A DNA stretch of 64,000 nucleotides from contig OY783209.1 in the NCBI GenBank assembly GCA_963678705.1, positions 12,276,001 through 12,340,000 of the forward strand. Direction: 5' to 3'. Origin of the DNA: Panorpa germanica. Taxonomy: Eukaryota > Arthropoda > Insecta > Mecoptera > Panorpidae. Below, piece by piece: positions 1-64,000 of the stretch (positions are counted from its first letter, which is position 1; each line of letters opens with the position of its first letter). The notes beneath the pieces are model-generated. The model had not been told where the DNA came from and searched no databases. It saw only the letters and a program-made list of their open reading frames with translations. The position numbers were made by a program, and so were the translations under genes.

Positions 1-716
1 TGATCTACAACTTTTGTCTGATCTATTTTTATGATAAAACGTACCGTTTACCGTAAAAATTGGAAAAACCATTTTTGTTTACCTTCGACCTTGAATAACT
101 ATTTTTGTAGAGGTGCGATAGGTGAGGACTTTTAGTATTTTATTTGTTATAATGTCCTTAAGGTCCGTACCAACTTTCAGCTCTATGCGAATTATAGCTA
201 ATTCAAATGTTTATTTTGACCGGGTATTAGGTTTATATATTTATGCGCTTGCTTTCCCCGTCACAAAACTTTTAAGAATTTATTTAAATATCTAATGAAT
301 GGACGGAGAAATGTCACTACGGGTCATAGAGGACTACCAGTGTCACCGATCATTACATTATCCCAACGCAAGCCATAGAGAGCTTCCCATACCACTAAAA
401 CTTGTTTGGATTCAATACACAGCATCATTTGGTCCACTTGGTTTCTATTTTCTGTTGCTCTGATACATCTAAACATCTCGCTACTACCGGAATGGTTGAT
501 GATGATGAGCCCGCATTTTCTCGTTTAGCTTTAAAATATCTAACAACTGGTTGGTTATGTTTGCCTGTTAGAAATCGAACACAATAACATCCGATGTTGA
601 AAGTAAACGCTCTTTTTTTCTCTCTCTACCTACTACTACTATATAAATTCGATAAAAGCGGACTGTACCGATAGACTTTAGACGCATAGACGCGAGTATA
701 AGCATGTAAGCAGTAC
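1..716. other. No exon recognised (intronic to aminopeptidase gene)
   Basis: This stretch follows the last recognised aminopeptidase exon on the minus strand, so it should be intron. I looked on the minus strand for the next aminopeptidase exon and did not find one. A short open minus-strand stretch around 300-590 has no family I recognise. Confidence 0.5.
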
Positions 717-1962
717 CTCTGATACTCCATTGTCAAACACGACTTGTGATGGAAGTAGAACTCTTCTCCATGGTTGAGATAGTGTTCTTATGGATTGGTA
801 AATATCCTCATATTTAAAAAGTCTGCAAAATTTTATTTTTAAATTAGTTTTCATATAATTTTTGGTAAAAATATAACTGGAAATAATATGCTTTACCTAA
901 CGCAAGGGTTTCCAGTATGGCAGGCTTCCGTTTTCAGCATTTGCAAAACAGCTGGTTCCAGTTTAGCTTCGTTAGTATATAAATTAATTAGGTCGTTAGA
1001 TATAATGGCGAATGCTTTTGGTACTGGTGTATATTTAGTTTCGTATCCTCTAATATTAAAAAGCCACGCAATTTCTGTGAGAGACGTTAGAACTATGGCA
1101 TCGCAGCCAGCGTTGTGAAGATCGTGACGAAGGTCTTCTACTTTCTGATACCATTCCTTTCCTGGGAAAATTAATCGTGTTTCAGGAAAAGAAAAAATTG
1201 TAAAAAGTGTTTCAAATAAAAATTATTACCCGCAAATTCTTGCTCGTGGACATAACCTTTCATGGCAGATGGTTTTGGTCGACTTTTCCAATTATCATCT
1301 ATGATCTCTAATTTGGCTGGAATTAAGAAAATCCTTTTCTTTCTAAGAAATTCACTCCATTTTTCCCATAAGATATGTGGGACAAGTTTTCGGAAAGCTC
1401 CAACTCGCGCCGAATCACTTAGATGTTTCTGCAATCGTTATAAAGAATTAGTAAAGCAATGTATTGATGCTAAAGACACCCCCACAGTGAGTACACGCCC
1501 ATTACCGATATCCATTCCTGGACTGTGAACGCGTCTACATCATGAGCAGAAATAATATCCCAAAAACAGGACAGTTGTTGATCAGCTTGTTCAAGATAAC
1601 GATAGTCCGTCCACAAAACAGCGTGTTCAGCGGTTACCTTTAAAAAATTTCAATATTTATATAAACATTTCAAAACTAGCTTTCAAAATCTTCATGCAAG
1701 ATACTTACTACAACGACTCCTTCACTCCCAGTGAACCCTGTTATATAGGCCCTTCTCTCATCTACGTTACTTGGGATTACACTTTGATGTTCATCGTCTG
1801 ATGTTATTATGGTTGCATTCAATTTATCGAAGGCCATCGCTTCCCGTAATAGTTTTAGTGGTTCGGGAACCACCTGGCTGGTCTTATTGAAGTTTTCGCA
1901 TTTTTGACGAAAGTATGGGGCTTTTGTAGGTTTTGAAAAACTTGTAGAAATACTCGTACATA
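717..1962 (-). CDS. Xaa-Pro aminopeptidase (aminopeptidase P family), N-terminal half, 5 exons, 3' part off window
   Basis: Five minus-strand exons, in order: 1962-1709, 1637-1506, 1428-1230, 1161-897 and 822-717. All have AG acceptors and GT donors (mostly GTAAG-type) and stay in frame across every junction. The family removes the N-terminal residue from peptides with proline in second position. Family signatures read directly are ERRAYITGFTGSEGVVV (end of exon 1709-1962), AVLWTDYRYLEQADQQL (1506-1637), a VGAFRKLVPHILWEKW stretch (1230-1428) and TEIAWLFNIRGYET (897-1161). Together these cover the creatinase N-domain and the second N-terminal domain. The last exon ends with a VLLPSQVVFDNGVSE-like stretch. 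The metal-binding M24 domain would lie beyond position 1. Odd points: the usual acidic residue after HQS is V here, and a Cys-containing N-terminal extension suggests a secreted paralogue. The first recognised exon starts in phase 1, so an upstream exon is required; the best candidate is at 52701-52731. Confidence 0.88.
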
Positions 1963-3043
1963 CTGAAAAAATATAAACTAATTAGAATATTTTGTTGAAT
2001 TCAGTTTTGTATATTTTACATAAAACATTTTATATTTTTACAACCTCTTTGTCGACTTCTTTATGTAATTATACAAACATATATCTTTTTATTTACATGC
2101 TTTTTTATTTAGCGGGTAGTATTCATGTTCTTTTTATTTGATTTATATACGTTTGTATATGTTTAGTTGTTTTTCAAACTATTCTATAGTGCGCTGTGAA
2201 GCAGCAAACAACCCTTATCATCCCTTAAGTTCATGTTACCCTGTCTCGAAATAGTTTTCAGTTCCCAGACTAATATTATACTACCAAAGTTTCCAGAGAA
2301 GTTATGGTGTCTACTAGCACTATTTTCATGAAAAGTAGTTTCGAATTATTTTATAGTAACATAACTATAGTTACTGACTGCTTAAAAAAAAGTTAAGTTT
2401 TTCTCATGAAAATTTCCTTCTAATAATTTTCATAGATTATTTCTTTTCTTTCTAGCATTAACATTTAGGAATAAGTTTGTCTCAACAGAACTTAAAAACT
2501 GGTTTAAACTTGTATTTTAATTTCTAATAGTTTGTTAATAATTTCAATCTAAAAACTAGTAGAGACAGAGGAAGCGCCGCGATTTGCATATATTTTGTGT
2601 ATTGCATTAAGTCTTCTACCCCAATCACTTCTCTTCATCAGCTTCCCTTACTGCATATTTTTATTAACACTATTTTTAATATATTTTTTATATGGATTGT
2701 ATCTGCAAATGTGGAGAGAAATTATAAGGGTAGTAAAATAGCTCGTCATATTTGACAGCCCCGAGAATGACATATAGGGTGAATTTTTATCAGGATCACA
2801 TGATAGAACCTTTAGTAAACACAAAAACAGGTTGGAATGATAGAGGGTTACAAATATTTACAGGGTTGGTAGGAACTGTATTTATATATTTAACCCTGTA
2901 AGCACAATCGTTGTATTTCTGTAATATTTGTTGAATATGTTATTATATATGTTATGTAATATCTATTTAAAATTTGAATTTCTATTTTCTGATTATTTTT
3001 TTAAGTCTGTAGACTTCATTACCGGATTATAACCGTCGTTGCA
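1963..3043. other. Non-coding AT-rich stretch
   Basis: No coding signature, terminal inverted repeat or RNA gene was seen here on either strand. Confidence 0.5.
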
Positions 3044-3708
3044 ATGGGCTTGTGTCCTATGTCTTAATTTCTATAAAAGTGTACTATATATTGATAAAGT
3101 GGGTTACTAGAACCTCAAATGTTCAATTATTTTTTAATAACTCTTTATATGTTAAGAGATATTAACAATTAAAAAAGTCATTTTGTCTCTTTAATTATTA
3201 AAGGGATTCAACGTTGTAAACATTCCAAATGCATGTGACATCACAACCACTAGTTGCTATCTCTTTTATACAAGAAAGCGTAAAAGAGATATATTCTTGA
3301 CAGAACTCTGACAAGTTTACAGGTTACCAACCTTGCAGCTCATAAATCTCTGATATATGTATTTATATATCAAAATATCAAATATTATTTAAAGCTATTT
3401 CAAGGAACAATAAAATTTCAATATTATATCTGCCGTAACAAGGTTAAATAAAATAAAAACTTATTATTCTCTGACTTGATTTGATTATTTCGACTACCAA
3501 CAGCTACAAAATATTACGTATAAAATGCATTTCACGTCATACAAATGGCCGACCATTTCTAGCGCTAAAACTATAATTCAAATTTTTAATTGCTATATCT
3601 CCGTCAATATTTAGATATTTAATAAAATAGACACGCCGATATTTATTAACATTAATTTCAATCAACAATTGAGAAATCGACCCCAAAATAATGAGGACAT
3701 AAGCCCAT
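3044..3708 (+). repeat. Inverted-repeat element, family A copy 1
   Basis: The element is bounded by ATGGGCTTGTGTCCTATG on the left and the near-inverse AGGACATAAGCCCAT on the right. The same ~0.65-kb sequence recurs inverted at 6317-6927 and direct at 55678-56380. It has no coding capacity, so it looks like a non-autonomous DNA element. No clear target duplication was found for this copy. The open frame at 3537-3824 is repeat sequence. Confidence 0.8.
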
Positions 3709-4574
3709 TGTCCTTTTTTTTGTATATTTTCAGATAGGCAACAGTTTTTGATATTTATTTGAATCTTCGAGTCACGTTTTACATTTTGCTTGACATAAAT
3801 CAATATAATATGGCGCGTAAACATTCTCTAAGATATCATATGTTTTCCGTTATTTTATGGAGTATGTTTCCCTGTCATAAGATGGGCTGGTACGCAACTA
3901 CATGTAGAGCATCTATCGTATTCGAACACGTCGGCGCATGTAGGTATTATGTCTCACGCCATACATGCTGCGTGTGGTGTACGATGATACATATTTGAAT
4001 ATATCAGTATGTATACTATTCAAACAGTGCTTGTTGATATTATACACTACCATGTACTGTATACCATATACCATATTATGTCGTCCTGTTACTTACTACA
4101 TTTTATTGTCACATTCAGTTTGTATAGATTTCTAGTTTCTCGGTTTCACTTTCGTTCAAAGTGCATACAGAATTATTTTCCAATGTATGTGCTCTTAATC
4201 CAAAAGTTGCACGTATCCACTATGTTTTACCCACGAATGCGCAGCGTGCACCCATGTGGCATGTTTTACAAGACCTTAGGCACGTAATGACGTCATAAAA
4301 TGATAATGAAAGTTAGTTTATATTGATCGGGTGCACTGTTGCAACAATACCGATGCTTGAATGACCTTGCTTCATCGATGACGTAGAAGTTCTACTACTA
4401 CATATAATAAAATATTCATCTAGCATATTTAAGAAATTATTTAAGAAATATAATACCACGACATTGTGGAATAACACGAAATGAAATATGTGTTATATAA
4501 TATGTGGATAAATTTGGAAATTGAGAATTGAAATTTGTAATATAATCAAAAAATTAAACTTCAATTTGAGAAAC
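3709..4574. other. Non-coding stretch
   Basis: Two plus-strand open frames (3759-3998 and 4009-4287) have no recognisable domain and low-complexity composition. I do not regard them as genes. Confidence 0.45.
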
Positions 4575-4945
4575 CAAGATTTCATTAACAAAAGTCAGTT
4601 AAAAGGAAGAGTTACATGTTATATGTTACAAGAAAAGATGGTTTAGAAATGAGTCCCGCAAAATTATATCAACTATAATCAGAATCAAAAGTAATCATTG
4701 TAAAACTCCAGCTCACCTGTACAAAATTAATATTAAATCCGACGATAGATGTCAATGTGATGAAGAAGGAACTTTGGATCATATTATATTTGAATGCATA
4801 AATTATAGTTTAGAAAGATCAAAATGCAATAGTGCATTATTTAAATATTTAGAAAATAAAATAAAATGTTAAATATGTATAAAAAAATGTTTGATGGTGG
4901 CTATGACGAATAAAAGTCAAGGCAAATAAATAAATAAATAAAAAA
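4575..4945 (+). mobile_element. 3' end of a non-LTR retrotransposon (LINE tail)
   Basis: In one plus frame, about 4680-4830 reads RIKSNHCKTPAHLYKI followed by a C-x-C ... DHIIFEC zinc-knuckle-like stretch. This is the C-terminal end typical of insect non-LTR polymerases. It is followed by a short 3' UTR and a tandem TAAA-type tail (about 4925-4945). The 5' part of the element is missing. The order of features fits a 5'-truncated insertion in plus orientation. Confidence 0.65.
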
Positions 4946-6097
4946 ACATATTTAACAATTACCTATGAATTAGAATTCTCTTTTGCAATCTCCGATAAGG
5001 ATTTTGTTATAATTGATGCAAACTGGTGTTGTCTTATCTTAGAAAACAAACTCAGCTAAATTCAACATTCATTAAAACAATTTCATGTAATACCAGTTAC
5101 AAGAAACCCATGATAACTGAAACATATTTTTTCAGTAACATTACAAAACGTATCGATGCTATTTTGCTGCTATCCTAATAAATATTTGTCTACTTTTGCC
5201 GTTGTCTTTCTGAGATAATTTTAAATGATATATAATCTTGAGAACCAACCTCCTGTAACTTATGTCTTCCTGATATTAATTATATTACGGGAGGAACAGC
5301 GCTATCTGCGGAACAAGTACCAACCAACTAGTTGTAACTGCTAGAGGAGACTGTTGCCATGAGTTCACATAACACGGAATAATTATTTATGGTTACAAAA
5401 TATGTGTTCCTGATAAATAGACCACGTGCTTATTTCACATTCTCGTGCTCGTGGCTTTGTTTATTTATTTCTTTCTCTATATAAACACGAGATATGTAAC
5501 GTGGGGAACTCTCAACTAAATGGAAAATAAAGGAAAAAGAGAACATCATGCCATCTGGAGGACGCAATTTATTCTAGTATTACAAGTCTTGTAATCTCAG
5601 GACTACCCTATCGAGACCTTGTAAGAACACTTAAATGGACTACAAAAGTAATCGGATCTGTCGCCGTCGCTCGGTGTACTATTTCCTCCTGTGTGAGATG
5701 AACACAATCTGTACCCAGTGCCACCAGGAAAACATAAAGTATAAATGTTCTTGAGGAAGGGATCGCATCGTTCTCCCCAGTTTCAAGCAAGACCCTTCTT
5801 GTATTTGTACATATTACGAGCTGCATTGCCGCGTGTTTAGTTCTGTGATGGGCACGGTCATCAGGATACCATGAAGAGAGAATGCATGGGGATGAACCAG
5901 AGTTATATGGAACAAGGGCTTGGAGGGAATCTACTTTTATTATACGTGGAAGGGGTGATTTAAAATATTAATAAGTATATGTATACCTTGCGTACTAGTT
6001 AAAATCGAAATTTAAAAAATTGGATCTATTTATTTATTAATTACTTTAGACTTTCTTTGAATTAATAAAATAATTATTTTCGTCAGTGATAGGGCTC
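4946..6097. other. Non-coding stretch
   Basis: No gene recognised. The minus-strand open frame 5608-5826 has no family features. Confidence 0.45.
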
Positions 6098-6123
6098 AGC
6101 ATCGGAAATAGGCTGACGTTAAA
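6098..6123 (+). repeat. Recurring retroposon-tail motif
   Basis: AGCATCGGAAATAGGCTGAC followed by GTTAAATAAA. Close relatives occur at 36643-36668, 38439-38464, about 40073-40092 and, weaker, about 12631-12647. Most are followed by A-rich sequence, which suggests a shared 3' tail of a SINE or LINE family. No body could be delimited. Confidence 0.4.
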
Positions 6124-6316
6124 TAAATTAAACATAAAAAGGAACATAAGGTATAGATGTTAAGCTATTTTTTGTTTGCTGAATTTAGTTTCTGAAAATC
6201 TTGTCTTGTTTCTGAAAATGGTGAACTGTAATGGATACCTTTCTTGGGGGTGTTTCCATGTTTTCTAGACCAGGAACGGTTAACCCCGTTTTACGTCACG
6301 GATATCATTTCTTTAT

Positions 6317-6927
6317 TGGGCTTGTGTCCTCATTTTTTAGTGGTCGTTTTTTCAATTGTTGATTGAAATTGATGTTAATGAATGTGTATTGGCGTGTCTA
6401 TTTTATTAAATATCTAAATATTGACGGAGATATAGCAATTAAAAGTTTAAATTGTAGTTTTAGCGCTAGAAATGGTCGGCCACATTTGTATGACGTGAAA
6501 TTATATGTTGATTAGGTCAGTGCTGTGGTAATGTTCTGTAGCTGCTGGTAGTCAAATAATCAAGTCAAATCAAAGAATAATAAGTTTTTATTTTATTTAA
6601 CCCTGCTAAGGCAGACATAATATTGGAATTTTATTGTTCCTCGAAATAGCTGTAAATAATATTTGATATATAAATACATATAACAGAGATTTATGACCTG
6701 TACGGTTGGTAGCCTTACACAAGGATTGTGATGTCACATGCACTTGGAATGTGTACAACGTTGAATACCTTTAATAATTAAAGAGACAAAATGACTTTTT
6801 TAATTGTTAATATCTCTTAACATATAAGGAGTTATTAAAAAATAATTGAACATTTGAGGTTCTAGTAACCCACTTTATCAATATATAGTACACTGTTATA
6901 GAAATTAAGACATAGGACACAAGCCCA
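6317..6927 (-). repeat. Inverted-repeat element, family A copy 2 (inverted)
   Basis: Reverse-orientation copy of the 3044-3708 element. Its ends read TGGGCTTGTGTCCTC and GGACACAAGCCCA. The flanks carry TTAT on both sides (6313-6316 and 6928-6931), a possible 4-bp duplication. It is shorter than the other copies by internal deletions. Confidence 0.8.
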
Positions 6928-7676
6928 TTATTAATTGTAACAAGCTAGCAGATATATTATTTAAAAAATCAACTTCATTTTATATCTTGTACAAATTTGT
7001 ACGTAATTTGTTTAATTAGTAATTTTATGTACAGCGTTGACTGCTTTTGTATTAATTTATTCTTAGTTCGTCATTCAATAGAATAACAAAGTATGCATCT
7101 ATTTGATTATGCACTCCTCATAGAATTTGGACGAGCAGCTGCTTTTGATATTTGATGTTTGGTTTGACACACTCTGCGCTAGTGGTACCATATTGATCGA
7201 ACTCTAGCAACAAGAGCCACCGCGTGTGGTGCCGTGGTATTTATGTTACAACGTACAACGTATGACTTCTATTCATGGAGAATGGTAGTTTCTGCTGCCC
7301 TAATTCAAATTTGACGTCACGTTTTCAGTTCACACGTTTGTTATCTTAAAGAATACGCTAGGTCATACGGCAAGTCATACGCTATAGTCAAAATACACAT
7401 ACAGCCCACCATACTCCCTCTACGTACTTATTTGATAAGTATAATAATTTATATTATCTAATTGCGATTCATAAATAGTATCGTCAAGATTACTACACGT
7501 TATACTTACTATTTTATGTAAACTTTTTAGGATTATCTCCTTTACTTGGATAAGAAAAAAATAAGACATCTACATATCCAAGGAACTATTATACATCATT
7601 ATACTAATGTTATACTGTTGTATATCTTTTTAACACATGTCCGTCTCACTAACAAATAAATAACTGACTTTACATA
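6928..7676. other. Non-coding stretch
   Basis: No coding or repeat structure recognised. Confidence 0.4.
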
Positions 7677-7919
7677 GGGGTCTTTTAACAAGAGCGGTTA
7701 TTTTATGGATGTTTCAACAAGAGTGGTCATTTTAAAACAATAGAGAACGAAATATTTTTGTGAAAAATGATAATATTTTTATTTTAATCTAAAGTACAAA
7801 CGCTGAGGTTAGTAATGAAACATCTAGTCAATGTCACAGAAATATTGTCGTTTTTTTTATTAATTTAAAATTACCGGTCTTGTTGTAACCTCCATAAAAT
7901 GACCGCTATTAAAATACCC
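7677..7919. mobile_element. MITE with ~60-bp inverted repeats and TA duplication
   Basis: The left arm GGGGTCTTTTAACAAGAGCG... matches the reverse complement of the right arm ...CGCTATTAAAATACCC over about 60 bp. The repeated core AGCGGTTATTTTATGG is clear in both. TA dinucleotides flank the element (7675-7676 and 7920-7921). At 243 bp with no coding sequence, it fits a Tc1/mariner-type MITE. Confidence 0.75.
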
Positions 7920-9239
7920 TATACATGTGACTGTATATATAATATAGCATGCATGTTTACAAAAAAAATGTCAGTTTATGATTTCTTGATACATATATTT
8001 TTTTAAACGTTAACCCTTTACAAAGAAAGTAGTTAAAAAAAATTGTCACTTATCAAAGTTGCAAGTTCTGTAATAATAAATAATACGTTCTTGTAAGAAA
8101 GTATAACAAAAACAAATGATTTATTGTCGTAAGAAGTGCAACAATAACAGCGAAACTAATGCGCTATGAGGAGTCTATATAAACTTAAAGTTATCAAGAG
8201 CTCATAAACCAAAACTACATTTTAAAAACATTTATAAAAAACTCTTTCAATCATACATTGCATATAAATCATAAACTAACATAATACAAACATCATATGC
8301 ATAAATATTATATTCTGCAGTTAGATAATAAACTGTAACGTATGTGTAAGGATAGTATTATATAAAATCAGAGAGTATGTCGGAAAATAAAATGGAAAGG
8401 GTTAAAAATAAGTAGCGTAATGGAAGTTCACAGGGTACCAGTAAAAAAGAGCGTAAGTTTAAGTCGAAAAAACTAAGTACTTTCGTGTATATGTGTCAAG
8501 TACACCCAGTATGTGAGAGTGTTAGTCTCTGATGTGTATGCTACATGTCTGTACATGTGAACGTGACGTAATAAGACCTGCATAATTTACATTCATAATA
8601 GTATTAGGGGAGCAAGATACGAAGAAATTTTAGGACAGAAATTTGGATGAAATTTAGGGAAAGGGTTTGTTGAACTATGCTGTAACTAAACTATTTAAAT
8701 TAGATGCATAAACCTTATGTACTAAAAAGCCCTGTAGCTATTAATAATAATTTGAACCGTGTTGTAAAACTAAGCGATGACTATGCAATTTTTTTATTTA
8801 AAATTATTATTTTATTTTTACTTACTAATTACATTACAATAACTTTAATTAATTATAAATAACATTAAACATTTCATATAACCAATGAATAATTACATTT
8901 CAAAATTGTGCAAATTATATATTAGTATTTTTAACAATTTATTATATTATAATTTCAATTAATTAAGTAAAAATAATAATTGTTAACAAATATAAAATTT
9001 CGTAATAGATTTTTCATATTTAAAATGATGACCTTCATATTGCGAATATTGACTATTCGGGAAGGGTTAAAGACCGAGCCCTTGATTTTAGGCACTAGGT
9101 CAAATCTACTAGGGTATCATAAAAGCTCCATCGTCTGTAGGGCTCGAGACCCTACACGCACATACGTACGTCAAAGGTTTGTACCAGTATACTATATACA
9201 TCTATAGGGTTTATTTTGTGTATTAGGTTGTGTGGAGTT
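7920..9239. other. Non-coding AT-rich stretch
   Basis: Nothing recognisable on either strand. The open frame 8980-9207 lacks domain features. Confidence 0.4.
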
Positions 9240-10012
9240 TATTTGTTTAGAGTGTGGTGGAAGCATTGGGAAAGAATGGGATTATCAGAAAAGCGGGAAA
9301 TATATTTTATACAGTAAGAAGAAATCTAAATAGAATAAAGATGAAAGGATTCCATGTACCGTTAGTGTGGATTCCTGCTCACAAAGGAATCACAGGAAAT
9401 GAAAAAGCAAACGACGCCGCACAACAAGCAGCTAGAACAGTAGCAAGTGGAGAAATTCAATATGAAGTGGACTTATTGGCAAAGAGCAAAAATGAAGTGA
9501 AAGAGAAGTGCCACTTCATTTTTGTATGTGGGTATGTGGAATAATTCAGAGAAAGGAAGAAAATTTTTCAGTTTACAGTCTTCGGTGTGCGGAACTCGTT
9601 TGTGGTGGAAAACCCAAGGTCCGAGATAAGTGATAACATTATCTCGAGACTGAGGCTAGACCATACAGGGGCATTGGCACATCTGAAAAGAAATCACTTT
9701 GTAGAAGAAGATATGTGCAATTGTGGAGAAGGGGTAGCAGATCCAAAACATTTGATCTTCCAATGTACAGAGTTTTGGTGAAAAATGGAGTGGTGTTACC
9801 AACGAGTATGGAGGAAATACTAAAATATCCGAGGTGGCCAGTATGCTTAGTCATAGACAAGTAATGGCATAAAGCGGGGTTAAAAATTTAGCTAGTAATA
9901 ATAATAATGAAATGTAAATAGATAAAATGTAAATAAAATGAAGTAAGAAAGGCGAAAAAAGGACCGTGGTCCTAAGAAGCTCGTGAAGTATTAATAAAAA
10001 AAAAATTGTTTA
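9240..10012 (+). pseudogene. Non-LTR retrotransposon 3' fragment with RNase H domain, frameshifted
   Basis: Plus-strand frame 9254-9544 carries the C-terminal part of an RNase HI domain: VPLVWIPAHKGITGNEKAND, with the conserved His and last Asp of the active site. The frame then shifts. A second stretch at 9587-9781 contains SRLRLDHTGALAHLK and the terminal zinc-knuckle-like CNCGEG...HLIFQC. A 3' UTR ends in an A-rich tail near 10012. This layout is found at the 3' end of insect LINEs that encode their own RNase H. The reverse transcriptase is absent, so this is a 5'-truncated, decayed copy. Confidence 0.85.
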
Positions 10013-13000
10013 GAATCAGATTTATAAAGATAGGTCACAAAACGTTGTATATTAGATAATATTGTTTACGCAATAAAATTAATTTCCATTAAGAATAACA
10101 AATAATTTTTACATGTTTAATTTTCACTTCATCAAATGTATTTATTCTATTATATAGACTGTACTCAATCTAATCTAATCTTCACTATTTTTCGAATCGA
10201 ATCTATTCCCAATGCAGCATCTGTCGTTTGTGTTAGATACTGATATTGAGTATTCCACGGGTTTTCTGGATATATACACATTTTACGGGAAATGGAGATC
10301 CTACAGTTTCAAATTGTATGTTTCCCTGATCGTTTCCAATATGCGCTTCCTAAAACAGATTGGAAAACGTTCGGCTTCGATAATCGAAGGGTGCTTCCAA
10401 TAGTGAACTGATATCGGTTCGGGGTGAATGACCTAGTCATCCAGGAATCTATAGATTCAGCAGATTCCCAATCCCAAGCAGAATGGGAACAATAATGGAA
10501 AGGGTGTACAATATTTCCCATTAAATGTTTATAATATTAAATATAAAAAAATTACAACACCCCCTGCATCAATGTCTTCAATGTCATATGTACTTGAAGG
10601 ATTATAAACAAGGTACAGGAGGCGTATCAAGTCATGAAAGACTTGCAAAATAAACATCATTTCATTACACCAAAAATCATAAAATATACTAATTGTATAA
10701 AACTGTAAGTCAGAACCGTGACCCTTGTAACCTATGTAGCAAATCCCACGCTGATTCAAAAAATCACTTAACACTTGACTAAGGGTTCTCTACCCTTAGT
10801 ATAATATTAGTATATATACAGTTCCTAGAGATCTGTAAAAGTATAAATGTCAATCGAGATCATTTTTACTTTCACTTGCCTTGAGCAATCTATGATAACG
10901 CCACAATAGCTGCAAGTGTTATCTTGATTCAGTAATATTCATCAATTTATATCGCATACTATTGACAACAAGAAAAACAAACGAAATAAGTAAAATTAAG
11001 ATTAACAAAAGTGTATTAAATTAATCAAATAATCTTATTGTTTTACATACATAATTAATAATCAATACAAACAAGGAACAAGAGTAACTTAGCATTAGAA
11101 TTTTTCAATAAAATACAGTTTTTTTTTAATTATATGTTTTATTCCAATCATCTAATAATTAAAATAAAAATAAAAATCGTAAATAAAATGCAACTACAAC
11201 ATAAATTAATCATGACTGTGTGATTATGTTTATATCAAGGACTAGTGTTAATATAAACAAATAGTAACAACCTTTAAACAACGATCACGACTTATAAATT
11301 AATGAGCAAATTAAACTATCAAATATAAATTCGTTAATATGTTCGGTTCCCTGAAAATATACATTAACTCATGGTCAAGAAAAAAAGACCACTCCCTGTA
11401 CTAATTATCATGTTTAAACAATAATTACGCATATTGCCATATTCTACATTATTCTTGCTACTAAATAATAATATGTTACTTATACTATGATACTAATACT
11501 GGATACTAATACTAGATACTAATAGGTGGCATGATATTAAATATGCAGACATATTATAAAGTTGCGTGGCTTTAAATGTATATTATTATTTTTATTTGAA
11601 CAATGGCACTGAAATATCCTTTCATAGTAGCTGAAAATTACAGATCCACTATTGAAAGATGTAAGGACTTTAACAATGTAAGGAGTATGCAACCCTGGCA
11701 ATTCCCTCGTCTCTACTACATGGACTATCTTGCTCTTAACATATTCTTATATGTTGATTATATTCCAATACAAATACACTACCCTTAACAAACACAGAAT
11801 GTACTCGTATTTCTCACAGCATCCCAAAGGGCTGATTGAACAAGTGTAGGAAAATATCGTAATGGAATATGCTACCCTTGTAGCAATGGAGGTCAACCCT
11901 CGCGGACACGCCTACGCATGCATGTGTGTGCGTACGTACGCACGTACCTTTATCGCACCATACCTTTTTCATCCCATCCCTTGCAAAGGGATCACAGGGT
12001 TCATCCTGTATTATGCGTGCCTAGTATTTTGCTCCATTTCTATCTGATGTCTTAAATTTTTATTTTTTATTATTTATTCAAATCCGTATTTTGTGGCTTC
12101 TTGTTTAATGATAATTGGTGTAGAAAGAGATGCTAGATGTTGCTTCTATTTCATTTATAGAATATTTTTGAATAATTCAAGTATTAGGAATTCAGGGAAC
12201 AGAACAGGTTCCAACGCTTTTGTATGTTTATTTATAATGTAACCAGCGTTTACCTCGTGGCAAAGCGACGTCTGTTTTATGTATATATTTATAAATTGAA
12301 ATATTTATCCTAAAGTATAATTATGAACAGGTGTTCAATATTAAAAATATTTCTTTGATTTCATTTATAAAATATTTTTTTTTATTACAGATTTCTTACC
12401 GGGATTTGCACCGTTCTTGTTCCTGTAGAAGAGAATTCAATTTAACAATTGATTATTGTGCAAGTGTCGCTTGTGCATAGACTTTGTGCTGTGTTAGTGT
12501 AAAAGTGTGTGTGTAGTGTTTAGTGTAAGTGTTTGTGTAGTTAAGTGTTTGTGCAATGTTTGGTGAAAGTGAGTTGTTAAACTATTTAAATCAGGAAGGA
12601 TATGGCAGTTCCTGACCTCGCAGAAAACATCGGACCTAGGACGTAATTGAAGAGGTAACCTCCTAATTATCAATTTCTTGCTTTTACCATTTCATTGAAC
12701 TTTTGAAATATCCTATTTATTTTACTATATCAACTTTACAGTTGTATCATACTGGTACATATTACGATATTACAATACACTAAATATAATACCACCCCAT
12801 TACTGTATATTATACAGTATTTCCATTTCTCCCTTAAGCGTTTCATTAAGATTTGTCATCACTGCTCTCTTGATACAATAAACCTTCGACATGCTGTTAC
12901 CACGTGGTCGTCATCCCTACGGCCTATAATAAAAATAAACCCCTATAGGTGTAACCTTGAAAATATAACAGAGTTGTGACGACATTGAGAAAAGCGCGCC

Positions 13001-14086
13001 CTTCATGTATATTTATATTAGGGTAGCATAAACTGATACTACAATTGGGGTAGCTCAGCAGAGGGTATTCCTATTGATTGACATTTACATTACAAGGGTA
13101 CTACGTAACACGAGGTACAGTCTCTATGAAATTATTATAAACACAAAACCAAATACATTTCATTTTCTAATGGAATTAAAATTATCTTGAATCGTATTCG
13201 ATGTGTCTTTACAATGCTCCATGGCGCGTTTTGCACGTGTTTTAGAACAAAGGAATGGGCGTGTTTTTCCGGGCAAAATTATCCAGGAAACATATTCTGG
13301 GAATAAAAGGAATCTTGTAACACAACCAAGATATTTGTAGGTGGAGCATATTGTATAAAATTACATACGTTTGCTCTTGGTTTGGTAGGAACAATGTAAA
13401 AGGGGCGTTCTTTTCCGTAAGTTACTAGGGTGACAGATTACAGCATCCTTAATAGTTTACTGGAATATTGACCTGTTACATCGAGGTTGTATGATGCTTG
13501 CCACTAACTAACTATGTTTATGTAGAACTAAGAAAACCATTGTTTCTTTTGCATCTGCTACAAAAATGCTATTTCATTTGATTGATTATTTCTTATAAAT
13601 TATTAAAAAAGTAGTAGTCTAGTATAAAACGAGAGTTACGAAAGTAACACATTACTACAGTTTATTTCGAAATCTCTTCATTCATTTTATTCAAATTATT
13701 ACCGGTATATATTTAATTATTATTGTCAGTCTCATTATTACTAATGCATAGGACTATACATTCCGTACAAACATATGATTTGCTTTTTCTAGTCGTTGAA
13801 ATACGTCACTAACTAACGCTGCTGTATGTTATAATAACCTTGTAACCTTGTAACACGAGAGGTGACGAGGCGCCGACATCTGTTGTAATGTGCTATTAGG
13901 AACTCAGAAATGATAGAAATAAGCCTACAGGATAAAATTATCTGTTATAATTTTAACATGACTGTACACAATTGTTAAGCCTCGTTCGAAAAATAGTATA
14001 CGTAACTACAAAAATAAGTACGTATATGAAAAAAAGTAATAGAATAGTAGAGAATAAGAGCAGAGTAATGCCGCTACCAATTGATG
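10013..14086. other. Intronic/intergenic stretch, mostly unrecognised
   Basis: No protein-coding gene recognised. It includes a short tandem run of GATACTAATACT-like units (about 11489-11525), a CGTA-rich palindromic patch near 11930-11950 and the exon-like segment 12390-12653 listed separately. Open frames at 10212-10403, 10529-10774, 11603-11788 and 11862-12047 show no family features. Confidence 0.4.
12390..12653 (+). other. Exon-like non-coding segment or retroposon
   Basis: A pyrimidine tract plus AG (about 12377-12389) precedes it and GTAACC follows it. Inside is a GT-rich stretch (GTGTAAGTGTTTGTG-like) resembling insect 5' UTR sequence, with only very short open frames. Its 3' end contains ACATCGGACCTAGGACG, related to the retroposon-tail motif seen elsewhere. 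It could therefore be a spliced non-coding exon or a decayed retroposon; I cannot decide. Confidence 0.25.
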
Positions 14087-14355
14087 CAACGAACATCTTC
14101 CAACGTTGGACGAAAAGCGATTTTTCTGCCCCCACCACACACTTGATCCACATGTCATGTCCTGCTACACGAATCGTCCAACAATGGAAGGTTTTATACT
14201 TGAAAGTTTCTTTATTTACTTGAAAGTTATTGTTAAACAGTGTCAGTGTCAATAATATCAACAAATTAATAAAATAAATAAATCATTCGGATCAAACATT
14301 CGTTCCACGGTATAGTAGGAAACTTGCCATGTCAACTCACACGTTGGAGGCACAC
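14087..14355 (+). repeat. Family B repeat, copy 1
   Basis: CTTCCAACGTTGGACG starts a stretch shared with 36968-37330. The shared blocks include CCCCCACCACACACTTGATC, GAATCGTCCAACAA, TTAAACAGTGTCAGTGT and ATCAAACATTCGTTCCAC, in the same order and orientation. The palindrome TCCAACGTTGGA near the left edge and a CACACGTTGGAGG on the right suggest a degenerate inverted-repeat element. This copy lacks an internal ~100 bp present in the other. Confidence 0.7.
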
Positions 14356-14532
14356 GGCGTTTACAGTCTACATTTAGTTAGCGTAGGAAATAATTGAATA
14401 ACTGCGTGGGATGCTATTCAGTTAAATACAGAGACGAGAAAACAATCAAAGGCGGAAATATTGAAGCAGGATGAAGACCGTGAAATTCACATCCAACAGA
14501 TGTGTGCGAAAATGATATTGTACATATAAGGT

Positions 14533-14715
14533 CAGGCCTGGATTTGAGGGAGAGAAAGCGGGGCTACTGCCCCGGTGTATTCACAAGAGACGGGCCCTCA
14601 CAATAGAGATAAAAACAATAAATTTTTGAAAGACTTGATGGAAAAAAATTGTTCCTTTTATTCGGAAAATAATGAGGGGCCTCCGCCCCTTCGTTGCCCC
14701 AGACCCTTCACACAA
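14533..14715 (-). mobile_element. hAT-type MITE fragment (relative of 44328-44525)
   Basis: Starts CAGGCCTGGATTTGAGGG and runs through a GC-rich AGCGGGGCTACTGCCCCGGTG block, then AATAAATTTTTGAAAGACTTGATGG and GGGGCCTCCGCCCCTTCGTTGCCCC. This is the reverse complement of the nested element at 44328-44525. The far end is decayed, and no matching duplication was found. Confidence 0.65.
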
Positions 14716-17700
14716 GGAAAGGAAGTAACAACACCTTCAACTTACATCTTAACAAAGTTTTTTAAATAAAATACAAATTAGGTTTTGTGGTTATGTCCTA
14801 CAATTAAAGAAACATAATTGAGCCAAGCTCTCTTTGCATTCTGCCTATGCATTATAACATTGCAAATATATTGTGTTATATTATTATTATTGAGACGCCA
14901 ATATATTTCTAACACATGAAGAATGTGTCGATAAGGTATAGAATATAGTTATATAATTTCATCAATGCCTTTATAAATGTAACGTTTTACAGTATGCCCT
15001 TTACAAGACACGAGGGTGGAGTTTTATTTCCTTGTGTTACACAATTTTCATGCTTGATTTAACACAAACAAGAAAAGGGGCGTTGTTTCCAAAAATGTAA
15101 CAGGATAACATTAAGTACAGGATTTTGATATGGATATTTACAGTATGAAGGACTTACTCGTATAAGATTATTTTACAGTATTTTACAGAAGAACTTACTC
15201 ATACAAGAACTAAGGGAGTTACTTTCAGTTGTAACTTTGAATTCAAAGCAGTAGCACCACACATTCGGATGATGACGGCCAATATATTCAGCGTCATGCA
15301 TTTTGGACTTAAAATTTTATTAGGAAATCATAGAATGCTATAACAGTTTAATATTGCAGATAGGTTGGAACTTACAGTCTGGTTTACTAAAGTACAATAC
15401 ATAGTTTTACCTAACCTTATTTTTAGTATTAGAGAAACAGAATTTCAAATTCAAAGTCATGGTTGTTTTATGAAAACGAGGTTTTTCAGTTAGCTATAAT
15501 ACTGTACACATCATGTAAAACTTTAGTAGAAAAAAAGCAGAAAAATTATTCAACATAATTTAACTTCACTTTCTATAGGTTAAACCGCACAGCGGTTGTT
15601 TAAATTCTGTATCGTTTTTATTGTTCTTTGATTTAAAACTTTATTTTAACAATATTAATAAAATTCATTATTTTAGAACCGCGTTAAATAAAAATAAATC
15701 GCGTAAAAAAGGGATGAAATATTTTTTAAAATCGCGTTAAATCTATTCGCGTAAAAACAGAGTTAGGTGCACTTGCCAATTATGTCCAACAACATGCGCT
15801 CCTAATAAAAATAGACATTGGGTATTTTCCCAGAAATTATTTCATTTATTACCAGAAAAACATTGCACAAAATGTTAATTTTATGTAATTGTTATACTGA
15901 CAGCGAAAGTGTAAGTGATGTAATACTGTACCAGGGAATCATGAACTTAAATGACTATGTCTCTACATCTCTAGGCACTTGAATAGGCATAGCAACGCAT
16001 TTACCAGCGGAACCCTGCAGTAGTACAGCTATTACGAGACTTCCCCAGTTCCATTGGTGTAAGACTGATTAATTTGTTTGTTTGTAGTTACAACTCCTGC
16101 ACATGCATTTGGTGCACCGTTTAGTTACACAAGGAGCACGCGTTTTACAAATTTTCCAAGAGGTTCGTCCACTAGCCATGCCGTGCATGCGAAGAAGAGA
16201 GTACGCGGATGATAAAAGTGGCCGTAGTCGAGAGTAAATGTTATCAGGAGCGAATAAATAATAGGAGTCATACAATTGTAACTTGTTACACGTGACGTTC
16301 GTTGTACGTTCCTTCCAAATAGCAACAGCAGAGACAAGACAGATGACGTATAAATGCATTAGGGAAACATAAAACAGTACGCGCTGTGCAGTAACAATGT
16401 AATATAAAATATAAAAAGTGCGCTCCTAATATTTTGCTGAACAGAATAAAGCGGTCGGACAAGGCTCATGAAAAAACTTAATTATTAATAAATTCTCTAC
16501 AAATGTTTTGGCGAATATGCACATATTATGTATAGTTATACTATGGCAATAGTATACTTTGAAGAAAACATTATTTGCGTTGCGTTGCGTCCACGTGTTA
16601 AATGAGGTAGCATTACAGTAATGTAACGCGCAAAAAAAAACCGCACGAGCTGTAAGTATCGTACAATTCGTTACGCGTTCCTTGTGACGGTCTATATTTT
16701 ACAAGGCCCAAGCCCGTATTTGTTGCACGTGTTCAACGACACGTCTCAATTTATATTTCGTAAGCAATGAAATTAGTTCCGGCGTTGGTGACATTGCTTT
16801 TTTCAGCTTCCTTTTGATCAAGAGAACAGAAATGAATATTTTATTAAAACTAGTCAAAATGTATAGTGCATTGGCTCAAATACTATAGGAAATATAATAT
16901 AATAAAAACGAAAATGATAAATAATTTTACTACTAATTCTACACGTGGTATTATTTTGAAGTTTATTTTAATTATTATATAGTACTGTCACGAGTCCATC
17001 AAAAAGTTCCACTTCTAACTCTTTACTTTATTTTTGGACTCACGTGTAGCTCTACAGCCCACGTTGATAGTTCTCATTCCCCCACTACTTCAACACGTGT
17101 GAATTTTTTAAACATCGGACACGTGTGTTTCTACCAAGGACACATCACTTGTAGAACTAGAAATTTTTAAAATTTAAATAATCGTATTTATAATACTAGT
17201 AGATTTAATAAAAAAAAAGAATAAATTAATTTAGGAATTTCATCAGGGGCAAATAAAAATATCTATCTGGATTGCGTATAATGGTAGTTTAAAAAACAAC
17301 GAAGTTTTTGGAATTTATTTTATCACTTTGGAAGGTGGTGGGACGCGATGCGTTGATATATATGACAAAATAGTAGAGTGCCGGGTATCAGAGAAACATG
17401 GTTAAAGAAATACGTATTTACTTGTCTTGCACGTGCGCTACATCAAGTTGAGCGGAGTAGTGCCGAGGGTCAAATACGTCTGTAACCATATCCGAGCCAC
17501 AGAAATAAAAAAGTGAACTTCTAAATCATTTCCAGTGAAACCATAATTAAAATTTCATTACAACTAATTAAAATATGTCTGAAAGTAAAACAACTGGTTA
17601 ATTAATTAAGAAAGTCAATTTAAAAACAAAAGAACTTGCTTATTTTTAAATTCAATCTTATTAGGATAACATAAGATGTTCGAAAAAAATTTATTTCCAG

Positions 17701-18940
17701 ACGATATTTTTAAACCTTATAAAAAAGAATCTTGTTACAAAATTCTCAGTCGCTCAATACGCCAACAGGCCTGTCTATGGCTGTCTACCGCACATCAATC
17801 ATGTCAAGAAAGGGTTATTTCGTAGTCAAGTTACTAGGATAGCAGAACGCTGAGGATGAATAGAACTGGTGTGCTGTTTCACACGGAGCGTTGTGATCAG
17901 GAACCAGTGAACTAAAAAAAGAAATATCAAAAACCACAGTAGTTTAAATACTCTCCGAATAACCACAAATCAACTTACACTTACATTTATTTAGTGTAAA
18001 TGTGTGCAATCTATAATTGTCTTTTACTTAATTCTTTGCGGTCAACCATAATGTACGTCACAGAAATATCACTCTATTTTCTTACGAGCCTTCCTCCCTT
18101 ACCACATATTGTGGATTCACATTTTGAATTTTTTAGACTAACTTTTTGTTTTTTAAATTTTTTTTGATGTTGCATTTTGCTACACTAAGTTGATGACATC
18201 TACCCCGGTCTCTTGCCTCTTTTTGAGAAATCCCCAATTTTACATTGATGAACATTTTATACGTTTTGCTTTTGCTACCCTTACCAATTGCATTTTGAGA
18301 CAGCCGCACCTTAGATTAGGCGCTATAAGAATTGAAATTATACATTAGTAATTAAATAAAGAATGTTTACTTAAAATTCTTCCGTGTGAATAGCCGTAAT
18401 ACATAACTGGTGTATCTTCAAAAACGCGATAGTAAAGTGTGCATATCATATTTATATTACAGCGCCAGGCACGACATTAAAATAATCTGATTATGATTAA
18501 AGGAGACATATAACATCAGTTAAGAATATGTTGTTGTGTACAGAATATTATTTATTAATAAAAATATGATTTAATAACTACAGAAAACACAACAGCTTTA
18601 CCAAAAGTTGTTTATTATATTATACGGAAAACATAAACAGTAGCACGCATCCGAAAATATGTACACAACAACAACAGGAAGGGTGAAGGGTGTGTAGAGT
18701 TGCACAGGGGTTGGGACTTTTACTGAAGGTCCATTCAGATGCTTGGAATTTGTAGGTGGGTACAGAATAGTGTTGAATTTCTATTAGGGTTTCATGCTTC
18801 CAACATTTATTTCAATTCTGTTATATAGGAAAGTCTAGTACAGTCTCAATGCCACACAGATTTAAATATTAAATTCCTCAAATAAATATGAACCACTTAA
18901 AATAATAAAATGTTAACGTTTTTATAGTTTAATTTATATA
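14716..18940. other. Non-coding stretch with CACGTG-rich patch
   Basis: No gene recognised. A patch near 15590-15770 repeats CGCGTTAAAT/CGCGTAAAA-like units (possible decayed DNA transposon end). The hexamer CACGTG occurs repeatedly between 16592 and 17435 (see findings). Open frames at 16069-16359 show no domain. Confidence 0.4.
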
Positions 18941-19887
18941 CAGGTTGTTTGGTAGCAAGGTGCAAAGACTTAAGGGGATGATAGTTGAACATTTAGAACA
19001 TACATGTCTTAGCCGAAGTCTGATTATTTATTTTTTACTGCTGTTTTATGTTATTTTTATCAAAAGTTTTTACGACTTTAAAAGTGTCTAGTATATATTT
19101 TAAATAACACAGATGCTTTGAACTTTGTTTATCATCCAGTAAACAATTTGGTGAAGTGCCCTATTTGGTGAAGTTCGAGTCACTCGTACAATTCTATTCT
19201 AACGCTTTACAAGTTCTCTACCTGTCACAGATTTTGTGTTAGTTGTTAGAATTTTTTCATAATAATATTCTTTCTTTTTCCAACATCATTCATTAAGTAG
19301 CAGTTGTTTCTTTCACACTTCCAAAGTGAGAGAGAAACGAGATGCGGTTAGACAAGTAAAATATATTTTTCACCGTTACACTTGTATACTTGTATAGTAT
19401 TTTGTTCAGTACAGTATGTTTAAAGTATATACTATCCTTTTTCAACAAATATTTTTTTAATGGTAATAGACAGACGCTATCTCCCTCAATCCCCGAATAT
19501 AATGTATATAAACGAAGATAGTATCTAGCGATGGTAAGACAGAGGTTTTAAACCTAACGCAGACCTGCCGATCGTGGATTTTTGAATCACTAAAACAATG
19601 TAAAAAACTAATATAACGAGTATTGTTGAAGATGAATAATATTCATTAAAAAAGTCTGCAGACTAGGTACACATCTGACAAACGCCAAAAAATAAAACAA
19701 TTAACATACTAACTTAAACTGTGCCACGTAGCCATTTAACTCTCAGAAATTGTGTTTTTATAAAAATAACTTAAAAATAGCAGTAAAAAATAGTCAGACT
19801 TCGGCTAAGACATGTATGGCTCAAAATGTTCTAAATGGTGTCACCTATCGTCCCCTTAAGCTTTGCACCTTGCTACCAAACACCCTG
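18941..19887. mobile_element. DNA transposon with ~125-bp inverted repeats
   Basis: The left end CAGGTTGTTTGGTAGCAAGG continues through AGACTTAAGGGGATGATAG, CATGTCTTAGCCGAAGTCTG and ACTGCTGTTTTATGTTATT. The right end is its near-perfect reverse complement, finishing ...CCAAACACCCTG. TATA flanks both ends (18937-18940 and 19888-19891), a 4-bp or TA duplication. No transposase frame is present. The superfamily is not settled; Tc1/mariner-like and other 2-4-bp groups remain possible. Confidence 0.75.
19135..19186 (+). repeat. Family C MITE end fragment
   Basis: CCAGTAAACAATTTGGTGAA and the following bases match the left end of the 254-bp MITE at 51865-52118. Only this end is present, inside the 18941-19887 element. 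Confidence 0.6.
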
Positions 19888-21324
19888 TATAATGTTACAG
19901 TTTAGATTTAAAGAAACTTAGAAGAAATAGATCGTACTATAATATTGTTTTCAATAACTACAGAATAACCGAGAATGTTGAGGCACGACGCAAAACTGCT
20001 ATTACTAATTAAAATAAATGAAATGGCTTATGTAAGTACTGGAAATGTATTAATATATTATTTGTAAATTGCTAAGTAAATTTCCGATGCTAAATCGAAT
20101 CACAGACAACCTCCTACAATGTTGTTGTGGCCAGTGGGCAGTATTTATGATGTCGTGGCATTATATATGTGATACACTACCGTCTTGTAAATTTTATGAT
20201 TATATGACCACATATTCAAATTAATTTAGCAACCAAACCCAGAACATATAGTGCTGGTTGTGAAATTGAACCTGACCTTAGTATGGCTTCAAGCATTAAT
20301 GCTCTCAGATATTGGGCCTTCTTTTTTATATATGTGGTACACGTAATATACAATTCCACTATAACAACAGATGGTAATAAAGCAACGTATCAGAAATTCA
20401 TTCAATGCATGTGATAACCCCTCTACTTTTAATCGACTTATTACATTAGAGCGAAGGGCAGATGTATTTAATGTTCCACCCCAATATATAACACCCTTAC
20501 TTGCCACCGACGCTCTCAACGTCGCTCACAATATTCATTTATGTTATCCTAATAATTGGCGCCGCTTTTCCGTTAGCTTTGAAGCTTTTCCAGAGCTTTT
20601 CCAGCCGTTATATTGGATAACGCTGTATATTCCACCGCTATACTAGTTTTAACGGATGCTGGAGTGTTTATTGTAGCTCTTATGTTTCCCTGTCCTCAGA
20701 CGACAAGATTTTCTTCTTACGTCAGCAAGTCTAGGTAAACATTTTCCTTGTGAAAAGCTTTTTTACATATGGATAGTTTATTAATTCATTTATCAATGTT
20801 TACAGTACTACGTAAGATAATATAATAAAACTAGCATACACAAATTATTCTTACAGTCATATTTTTTTCATACTATTTCGAACAAATACCACATTCACAA
20901 CCACGTGTGTCCCACAACATTAATTTCATATAACAATAACAGTCAGAATTAAACTAATATTTTTTATTATTCGTCATATTCTTTCTCTACAACGTTATTC
21001 CTTCTATAACCGTTAATTCTACAACGCTCCGTTCATGCTATAACACACAACATTATAAGTCAGTTCTCCCTCCCTCTACCTTCCAGTACAACTGTACGGG
21101 CTGGCTGCATTCCAATAGTTCCAATACCTATCGATGGAATTCGAATATCGATGGTAGAATTCGGAAAATACTAGGAGAACATAACGTTTCCTGTGAACCA
21201 ATACAAAAGCAATGCACTGACGATACATCGCTATCACGTTTCATATGTGGTATCGATTGTAACTTGTTTACATTTAATACCTGTTATTCAAGGCAATTAA
21301 ACTTGCCGACATGACACTTATATA
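19888..21324. other. Non-coding stretch including a low-copy repeat
   Basis: Positions about 20126-20265 resemble 50229-50345 (shared ATGTCGTGGC/GCTGTGGCGTC block, ATATATGTG and CAACCAAACCCAGAA). No coding family was recognised in the open frames at 20289-20646. Confidence 0.4.
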
Positions 21325-22122
21325 AGGCCTTATTCTGTAACTTTTAAAAAATCTACCTTATTTTTTCATCGGTGGAAATATTTAATTTTTTCATCCATAG
21401 AATAAGCTCGTATTTTATTTAAAATATCTTAAGTGGTATTCTGTATTTATTCTTTTGCAAAATTTTCCACCGCCCTTATAATGTACAGCGGTGAAAGAGT
21501 ATAAACTGGTATTGATGATATTTGACCAATCACGACAAAATATTAAATAGAAAAAATATTTTAAATGACACTTGTTTATATAATTCCTACATGTCAAAAT
21601 CTATTAAAAAAAGTCAATATGGCATCTACGAAAAGGAAAACGGGAAAATCAGTGGGGAAATAATTATTATAAATAGAATTTCAAATGGCCATGCACAATT
21701 TATGTAAAAAAAAGCATTCACCTGAAACAATAATTGACAAACAACATAACCTCACTTTCTGATATATTTATATATTCATATGTATACATATTATTATATC
21801 TATGGATAGATTGTAAAATTGTAATGGGATCTCAATAAAAAAATAAAAAATATATGTATACATATAAATACTAACTTATTTTCTATTTTTTCGTAGAATC
21901 CTCCAACTACAGCAAATTATTGTTCAAATTGTTTGACAGTTCTAAAAAATACAGCGATGAAAAATTTTAAAATCACCGCTGAAGGCGACCTTATAATTTG
22001 GTCGATTTTTTTCCAGCGACAAAAATAAAATCGAGCGAAATTTCTTACAGAATACCAAATAAAAAATCATCGCTTTTGTGACGTCATTTTACATCGGTAG
22101 AAATACTTTACAGAATAAGGCC
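21325..22122. mobile_element. Short-TIR element ending GGCCTTATTCTGTAA
   Basis: The left end GGCCTTATTCTGTAACTTTT is mirrored by TTTACAGAATAAGGCC at the right end. Inner blocks also mirror each other (TTTTTCATCGGTGGAAAT against TTTACATCGGTAGAAAT). About 800 bp, without a transposase frame. No target duplication could be recognised, so the superfamily is open. A run near 21790-21850 ending in A-rich repeats may be a LINE tail inside it. Confidence 0.6.
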
Positions 22123-23662
22123 CTGTCCTTGTTATTTAGTATTTACTTTTTACTTATTAAATAATGTTAGATGTAAGTAAATATATTCTACATAAATGTG
22201 CTTGCTAGAATTATATTATTTATTAGTTTTATTAGTAAGTAAAGGTATTAAAAGATGACCATTCTCCAAAGTGATGATTCTTTACGCCAGATGCAGTGTC
22301 TTCGGGGTTTAATTGTTATCAAAAAATATATATTAGGCATTAATTTACCCCTCACATAAGGCTTACTACATATTATCTAGAATTTCGTTGCGATATTTAA
22401 TACACCCCTGCTTTATAACAACCACGGTTGTCGCGTTTGATTTACTTGACATGTGAACTCGTAAATAACAAGACATTTGACATCACATATGAGCATGTTT
22501 TATTTGTTTATAGGTGTAACGTAACCACAGCACATATTCGATATCAGGAGAACATACTCAACACACCAAACATGGCTGCTCAACTTGCTACACACATGCG
22601 TATATGAACACATATGCGTATATAACGTGTAGTATGTCAAATAAATTAAAACCATATGTGGAAATTTCATATAAAGTACCGTATGTAATTATAAAAGCAT
22701 GTATTTAATATATGTACGTATTGTAATAATTATCGCATACATGAAACTAATTTAATTTGTTCATTGGAGCGTGAATTTATTGGAGATGTTAGTTGAAAAA
22801 GTATTAGGAGATCATACTTTGTTATAGTTTGAAAAATTAGTGATACGGAAACATTTAATGGACTTGACATTTAATGGATTGGTAAGCAAATTACGCTATT
22901 ACTAGTTGTTGACAGTTTTATTGTAATACAATAGCGCAGAGTATCAGGGTTTCAGACTCTGCTGACGCTGCTATAGTTTACTTTGAAGCGAACGATAGAA
23001 GCTGTCGTCGTGGAAAGGGAAAGAGGATCACTCAGAAATGAACTTACTTTTTTATGGGCGGAGTTTTTAAATTTTTATTGAAATATTTGTAAAATAATGG
23101 CTTCTTTTAATATCTGAAAGGTGACGAAGATATAACTATTTTAAATTTGAATTTCATAGATTTTTATCACAGAATTATTATTAGAACAATAATTAAAAGT
23201 TGCTCGAGACCTCTGTAATTAGTATCTGATGTTCGAGTGTGCACTTTTTCTTATTTTCTTTGCATTCTGTTGCATAATAATGAAGGTAATTCATAGAAGT
23301 AATGATGAATTAGTATCTTTACTTCGACTATATTCGTGACGCAGTTTGTATTCCTAACGTAACTTGTTTTGTAGTTGTAATGCGAAATGAATACCAAAAA
23401 GAAGTCATTTTCAACAAACATTAGCTTGACATCTTTACTATTATGATTATATAAAATATAAATATAAATTAAAGTTTATATTTTCATAAATGTTTTCATG
23501 CTTTTGCATACATAAACAAGATTTTTTATTTTTTTATTAATAATTAATTACAAACACTAAATCATTAAATTTTATTAATTTCTATAAATTAAATTTCGTT
23601 TAATTTCTGAAATACACTGATATTTTGATGTTTTTTTGATTACCATATAAATTATATTTTAG
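22123..23662. other. Non-coding stretch
   Basis: No gene or repeat structure recognised before the duplicated target at 23663. Confidence 0.4.
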
Positions 23663-23672
23663 TGTTTTGCGG
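23663..23672 (+). repeat. 10-bp target duplication, left copy
   Basis: TGTTTTGCGG immediately precedes the left arm of the mirror element. The identical 10 bp follows its right end at 28461-28470. Confidence 0.8.
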
Positions 23673-25452
23673 ACGTCGCTGAAGTTAGCGAAAAGTTCGA
23701 AAATGAGCAGTACTAGTGGTGTCCAACTGACATTCGCGCAAAAGTCTATACACTTGTTGGATTTAATATTTGCAAGTGTATTATGTCTTCTATTTAAATA
23801 AATAGTTTACAATGTGTACGAAAAAAAATAAAAAAACATAAATAATAATAATATGGTAAAAATACCACATATTTGAATCGGTCAAAAAGGGTTTATAACA
23901 CACATTACAACTAATTAAATAAATACAAATTTATTGACGGCAGGTATATTAATTAAAAAACTACAGACATCAGAATTCCCCCAACTCAAATTCATTGCTT
24001 GCATATGGACAGAGTTTGCAGAAAGTGATTATTTTCTCCGAACACCATTGAAATACAATGATAGAATTAGGAAAAAATTAAATCAATTTTTCAAACATAC
24101 TGTTTAATTTCTTCATGTACTTTCAGCATTCCTTTCAGATTCCAGTGCAATTGATCTTTTTTACAGTTGTAAAATCTGTAATGGTTTAATGTATATATTT
24201 AGCAAATGTATTATGTATTTATTTAAATTCTTTATTAAGTATAAATTTGTTGTTCTTACTGTTCGAAGAGGTGTGCGTTTACTTCGTTATTTTTTAAAAA
24301 TATTTCTCGAATATCAATAACTTTAATATAAGGATCTGAAATGAATCTTTTTTTAAATTAAATGTCTTACAATACATGTATATTAGTAACGTAACTTACG
24401 GTGTTTTGGCAATGTACAAATTTTGCTATTATATTTGTTCAACATTTTTATTTTGTCGGGATTATTTTCCCATATTTGCGGAGTGGGTAATGTCAACCAT
24501 ATTGCTTTGGTCGTGCTATGACTTAATATGTTTGCAATTCTTCTAATATTATTGCCAAATGCTTGGTGGTCTTTTCCCTAAAAACAAATTTGAGAGTATT
24601 TTATATTGTACTATTGTAAGGTTCTATGTTATTTTATACTTACTTTAATTATGTCGTTTATTCCAATCATTATTAGAGCATTTTGTTTTAATAGAGGATT
24701 TCCTCTACATCTCCTTATATGCTCTAATAAGTTTGCTGATTTTCTTTCACTTTTCGCAAAGTCGATTTCATTATGTTCGACTTCTTTTTTTTTGATAAGT
24801 TGTTTTCCATATCTCACGAGATAGCTATCTCCATATAGAGTATAGCTAGAATACTTGAAGATTGAAAATAAATGTACTTTGATGTATTGAATTGTATTTA
24901 CAAACTTTGTTATTTTTAAAAATATTTTTTTATACTATTACTTACGAGTTCATTATTTTCGGATCGATTATTCTCGGCTTTACACTGATTCAATGGAGTA
25001 AATTTCAAATTTTCATCCTCTAAATTATAAACAGAGTCTGGATGCATTCTCTAAAATACAATTTACTACTATTTATAATGTTCTAAAAAATTTCTGAGTT
25101 GTATCTTGATTTAAACTAACTTACCCGCAAATGATTGTAACAATTTGTTATTGAATACTCGATATTGCTGAACAATTTTGTTGCACAGATATTACACTCT
25201 GCCTTCAACAATTCATTGTCGTTGGATTGTAAACTTTTAAAATAACTACTTATTACAAGTGGTGCAGTTGAAATTAAGGAAGACATGATGTTAAACAATC
25301 TTTTTTAGACAAGGTCTATAACACGATTGTACAAAGAATGAATGCAAAATTCAAATGTCGCCAAAGTAGTCGACGTTGGCGCTATATTCTACGGATTTTT
25401 GTTAAACTATTTTTTTGTAGTTTCATCTCTTTCTATATTTGAGAATAGGGTT
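23673..25452 (+). repeat. Left inverted arm (1780 bp)
   Basis: Reverse complement of 26607-28460. The inner border is GAGAATAGGGTT (25441-25452), matching AACCCTATTCTC (26607-26618), after which the two sides diverge. Within the gene span the two arms align with no net length change. Confidence 0.88.
24091..25286 (-). CDS. BED zinc finger-SGNH/GDSL hydrolase, left-arm copy, 6 exons
   Basis: Mirror copy of the right-arm gene. Exons, in order of transcription: 25286-25125, 25050-24946, 24853-24644, 24577-24400, 24335-24260 and 24175-24091. All GT..AG borders and the reading frame are intact, giving a predicted 271 residues. All catalytic motifs are kept (GDSY, GIND, DQLH), as is the BED finger. 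I noticed five amino-acid differences from the right copy: position 55 R for I, one E for G in the second exon, Y for F just before the GDS motif, I for L after GIND and A for T in exon 5. I also noticed at least one silent change. Two intact copies suggest recent duplication or gene conversion between arms. Expression is unknown. Confidence 0.82.
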
Positions 25453-26606
25453 TAATTAATGGAAGGGGAAACAGGAAGTGGGTGTTTCAAAGTGAAGAAA
25501 CATTGTCCGTAGACAAATCATTGAGTTGAGGAAACTAAGGGTAGAGACTCAGGATGTCGGTATATGACAAACAATAGTAATATAATAATATCTATATGTA
25601 AGAATAAGTAAAACTAACTGAAACCGTTGAGAGAAAGTCCATTAGATGTTCATAAAATATTGTTATTGTACCCCAATAAAATAATTTAAACATGGCACCG
25701 CCACGGGTTTAACTCACACTCTAAGGGATTTTCATTAGTTCTTGTACATTATTATATTGCTAAAATCCTGGAAGTACGAGTATATCATAAAAATAGATAA
25801 ATGTTTCATGCCTGGTGCACAAATTAAAATACTGGCTTAAATATCTAAATGGTTTGGATATGCGTTTTATTGTTTATATAGGACGGGTTTTTCAATGCAA
25901 AATTGAGAGTGTTGTTTTATGACTGTATGAGACTGTAAATATTATGCAGTAATTTGGTTTATATTGCTCTGTTTATATTTATAACTAAGAAAATCCCATT
26001 ATTTAACATATTATTAAGCAACAAAAAAGGTTTAAATAAAATAAAGGGTTTTATTGTTTGTAAGGTTTTTATGAATGTGTTATGGTATATACAGGGGCGG
26101 CCTTAGCCATTACAATTCCCCGGGCGGCAGAAATTTGCGAGGCCCCGGGGTGGCAGATCTTTGTGAGGCACTTGTTCTTTGTATAATTTATGTAAATTAT
26201 AAGTAATTATTTTTGATAATAATTGACGAGAAATAAAATTTTATATTGGAAGATTTATAAAAGTTAATAAGCACAAAGACGACAAATATTAATGATAATA
26301 AACTAAGGTACATGAATGCCTTAAAAGATATACGCAGTGATTCTAGTTTAATTTGTAACTTCTTATGGAACAGTAATGAATTTGTGTACCTAAGTTGTTG
26401 CGCGAGAATACAAGGCCCCTACAAGAGCGAGGCCCCGGGCGGTTGCCTCCTAAGACCGCCACTGGGTATATATTTTAAACTAAGGTTATCTATGTCTATA
26501 CTTTTTACTAAACTTATGAATCACCAACTGAAATATTTCTTAGGCTTAGTCTAATTTACACTTGCATATTTATATTAGAAGGACAAAGACTAATTTATTT
26601 AAAAAT
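25453..26606. other. Central spacer of the mirror element
   Basis: Unique sequence between the two arms. Both arm genes start close to it and run away from it, so it should contain their divergent promoters. A hAT MITE occupies 26092-26464. No open frame of note. Confidence 0.6.
26092..26464 (+). mobile_element. hAT-type MITE, family D copy 1, perfect 8-bp duplication
   Basis: Starts CAGGGGCGGCCTTAGCC and ends TCCTAAGACCGCCACTG, whose reverse complement matches the start. GGTATATA flanks both sides (26084-26091 and 26465-26472). The GC-rich termini (GAGGCCCCGGG) contrast with an AT-rich core. Relatives are at 45737-46136 and 44296-45439. Eight-base duplication and CAG..CTG ends identify the hAT superfamily. 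Confidence 0.9.
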
Positions 26607-28460
26607 AACCCTATTCTCAAATATAGAAAGAGATGAAACTACAAAAAAATAGTTTAACAAAAATCCGTAGAATATAGCGCCAACGCTGACGACTTTGACG
26701 ACATTTGAATTTTGCATTCATTCTTTGTACAATCGTGTTAAAGACCTTGTCTAAAAAAAATTGTTTAATATCATGTCTTCCTTAATTTCAACTGCACCAC
26801 TTGTAATAAGTAGTTATTTTAAAAGTTTACAATCCAACGACAATGAATTGTTGAAGGCAGAGTGTAATATCTGTGCAACAAAATTGTTCAGCAATATCGA
26901 GTATTCAATAACAAATTGTTACAATCATTTGCGGGTAAGTTAGTTTAAATCAAGATACAACTCAGAAATTTTTTAGAACATTATTAATAGTAGTAAATTG
27001 TATTTTAGATAATGCATCCAGACTCTGTTTATAATTTAGAGGATGGAAATTTGAAATTTACTCCATTGAATCAGTGTAAAGCCGAGAATAATCGATCCGA
27101 AAATAATGAACTCGTAAGTAAAAGTATAAAAAAATATTTTTAAGTATAACAAAGTTTGTAAATAGAATTCAATACATCAAAGTACATTTATTTTCAATCT
27201 TCAAGTATTCTAGCTTTACTCTATATGGAGATAGCTATCTCGTGAGATATGGAAAACAACTTATCAAAAAAAAAGAAGTCGAACATAATGAAATCGACTT
27301 TGCGAAAAGTGAAAGAAAATCAGCAAACTTATTAGAGCATATAAGGAGATGTAGAGGAAATCCTTTATTAAAACAAAATGCTCTAATAATGATTGGAATA
27401 AACGACTTAATTAAAGTAAGTATAAAATAACATAGAACCTTACAATAGTACAATATAAAATACTCTCAAATTTGTTTTTAGGGAAAAGACCACCAAGCAT
27501 TTGGCAATAATATTAGAAGAATTGCAAACATATTAAGTCATAGCACGACCAAAGCAATATGGTTGACATTACCCACTCCGCAAATATGGGAAAATAATCC
27601 CGACAAAATAAAAATGTTGAACAAATATAATAGCAAAATTTGTACATTGCCAAAACACCGTAAGTTACGTTACTAATATACATGTATTGTAAGACATTTA
27701 ATTTAAAAAAAGATTCATTTCAGATCCTTATATTAAAGTTATTGATATTCGAGAAATATTTTTAAAAAATAACGAAGTAAACACACACCTCTTCGAACAG
27801 TAAGAACAACAAATTTATACTTAATAAAGAATTTAAATAAATACATAATACATTTGCTAAATATATACATTAAACCATTACAGATTTTACAACTGTAAAA
27901 AAGATCAATTGCACTGGAATCTGAAAGGAATGCTGAAAGTACATGAAGAAATTAAACAGTATGTTTGAAAAATTGATTTAATTTTTTCTTAATTCTATCA
28001 TTGTATTTCAATGGTGTTCGGAGAAAATAATCACTTTCTGCAAACTCTGTAAATATGCAAGCGATGAATTTGAGTTGGGGGAATTCTGATGTCTGCAGTT
28101 TTTTAATTAATATAGCTGTCTTCAATAAATTTGTATTTATTTAATTAGTTGTAATGTTACTAAGCTCCCTGCAAAATTTAAACCGTTTATTTTATTTTGT
28201 TTTCTGAGAAAGTCAACATTTGCCATGTGTGTTATAAACCCTTTTTGACCGATTCAAATATATGGTATTTTTACCATATTATTATTGTTATTTATGTTTT
28301 TTTATTTTTTTTCGTACACATTGTAAACTATTTATTTAAATAGAAGACATAATACACTTGCAAATATTAAATCCAACAAGTGTATAGACTTTTGCGCGAA
28401 TGTTAGTTGGACACCACTAGTACTGCTCATTTTTGAACTTTTCGCTAACTTCTGCGACGT
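26607..28460 (-). repeat. Right inverted arm (1854 bp)
   Basis: Reverse complement of the left arm. It carries about 71 bp (28157-28227) that the left arm lacks, bordered by ATG on both sides, so either a small deletion on the left or an insertion on the right. Confidence 0.88.
26773..27968 (+). CDS. BED zinc finger-SGNH/GDSL hydrolase, right-arm copy, 6 exons
   Basis: Predicted 271-residue protein from exons 26773-26934, 27009-27113, 27206-27415, 27482-27659, 27724-27799 and 27884-27968. Every junction is GT..AG (GTAAG donors) and in frame; the stop is TGA. The N-terminal finger is C31-x2-C34-x17-H52-x4-H57, split by intron 1, matching the BED-type pattern. The C-terminal part carries SGNH hydrolase blocks: YGDSYL with nucleophile S99, IGINDL (G153, N155) and DQLHW with D251 and H254. 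Such enzymes are esterases or lipases; the substrate here is unknown. ATG at 26773 is chosen as the first in-frame ATG before the finger; a TTG lies 12 bp upstream. SGNH domains are known in ORF1 of CR1-like LINEs. Pairing with a BED finger in a DNA element is unusual as far as I know. Confidence 0.85.
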
Positions 28461-28470
28461 TGTTTTGCGG
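28461..28470 (+). repeat. 10-bp target duplication, right copy
   Basis: TGTTTTGCGG, identical to 23663-23672. Confidence 0.8.
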
Positions 28471-30249
28471 TGTGTGTGTACGCATGTTAAAATCTGGTTC
28501 ATTTCGTGCTCTGAGCGGCGGCGTAATGATATGCAAAAGCGATCCACATAACTAACAGGGCATCAGAAACCTAAGGGTGCAGCTTACATTACATTACTAT
28601 GAGAGTGACCGAAACAGAAATATATTATGAAGAGACAAAGAGATCTGAAAATGAGATACAATCTTATCTAAAAACTTTCATGGAATAATAACATTATATT
28701 AATAAATATCTAATTTATTTAATTAATTTGTTAAAAGAACTTTTGAATTAAAATGTATATAAAGTACACAAAAACCACACCATTTTAGATACAGAAATAA
28801 TCACTTTATCTAATAAAATTTAAATGATTAGATTACCATTTATAGTCAATGAGATATAAGCGCCATACATCTTGCCATAACTTTTAAGGATAATTTAAAG
28901 ATGTGTCAAACAAATGTTAAAAATGCAAAGTAACAGGAGTAACAAAACACTATTTGCATATATCTGTTTGATGAATTAAATCGAATTATTGGGAGATAAG
29001 AAATATACAGGAGGAAAGGTAAAAACAAATGAAGTATCAGGATCTAATGAAATTCCTACTTATTATATGATTGTACTAAAAGATTATCAGAAGATCATTA
29101 AAGAAAACTGCAAGGAAATATTTAAAAATAATAGCTAAAAGCAAATTTGCAAATTTCATTAAATAGATTATTAGAGAAACATATTCAAAACATTATCTAA
29201 TACATTAATCATAGCATTATTACAATTTTAAGGAGTTAATATTATATTATTTTAAATACGGTGATAATTATTTTGAATTAATAGTCTACGTATACCATAG
29301 AATTTGTGAAGGCGAGTTATTTAATATGTAAAATTTCAGATAGAAAAATTTTTTTTCATTAAGCAAATATTTGATATTTTTAAAATGTAGGTTATATTAG
29401 CTAAGGGAAATGTTTACTTTCTATAAAAGCTTCCATTAAATCAGTGCTGATGTGTTTTAGATTGTGGCACTCCCAAGTATTGCCAGAGACGATCATTGGA
29501 GACAATATTTCACTATTTCGTAGATTGTCAGTTAAATTCACCAGCCCTACCTTGTACTCGCCCTTATCATGTGACCTTATTATATCTATTTATAAATTGA
29601 AATATCACGGGCATCATCTGACTTACAAAGTACCCTTAAACATTCAAGGCAAATAACATTATGTGTCGTATATTGGGGTTGGAGGGTGTCACGGGGTTGC
29701 GGGCTCGCGTGATGGGTTGTTCTTGCTATTTCATTTGTGGAATGAATGATGTACTTTTTCAAGGCTCAACGTCAGGTATTTTTACACCGAAGTATTAGAC
29801 CTACCCTGATAAAAGATTACCTTAGATTAAATTGCGAGCACACATATACATAAAAGCTTTTTTGCTGGGTGCTGGGTGCACACCCCTTTGACCGACCTGT
29901 GACCTCCATATTTAATGGTTTCTTTTTATGATTAAAATTGTACGAAAATATGACTTCATGAAACTACGTATTATGTGATGTTTACAAATAGAAGACCTAA
30001 TTGCGTCTAATTTAATTTTAATTAGAAAATTAATTAATTCTTAGAACCACACGATATGGAAAATGAATGAAGTTGTAATTGTGTGGACAGGTGAATCCAA
30101 TTTCAGAATTATTTTTGACTGTAATCAAATTGTAGGGTTATGCTTGCTTATTTAATATTACCAATAATTATTATAATAACCAAATTATATAATAACCAAA
30201 ACATTTAGTTGCTATTATTTTCGGTATTACGAAAGCTATTCGGAAAGTA
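28471..30249. other. Non-coding AT-rich stretch
   Basis: No gene recognised. The minus frame 28332-28547 crosses the right end of the mirror element and is probably chance. The frame 29444-29656 has no family features. Confidence 0.4.
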
Positions 30250-30550
30250 ACCGCCATTGTTGTTTAGCGCTAGTAGCTATAGAGGTATAAGAATGTGTAA
30301 GAGGCTGAATACTGCGATAAAGGTAAAGAGAGAGATAGCTGCCGAGTGTCCTCTGTGTCTCTTTCTAGCCGAACACTGCATCTGTTTGCTTACTTATCCC
30401 TACCTAACCACCAATCGACCAACACAGAACCAGTAGTTCGGTTAGAAAGAAACAGATAGGACACTCGGTAGGCTATCTCTCGTTTTGCATCTATCGCTTC
30501 CTCTTACACTCTGCCGCACTCTATTCTTATATCTCTATGCTAGAAGCAGT
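30250..30550. repeat. Foldback repeat (imperfect hairpin)
   Basis: The left arm (about 30268-30385: CGCTAGTAGCTATAGAGG..., AGAGAGAGATAGCTGCCGAG, TGTCTCTTTCTAGCCGAAC) is mirrored by the right arm (about 30430-30545: GTTCGGTTAGAAAGAAACAG, CACTCGGTAGGCTATCTCTC, ATCTCTATGCTAG). The two arms are separated by only ~45 bp. RNA from either strand could fold into a long stem. It is either a Foldback-like MITE or a hairpin RNA source. Confidence 0.7.
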
Positions 30551-30836
30551 GGGCCTGGGACCATCATTGTTATATCTACACAATCTGCTACTCAGTAAAT
30601 TGCTATGTATTGTTAAGCAAACACGTATTAGGACTAATTATTGTCGTTGATGATGTTAAATAACTAATTAAAACATTACTAATTAAAATGTAAATGAACG
30701 TATGAGGTTCTAAGAGAACTAAGCTTAGGAAACTATCGAATTGGCATCCATTTTCAATAGTTTTTCCACATGGTGTACATACTCGTATATACGTTTTCGT
30801 TATTTCAGCGGATATTTAATTTTAGAAGACATTAAA

Positions 30837-30840
30837 GCAT
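30837..30840 (+). repeat. 4-bp target duplication of LTR element, left
   Basis: GCAT before the 5' LTR. The same four bases follow the 3' LTR at 36312-36315. Confidence 0.75.
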
Positions 30841-31661
30841 TGTTGTAAGTACGCATAAGTCGTACTTATCCTTCCTATTTTTAATATAAATGTTATTTAT
30901 TTTATAAGAATTATATTATGTTATCTTTAATTTTAGTATTAATATTGTAATAAATAATTATTTGTATTTAGCGCTTGTAAACATTGACTCTGGTCTGTGG
31001 AGATTTTATATTATTTTAATGCTGGTAACTCAGTATTGGCACATTGTGATGTGAAATAAATCATTATATATTAATCTGCACGCTAGTCAGAAAGTCAGTC
31101 TTCTCCTGAGTCTCAACCAAGTGTTTACTAATTGTACTTCGTTCGTACAATACTCCAATTGTAACATCTAAGTATTCAATAGTGAGCACATTTTAACTAT
31201 TAATCAAATTATAACACTAGAATTACATTTTGTTTTATATCTGGCATCTTTATTAATCCAATAAAATACTATTGTAATTAAGTAAGCAGATATAATATTA
31301 CAACGAATAAATGATATATTTTAATAAAAGTGTTTGTATTAATAGTATTTAAAAGATACTAATTGTTCAACCGTCGTATGTTGCAACGAGGTTATACTTT
31401 AGGCCGCTCAAGTATTCTCAAATTGCAACAATACACCGTCAAACAAGAATCCTATTAATCATCTTAAAAGAGTTAATTCTTATCAACGTGAGTAATTCAA
31501 GAAGGTGGATGATCGTCAAACTGAAGAATCTACTTCCAGAAACTAGCAACACTGCGTGATGTATTAGCAAGCTGAGTAATCTCCTTCTAGAACGAGCATC
31601 AGACCTCTTTTTACAACATTGATGTCAGGTGTAACATCCGCCTTCGAATATACTTACAACA
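30841..31661 (+). repeat. 5' LTR, 821 bp
   Basis: Begins TGTTGTAAGTACGCATAAGT and ends TTCGAATATACTTACAACA. By eye it is identical throughout to 35491-36311. AT-rich, with several AATAAA-like signals. Confidence 0.95.
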
Positions 31662-31663
31662 AA

Positions 31664-31681
31664 TGGTGTCAGGTGTGGGGT
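31664..31681 (+). other. Candidate primer-binding site
   Basis: TGGTGTCAGGTGTGGGGT starts two bases after the 5' LTR. It begins TGG, as expected for pairing with a tRNA 3' CCA end. I could not assign the tRNA. Confidence 0.5.
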
Positions 31682-32089
31682 CTCGAAGAGATATTCCTAC
31701 ACATAAATATCCAAGAGGTACGCCCAAAATTTTTTCTATATATTCTACACCTGGATGCAGATCAATTAATCTGGATGCCACTACGCCGATGGATTATTTC
31801 TAAAATTGCCGAAGAGTACGAGCTAGAACGTCGTTTCATCTGTATTTCACATAATTTTCTACAAGTCCGGTGGATGCAAAACTACAGCCCGCTGAACCAG
31901 AAAAAAAAGAAATCTTTTGCCCCCAGCGAATGGATGGATGCTTCTAGAACACATGGAATAATCTAAATCGATGTTAATCGTTTCCAGAACACTGCACACA
32001 GCTGTACATAGATCAAAATCGAAAGAATTTTTTTTAAGTATAATAAGACAGTATCTTTCTTTTTGTATATAATTATTATTATAAATTGA

Positions 32090-32365
32090 TAATTGTATTT
32101 TTTTTATTAATAGCATTATTTTTAACGAGGCTATCATTTTTTTTTAGTATTATATTCAGTACTTTTGAATATTTACTATAATCCAAGCATTTTTTTAGTA
32201 GCAACGTTGTTAATGAGGCTATTGATATTTTTTTTTAGTATTATATTCAATACTTTTGAATATTTGCTATAATCCAAGTATTTTTTTGTAGCATCCTTGT
32301 CCATCATTGAAGCTATTAATTTTTTTATAGTATTATATCCAATACTTTTGCATATTTACTATAAT
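32090..32365 (+). repeat. Leader tandem repeats, three ~92-bp units
   Basis: Three diverged units each contain a T-run, AGTATTATATTCAATACTTT, GAATATTTACTATAATCCAAG (or close variants) and a GAGGCTATT-like segment. They lie in the untranslated leader between the primer-binding site and gag. Confidence 0.75.
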
Positions 32366-32675
32366 ATTTTTTATAATTGTTTCCGCAATTATACTAATTT
32401 ATGTTAATATTTTTTTAGAACAACATCTTTTTTTGAACGAGAGGGAATTTTGAAAAGGAGAACTAAAGAGCTGAAGCAGTTAGATAGCAGTCTGTTCAAT
32501 CAGAGAGACTACCTTCCTGTTACAACTGCGGTGTCTGAGCCCCATCGGAAATTTCCTGTGAGTTACTGTTTTCGCTAACAATTTTTCCTTGTCAGAATCC
32601 TATTTTTCGGAGAGTCGTTTATTGGTACAAAATAATCTTTAGTCTGTATATTATATATAACTTTAATTAAGTACA

Positions 32676-35159
32676 ATGGCACCGAACGTTCATTCCCTCA
32701 CATTAGTTGAGAATACAATCAATCTAATCAATGAGTTTTCAAAAAATTTAGAAGTCCAATCAACATCCTTAACAATAGTTGAATTAAAAATCAAAAACTT
32801 AGATAAAGCTTGGGTTAAATATAGTAGTATCGTAGAAGCACTGCTTCCAATTCTAAAAAATGAAGAAGCTACGGCTATCGTTAGTAAGTCTATGGAAGTT
32901 GAAAGTATTTATGACGACACTCTTATTTCCTTGTTGAATTATAAGCAAACATTTGAGGATAATACACATATTGTGGATGACTCAAAAAGCATAGATTCAA
33001 TAAAAAATTTAAACTTAAGTCCAATGCAACTAACCGTTTTTGATGGAGAATATACTAATTGGCAAAGTTTCATGGAATTATTTACAAATTTAATTCGTAA
33101 TAATAGTAAGTTATCAAGCATTGAAAAAATGCACTATTTAAAATTAAATTTGACAGGAGAACCACTCAAACTCATAAAGAATTATCCTTTAACAAACGAT
33201 AATTATGAAATTGTTTGGAACATCCTTTGTAAACGTTATGATAACAAGGTAGCACTTATTGAAACCTATTTAAACAATTTAATAAACTACAATGTTATAC
33301 GTTTAGAATCAGAAACTAATATCAAAAATTTTTTAGACGAAATTAATGAATCGATTAGAGCATTAACCGAGTTGGCAATATATTCTAATCATTCAGATTT
33401 TATTTTTATACATTTTTTAAAGACCAAGTTAGATTTTAACACATTAAAGGAATGGGAAAACAGAAATACTTCTGAATTACCAACCCTAAATGATTTTACG
33501 AATTTTCTTGAAACACGGTGGCGCACTCTAGAAAGAAGAAGGCATGTTGAATTTAAAACAGATTCAAGTCATTCTATTTCTAGTAGTGAACCAGTTTCAA
33601 GTGAACAATTTGCTAACGAAGTCGAAACAAAATTTAAAACTTTTTTTTGTAACTATTGTAAAAAAAATGGTCATTTAGAGAAATATTGTTTTATCAAGAA
33701 GGAAAATGCGGATACGGTATATCCTGTCGCGCAAATTAATATTTGTAGGAGAGATACGGTATTTTCAAAACCTTCTGTTTATTGTAAAAGATCGAGACAT
33801 CTTGAATCTGATAGTCCTCAAGTATCTTTTACTAAAAATACAAAACAAAATTCACGTTCTTTTTATAATCACCATTTACGTAAATTTAATAGTTTAAATA
33901 AAAATATTGAGATTAAAGAAATACAAAATACCAATGATATAACAAATTTTAACTGTAACAATGAAAATGTTATTGACAAGCAAACAGCTGACACTGTTCA
34001 ATTCAGAATAGTCGCAGCCAAAGCAAAGACTGTATCATTTTTATTGGACACTGGTTCTCAAATTTCTTTAATTAAACAAAATATTTTAAAAAATAATATC
34101 AAAATAGATAGTACATCTAAAGTGTTATTAAAGGGAATCTCTGAAGGCACGCCTTATACTTTAGGTTCACTAAAAACTTCTATAATTTTAGATAGTTCTA
34201 GGTCGAAACATACTTTTCAGGTTGTGTCAGAGGATTTCCCCATTAAGCATGATGGAATCATAGGTTTAGATATTTTACGTACATTTAAAGCAGTAATTAA
34301 TTTGGAAACAAACAGCGTACAATTCTCACAACATGGCAAAATATTTGAATTCCCATTATTGAACATAAACAGTATTATCATAGTTCCAGCACGTACTAGG
34401 AAATTAATTCCTATGTCGGGTTCTACGGTAGGAGTTTGTGTAGCCAAGGAATTGCTACCTGAAGTTTTTTTAGCCAACGCATTAATTAATCCTATTAATA
34501 ATACTTTTTATATATCAATAACTAATTCCTCAGCAAAAGATGTAATACTTGACAATTTTAAACCAGATATTATTCCAATAAATAAATTTAATTTTTACCA
34601 TTTTTTGAAAAGAAATCCTAACGATCCTAAAAGATCCTTACGACATCTTTTATTTAATAATATAGATTTTTCAAATGTTAATTCAAAATACTTAACAGAT
34701 TTAATGGAAATCTGTAATAATTTTAATAACATATTTTTTTTCCCGGTAGATAAGTTATCTTGTGCGAGTGCACTGAGTAACTCACCTAACCCTGTAAACA
34801 TTAAGCCGCATAGATTATCTCATGCGCATAAAGAAATTGTTGAGAAGCATATTCAAGAACTGTTGGCTAACAACATTATTGAAAAATGCGACTCACAGTT
34901 TAACGCACCTCTGTTAATGGTACCTAAAAAAGCAGATGTGTCGGGGAACAAACAATTTTGCGTTGTAATCGACTATCGTAAACTTAATGAACAGACGACA
35001 AGTGATGTTTATACTTTGCCTCTCGTACTTGACATACTAGACCAACTTAGTGGTGCAAAATATTCTTCTACGATTGATTTAGCTACAAATAAATTTACTA
35101 GTAATAAACCAAAATTTAAATTAAATTTTGATAGAAGGGTCAATTTTTTTTTCACCTAG
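32676..35159 (+). CDS. Gag-protease-RT polyprotein, truncated, LTR retrotransposon
   Basis: One frame of 827 codons. Residues ~115-260 resemble the DUF1759 gag region of BEL/Pao elements (LSPMQLTVFDGEYTNWQSF). A CCHC knuckle follows at 325-338 (CNYC...GHLEKYC), with a second, degenerate Cys/His patch after it. An aspartic protease follows, with active site LLDTGSQISLI (D458-T459-G460). From ~710 a reverse transcriptase begins (HKEIVEKHIQELLANNIIEK, VIDYRKLNEQT, TIDLAT) that resembles Ty3/gypsy rather than BEL/Pao. The frame leaves homology at ~805, before the YxDD catalytic motif, and stops after a short unrelated tail. RNase H and integrase are absent. The ATG at 32676 is the first in this frame and sits well after the leader repeats. 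Confidence 0.9.
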   Translation: MAPNVHSLTLVENTINLINEFSKNLEVQSTSLTIVELKIKNLDKAWVKYSSIVEALLPILKNEEATAIVSKSMEVESIYDDTLISLLNYKQTFEDNTHIVDDSKSIDSIKNLNLSPMQLTVFDGEYTNWQSFMELFTNLIRNNSKLSSIEKMHYLKLNLTGEPLKLIKNYPLTNDNYEIVWNILCKRYDNKVALIETYLNNLINYNVIRLESETNIKNFLDEINESIRALTELAIYSNHSDFIFIHFLKTKLDFNTLKEWENRNTSELPTLNDFTNFLETRWRTLERRRHVEFKTDSSHSISSSEPVSSEQFANEVETKFKTFFCNYCKKNGHLEKYCFIKKENADTVYPVAQINICRRDTVFSKPSVYCKRSRHLESDSPQVSFTKNTKQNSRSFYNHHLRKFNSLNKNIEIKEIQNTNDITNFNCNNENVIDKQTADTVQFRIVAAKAKTVSFLLDTGSQISLIKQNILKNNIKIDSTSKVLLKGISEGTPYTLGSLKTSIILDSSRSKHTFQVVSEDFPIKHDGIIGLDILRTFKAVINLETNSVQFSQHGKIFEFPLLNINSIIIVPARTRKLIPMSGSTVGVCVAKELLPEVFLANALINPINNTFYISITNSSAKDVILDNFKPDIIPINKFNFYHFLKRNPNDPKRSLRHLLFNNIDFSNVNSKYLTDLMEICNNFNNIFFFPVDKLSCASALSNSPNPVNIKPHRLSHAHKEIVEKHIQELLANNIIEKCDSQFNAPLLMVPKKADVSGNKQFCVVIDYRKLNEQTTSDVYTLPLVLDILDQLSGAKYSSTIDLATNKFTSNKPKFKLNFDRRVNFFFT

Positions 35160-35490
35160 AAAGTATACGGTAGTTAATAGGAATAGATTGAAGAGATTTT
35201 GTACCAATGAATAAAACCTTGACGAATAAGATGGATTTTGTCAGGGATGATTGTTTTGTGAAGCAGTGTTAACTCTATACGATGGGATCAGAATCGTTGT
35301 CGACACTTTGCTTCTCTTTTTGTTTTTTTTTCCAGAATTGTAACTCGTATATTTTGTTTTTATACGTGTCCCTTTTTTTTTGGAAGGGGGTGTTGCGATA
35401 GTACGACATCGTCCTATCTTCCTTTTTCTTTTTCTTGGAAAGAAACGCATATGTTTGTTTAATATGCGTTCCTTTTCTAGGGTTGAAGGG
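35160..35490 (+). other. 3' internal remnant of LTR element with purine tract
   Basis: Non-coding remainder between the deleted pol and the 3' LTR. GGTTGAAGGG directly precedes the 3' LTR and may be the polypurine tract. An earlier GGAAGGGGG followed by TGTTGCGATAGTACGACATC (35382-35410) resembles a second tract plus LTR start. Confidence 0.55.
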
Positions 35491-36311
35491 TGTTGTAAGT
35501 ACGCATAAGTCGTACTTATCCTTCCTATTTTTAATATAAATGTTATTTATTTTATAAGAATTATATTATGTTATCTTTAATTTTAGTATTAATATTGTAA
35601 TAAATAATTATTTGTATTTAGCGCTTGTAAACATTGACTCTGGTCTGTGGAGATTTTATATTATTTTAATGCTGGTAACTCAGTATTGGCACATTGTGAT
35701 GTGAAATAAATCATTATATATTAATCTGCACGCTAGTCAGAAAGTCAGTCTTCTCCTGAGTCTCAACCAAGTGTTTACTAATTGTACTTCGTTCGTACAA
35801 TACTCCAATTGTAACATCTAAGTATTCAATAGTGAGCACATTTTAACTATTAATCAAATTATAACACTAGAATTACATTTTGTTTTATATCTGGCATCTT
35901 TATTAATCCAATAAAATACTATTGTAATTAAGTAAGCAGATATAATATTACAACGAATAAATGATATATTTTAATAAAAGTGTTTGTATTAATAGTATTT
36001 AAAAGATACTAATTGTTCAACCGTCGTATGTTGCAACGAGGTTATACTTTAGGCCGCTCAAGTATTCTCAAATTGCAACAATACACCGTCAAACAAGAAT
36101 CCTATTAATCATCTTAAAAGAGTTAATTCTTATCAACGTGAGTAATTCAAGAAGGTGGATGATCGTCAAACTGAAGAATCTACTTCCAGAAACTAGCAAC
36201 ACTGCGTGATGTATTAGCAAGCTGAGTAATCTCCTTCTAGAACGAGCATCAGACCTCTTTTTACAACATTGATGTCAGGTGTAACATCCGCCTTCGAATA
36301 TACTTACAACA
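35491..36311 (+). repeat. 3' LTR, 821 bp
   Basis: Same sequence as the 5' LTR. It is followed by GCAT (36312-36315), the target duplication. Confidence 0.95.
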
Positions 36312-36967
36312 GCATAAACACATAAATAGGACATCAAGACATATGTTTAGATAATTAATAAATATTTTAATAAGCTTCAAATAAAAAATTTAATTTGATT
36401 ATTTATTTATTTACTTCAATATATTTGTATAAGCAAAATTTATCTATTTTTAGGTTTGAAAAAGAAAGTAATAAAAAATATATATTTAATAACATTTATT
36501 TGTAATACTCTTAAAATAAACCGCATTTAGAACGTAAATATACCACACGTGTACATTAAAGTGTATAGAAAACCAGTAGCGTAGATTTACAGAAGGGTAA
36601 TGAAAGAAAATTAATTAAAAATATATGAAATTTGTCAGTCTTAGCATCGGAAGTAGGATGACGTTAAAACAAGTTATTAAAAAGAAAATTAAAACAACTT
36701 TTCTACTTACAATCTTCTTTTCTACTTCAATCTACTTTTATGACTAGTGAAGTAAGAATAAGTTAATTATAACAAAATCTATATACAGTTTACGGTGCCA
36801 TGGCCTCGCATGTTGGCTATACCCACTACCCATTACTACATTTGAATATAGCAATACTACAAAACCCTATCAAATAATCCTAATGATTTTAAAAGCATCG
36901 TATAAGTTTTCTACGAATCGTATAAGAATCCTATTAGATTCGTACGATTGTTAAGCCGGTACCAAAC
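36312..36967. other. Non-coding stretch with a retroposon-tail motif
   Basis: TAGCATCGGAAGTAGGATGA followed by CGTTAAAA at 36642-36668 belongs to the recurring tail family. Nothing else recognised. Confidence 0.45.
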
Positions 36968-37330
36968 TATGATAAGATCATCTTCCAACGTTGGACGTTT
37001 GATGATTGGACGCATCGTGTGGTCGTTGCTGGAACTAACGGTGTCTAATATCATGTGTTCAACGTTCACGTTGGAAGAAGTTCAGGCTGTTGTCGGTCTT
37101 TTGACCCGCATCGAAAGGGATTTTTCTACCCCCACCACACACTTGATCCACATGTCATACACTGCTGCACGAATCGTCCAACAAAGGAAGGTTTTATACT
37201 TGGAAGTTTATTTATTTACTTGAAAGTTTTTGTTAAACAGTGTCAGTGTGATCAAACATTCGTTCCACCGTGTAGTAGGAAACTTGCCGTGTCAATCGTC
37301 CAATATTTGACTCACACGCTGGAGGCAAGC
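36968..37330 (+). repeat. Family B repeat, copy 2
   Basis: Fuller copy of the 14087-14355 repeat. It contains TCTTCCAACGTTGGACG at the left and two more ACGTTGGA/ACGTTCACGTTGGAAG motifs inside, then the same CCCCCACCACACACTTGATC to GTAGTAGGAAACTTGCC blocks. The open frames 36948-37223 and 37055-37432 follow from this repeat, not from a gene. Confidence 0.7.
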
Positions 37331-37801
37331 ATTCGAATTAAACATTTGGTGTCGCTTTTAGAGAAATTGTTTGTAGGAAGTATTTCCTACTTTGAAACTA
37401 CGCTACTGTGTTTTATATTAAACATAATGTGAAATATGTTTACCATATTGTGGTATATATACATGTGGATTAATAATATACAATACAATATACAATTGGG
37501 CGCGCAAGTGGGTGGCGTAAATAAATAAATGTTGTCTTGTTGTTTCGTTTGTTTATTTAAATATCAGGGCAGCATGACTGCACCAAGTATATTGTATCGT
37601 ATAACACAAATACAAACACAAAACAAATACAAATGCTCATGGCAATGTTCATGTGAAAACCTCATCCAAGCAGAATGTGAATCAATGGTCGAACCAAGAG
37701 CGAGAAGACCGTACATTATTGTGCTGCTGCGAGAGTGCGAGACGAACAAGCTGAATATAAGCAACAACAAAATGTTTGAAAAAATTATATTTGCCGGGTA
37801 A
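37331..37801. other. Non-coding stretch
   Basis: The plus frame 37529-37801 has no domain I recognise. Considered non-coding. Confidence 0.35.
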
Positions 37802-38202
37802 TGCCGGTTTCACACCAGATATACAGTCAATTAAAACACGAACAAAAACTTGTTTTCCTGAACAAGAACACCAAAGGGACTGTTCTTAAAACATTTTTGT
37901 CATTAAAAACTGTTTTAGTAAACAAAACACATTCCCATCTGGAGTAGGTAAGGTCAAAGAAAAACACGTTTGTTGTTGTTTTTTTAGTCTGCTTGGTTTG
38001 AACACGCAGTTTTGTTTTTTGTGAATATTTGCGCTTATCAGTAGTTGTTTATCATGTTTATAATTTTTAAGAGACACACAGAGAAACATTAAAAGCAAAA
38101 CTAGTCTGTTCAGTATGAACAGTCTGTTTTCGAAAAACAAAACATGATTTTGTTTTGTTTTTTTGACAACAAAACTGTTTTCAAAACTGTGTGAAACTGG
38201 CA
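37802..38202. mobile_element. PIF/Harbinger-like MITE with TAA duplication
   Basis: The ends TGCCGGTTTCACACC and GTGTGAAACTGGCA are inverted. TAA flanks both sides (37799-37801 and 38203-38205). The inside is made of GTTTTGTTTT-like blocks on both strands, with no coding. A 3-bp TAA target is typical of PIF/Harbinger. A related copy lies at about 48788-49205. Confidence 0.75.
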
Positions 38203-38205
38203 TAA

Positions 38206-40617
38206 TAATTTGAAATGTTAGTACAACAAAGTACAGATCTTAGGGCCCGAGGGAGAGGTTTATTCTGGCCGAACACATTTCAATTTGGCGTGATTTCAAA
38301 ACCGATTGTAAAGTACTTTATCAAATTTTTCTGCTTGACCATCGGAAGCAAATTATCAATAAAAAAACAACCTAAATTCTGATTCTTGATGCTTTGACTT
38401 CAATTAACAGTCAAAATTAGTAGAAGATTGTTGACACAACATCGGAAATAAGCCGACGTTAAACAAAAAATAAACAAACAGCTTAAAAATGTATTTTTGA
38501 AAACGTTAAATATTTAAAATAAAAATAATTTAATGCAATCTATTTAGTGTTTACTATGTTAATGTGTTTGTAACATTTAAAACACATAATTTTGACGTTT
38601 CGACGCCCACGTGGAAGCGTCGTTTTGCTTGTACGCTTGTGCAGTCTGTTTTACGACGCTTTACTCTGACGTAATCGAATTTAGCGTCGCGTTGCCGCGA
38701 GTATCAAAATGATTCACCTTCATAAATTAAACTGACTGTGAATTATTTAGACAAGCATTCACAAAAACAACGATTAGGAGGCTGTTATGCGTTTAAATAA
38801 ACAGATTGTTTAATGGACCAAGAAGAAACAGTAGAGGAACAAGGGATCACACGGCACTCGTAGACCCATTACATACTATGCCTCAGTTCCTATTTTGTAG
38901 CTTTTTAAATGCTGCCGTTTACGTTAAGTGATTTTTCAAAAATCAAAATTAGGTTCTAAATTAGGTTACTTATGTCCGTTCCAAAGTACAAGAATTGTAG
39001 GTCTTGGAAAAATCGCATAATGTTAACCGATAACTTATGTTTACAACATAGAAGTCTTAATTTGAAAAAAGTGTTATAGTATTTTTTAATTACACTAGAG
39101 GTTACCCTCGTCGCAAAGCGACGTCTTTTTAGTGTGTATGATTTGAATCCAATAAAGTAAGTTATTTCATTCTATTTTCCTCCCTTTTCCAATTTTTAAA
39201 TTTCTAATTTTCAAAAAATGTTATTATGGAACACCATGATACACATACCAAATTTCAACTTTCTATCTTTTACGAATTAAAAGTTATAGAGCAAAATGTA
39301 AAAAAATTTTTAATAAAAGGATACGATACATTTTTGCATCAGAACATCTTAATTTCCTGATTAGAATGTCAATTTCTAGATTGCAAAGGTTTTAATATTT
39401 TAAATTAAAATTAAAAAAAAAAAAAATCAAATCGGTATATAATTATCGCACTTCTTTATCACTTTCTACTCTACGCACTACTTTATCACTCTTGCTAGAT
39501 CACTTCTATATTTTTGGTTGTTTTAACCTTTGATTTAACCTTTCTGTAATGGCAGTATCTGGTATTCCGCTAGCCCAGTAACCTATAAACCTTTAATTTC
39601 GATCTTTGCACATTGTTTATTGAATCTACAGCGGCTTATTTATATTCCTGAAACTTGATTTAACTTGGCAGCTTAGTAAAACACATGCATACTATTGTTT
39701 ATAATGATAGTAAAATCGACCTTGAATTCATTAAATGTAAAACCATGTAACGATGTGAACCAGTGACCCTGTTTCTGTCGGATGACATTGAGGTCATTAA
39801 ATGATGGTGTCATCATTAGGATTAATCAACCGTAATGCACGGTACTGATACTGTTAGGATTAAATAGAGCCGAGGACGAACGTGGTGATATTCATGGACA
39901 ACCGCTGCGATATAACTTATTGTTAATTGCTAATAATATTTATAAATAAATATTCAGTTGCTGACAATAATAATTCACACATTAAACTAATGCAAATATC
40001 AATACATATAAATTTAACGTCTTTTTTATTACTTCTAAATAACCAAAGAAGAGGTCGTCGGTGATAACATTAAGCATCGGACGACGATAAATAAATTAAA
40101 TTTAAATTTTTTTTATAGTTTTCTTAAATATTTGCTATTTAATACTAAGATTTAATACTGTTTAAATTGTTCACTAGATAACGGCTAAAACAATTAGATG
40201 CTTAACAGATAATAAATGAAGTAGAACTTCTCTTAACGACAGATTTGATTTCCTTATTGTACTAATTAACCTAAAACAACGTTGATTTTACTGGCGCATT
40301 TTTGACGTTAGAGAATTATTATCAGGCTTATGCTAAGTAACATATTTCACGATTCATGTTTTATGTTTTGGGGGGTTTAACATTTTGTTGTAGAGAATGG
40401 AAAAAATAAACCAGAGAATAATATAATAGCAAATAATTCTGTAAAGAAAACTTGGAGTAGTACAAACAAGTCCCAACGCACACATACATATTATATCTAT
40501 AAGACAATATCTCTAGTTTTATTAGGAATTGTAAATTTTAAACAAACTCATGTGTTGCTTCTGAAATTTAAAGCTTATTTTGATAATTTATATACATATT
40601 TTAATATTTACATTATC
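38206..40617. other. Non-coding stretch with two retroposon-tail motifs
   Basis: ACATCGGAAATAAGCCGACG (about 38440-38459) and AGCATCGGACGACGATAAAT (about 40073-40092) are tail motifs. CCTCGTCGCAAAGCGACGTC at about 39106-39125 is nearly repeated near 12255-12273. No gene recognised. Confidence 0.4.
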
Positions 40618-41285
40618 CGAAAAAGAGAAAGGAGTATTACGAAAGGAATGGAATGGCGACAGAGGCTGCAGAGAGAAGAAGAGAAGAAGGCACAAGTGTG
40701 GAAGAGAAGCTAAGGAGAAGAGGCAGGGAGATACAGCAACAGGAATGAATGGAAAAAATTGAGAAGAGCAATTACAACACAAGATATAAAAGGATTTGAG
40801 AGAGAGAGATACCACAATACTTATGTGAAAAAGACACAAGAAACATGAGAAGGATTGCCAGATTCAGATTGGGAAACGAGGAGAAAGGAAACAGATACTA
40901 GGCAAATAGCGAGGAAAGAAGGATGTGCAGATTGTGCGGAACGGAGATTGAAACATTGAATCACATTAAGTTTTTACATGAGGAAAAAGTAATAAGCGAG
41001 AAGAATATTGTGCAGTTATTAAAGGGAGGCAGTGAAGGGAAGAGGTGGATGGCGGAGATAGTGAAAAGGAACGAGGAAAGAGAAGGAACGGCAGAGTAAA
41101 AGTGATTTTAATTAGAAGTGATTAAAAGAAGTGATAAAGTACTTTTGGAAATAGAAAGGTCTAGAATAGTTTAAGTTTAATTTCAAGTTGAAGTTCTATG
41201 AAATGTATTAAGAATGTAGATTGTAAAGCCGAAAGGCGAACAATTAATGTAATATAATAATAATGTAAAAATCATTATCATATCA
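40618..41285 (+). pseudogene. Non-LTR retrotransposon 3' end, family E copy 1
   Basis: A purine-rich, decayed coding stretch. Around 40845-41097 a plus frame reads RRIARFRLGNEEKGNRY, a stop, then RRMCRLCGTEIETLNHIKF and NIVQLLKGGSEGKRWM. This is the C-terminal Cys-rich end of an insect LINE polymerase. A 3' UTR follows with GGTCTAGAATAG and TGTAGATTGTAAAGCCGAAA, ending in TAATAATAA-type repeats. Related copies are at 42885-43355 and 51635-52315. The minus-strand frame 40588-40839 is a shadow. Confidence 0.8.
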
Positions 41286-41365
41286 TACCTGAAATTTAAA
41301 GAAACGGCTTTTAAAGTTTATTATTTACCATAAATTGTCAATTCCTTTCTATGCACTTCACTAAC

Positions 41366-41535
41366 TAACTAAAAACGTGAGTTCTGTCGACTCTAAATAT
41401 TAAATGTGTTGGCCATTAGTTCTACAGTAATATCTATGGCGTTCATGTGTATATGTTTTCATTGAACGGTCACTGTTTTACCAACAGACGAGCTTTGTAC
41501 TAACTTACTATAATTTCTTTACATATTTTATAATA
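41366..41535 (-). repeat. Repeat shared with the mannosidase intron (61780-61945)
   Basis: ACTAACTAAAAACGTGAGTT, ATGTGTTGGCCATTAGTTCT, ATGTTTTCATTGAACGGTCA and ACAGACGAGCTTTGTAC occur here. Their reverse complements occur in the same block order at about 61780-61945. No coding sequence and no borders identified. Confidence 0.65.
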
Positions 41536-42224
41536 ACAAATTATAAATCAGCGAATAAAAATGAGCTCATGAATAAATCGGGTAATTAACAAACTCGATG
41601 ATTTTGGCAGCGCAATATTAATTAAGAAATAAAGTGTGACGTCATAAATTAAATAGATCTTAAAATAATTAACATTTATAAAAATAAATAAAGATATCTC
41701 CGCATTTATTTTTATCCTCATCTTCGGATGACTCATTTAATTAATATAGCGAGTACGCATATATTCTTCAATGAATATTTTGTAAGGACTGTAACCATTC
41801 AGCCGTGTAATCGATTCTAAATATAATTCAAAATGGCGGAACTTATTAACATCTGGTTTCTTTAAAATTAGAACTTTATATTCTTTGACGGTACACGTTA
41901 AAAGGGTGCATTCTCATTACCGAGAGATCGTAAAAAATTGTTTATTATTTTTATATTCCTTGTACTACATATGTTTACTAGTAAAAAAGTCGAAATAGAC
42001 AGGTTGCAACGAAAAATCGATAGGAAATTCCTCTCATATATTGTTGGGATAACTCTGTAGCTGCGAACTGTAATATTTATAGTATTCGTTTGAATCTGGT
42101 TCACATTATGGATTCATACAGCTATTTCATTCTTCAAAGAATTCGAAAACTAGTTGAAACAACTGCAATAAATGTTTAATATTTCCGCTTGAATTGTAGC
42201 CAAGTTCCAGGCATTTATACGTAC

Positions 42225-42440
42225 AATAAAGGAACGTTGTTGATGATAAAAGCGACGCCCTCAGCCGCTAAGAGCCGCTGTCATTTTTAACATTGCTGTG
42301 CGAATACAATTGATAAAAACTTTACATCTATAGTATATACTTTTGCTTGATATTAACACGTTTTCTAGAAACTAGGAATCGTATAGAAATCGCCAACCTA
42401 TTCATTTACATCATGTGCGAGCTTGGGAGACGGGCTCACA
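42225..42440 (+). repeat. Low-copy repeat shared with 48545-48780
   Basis: GGAACGTTGTTGATGATAAA, AAAAACTTTAC and ATCGCCAACCTATTCATTTA match GGAACGTTATTGGTGATAAA, AAAAAACTTTAC and ATCGCCAACTTGTTCATTTA at 48550-48740, in the same order. Confidence 0.55.
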
Positions 42441-42884
42441 ATATTCCATCAAGTATAGCAACTAATTTCGTGTTATTTGCTTTTTCGTTTGCAATTCTTA
42501 CTTCTAAACAAAAATTTTACCTTGTTTATTTCATACCAAACTAGTTACCGTCGCGGCGTGCAGTGCACGAACTAATGAGTAGAAACAATTAGCATTAATT
42601 AAAGCGGATATCTCTACAAAGACATGCTTTTATACTTTACACAGCGCTTCAAGGACATTGCTTATCATTTTGAAAATAATTAAAATAATAGTATGCATGG
42701 TAATAATAGTACGCGGATATAATTGTCACGGTTATTAATTAAGCATTTTTGAATATAAAATTATAAGGTTTAATTGTCAATAGACAATCGCATGCAATAC
42801 TTTTAATTGTCAACTGCTTGCAATGTTCCCAACTTAATGTGCTTTAATGTTTGTTTTAACTAATATTATCCGGTCCTGAAACGC

Positions 42885-43355
42885 GACCTGAAGAATGTTA
42901 GAAGAACAGCGAGATTTACACTGGAGAACGAAGAAAATGGAAGTAGATACTGGATGGACGGAGAAGAAAAGAAGTGTAGGGTGTGCAAAGCGAGAGGAAA
43001 GTAGAAGGAGGAAGTGAAAAACCAGAAGGTTTAGGTTTGAAATGAAGTCAGAAAGGAAGAAAGAATAGTGCAAAGATAATAGAGGGTTTGTCTAGAGGAG
43101 ACAAGGAGAGAAGGAGGTGAGAGAAGGAGGTACAGGCAAAAAGAAGGAGAAGCAGGAACCGATGAGAAGGAAGGAGGTGAAGAGAACAGGAAGGGAGAGG
43201 GCAAAGAGAAAAAGAAGACGCAGAAAATACTGCTGGAAAAAGAAAGGTCTAGAACAGATAACATTAATTTTAAGTTGAAATTTTATGAAATGTTGTAAGA
43301 AATATTAATGTAGATTGTTAAGCCGAAAGACACACCATTAATAATATAATAAAAA
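42885..43355 (+). pseudogene. Non-LTR retrotransposon 3' end, family E copy 2 (decayed)
   Basis: Purine-rich. AGAACGAAGAAAATGGAAGT, GATACTGGATGGA and AGTGTAGGGTGTGCAAAG correspond to the GNRYW..CRVC part of the 40618-41285 copy. The end matches the same 3' UTR (AGAAAGGTCTAGAACAGATA, GTAGATTGTTAAGCCGAAAG) and finishes in an A-rich run. Several indels destroy the frame. Minus frames 42834-43264 are shadows. Confidence 0.7.
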
Positions 43356-44295
43356 AAACCTAATATTAACTCAAATCCGAAACGGTCAATCAACTTCAAA
43401 TATTCAGGATAATAATATCCTTTATAATTGTATACAAATGTTTAACATTCCAATGTTAAGGTTTGTAGCACGAGTTTATTAAAAGAACAGGAAGTTAAGT
43501 CGCTTATGCCAAATATGTTATTAGTAATTATGAAACACAATATTTATCACCTTAAAAACACACGAAAGAGTTTAATGAATTATTAATCACTATAACTAAT
43601 TAATCGTCCGGTCAGAAGCTGTCAAATATACATTTATAAATCTATATGACTATAAGGCACAAACCAGATTCTAATTTTAATGACTTGAGCAGCCATTCCT
43701 CGAGGTCGAGATAATAGATAACATGACCAAACTCCTTTATGGGACAACTCAAGGACTTCACTTCCCGGAAGTTATCGAGAACGTCAAATCGGGCAGCCAT
43801 TAGTTTTCAAATTTGGTAAAAGTGTGGGCGTCGGTCGTCTACCCCATAAGAAAACAATTAACAATTAATTGTACATCTCTCGTGTCTTTAAGTAATTAAC
43901 CTTAAAAGATTATAATGTATATTAAATGTTTGAGATACTGACAGAGCTGAACTAAATCTCTTAATGACATTTTATTTATAAATTTACACAAATATCACTT
44001 ATTATAAGATTTTACACTGGAAGGAATGAGATTTTATAAACTTACTTTAAGTGAAATTTTTTTCGTTTTTCAACCTAAAAATTCATTACATAATAATAAA
44101 AAGTAATGAAATATTTTTCTATTCTTTCAGGTGCATCCGAGGATATGGCGGACGCAGTACTTTAAGGTAAGATCTTAAATATTCTTAAGGTAGTTTACAC
44201 AGATAATAAATAAGTGCAAAAAGGCGCACAAACTGCTAATGTAAATACAGTATATGAGCCGTTCTCGGGATAAATAAATTAGGGACCCTTAAATA
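43356..44295. other. Mostly unrecognised; contains an exon-like 36-bp segment
   Basis: No gene established. At 44131-44166 a 36-bp stretch lies between a strong acceptor (TTTTTCTATTCTTTCAG) and a GTAAGA donor (see findings). Confidence 0.4.
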
Positions 44296-44327
44296 CAGAA
44301 ACGGCCTTATAGGTTGCTAAGCGGGGC

Positions 44328-44525
44328 CAGGGCCGGATTTGCAGATGTGGATGCCTTGGGGCAACGAATGAGGAGAGGCCATTAATTATTTTCCAAATAA
44401 AAGAAATATTTTCTTTCCGTCAAGTCTTTCAAAAATTTATTACTTTTATCTCTATTGTGGGGGCCCCTCTCTTGTGGAGGCTCCGGTGCAGTAGCCCCGC
44501 ATGCTCTGCCTCAAATCTGGACCTG
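44328..44525 (+). mobile_element. Nested hAT-type MITE (198 bp)
   Basis: Ends CAGGGCCGGATTTGCAG and CCTCAAATCTGGACCTG are inverted. The flanks AGCGGGGC and AGCGGGAA are a near-match 8-bp duplication inside the host hAT element. A decayed inverse copy is at 14533-14715. The open frame 44457-44672 runs across its border and is not a gene. Confidence 0.75.
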
Positions 44526-44657
44526 AGCGGGAAAACCGCCCCGGGTCCCGCTCTTGTAGGGGCCTCGCACTCTCGCGCGACCGAAGTAGAAAAGTCATTA
44601 CATTATATGTATTTGAATTTCGCGCCTCGCGTTTTAGAAAACCTAATTGAATCCTTC

Positions 44658-45208
44658 GGTGCGTTCCATTAAGCGTTCACAACGTCTAAAATATTCGAAA
44701 ACGTCACTAATGACGTCATTAATTTCGCTCACGTCAAGCTCACAACGACCCATCTGAAAAGTTGGATCGTAGTGTTAAGCATTTCGGCGCAATGTTTAAA
44801 CATAAACGACGACAGAAAAAAATAATTTATGATTCGGAAAGAGATATTTTATTGGATTTTATTTATTTAATTATGTAAAATAAGCTTAATAAAATTAATT
44901 TTAATTCATATTTGACTGCCATTTATACATTTTCCTCATACTATAACCTAACTTAATAAATAAACAATGTTCATTATCATTTAGAATATATTTCTTTTAT
45001 GAAAAATTTATTTGTTTGTAGATATAGCTTTTGCTACAGAGCTATTTAATTAAGTATCGCAATCCTTATTTTTTCAACGCTCAAAACCATTTAACACGCT
45101 CTATAATCCATTCCACTTGAATGTATGCTTGCAACGTTCGCAAATAAGTGGAACGGGAAAAACTGCCCTCGTGAGTGTGATTGTTGTGAACGCTTAGTAG
45201 AACGCACC
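44658..45208. mobile_element. Nested TIR element, ends GGTGCGTTC
   Basis: GGTGCGTTCCATTAAGCGTT at the left is mirrored by AACGCTTAGTAGAACGCACC at the right. It interrupts the family D hAT element. A 3-bp target (TTC/CTC) is only partly matching, so the superfamily is unresolved; PIF/Harbinger is possible. No transposase is present in the 551 bp. Confidence 0.7.
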
Positions 45209-45439
45209 CTCTGCGTATACCTTTTAAGGCATCCATGTCATTTAGTTTATCATCATTCATATTTGTCGTCTTTGTGCTTATTAACTTTTGTAAATCCTCT
45301 AATATAACATTTTAAAACTCTACATCTAAAACTCGTAGATCAAAAATACTTACTTTCAATTTACATAAATTACACAAACAACAAGGGCCTCGCAAAGATC
45401 TGCCGGTTAGGGGCCTCAAAATGGCTAAATCCGCCACTG

Positions 45440-45736
45440 CTTATGTATTATTATCATATCAATTTTATCGAACTCTTAAGAAAAGTAGTTCTTGGAATGT
45501 ACAACTTGAAAACATGTTAATTCATAAAAAACTGTCACATGCATTTTTCGTTTTCCACTTGTTTTTTTCCTGTCAATGATACAGCTCTGAAACTGTGATC
45601 TCCATCACAGCCTCCTCTTGGCAAGAGACAAGTGTTTTACGTTACATCATTACCTCCCTCTTCCCCTTCACTCATTCTCCGTGACTAACGTCTTGTAACA
45701 GTACGCGTAATAGGAGCCGCATTGTTAGTTCCACGG
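45440..45736. other. Short non-coding spacer
   Basis: Lies between two family D hAT copies. No feature recognised. Confidence 0.4.
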
Positions 45737-46136
45737 CAGTGACGGCCTTAGCCATTGCGAAGCTCCGGACGACAGAACTTTGCGAGGCCCTTGTTCTTTG
45801 TGTAATTTATATAAATTGAAAGTAAATATTTTTGATGATGACTGAAGAGAAATGCAAAAGTTATAAATAAGTAAATGTAGTTTTAAAATTTTATATTGGA
45901 AGATTTATAAAAGTTAACAAACACGAAGACGACAAATATTAATAATGAAAAACTAAGGTACATGAGTGCCTTAAGAGATATTCAAGTGGATTTTCTAAAG
46001 CGCGAGGGCCGAGATTCAAATACATATATTGTAATGATTTTTTTTTTACTTGGGTTGTTGCGTGAGAGTGCGAAGCCCTTACAAGAGCGAGGCCCCTGGC
46101 GGTTGTCCTGCTTACCACCTCCTAAGGCCGCCTCTG
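45737..46136 (+). mobile_element. hAT-type MITE, family D copy 3, perfect 8-bp duplication
   Basis: Starts CAGTGACGGCCTTAGCC and ends CCTCCTAAGGCCGCCTCTG. TTCCACGG flanks both sides (45729-45736 and 46137-46144). About 400 bp, GC-rich at both ends and AT-rich inside, related to 26092-26464. Frames 45962-46189 and 46050-46250 cross its border and are not genes. Confidence 0.9.
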
Positions 46137-46144
46137 TTCCACGG

Positions 46145-48536
46145 ACTCGGTTCTCGGTTCATTTCTCTGCTTTTTGCTTATTTTTGTAATAGATATATGA
46201 ATGGTTGGTTTTGTGTTATTTTTTGTCTTGTTTTATTAACAGTTGGTTAGCGCCTAGTGGTTTATTAACAAAACTAGGTTATGTTTGTTATTTTTTACCA
46301 TAAAGTTGTTACATGATCGAGCACGTTAAGGTAAACGTTCACTGGTCAGCATGGATATCTTTGCACGCATTGTATCAATTCCTCTTTGTATAGCTACTCA
46401 TACAAGTGCGTCAATGCGTCTTCAGTCTACTACACAATGATAGAGCCGTATAAAACTAAATATGAACTAATTAATAAAAACATGGCGACTAACAATTGAA
46501 ATATGGTGTTGACATTTAAATTCTTATCGATAATTATCTCTATTTTTCAATTGACACGGTCAATTAAAGATGACCTTTCTATTAATTCTGATTAGACAAT
46601 CCTCTTAATTGTTCGTATTAAATGTAGTAGAGGATATTATTTGCATGATCATCATCGGATCACCATATGGCACGTGGTTTCCAATGATGCATCATCTTAC
46701 AGCTTACTTTAATGATTCGAATACAATAGAATGATAACTCATATCGTTCCTGCATATTAATTAGCCTACGCATTAGCAAACAATGGCTGTCATGCTGCGA
46801 GAACTACAGAGCATTTAACGACGCATGAAGAATATCAAAATTAACATTTCAAGTTTTACAAAAGCAGGACCGATTCAGATTTAGGGTTTTCGATTAATTA
46901 TATTTCTATCAAAAATATTTAATTATTTGGACAAATATGCTTTTGCTTTGCTCTTCCAATCGTGCATTTCGCGTAGTAAGTAATTTTCTTTTTTCATCAT
47001 ATAAAATAGTTATTAGTTAATGAAAAACGATATTTTAACTTTTTAGGCTTATTATTACACTTATTCTATACATGCAGAAAAATCTTTTTGAAATTTAAAA
47101 ATATTGTTAAAAATGGCGCTGAAATAGACCCTGTCAAAAACTTCTGTTTATCTGAATAATAAAAACCAAGAAAATTATTAATTAGTATGAGTACAGTTAT
47201 GGTCGGAACTAGAGAAAAAAAATAGAAAATTGACAAAATGGCATTTGAAATTGAAATTCTAAAAAACTGAGTTTTTTTACCAGTTATTAAATGAAAAAAA
47301 TACAAAATTATTGAAATAAAAAAGTGATTCTATTCCAACGATAGCTATTGATGTTGTGAATAACATATTAAAATTTCAGACGATTCGGTTTCGGACGATG
47401 CCGAAAAAAATAGTTTTAAAATAAATGAGATTAAAGTTTTAAGTATGCTATGGCTATATGGCTATTGATATATGCTAAAACAGCTGTAGAAACGAAACTA
47501 TTGTCAATATTCTTACAAAAATTCAACAGTATATTCTTAAAAGACTATATTTTCGAAATATCGAGAAAAGTAAAAATCGATTTTTTCAAAAATTCTAAAC
47601 CACCGTCCTATTTATCTCTTATAATAAGAAATTTATAAACAAAAATATATCTTCAATTAAGTGATAAAATAATAGATATTGCTGTGGTACTATTTCACTA
47701 CAGTCTCTTCATTTCACCGAAAATCCAAATTTAAATTAAAGTTGATAAACAAAAAGTTGCTACCTGCCTAAGATGCTCCTTTTTTTCCTTAATTAATTAT
47801 AAACACTTTAATTAATATACCGACCATAAGGGTAGACGTTATAGGATAGTTGGTAATATATTTATCCCGCAAAATCTGCAGCCGGCTCTGATTTATTAAT
47901 CCAAGATCATACATATTTATGAAAAAAGTAATTTATATCAAATTCTTGTCCCGTCGATGGAAACTGGTTCTGTTGTTTCAAAGATTAAGTGCGTATTGAT
48001 TAAATTACATTAAAATATTTTGATATCTTCTCTAGCAATGGACGCAGGATCGAACTGGTCGTTTACTAAACAATACCCATAACTTCTTAGGGCTCTTTGT
48101 AATATATTTCCTCTCTAAATAACAGCAAATAATTTACAAAAAACTTTTTCCAGACTAAACAAAGATACAGTTTGTAAAAATTTTGATCAAATGTTTATAT
48201 TTAGAACTTCAGTTTGAGTTGGTAACAATTTCTATAAACTTTGGATATAGTTTTCCATTGTGTTTTCCTCTAAAACAACTTTGGCAGGCCATCGACGTAA
48301 TTGAACATTAGTTTTACTCGGGAAAACTGCAAGAACTCTGTTCGGACATTATCTAGAAGTTACAATAACAAACTTCGTACAGAAAAGATATGAAAATGGG
48401 AAATCCTAGACTGACATTTCCCGTCGTAACATCTTACAGAAAAGAAAACCTACATTACATAATTTTCTTTTAAAAAACATCCTCATTTTAATTAATATTA
48501 TATTTAGTATTAGTATGGGTAACGGTCGTATATACA
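46145..48536. other. Non-coding AT-rich stretch
   Basis: No gene or bordered repeat recognised. Small frames at 47066-47305 and 47450-47638 lack domain features. Confidence 0.4.
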
Positions 48537-49221
48537 GGTCTGGCAACTAGGGAACGTTATTGGTGATAAAACTGACCGTGATGTATATGAATACATATAA
48601 TTTGATTATGAAGTAACCTTAGCGGTTACTCAGCTCTTGTATAAACGAAAACGCAAAAAACTTTACGACGTCATTGATACACTTGCTTAACTTTACCTAA
48701 AAATTTGGTTTGCCATCGCCAACTTGTTCATTTACGCTGTGTGTAAAAAGAGAGACAGATCGACGAGATTTTGGTTGACTTCACCAATACCGGTTTCACA
48801 CCAGAGAGCCAGTTTTGAAAGCTGTTTTGTTGTCAAAAGCAAAATAGAAACATGTTTTATTTTATTTTAAAACAGTTCTGTTTTTCGAAAACAAACTGTT
48901 CACACTGAACAGACTGGTTTTGGTGTTAGTGTTTTTCTCTGTGTCCTATAAAAATTATAAACATGATCAACAACAACAGATAAGCGCAAATGTTTACAAA
49001 AAACAAAACTGCGTGTTCAAACCAAGCAGACTAAAAAACAACTACAAACGTGTTTTCCTTTGATCTTGAGACTCCATATGGGAATGTGTTTTGTTTACTA
49101 AAACAGTTTTTAAAGACAAAAATGTTTTAAGAACTATCTCTTTAGTGTAAACATTGGTGTTTTTGTTCAGAAAAAACTGTTTTTGTTCGTGTTTTATTGA
49201 GCATCACTTGTTGCCAGACCT
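48537..49221. mobile_element. Composite TIR element containing a Harbinger-like MITE copy
   Basis: The outer inverted ends are AGGTCTGGCAACTAG and ACTTGTTGCCAGACCT. Inside, 48788-49205 is a second, inverted copy of the 37802-38202 MITE. It starts TACCGGTTTCACACC; its far end runs into the outer terminus and has lost its own. The left part matches 42225-42440. Confidence 0.55.
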
Positions 49222-51634
49222 CTATTTAGGATCGCGGTAAAGGTAGATCAGAAACGAAAGTTGGTATACAATGTTATTTTAATAAAAATAAATAAATAAT
49301 AAATCCATTAGTAACAAGGAAAAAGAATTTATAGATTGTAAATGAACGATGAAAGAAAAAAATGAACTTGACTTAACTGTGGAATCTAATTTTGTAGGAA
49401 AATGATCTAAATTTATCTTGAATAAGTCACGGCGCTATAAATAAATGTTCGTAAACCAAGGCGGTGCAATCACAGCTATAGCCACAGTCTTTGAAGCTCT
49501 GAATCAAATGATGAAAATATCATTGATTATAAAAATAGTTGGGCGCTTTGTTGGATAATAACCAACTTGTTGTACACGGCAGCGGCAGTGGTGCTTGAAA
49601 GACGAATTGTTTACTTTATCAATCGATTTCGTGATGTCATTGTTTCTTGCTTGAAATATTTCAATTCGTCTCATAATTGTTTTATGTCCTTGAGTCATTG
49701 TTTAAATTTTCTTCTTGCAATCGATAAAAGTGTGATTTCAATTAAATAAATATTCAAAGCTTCAATTAAATTTGACACTCGTTTTTCTTTAAACCCTGAA
49801 ATACTTTTTCGGTTATGCCGATGGTTATACCATATGCAAAAGTTTAGAATGTGCGTAAACAAGTGCGTTATCCAGAGTGATTTATCTTTGGTATTTTCCT
49901 CAAATTGTTTGAATGGAACCTAATTTATAGTACAATTTATGAATAAGAAAACAACCCAAGTACTTGGTTCCCATGGACACATTGCAATCAATCTTCTACT
50001 CCTGGTAAATGTGAAATTAGATTATACAATCAAAAAGTTAAAAGTAACAATTTATCACCAAACACTTTACTTCAGAAAAAACATTTTCCTGTAAATTTAT
50101 AATGAATCAAATTTAAGAGTAACATTAAAATATAATTTTTAGGAATTATAATACATTTTGTGTCAAAATAGTTTTCCACGTAATTTGGTATTTGTCATTA
50201 TGTTTTCTAATATTCTTTTCTTTATTTAACGTCGCGCCATTTTCAATGCTGACAATTTTTATGGTGCTGTGGCGTCATATATGTGGACCTCATTGCAGCC
50301 TAATAAATTTGTGTATGTATATAAGCAGTTTAACTTAATAACAACCAAACCCAGAAAATATATCTGCATTAAGTATCTATGGTCTCGGTACGTATAGCGA
50401 TCTGAGATCGATTGATCGAAGAATCGATTTTCTGTGTCGAAAAAATCGATTTTTTGAATCGATTTTAAACAATGGATCGATCCCGTGAATCGATCCCAAA
50501 CACTCGAAAATCGAGATTCTTTTTGTAAGAAACAACTATACTTACAATTATTTACATTATTTATTATAAGCTTGGACATGAAATATTGGGAATTATAATT
50601 ATTTTATTTTATTTTATAATAATTAACGTACATGACTTTATTGATTAAACAAAAATCACTCTTCACTTATTCTTTAATTATAAGAAAGGCTTGTATTTTT
50701 TTACGTATTTAATAAAAATAAAATCGATAAAAGATCATTTTCTTTTTCTTTTTGGGTTAGTGTCTTTTTTTACATAAAAACTCTTTTGATATTTCTTAGA
50801 ATACGGTTTTCTAGACTTCAATTCAAATCGATTAAAAAATCGATCTAGCTCTCGTCCACTGAATAACACAAACCCTGCATCTTTCCTGCATTTTGGTTGA
50901 AACTGCTTTGGACATGGCACAAAAAAATGGGTTAAGACTAAATGTGTTTTCTTCTTTAAAAATGACGAAATATTAAATGCGAAAATTTCTCGAAGCATTA
51001 TACTGCAATTATAAAATGTTGCATAATATACAATATGTATCTATGTGTTTGTTCATCAGCTGTTTTATTTCTCAACAACACATTGCCAAAATTTAAAATG
51101 TACGAGTATATACCCAGTGTAAATATGTGTTTAGATGTAAGACGACAGTAATCTAAACATTCTGCTATAAATTTCTGACACATCTTGTGTTTTAAATTAT
51201 CCGCGAGTTATTATATGATTACGTATTAAGTTATTTTGCGAAGGACGGAGAAAACCTAAGAACATACACCTACGATATGTACTATGCTATTGTATAAGGA
51301 AAGGAGATCAAAATACAACTGGTAAAGATTTAGTAAATTGAAACTATGTTTCAGAAATTTGTATTATACATAATTTTAAGAGAATTTATTTAACGGTTTG
51401 TTAAAATCTACAGAGGACCAATTTCATTTCTTAGTTACATCTTGTACGAAAAAAAACTGCAGTGTTTAATTTTCCGTAATGAAAGAAACTAAAATCACGT
51501 ATAAGGTAACATAAATTAGTATAACTTTTATATAAATTTCTTTAGATAAATTTAATGAGAGATCACATAACAAAAGGTATATTTCGAAATAAGTTCATTC
51601 GAAATAAATCATAAAGATTATATAATGTTACATA
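49222..51634. other. Non-coding stretch with an ATCGAT cluster
   Basis: Positions 50229-50345 are related to 20126-20265. About 50405-50500 holds six ATCGAT palindromes, mostly inside AATCGATTTT-like contexts. The minus frames 50259-50579 and 50735-50998 are open, but I recognise no family in them; the second contains a CPKQFQPKC stretch and is followed by Lys/Arg-rich residues. Confidence 0.4.
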
Positions 51635-52315
51635 TTCAGATTGGGAAACGAGGAGAAAGGAAACAGATACTGGGCAAATAAAGAGAAAAGGATGTGCAGG
51701 GTGTGCGGAACAGGGATAGCAACGCTGGAACACATTAAGTTTTCATGTGAGCAAAAGGTAAAAAGCGAAAAGAATATTGTGCAGTTATTAAAGGGAGGCA
51801 AAGAAGGGAAAAGGTGGATAGCGAAGATAGAGAAAAGGAGCGAGGAAAGAGAAGGAATGGCATACCCAGTAAACAATTTGGTGAAGTGCCCTATTTAGTG
51901 ACGTTTCTATCACTATTTCACTTCAATTATAGTTCGCATCAACTTTATCTTCATTTGTATTCCGACAGGTGGAGTAATTTCGCCATTTGTAGCCGATAAA
52001 GTAGACATTTTATATGAAAAAATGTGAGAAACTGAACTATAAATGAACTCTTTTATGACAAAAAAATCATGACGCATCTTCAATATGATGTCAAAGTGAC
52101 TCCAAAATGTTTACTGGGTAGTAGAAAGAGAGTAGCAGGAGGAATTTTGTTTTTATTTTTCTTTTTTTTTCTTTTGGAAGGAGTGAGAATGTTTAGATAT
52201 AATAAGGATCAAAAATGAATTAAGCACAATGATATGTAATTTTATGAGTTAAGGTAAAAGAATCTAATGCCCAATGGTAAAAACATTAAAAATAAAATAA
52301 TAATAATAATATAAT
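51635..52315 (+). pseudogene. Non-LTR retrotransposon 3' end, family E copy 3, split by a MITE
   Basis: Plus frame 51641-51864 gives RLGNEEKGNRYWANKEKRM, CRVCGTGIATLEHIKFSCEQ and NIVQLLKGGKEGKRWIAKI. This is the cleanest of the three copies of this LINE end. At 51865-52118 a 254-bp MITE interrupts it with a TA duplication; LINE-derived sequence resumes at TAGTAGAAAGAG. The 3' region ends in TAATAATAAT-type repeats. Confidence 0.8.
51865..52118 (+). mobile_element. Family C MITE (254 bp), Tc1/mariner-like, copy 1
   Basis: Ends CCCAGTAAACAATTTGG and CCAAAATGTTTACTGGG are inverted. TA flanks both sides, and the surrounding LINE sequence lines up once the MITE is left out. Other copies are at 54291-54544 and 54565-54807, with a fragment at 19135-19186. 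Confidence 0.85.
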
Positions 52316-52700
52316 TATAAATACTTTTTACATATTAAATTGTTATATTACTAAAAGATTTGTGTTTATTTAATGACAATATAACAAACTTAAACTTCGG
52401 TTAAACTTCGGTAAATAATAAAACGTAACGTTGAGTAAAAAATATTACATGAATTTACGTTTTGTGTTTAGGGGGAGCGTAATATTGATATTTGATAAGA
52501 ATTTATAAACTCTAAATTGTATGTTTTAACCTTAAATGTAAGATTCAGCTTGTGTGACACATAAAGAAATAAAAATAGTTATGATATATTATATTAAATA
52601 AAGAATTTTTCGAAAAATCGGTAGTCTTATTCACGAAAAGTTCTAATTTTAGAGATTTTAATAGAGATAATTAGAGAAATTATTTTTATAAGTTACTTAC
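52316..52700. other. Start of the inferred first intron (minus strand)
   Basis: AT-rich. It begins (minus strand) with the GTAAGTAACT donor at 52700. Nothing else recognised. Confidence 0.4.
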
Positions 52701-52731
52701 CAAAGAACAGCATCAAAAGTAGCAGCTTCAT
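52701..52731 (-). CDS. Signal-peptide first exon, inferred start of the aminopeptidase gene
   Basis: On the minus strand, an ATG at 52731 opens MKLLLLMLFF, a short hydrophobic signal-peptide core, and then meets a strong GTAAGT donor after one base of the next codon. The aminopeptidase exon ending at 1962 needs exactly one leading base. Joining them makes Val, followed by CTSIST and a Ser-rich stretch, a credible signal peptide with a cleavage region. Both lie on the same strand, and no other suitable minus-strand exon was found between them. The link is inference across ~50.7 kb; the exon could belong to another secreted-protein gene. Upstream is an AT-rich 5' UTR (about 52732-52890). Confidence 0.6.
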
Positions 52732-52885
52732 CGTGCCAAATAAAACCCAATTAACAAAATAAACAACTAATATTTAACAAACGCATAAATAAAAAGAAAT
52801 GTTACAAAAAAACACAATAATAATAATAACACTGCAACACAAATTATAAAAAAAAACTTGATAAACAAAACGCTTCAAACAAGCG

Positions 52886-52940
52886 AGTTGTGTGATGATT
52901 CTGGACCGGAGGAAGACAGATGCTCGTGGTTTAAAAGGTA
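52886..52940 (-). promoter_or_regulatory. Candidate core promoter for the minus-strand signal-peptide exon
   Basis: Read on the minus strand, CCTTTTAAACC (about 52928-52938) is TATA-like. About 30 bp downstream is an AATCATCACACAA segment that could hold the start site. Distance and order suit the exon at 52701-52731. A CG-rich stretch with CTG repeats lies further upstream (about 53085-53200). Confidence 0.4.
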
Positions 52941-53400
52941 ACGGAGAACTACCGCCGATCGTGTTGTGTTAACGAAAAATTAACGAAAGAAACGAAAGTG
53001 ACAAACGTGAACTAACAACTTATGAACTATTTTTAACAAGCGAAGTTTTATTAGCGTTCACTGTACTGTTTTCCATTTAGTTGCTCATGCGCCGCCGTCG
53101 CGATGTTTTGTTGTTTTGTCGCGGCGCGGTAAGATCTGCTGCTGCTGCTGTGGTAGCCTCTGGTTCAGTACTCGACAAGCAGAACGTGTCGGCTACTCGT
53201 GGAGTAGGATATATCACTGCAATCACGTGACTTAAACTAATTTGAAATTATGTTTATGTAATAGCGATGTATTCATATGCTACATCACAATATTTAGCTA
53301 TATTTGTATTTAAACTATTTTAAATATTGTAGTGCTGATTTTGTTCAAGCGTTGACAGTATATTATCGTGCTTTCTTACTCATGATTGCTATATTATAAT

Positions 53401-54154
53401 CAGTTGCGCAGCTACTGCCGTATCAATGATATGGGGCCCCGGGCAACAGGGGCTCCAAATGTGTGTAAGCAAAAATTCCCACAATCTCACTAAAACTCTT
53501 AGGCCGTACTTCTCGAGAAAAAAATCATATAAAAAAGTCACAACGTGCCTAAAGAAACTCCATTTCTGTCGATTATTCTGGATACAACACAAGACCTGTC
53601 AAAAATTGACCAACTTTCTGTAGTTTTTCGATACATCTCGATAACAGAAATTGATGATAATGTACCTAAAGAAATAAAAATCCGTAAGTCCTTTTTGGAG
53701 TTTATAGCAGTATCACTTCTAGTGCAGAAGGACTTAATACTGTAATTTTAAGTACCATAAAAGAATATGATATTGATTTTTCCAAATGTAAAGGGCAGGG
53801 TTACGATGGAGCAAATGTTATGTCAGGTGCTAGCCCCAAATGACGATTATGTTCATTGTGCAGCACACGCATTCAATTTAATTTTAAACGATACTGCGAA
53901 ACGTGTTTCTGAAGTGTCCATTTTTTTCGATAATTTGGAAAAAATATATACTTTTTTTTTAACAATAGTTAAATAAAACACTGGTCAATGTTGAGTAACG
54001 ATTCATCTGAAAAATATAAAATTACCCTTAAAAAGGTGTGTCCTACTAAATGGCTTTTGAGCGTTTTTATTCCTTTGTGAAAAATCTTTACCCATCATTT
54101 GGGCCCCTCAACAAATTTTGATACAGTTCCCGTCTAAGGCACGCTACGCCACTG
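53401..54154 (+). pseudogene. Decayed hAT transposon with DUF4371/ZMYM1-like transposase fragment
   Basis: Ends CAGTTGCGCAGCTACTGCC and GGCACGCTACGCCACTG are inverted hAT-type termini. Between them, in shifting plus frames, I read PFLSIILDTTQDLSKIDQLS and FRYISITEID (53545-53745), SKCKGQGYDGANVMSGA (near 53780-53830) and HCAAHAFNLILNDTAKRVSE (53850-53920), then a KKVCPTKWL stretch near 54030. These are the hallmarks of hAT transposases annotated as zinc finger MYM-type protein 1-like. Several frameshifts and the loss of the C-terminal dimerisation region show it is dead. No 8-bp duplication remains. Confidence 0.85.
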
Positions 54155-54290
54155 ATATTTGGTTGTAAACCATATCTTAATTTCTATAAAACTGTAGCAC
54201 ATGAGTTGCCCAGAAGTCAAAGTAGTTAAATATAATATAACAATCGAAATTATTAATGTTTTGAATACACTGGAGAACATCAGAGTCGTT

Positions 54291-54544
54291 CCCAGTAAAA
54301 AATTTGATGAAGTGTCCTATTTAGTGGCGTTTCTATCATTATTTCACTTCAATTATAGTTCGCATCAACTTTATCTTTATTTATATTCCGACAGGTGGAG
54401 TGGTTCCGTCATCTGTAGCCGATAAAACAGACATTTCATATGAACGATTTTAAGAAACTGAATTATAAATGAACTCTTTCATGACAAAAAAAATCATACG
54501 CATTTTCAATATGATGTCAAAGTGACTCCAAAATGTTTACTGGG
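54291..54544 (+). mobile_element. Family C MITE, copy 2
   Basis: CCCAGTAAAAAATTTGATGA ... CCAAAATGTTTACTGGG, the same length as copy 1. It sits 20 bp from an inverted copy 3. The frame 54201-54425 runs into it and is not a gene. Confidence 0.8.
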
Positions 54545-54564
54545 TTTTTAAGCATAGGCAACAT

Positions 54565-54807
54565 CCCAGTAAACATTTTGGAGTCACTGTGCCATCATAT
54601 TGGAGACGCGTATGGTTTTTTTGTCATGAAAAAGTTCACTTTCACATAGTCCTTTATATAAAATGTCTATTTTAATCGGCTACAAATGACGAAACCACTC
54701 CACCTGTCGGAATACAAATGAAGATAAAGTTGATGAGAACTATAATTGAAATGCAATAGTGATAGATACATTACAAAACAGAACACTTCACCAAATAGTT
54801 TACTGGG
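54565..54807 (-). mobile_element. Family C MITE, copy 3 (inverted)
   Basis: CCCAGTAAACATTTTGGAGT ... CCAAATAGTTTACTGGG, reverse orientation. Together with copy 2 it makes a ~250-bp-arm hairpin with a 20-bp loop. Confidence 0.8.
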
Positions 54808-55677
54808 ATAGGCATAATTACTAAAATAAATTTGAACCCAAAAAACAAATAGAGGTGCAGAATAATGCTTACTCAAACGTCAGATACTAATTACAGCTGT
54901 TACGAGCAACACATTAACTTTAGGCATTATAAATGTGGTAAACAGGAATTATCAAAATCAATTAATTCATTTTCTTATTCTAGTCAAAAATATGGTTAGA
55001 AATTAACCGGTAAAATTGAAATTCAAATTTTAGAGATAAATTATCACATATTTTAATAAAAACATTAAAGATCGGAACCATAAAAAGGTATCAAGATCAG
55101 CAAGATGACATGTTGTTACCATTAAGTCAGCTTAATAATTAATCTGGGTTACCAACCCACGTGAATATAAATAAATATAAAAAAGATCGAATTAGAAGTT
55201 TTAATGGCATGTTTTATAAATCACTGTAAGAACTATCGATTTCTATAGCCGCTAGAGGCGCTACGGGCTACACAATTAATCTCAATCAAATAAGTACTAA
55301 ACCTAATTCGCTGGTGGTAGGGCGATGGATGATGGGAGATGGGAGATAGGAGATGGGAGATGGGAGTGCCCCATTTATGCGCATCAATCAAGATAAATTG
55401 ATGCGTTTAAGGCAATGAAACTGAATGACTTTCTTTTATTGTAAAGACAGTCACTCGTTTATATTAGTTGAATGTAATATAATGAGAACCGTATGTAATC
55501 AACTTACATTAAGTAGTCCTATAATGGCGGCTATCTACGACTACATGCATCTGACGATCTCGTATTTAATTATGCAATTATTATAATTGAATTAGAATTA
55601 GCTTGTATTGCATGAGTATAGTATACACCCGTTAAACTGTCATGTTACGTTACATTCATGTAATGTTTTATGTAAAA
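54808..55677. other. Non-coding stretch with a minisatellite
   Basis: About 55320-55367 is a tandem run of GATGGGAGAT/GGGAGAT units. Nothing else recognised. Confidence 0.5.
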
Positions 55678-56380
55678 TGGGCTTGTATTCTATGTCTTAA
55701 TTTCTATAAAAGTGTACTATATATTTATAAAGTGGGTTACTAGCACCTTAAATGTTCAATTATTTTTTAATAACTTCTTATATGTTAGGAGATATTAACA
55801 ATTAAAAAAGTCATTTTTTCTCTTTAATTATTAAAGGGATTCAACGTTGTACACATTCCAACTGCATGTGACATCACAGCCGCTAGTTGCTATCTCTTTT
55901 ATACAACAGAGCGTAAAAGAGATAGCATATTCAAGACAGAACTCTGACAAGTTTACAGGTTACCAACCTTACAGCTCATAAATCTCTGCTATATTAATTT
56001 ATATATCAAAATATCAAATATTATTTGCAGCTATTTCAAGAAACAACCAAATTCCAATATTATGTCTGCCATAACATGGTTAAATAAAATAAAAACTTAT
56101 TATTCTTTGACTTGACTTGATTATTTTGACTACCAACAGCTACAGAACATTACCACATCACAGACCTAGTCAACAAATAACTGAAGCATAAATGCATTTC
56201 ACATCATACAAATATGGCCGACCATTTCTAGCGCTAAAACTACAATTCAAATTTTTAATTACTATATCTCCGTCAACATTTAGATATTTAATAAAATAGG
56301 CACGCCAATACACATTTATTAACATCAATTTCAATCAACAATTGAAAAATCGACCACTAAAGAATGACAACACAAGCCCA
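55678..56380 (+). repeat. Inverted-repeat element, family A copy 3
   Basis: TGGGCTTGTATTCTATGTC ... GACAACACAAGCCCA, colinear with 3044-3708 over ~700 bp. It contains the same TTCAATTATTTTTTAATAAC, TGACATCACA and CTAGCGCTAAAACTA blocks. Confidence 0.8.
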
Positions 56381-59363
56381 TTAACCTAGTCAAAACGGTT
56401 TAAAAATTAAAATTATTCAATTCAAAATATTTTTATTATGTACAATCATATTTTTGCTAGAGGCTCGGCTCTGGCTTAATGCGGCACTGCGTTCATTTAA
56501 CACTGCTTAGATTACTGTTATACAATTTTAAACACATAAGAAATAACAACACATAGCTGCAGAATTTTATTGTTTTATTTACTATATAATGTTCTGAAAT
56601 GAGTTAGTTTGTAATATAATAATAATTGCCTATTTACAATACATAACATCTATGAACATTGATTATTTTATAATACATAAACATTTTGTATTAAACGTAT
56701 AATTATTTACATTGTTATCATCCATCCATACATCACATGTAAAGAACAAATTGAACGTTTATTAAACATTTAAATAATTGAACAACAATACAATACATTG
56801 AAAACAATTTCATCATGTTATTTTAACAACTGTTTTTATGAATTCATATTTTATTTAAGTTTATTTATAGTAATGATAAGACAACGGGCGCAGTCCTCTG
56901 AATATCAGATCATGGCTCGTTTGAAAATTTCAATTTAAATTTTAATTCAGATATATTTTCTATGAAAATTGAAATATCTAAAATATTATAAAATTTTCTA
57001 TATTTGTACAGATTTGATACTTTTTATTTCTACTACTAATTTGTTTATTAAAAATTTATGCAAAAAATAAATAAGTATATTAAAAAATAGAGGTTTTAAT
57101 TTCCTTTTGGATATAATTGGGCTTTTGTCTTGTGTGAGAAACACATTACAACAAAATGACGACCACAAGTTCTCACATTGCGACTCATATCTAATAAATG
57201 TAAATCAATAATATTTTACATATTTTTTAGTTCTTTTCCGGAGTGTACATACAAACAACTTCTAAAAAAACTCTAAAAATAAACCAACAAAGTCAAATTA
57301 ATTAACACTTCTAATGAAATGAAAACTAATTGAATTGTATTTAATTAAATCATCGAAACAACAGGTGTCTATTACTAATTACTTAATGATAACAAGTTCC
57401 TCTAACAAACTAATCATTATTTATCAATTAAAAGATTTAATTAAATGGCTAATCCACTAATTTAAATGAAAATGGACAGTTTGTTGTTTAAATGCCTTCA
57501 AACTGTCTAATTGTTTTGTTTACACGGGTTTAAATCGAATTGCAATACTAATTATATTTAAAATAGATATTTTGTAAATAAAAATAAAATATAAAATTGA
57601 TTTGGAAGAAAAGATTTACAATATAAGGATTCTAAACTCATTGTTATTACATTAATTATTTATTTAAACATTTTTTTCTAATTGTTTACTAACTTATTTT
57701 ACGTAAAATATTACTTTTACTAGAATAATTTTTTCTAATATTTTATTTAATATTTTCCTTCTAAAATTACATAAGCAATATATTTTAATAATTGCTTTTT
57801 AAATTAAATTTACAATTAATTTGATTGCTTGTTACAATAATATTTTATCTTGATGATTAGTTTATTCTATATATAATTTTCTATATGTACAATATTTGGA
57901 TAAATATAAGATGTATTAACTAATAAATATAGATATAAAATAATTATTGTTAGGTGGTGTAAGTTATGTTGCATAAGCTGTAGGCGTGTTTTATAAGAAA
58001 ACTAGTGCTTAGTACAGATGATGTAACTAACCATGCATACATTAAGAAAATCATTCATATTTAAATTTCTCTTTAGATTAATTTTTTAAATGTATTAATA
58101 ATTGGTAGTGTGCATTCATACGTTTAAAATATATTTAAGGCAGTGCAATAGAACTAAATCAAAACGTGCCATTTAGAAATCGCGTTCCACCTTGAGAACA
58201 AGCTGAAACAAGTTTTACTGGCGACATTCGTTCCTAGTATAATATTTTATTGGATTTAAGACCAAAATTTCCGTGAGCAGCTGAATCATCTATACGAAAA
58301 CAATAGTGTTACAAAAACAATTTGATTTACCTTGTGAGTTGTAAATATACTGAATCTAAATTCTGATATAGATACTAATATTTATAATTACGTTTATTTA
58401 ACTGTTCTATTTTTACAGCCACATCATAAATAATGATGTTGTAATTGTATGCTGTTTAAATCATTTCGTAATATCACATTTACATCTGTTAACTCCAAAC
58501 CGTGGCCGCCAGCCAATTTACTAATAGTGCTTATAATTCTGTAATTTCAAAATATTCATAAATCTATTTCAGTCAAATCCCATAACAAAGACCTATGATT
58601 GATTGATTGAGAAGGATTAATGTAATACAATTAGAAAGACTTGCAAAGGTAAGTAGATTAGCAAGGTCGTACAGATATCTGTAACCGGTGGGTACAAAAC
58701 ATTACTGAAACAAAAACATGGAAACAAACCAAATTAAAAACGTATAAAAAATTAAATGAAAAATAAATATATATTTAATTTTGTACAGAAATATAACTAA
58801 AAAATAAATCAAAATAGTTATAAAATTGTCACATTATTAACAAAGAAACATATAAAATTATAACAATTTTAATCAAAAAATTACTAAAAATATATTAAAT
58901 ATTTCATTTGTTTGTCAATTATTATTCATTCCTTTACACAGAACACATCAGTAGTCATCATGCGCTAGCTTGCACCAAAAAATTGTAAAAAAATGTTCAA
59001 AATCTAAGAATTGTATAAGTAAAAATAGTTTTATCATTCCATGCTATCAGTTGCCATTAAATGCAAAACAATAATCCGAGTACGACGAGTAAAATGTCTT
59101 GTGAATTTTTATATAAAATGTCTCTTAGATATTGACACAGAGAAACTGGCTCATAAGAAATATGTACCCCTACATAATAAGTTGAGGGTCTGTATTTAAA
59201 ATATGTACACAATTAACTTAATTAACCATTTTTCACGCACTATTAAATTATTTATAAGTAACTATTTATGTACAGTTTCTTAATTAAGTTTAACACATTT
59301 TTATTAAATAATTATGTTTTTGTTCTCACTTTCACCTATTATATTATTTATTATTTATCTTCT
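56381..59363. other. Intergenic/3' flank of the mannosidase gene
   Basis: Very AT-rich. The mannosidase 3' UTR should begin at 59363 on the minus strand. A reverse AATAAA (TTTATT at about 59301-59306) is a possible polyadenylation signal. No gene seen in the remaining ~2.9 kb. Confidence 0.45.

Positions 59364-64000
<4,637 letters not shown>

Follow-up and report, generated by a model that had tools for sequence, protein, structure and literature searches.

We find that the element at positions 23673-28460 of the window, by which we mean the whole 64,000-nt stretch of Panorpa germanica DNA analysed here, is very probably a non-autonomous, mirror-image copy of a two-gene, foldback-type, Mutator-like DNA transposon; this reading includes the mechanism proposed below. 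The BED-SGNH gene that it carries twice is not isolated cargo but accompanies a putative transposase in foldback-type, Mutator-like transposon families. The analysis adds a lineage of DNA transposons whose conserved second gene encodes BED-SGNH, which places SGNH domains in cut-and-paste-type elements besides retrotransposons and Helitrons. Within one genome, graded stages are displayed from inverted ends growing over a gene to a mirror-image element.

The window element and its two genes

The element is a single inserted unit of two inverted arms with matching ACGTCGC termini and a perfect 10-bp TSD. Alignment of the arms (23673-25452 versus 26607-28460, inverted) gave 30 mismatches over 1,780 aligned bases, and the arms are further separated by a 71-bp and a 3-bp indel, both in the outer part. 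The features are as follows.

23663..23672, no strand: left TSD, TGTTTTGCGG; the same 10-mer abuts both element ends
28461..28470, no strand: right TSD, TGTTTTGCGG; the same 10-mer abuts both element ends
23673..25452, minus strand: left inverted arm, from the arm-versus-arm alignment
26607..28460, plus strand: right inverted arm, from the arm-versus-arm alignment
23673..23905, minus strand: left outer terminal inverted repeat, an 'outer' module found in copies elsewhere in the host genome
28222..28460, plus strand: right outer terminal inverted repeat, from the module map
23902..24024, minus strand: left ~193-bp subterminal unit, single and partly deleted; tandem in many other copies
28035..28221, plus strand: right ~193-bp subterminal unit, single, from the module map
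25286-24091, minus strand: left BED-SGNH gene, exons 25286-25125, 25050-24946, 24853-24644, 24577-24400, 24335-24260 and 24175-24091
26773-27968, plus strand: right BED-SGNH gene, exons 26773-26934, 27009-27113, 27206-27415, 27482-27659, 27724-27799 and 27884-27968
25453..25886, no strand: spacer part A, to which the other family A loci compared, 19 in number, show weak matches only and nothing clearly equivalent
25887..26606, no strand: spacer part B, common to other copies; contains the nested MITE
26092..26464, no strand: nested hAT-like MITE (CAGGGGCGG...CCGCCACTG), flanked by the 8-bp duplication GGTATATA (26084-26091 and 26465-26472)

The nested MITE is old, since other copies of the element carry the same MITE. 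This MITE, the 10-bp TSD and the altered block II described below had been missed by the original prediction.

Each arm holds an intact six-exon, 271-codon ORF that reads outward, with GT/AG at all five introns; the left and right genes differ at six codons, five of them replacements. The translation contains a finger of the form C-x2-C-x17-H-x4-H, split by intron 1, and its Cys/His pattern is intact in both window copies. GDS, GIND and DQLH blocks are also present, as are S99, N155, D251 and H254. In both arms, the glycine of block II is replaced by Glu125 (SERKS). Among the 14 intact copies of the gene that were examined, 12 retain this glycine, and in 10 block I reads GSS, not GDS.

With the Pfam zf-BED profile (cut-off 20.6), the left window copy scored 23.5 bits, above the cut-off, and the right 19.2, below it. 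Scores elsewhere were also below (L016, 19.8; L028, 19.3; family B, 17.2), while the family C finger is beyond view because the 5′ end lies outside the fetched stretch. The window copies scored 27.4 and 27.6 bits with Pfam OSK (PF17182, cut-off 27 bits) and 31.7 and 31.0, slightly below the cut-off of 32.9, with Lipase_GDSL_2. The latter profile matched L016, L028 and family C above its cut-off and family B below it.

The arms, ends and ORFs all bear out the predicted mirror-image element with two intact outward genes, the TSD being flush with the ends. The Pfam search supports a protein with zf-BED and SGNH (GDSL/OSK-like) domains and, together with the anatomy, a DNA transposable element whose only genes are two copies of it. 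As for the SGNH hydrolase that had been proposed, blocks I, III and V are present; given the Gly to Glu change in block II of both copies, esterase activity, and catalysis by either window protein, is doubtful as judged from sequence.

Relatives in the host genome

The search for further arm copies suggested with the original prediction was positive: a 1-kb arm probe matched the host genome 42 times, with 40 of the 88 candidates scored. A module map of 19 family A loci plus the window places the BED-SGNH gene between outer repeats (~225-239 bp) and tandem units, with 1 to 25 subterminal units per side in the stretches fetched. TSDs of 9-10 bp were found in 12 of the 13 copies having both ends, and none was found in the other, L011. 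Intact BED-SGNH genes are present in 14 of 24 copies examined. Inverted overlap of the gene arms was seen at five of the 19 loci (39, 81, 923, 1,076 and 1,196 bp) and measures 1,196 bp in the window. A second family includes a mirror copy whose arms measure 3,121 bp and are 99.87% identical.

At least three families of the host genome, A, B and C, combine the gene with a putative transposase. The divergent order of the two is conserved (A, L022 and L024; B, L037; C, L039), and the transposases of the three families are only ~42-51% alike. The idea that the mirror layout defines a family of its own is not supported: the window copy is a transposase-less derivative, and in more complete relatives from this genome the gene comes together with the putative transposase.

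Transposase sequence occurs in eight of the 19 family A loci and is full length in one. At that locus, the left gene copy is frameshifted and the right lacks part of exon 1, so no locus was seen fully intact. The family A open frame has 1,170 aa, or 1,154 aa when counted from its first Met; that of family C has 1,111 aa and is 42% identical to it. Both contain Asp, Asp, C-x2-H and Glu motifs (GDATGS, TDFSFAL, CCNH and ALVES[WL]F, the last being ALVESLF in the full-length A copy and ALVESWF in its L019 fragment), which we take to be MULE-like. The sole Pfam match of the 1,154-aa protein was Peptidase_C48 (3.5e-8). Since the scan of this protein found no transposase domain, including MULE, the superfamily assignment rests on TSD length, terminal structure and these unscored motifs.

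The BED-SGNH gene is under purifying selection. Values of dN/dS were 0.23-0.46 in 17 of the 21 family A pairs and 0.24-0.28 in 15 A-B pairs. The other four family A pairs are too close to inform, among them the two arms of the window (1.15). Two family B copies were left out: L034, with a misplaced last exon (0.29-0.31 in five comparisons with A and 0.67-0.71 in three with B), and L037, in which exon 2 was not located.

Possible kinship with oskar

The SGNH part of the transposon gene resembles the OSK domain of the host oskar, and two intron positions and phases are common to both. One of these introns is exact in families A, B and C; the other matches exactly in C and is displaced by a codon in A and B. 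The OSK profile matched family A proteins at 28.0 and 31.4 bits and family B at 37.7, all above 27, and is the best Pfam match of family B; no OSK match was listed for the family C protein. Five bacterial controls gave 15.7, 13.2, 23.6, none and 12.1 bits; most of them resemble TesA, and they are not those Firmicutes proteins that publications give as the closest to OSK. In a control of 14 well-known genomes, one had a match and none was above the cut-off. Profile comparison scored transposon-OSK at 54.1 over 175 columns, transposon-bacteria at 52.0 and OSK-bacteria at 41.6 over 72 columns. A tree set transposon and OSK apart from the five bacterial rows (99/98), a grouping that carries a long-branch warning. 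Against kinship, Lipase_GDSL_2 outscored OSK in the window, A and C copies, and a transposon profile searched against PDB matched bacterial lipases first (best E 0.011), with Oskar not among the matches. The tests thus disagree and the evidence is mixed, but the transposon SGNH gene looks related to part of oskar.

The two perhaps descend from a common eukaryotic ancestor, the direction perhaps being from transposon to oskar. As a tentative possibility, on the unlikely side, OSK may be a domesticated transposon gene: this DNA transposon lineage would have mobilised an intron-bearing SGNH gene, which became fused with a LOTUS gene and later lost its catalytic residues. Under this same tentative proposal, the living transposon relatives of OSK would have retained an active-type triad and the BED finger. 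OSK of Oskar differs from the transposon proteins in being fused to LOTUS and in having lost the triad Ser and His (PMC2848206, in the part cited), while the transposon proteins keep Ser-Asp-His. The published view, as given in the cited part of PMC7250577, is direct transfer of OSK from bacteria; domestication, if true, would replace or refine it with a transposon step. The origin of oskar, a textbook bacteria-to-animal gene transfer, would become directly testable if the link is real.

Transfer in the opposite direction, in which the transposon took its SGNH gene from an early oskar, would leave the same picture of shared introns and OSK similarity. We consider it unlikely in view of the triad that the transposon proteins keep and OSK lost (PMC2848206, same part); for this reason, the oskar source would have to predate the loss.

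Proposed origin of the mirror-image copy

Our preferred explanation, a mirror-image derivative of a two-gene transposon, draws its observed part from the element's anatomy and TSDs, its occurrence in multiple copies, the gene pairing in three families and the purifying selection. Each end of the fuller members is closed by an outer terminal repeat and an array of tandem ~193-bp units; between the ends lie an outward BED-SGNH gene and, divergent from it, a gene for a putative transposase whose tail is a Ulp1-type protease. The putative transposase would act on the ends, possibly with help from the BED finger, which would bind DNA at the ends or in the subterminal regions. Repair may have copied one arm onto the opposite side, creating the mirror, and inward growth of the inverted arms would have covered the gene and displaced the transposase. 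The window arms do seem to have extended inward across the gene, and overlaps in other copies are shorter. Such a copy would rely on transposase supplied from elsewhere. The SGNH domain may be accessory, in lipid or ester handling or as a nucleic-acid-binding scaffold as in Oskar.

Could a transposase-less transposon instead have taken up a host BED-SGNH gene, by Pack-TIR or Pack-MULE capture, and then duplicated it? Such elements are known to capture genes, including the coding fly case Ssk-FB4 (PMC8277862, part cited), fish Helitrons have moved an SGNH gene (PMC4021074, part cited), and the five introns are host-gene-like. Yet the gene adjoins the transposase in conserved divergent order in three families with such dissimilar transposases, it is under purifying selection, and the protein search showed no single-copy parent gene among the matches listed, which makes capture very unlikely. 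A retrotransposon source for the SGNH part, in the esterase of a CR1-like, RTEX or Penelope element, is highly improbable: esterases of this kind are present in retroelements (PMC3905857, part cited), but the gene here is split by introns and encodes a BED finger, the ends are of cut-and-paste style, and the transposon profile, which matched nine sequences in PDB at E up to 10, found no retroelement esterase among them. Long palindromes are a classic assembly hazard, but an assembly artefact or chance palindrome is scarcely credible here, because the arms differ by 30 mismatches and two indels, the spacer is asymmetric, the TSD is perfect and more mirror copies, with their own TSDs, lie on other contigs.

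Comparison with known mobile elements

Searches beyond the host returned no relatives: viral contigs gave one pattern match with the window protein and 161 with a transposon alignment (A2), genome contigs gave 98 with the same alignment, and none of these was confirmed. Phages and plasmids (E up to 1), NCBIfam, and PDB searched with single transposon sequences (E up to 10) gave no match.

Like the ORF1 esterases of CR1, RTEX and Penelope (PMC3905857) and texim in fish Helitrons (PMC4021074), the present case is a mobile element carrying an SGNH hydrolase. Those carriers are retrotransposons or Helitrons, and the cited parts of both papers mention neither a BED finger nor a mirrored gene pair.

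MULEs have TSDs of 8-11 bp, a range that includes the 9-10 bp found here, extra ORFs and frequently, but not universally, the long terminal inverted repeats that are also present here (PMC6446971, in part). The arthropod MULE Spectre likewise has two ORFs, for a C2H2 zinc-finger protein and a transposase (same part). Unlike in MULEs and Spectre, the accessory gene of the present element combines BED with SGNH, the tail of the transposase is of Ulp1 type, and Pfam gives no MULE domain in the 1,154-aa protein; the main text of PMC6446971 mentions neither SGNH, BED nor Ulp1. The 1,154-aa protein, the single one scanned, showed no match at E up to 10 to the PHD finger that defines the Rehavkus transposase (same part).

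The long, variable ends with tandem subterminal units are those of foldback-type elements. Galileo similarly has long ends of highly variable length, with ~210-bp tandem units inside them, and its arms grow by recruiting and copying inner sequence; it differs in belonging to the P superfamily and in its 7-bp flanking duplications, compared with 9-10 bp here (PMC3573991, in the sections cited). FB4 offers a parallel in its captured coding gene in flies (PMC8277862, in part). Unlike the foldback-type elements of Drosophila, the window element has a whole accessory gene in both arms.

Mirror-image element in the window

A mirror-image transposable element carrying two outward-reading genes had been predicted at 23673–28460. 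The element is real: it has inverted arms and matching ends (ACGTCGC at both termini), and the perfect 10-bp target-site duplication (TSD) TGTTTTGCGG lies on both flanks. The six-exon, 271-codon gene was present in both arms, reading outward.

23673–25452 and 26607–28460, opposite strands, inverted arms

Alignment of the arms gave 30 differences in 1,780 positions plus indels of 71 bp and 3 bp, with 376 bp as the longest run without differences. Differences were fewer in coding sequence (6/816) than at the remaining positions (24/964; Fisher p 0.005). Since five of the six coding differences are replacements, local copying from one arm to the other accounts for the low coding divergence no less well than selection does. 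The spacer portion 25453–25886 (434 bp) had no clear counterpart among 19 other loci compared from the same transposon family (family A).

Other repeats were seen in the window. An LTR retrotransposon at 30841–36311, with an 830-aa open frame, is a recent insertion, as its two 821-bp direct repeats are 100% identical. An imperfect 519-bp palindrome (54290–54808) matches its reverse complement at 81% identity; related pieces occur at 51865–52119. Three copies of a dispersed repeat (3043–3709, 6313–6933 and 55673–56384) are 85–98% alike.

The BED-SGNH gene and its transposon families in the host

The Pfam search proposed with the original prediction returned zf-BED, OSK and Lipase_GDSL_2 for the window protein, the last just under the cut-off and zf-BED above it in the left arm only. 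The protein has the triad S99, D251 and H254, plus N155. Both window arms have Glu125 in place of the block II glycine, which is conserved in 12 of the 14 intact copies; block I reads GSS rather than GDS in 10 of 14 intact relatives, with the serine retained.

Further copies were found in the 464-Mb host assembly containing the window, as the prediction had proposed to search for: a 1-kb arm probe gave at least 42 matches (40 of 88 candidates scored). Twenty stretches were taken and two adjacent ones joined, giving 19 loci. The module map of these loci shows an outer repeat, tandem units of ~193 bp, gene and spacer, several copies having the same MITE inside the spacer. Both outer ends were visible in ten copies, the window's included; nine had a TSD of 9 or 10 bp, and one (L011) had none. 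The end sequence is GCGACGT in nearly all copies and GCGACCT in two related loci.

In 8 of the 19 loci there is also putative transposase sequence, read divergently from one of the gene copies. On host contig C8, two inverted gene copies, of which the left is frameshifted and the right lacks part of exon 1, flank an open frame of 1,170 aa (1,154 aa counted from the first Met). The sole Pfam match of this frame was Peptidase_C48 (3.5e-8); Ulp1-type sequence was scored in family A only. With a 395-aa transposase piece from a related copy as query, 96 matching places were obtained, among them groups of about 51% and about 45% identity.

Two more families were found. The family B SGNH domain is 65% identical to that of family A, and both genes have six exons (B: 180, 93, 210, 178, 76, 91 nt; A: 162, 105, 210, 178, 76, 85 nt). 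Gene and putative transposase are paired in one family B locus (L037), and one family B mirror copy has 3,121-bp arms, 99.87% identical, with both genes intact. The divergent family C SGNH gene (37% identity; the stretches taken stop short of the BED-finger region) is paired with putative transposase sequence in L038 and L039. TSDs of 9 bp and ACGTC[GA][GC]TGAAG-like ends were found in L035 and L036 (family B) and L039.

In L038 (host genome, C8:962000–971499) the intact 1,111-aa transposase-like frame is flanked by 2,433-bp inverted repeats, 99.8% identical; recent activity of this locus is suggested. Family C SGNH genes also occur in close inverted pairs (contigs C1, C7, C8, C10 and C14). 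The genes face each other in five such pairs among the matches listed, and outward in families A and B.

The gene was intact in 14 of 24 copies examined, many of these without transposase. Within family A, dN/dS was 0.23–0.46 in 17 of 21 pairs; the other four, among them the window's own arms (1.15), are too similar for this measure. Between families A and B it was 0.24–0.28, at dS 1.06–1.18 (15 pairs).

Possible relation to oskar

The host oskar OSK domain was found and checked by Pfam OSK (168 bits) and the Drosophila Oskar structure (E 1.1e-23). Sequence scores on kinship between the transposon SGNH domain and OSK were mixed. Introns were compared on a MAFFT alignment blind to them, with all exon models predicted. 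For all three families, the phase-0 intron after GINDIIK shares its column with an OSK intron after GSVDILL. For the phase-2 intron that follows LFE, the column matches that of the OSK intron in family C and is one off in families A and B; neither the third intron of the transposon gene nor OSK's first is shared. Two same-phase matches within a codon arose by chance in about 7 of 10,000 trials (3 introns per side, 540 positions), in a test chosen post hoc. In the accessible text of Blondel et al. (PMC7250577), transposable-element activity is named merely as one possible integration cause. Among the papers found in the open-access library, passages of PMC7250577, PMC13389597, PMC2848206 and PMC3905857 included, none describes a transposon origin of OSK or DNA transposons that carry a BED-SGNH gene.

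Origin of the mirror arrangement

Five of the 19 other family A loci have part of the gene repeated inverted on the opposite side, over 39, 81, 923, 1,076 and 1,196 bp; in the window element the repeated stretch is likewise 1,196 bp. In L018 and L019 the putative transposase is truncated beside the extended arm. This graded series and the truncations suggest that arms grow inward stepwise, and the lengthening may proceed through copying during repair. The same arm-growth behavior appears in the accessible text on the transposon Galileo (PMC3573991).
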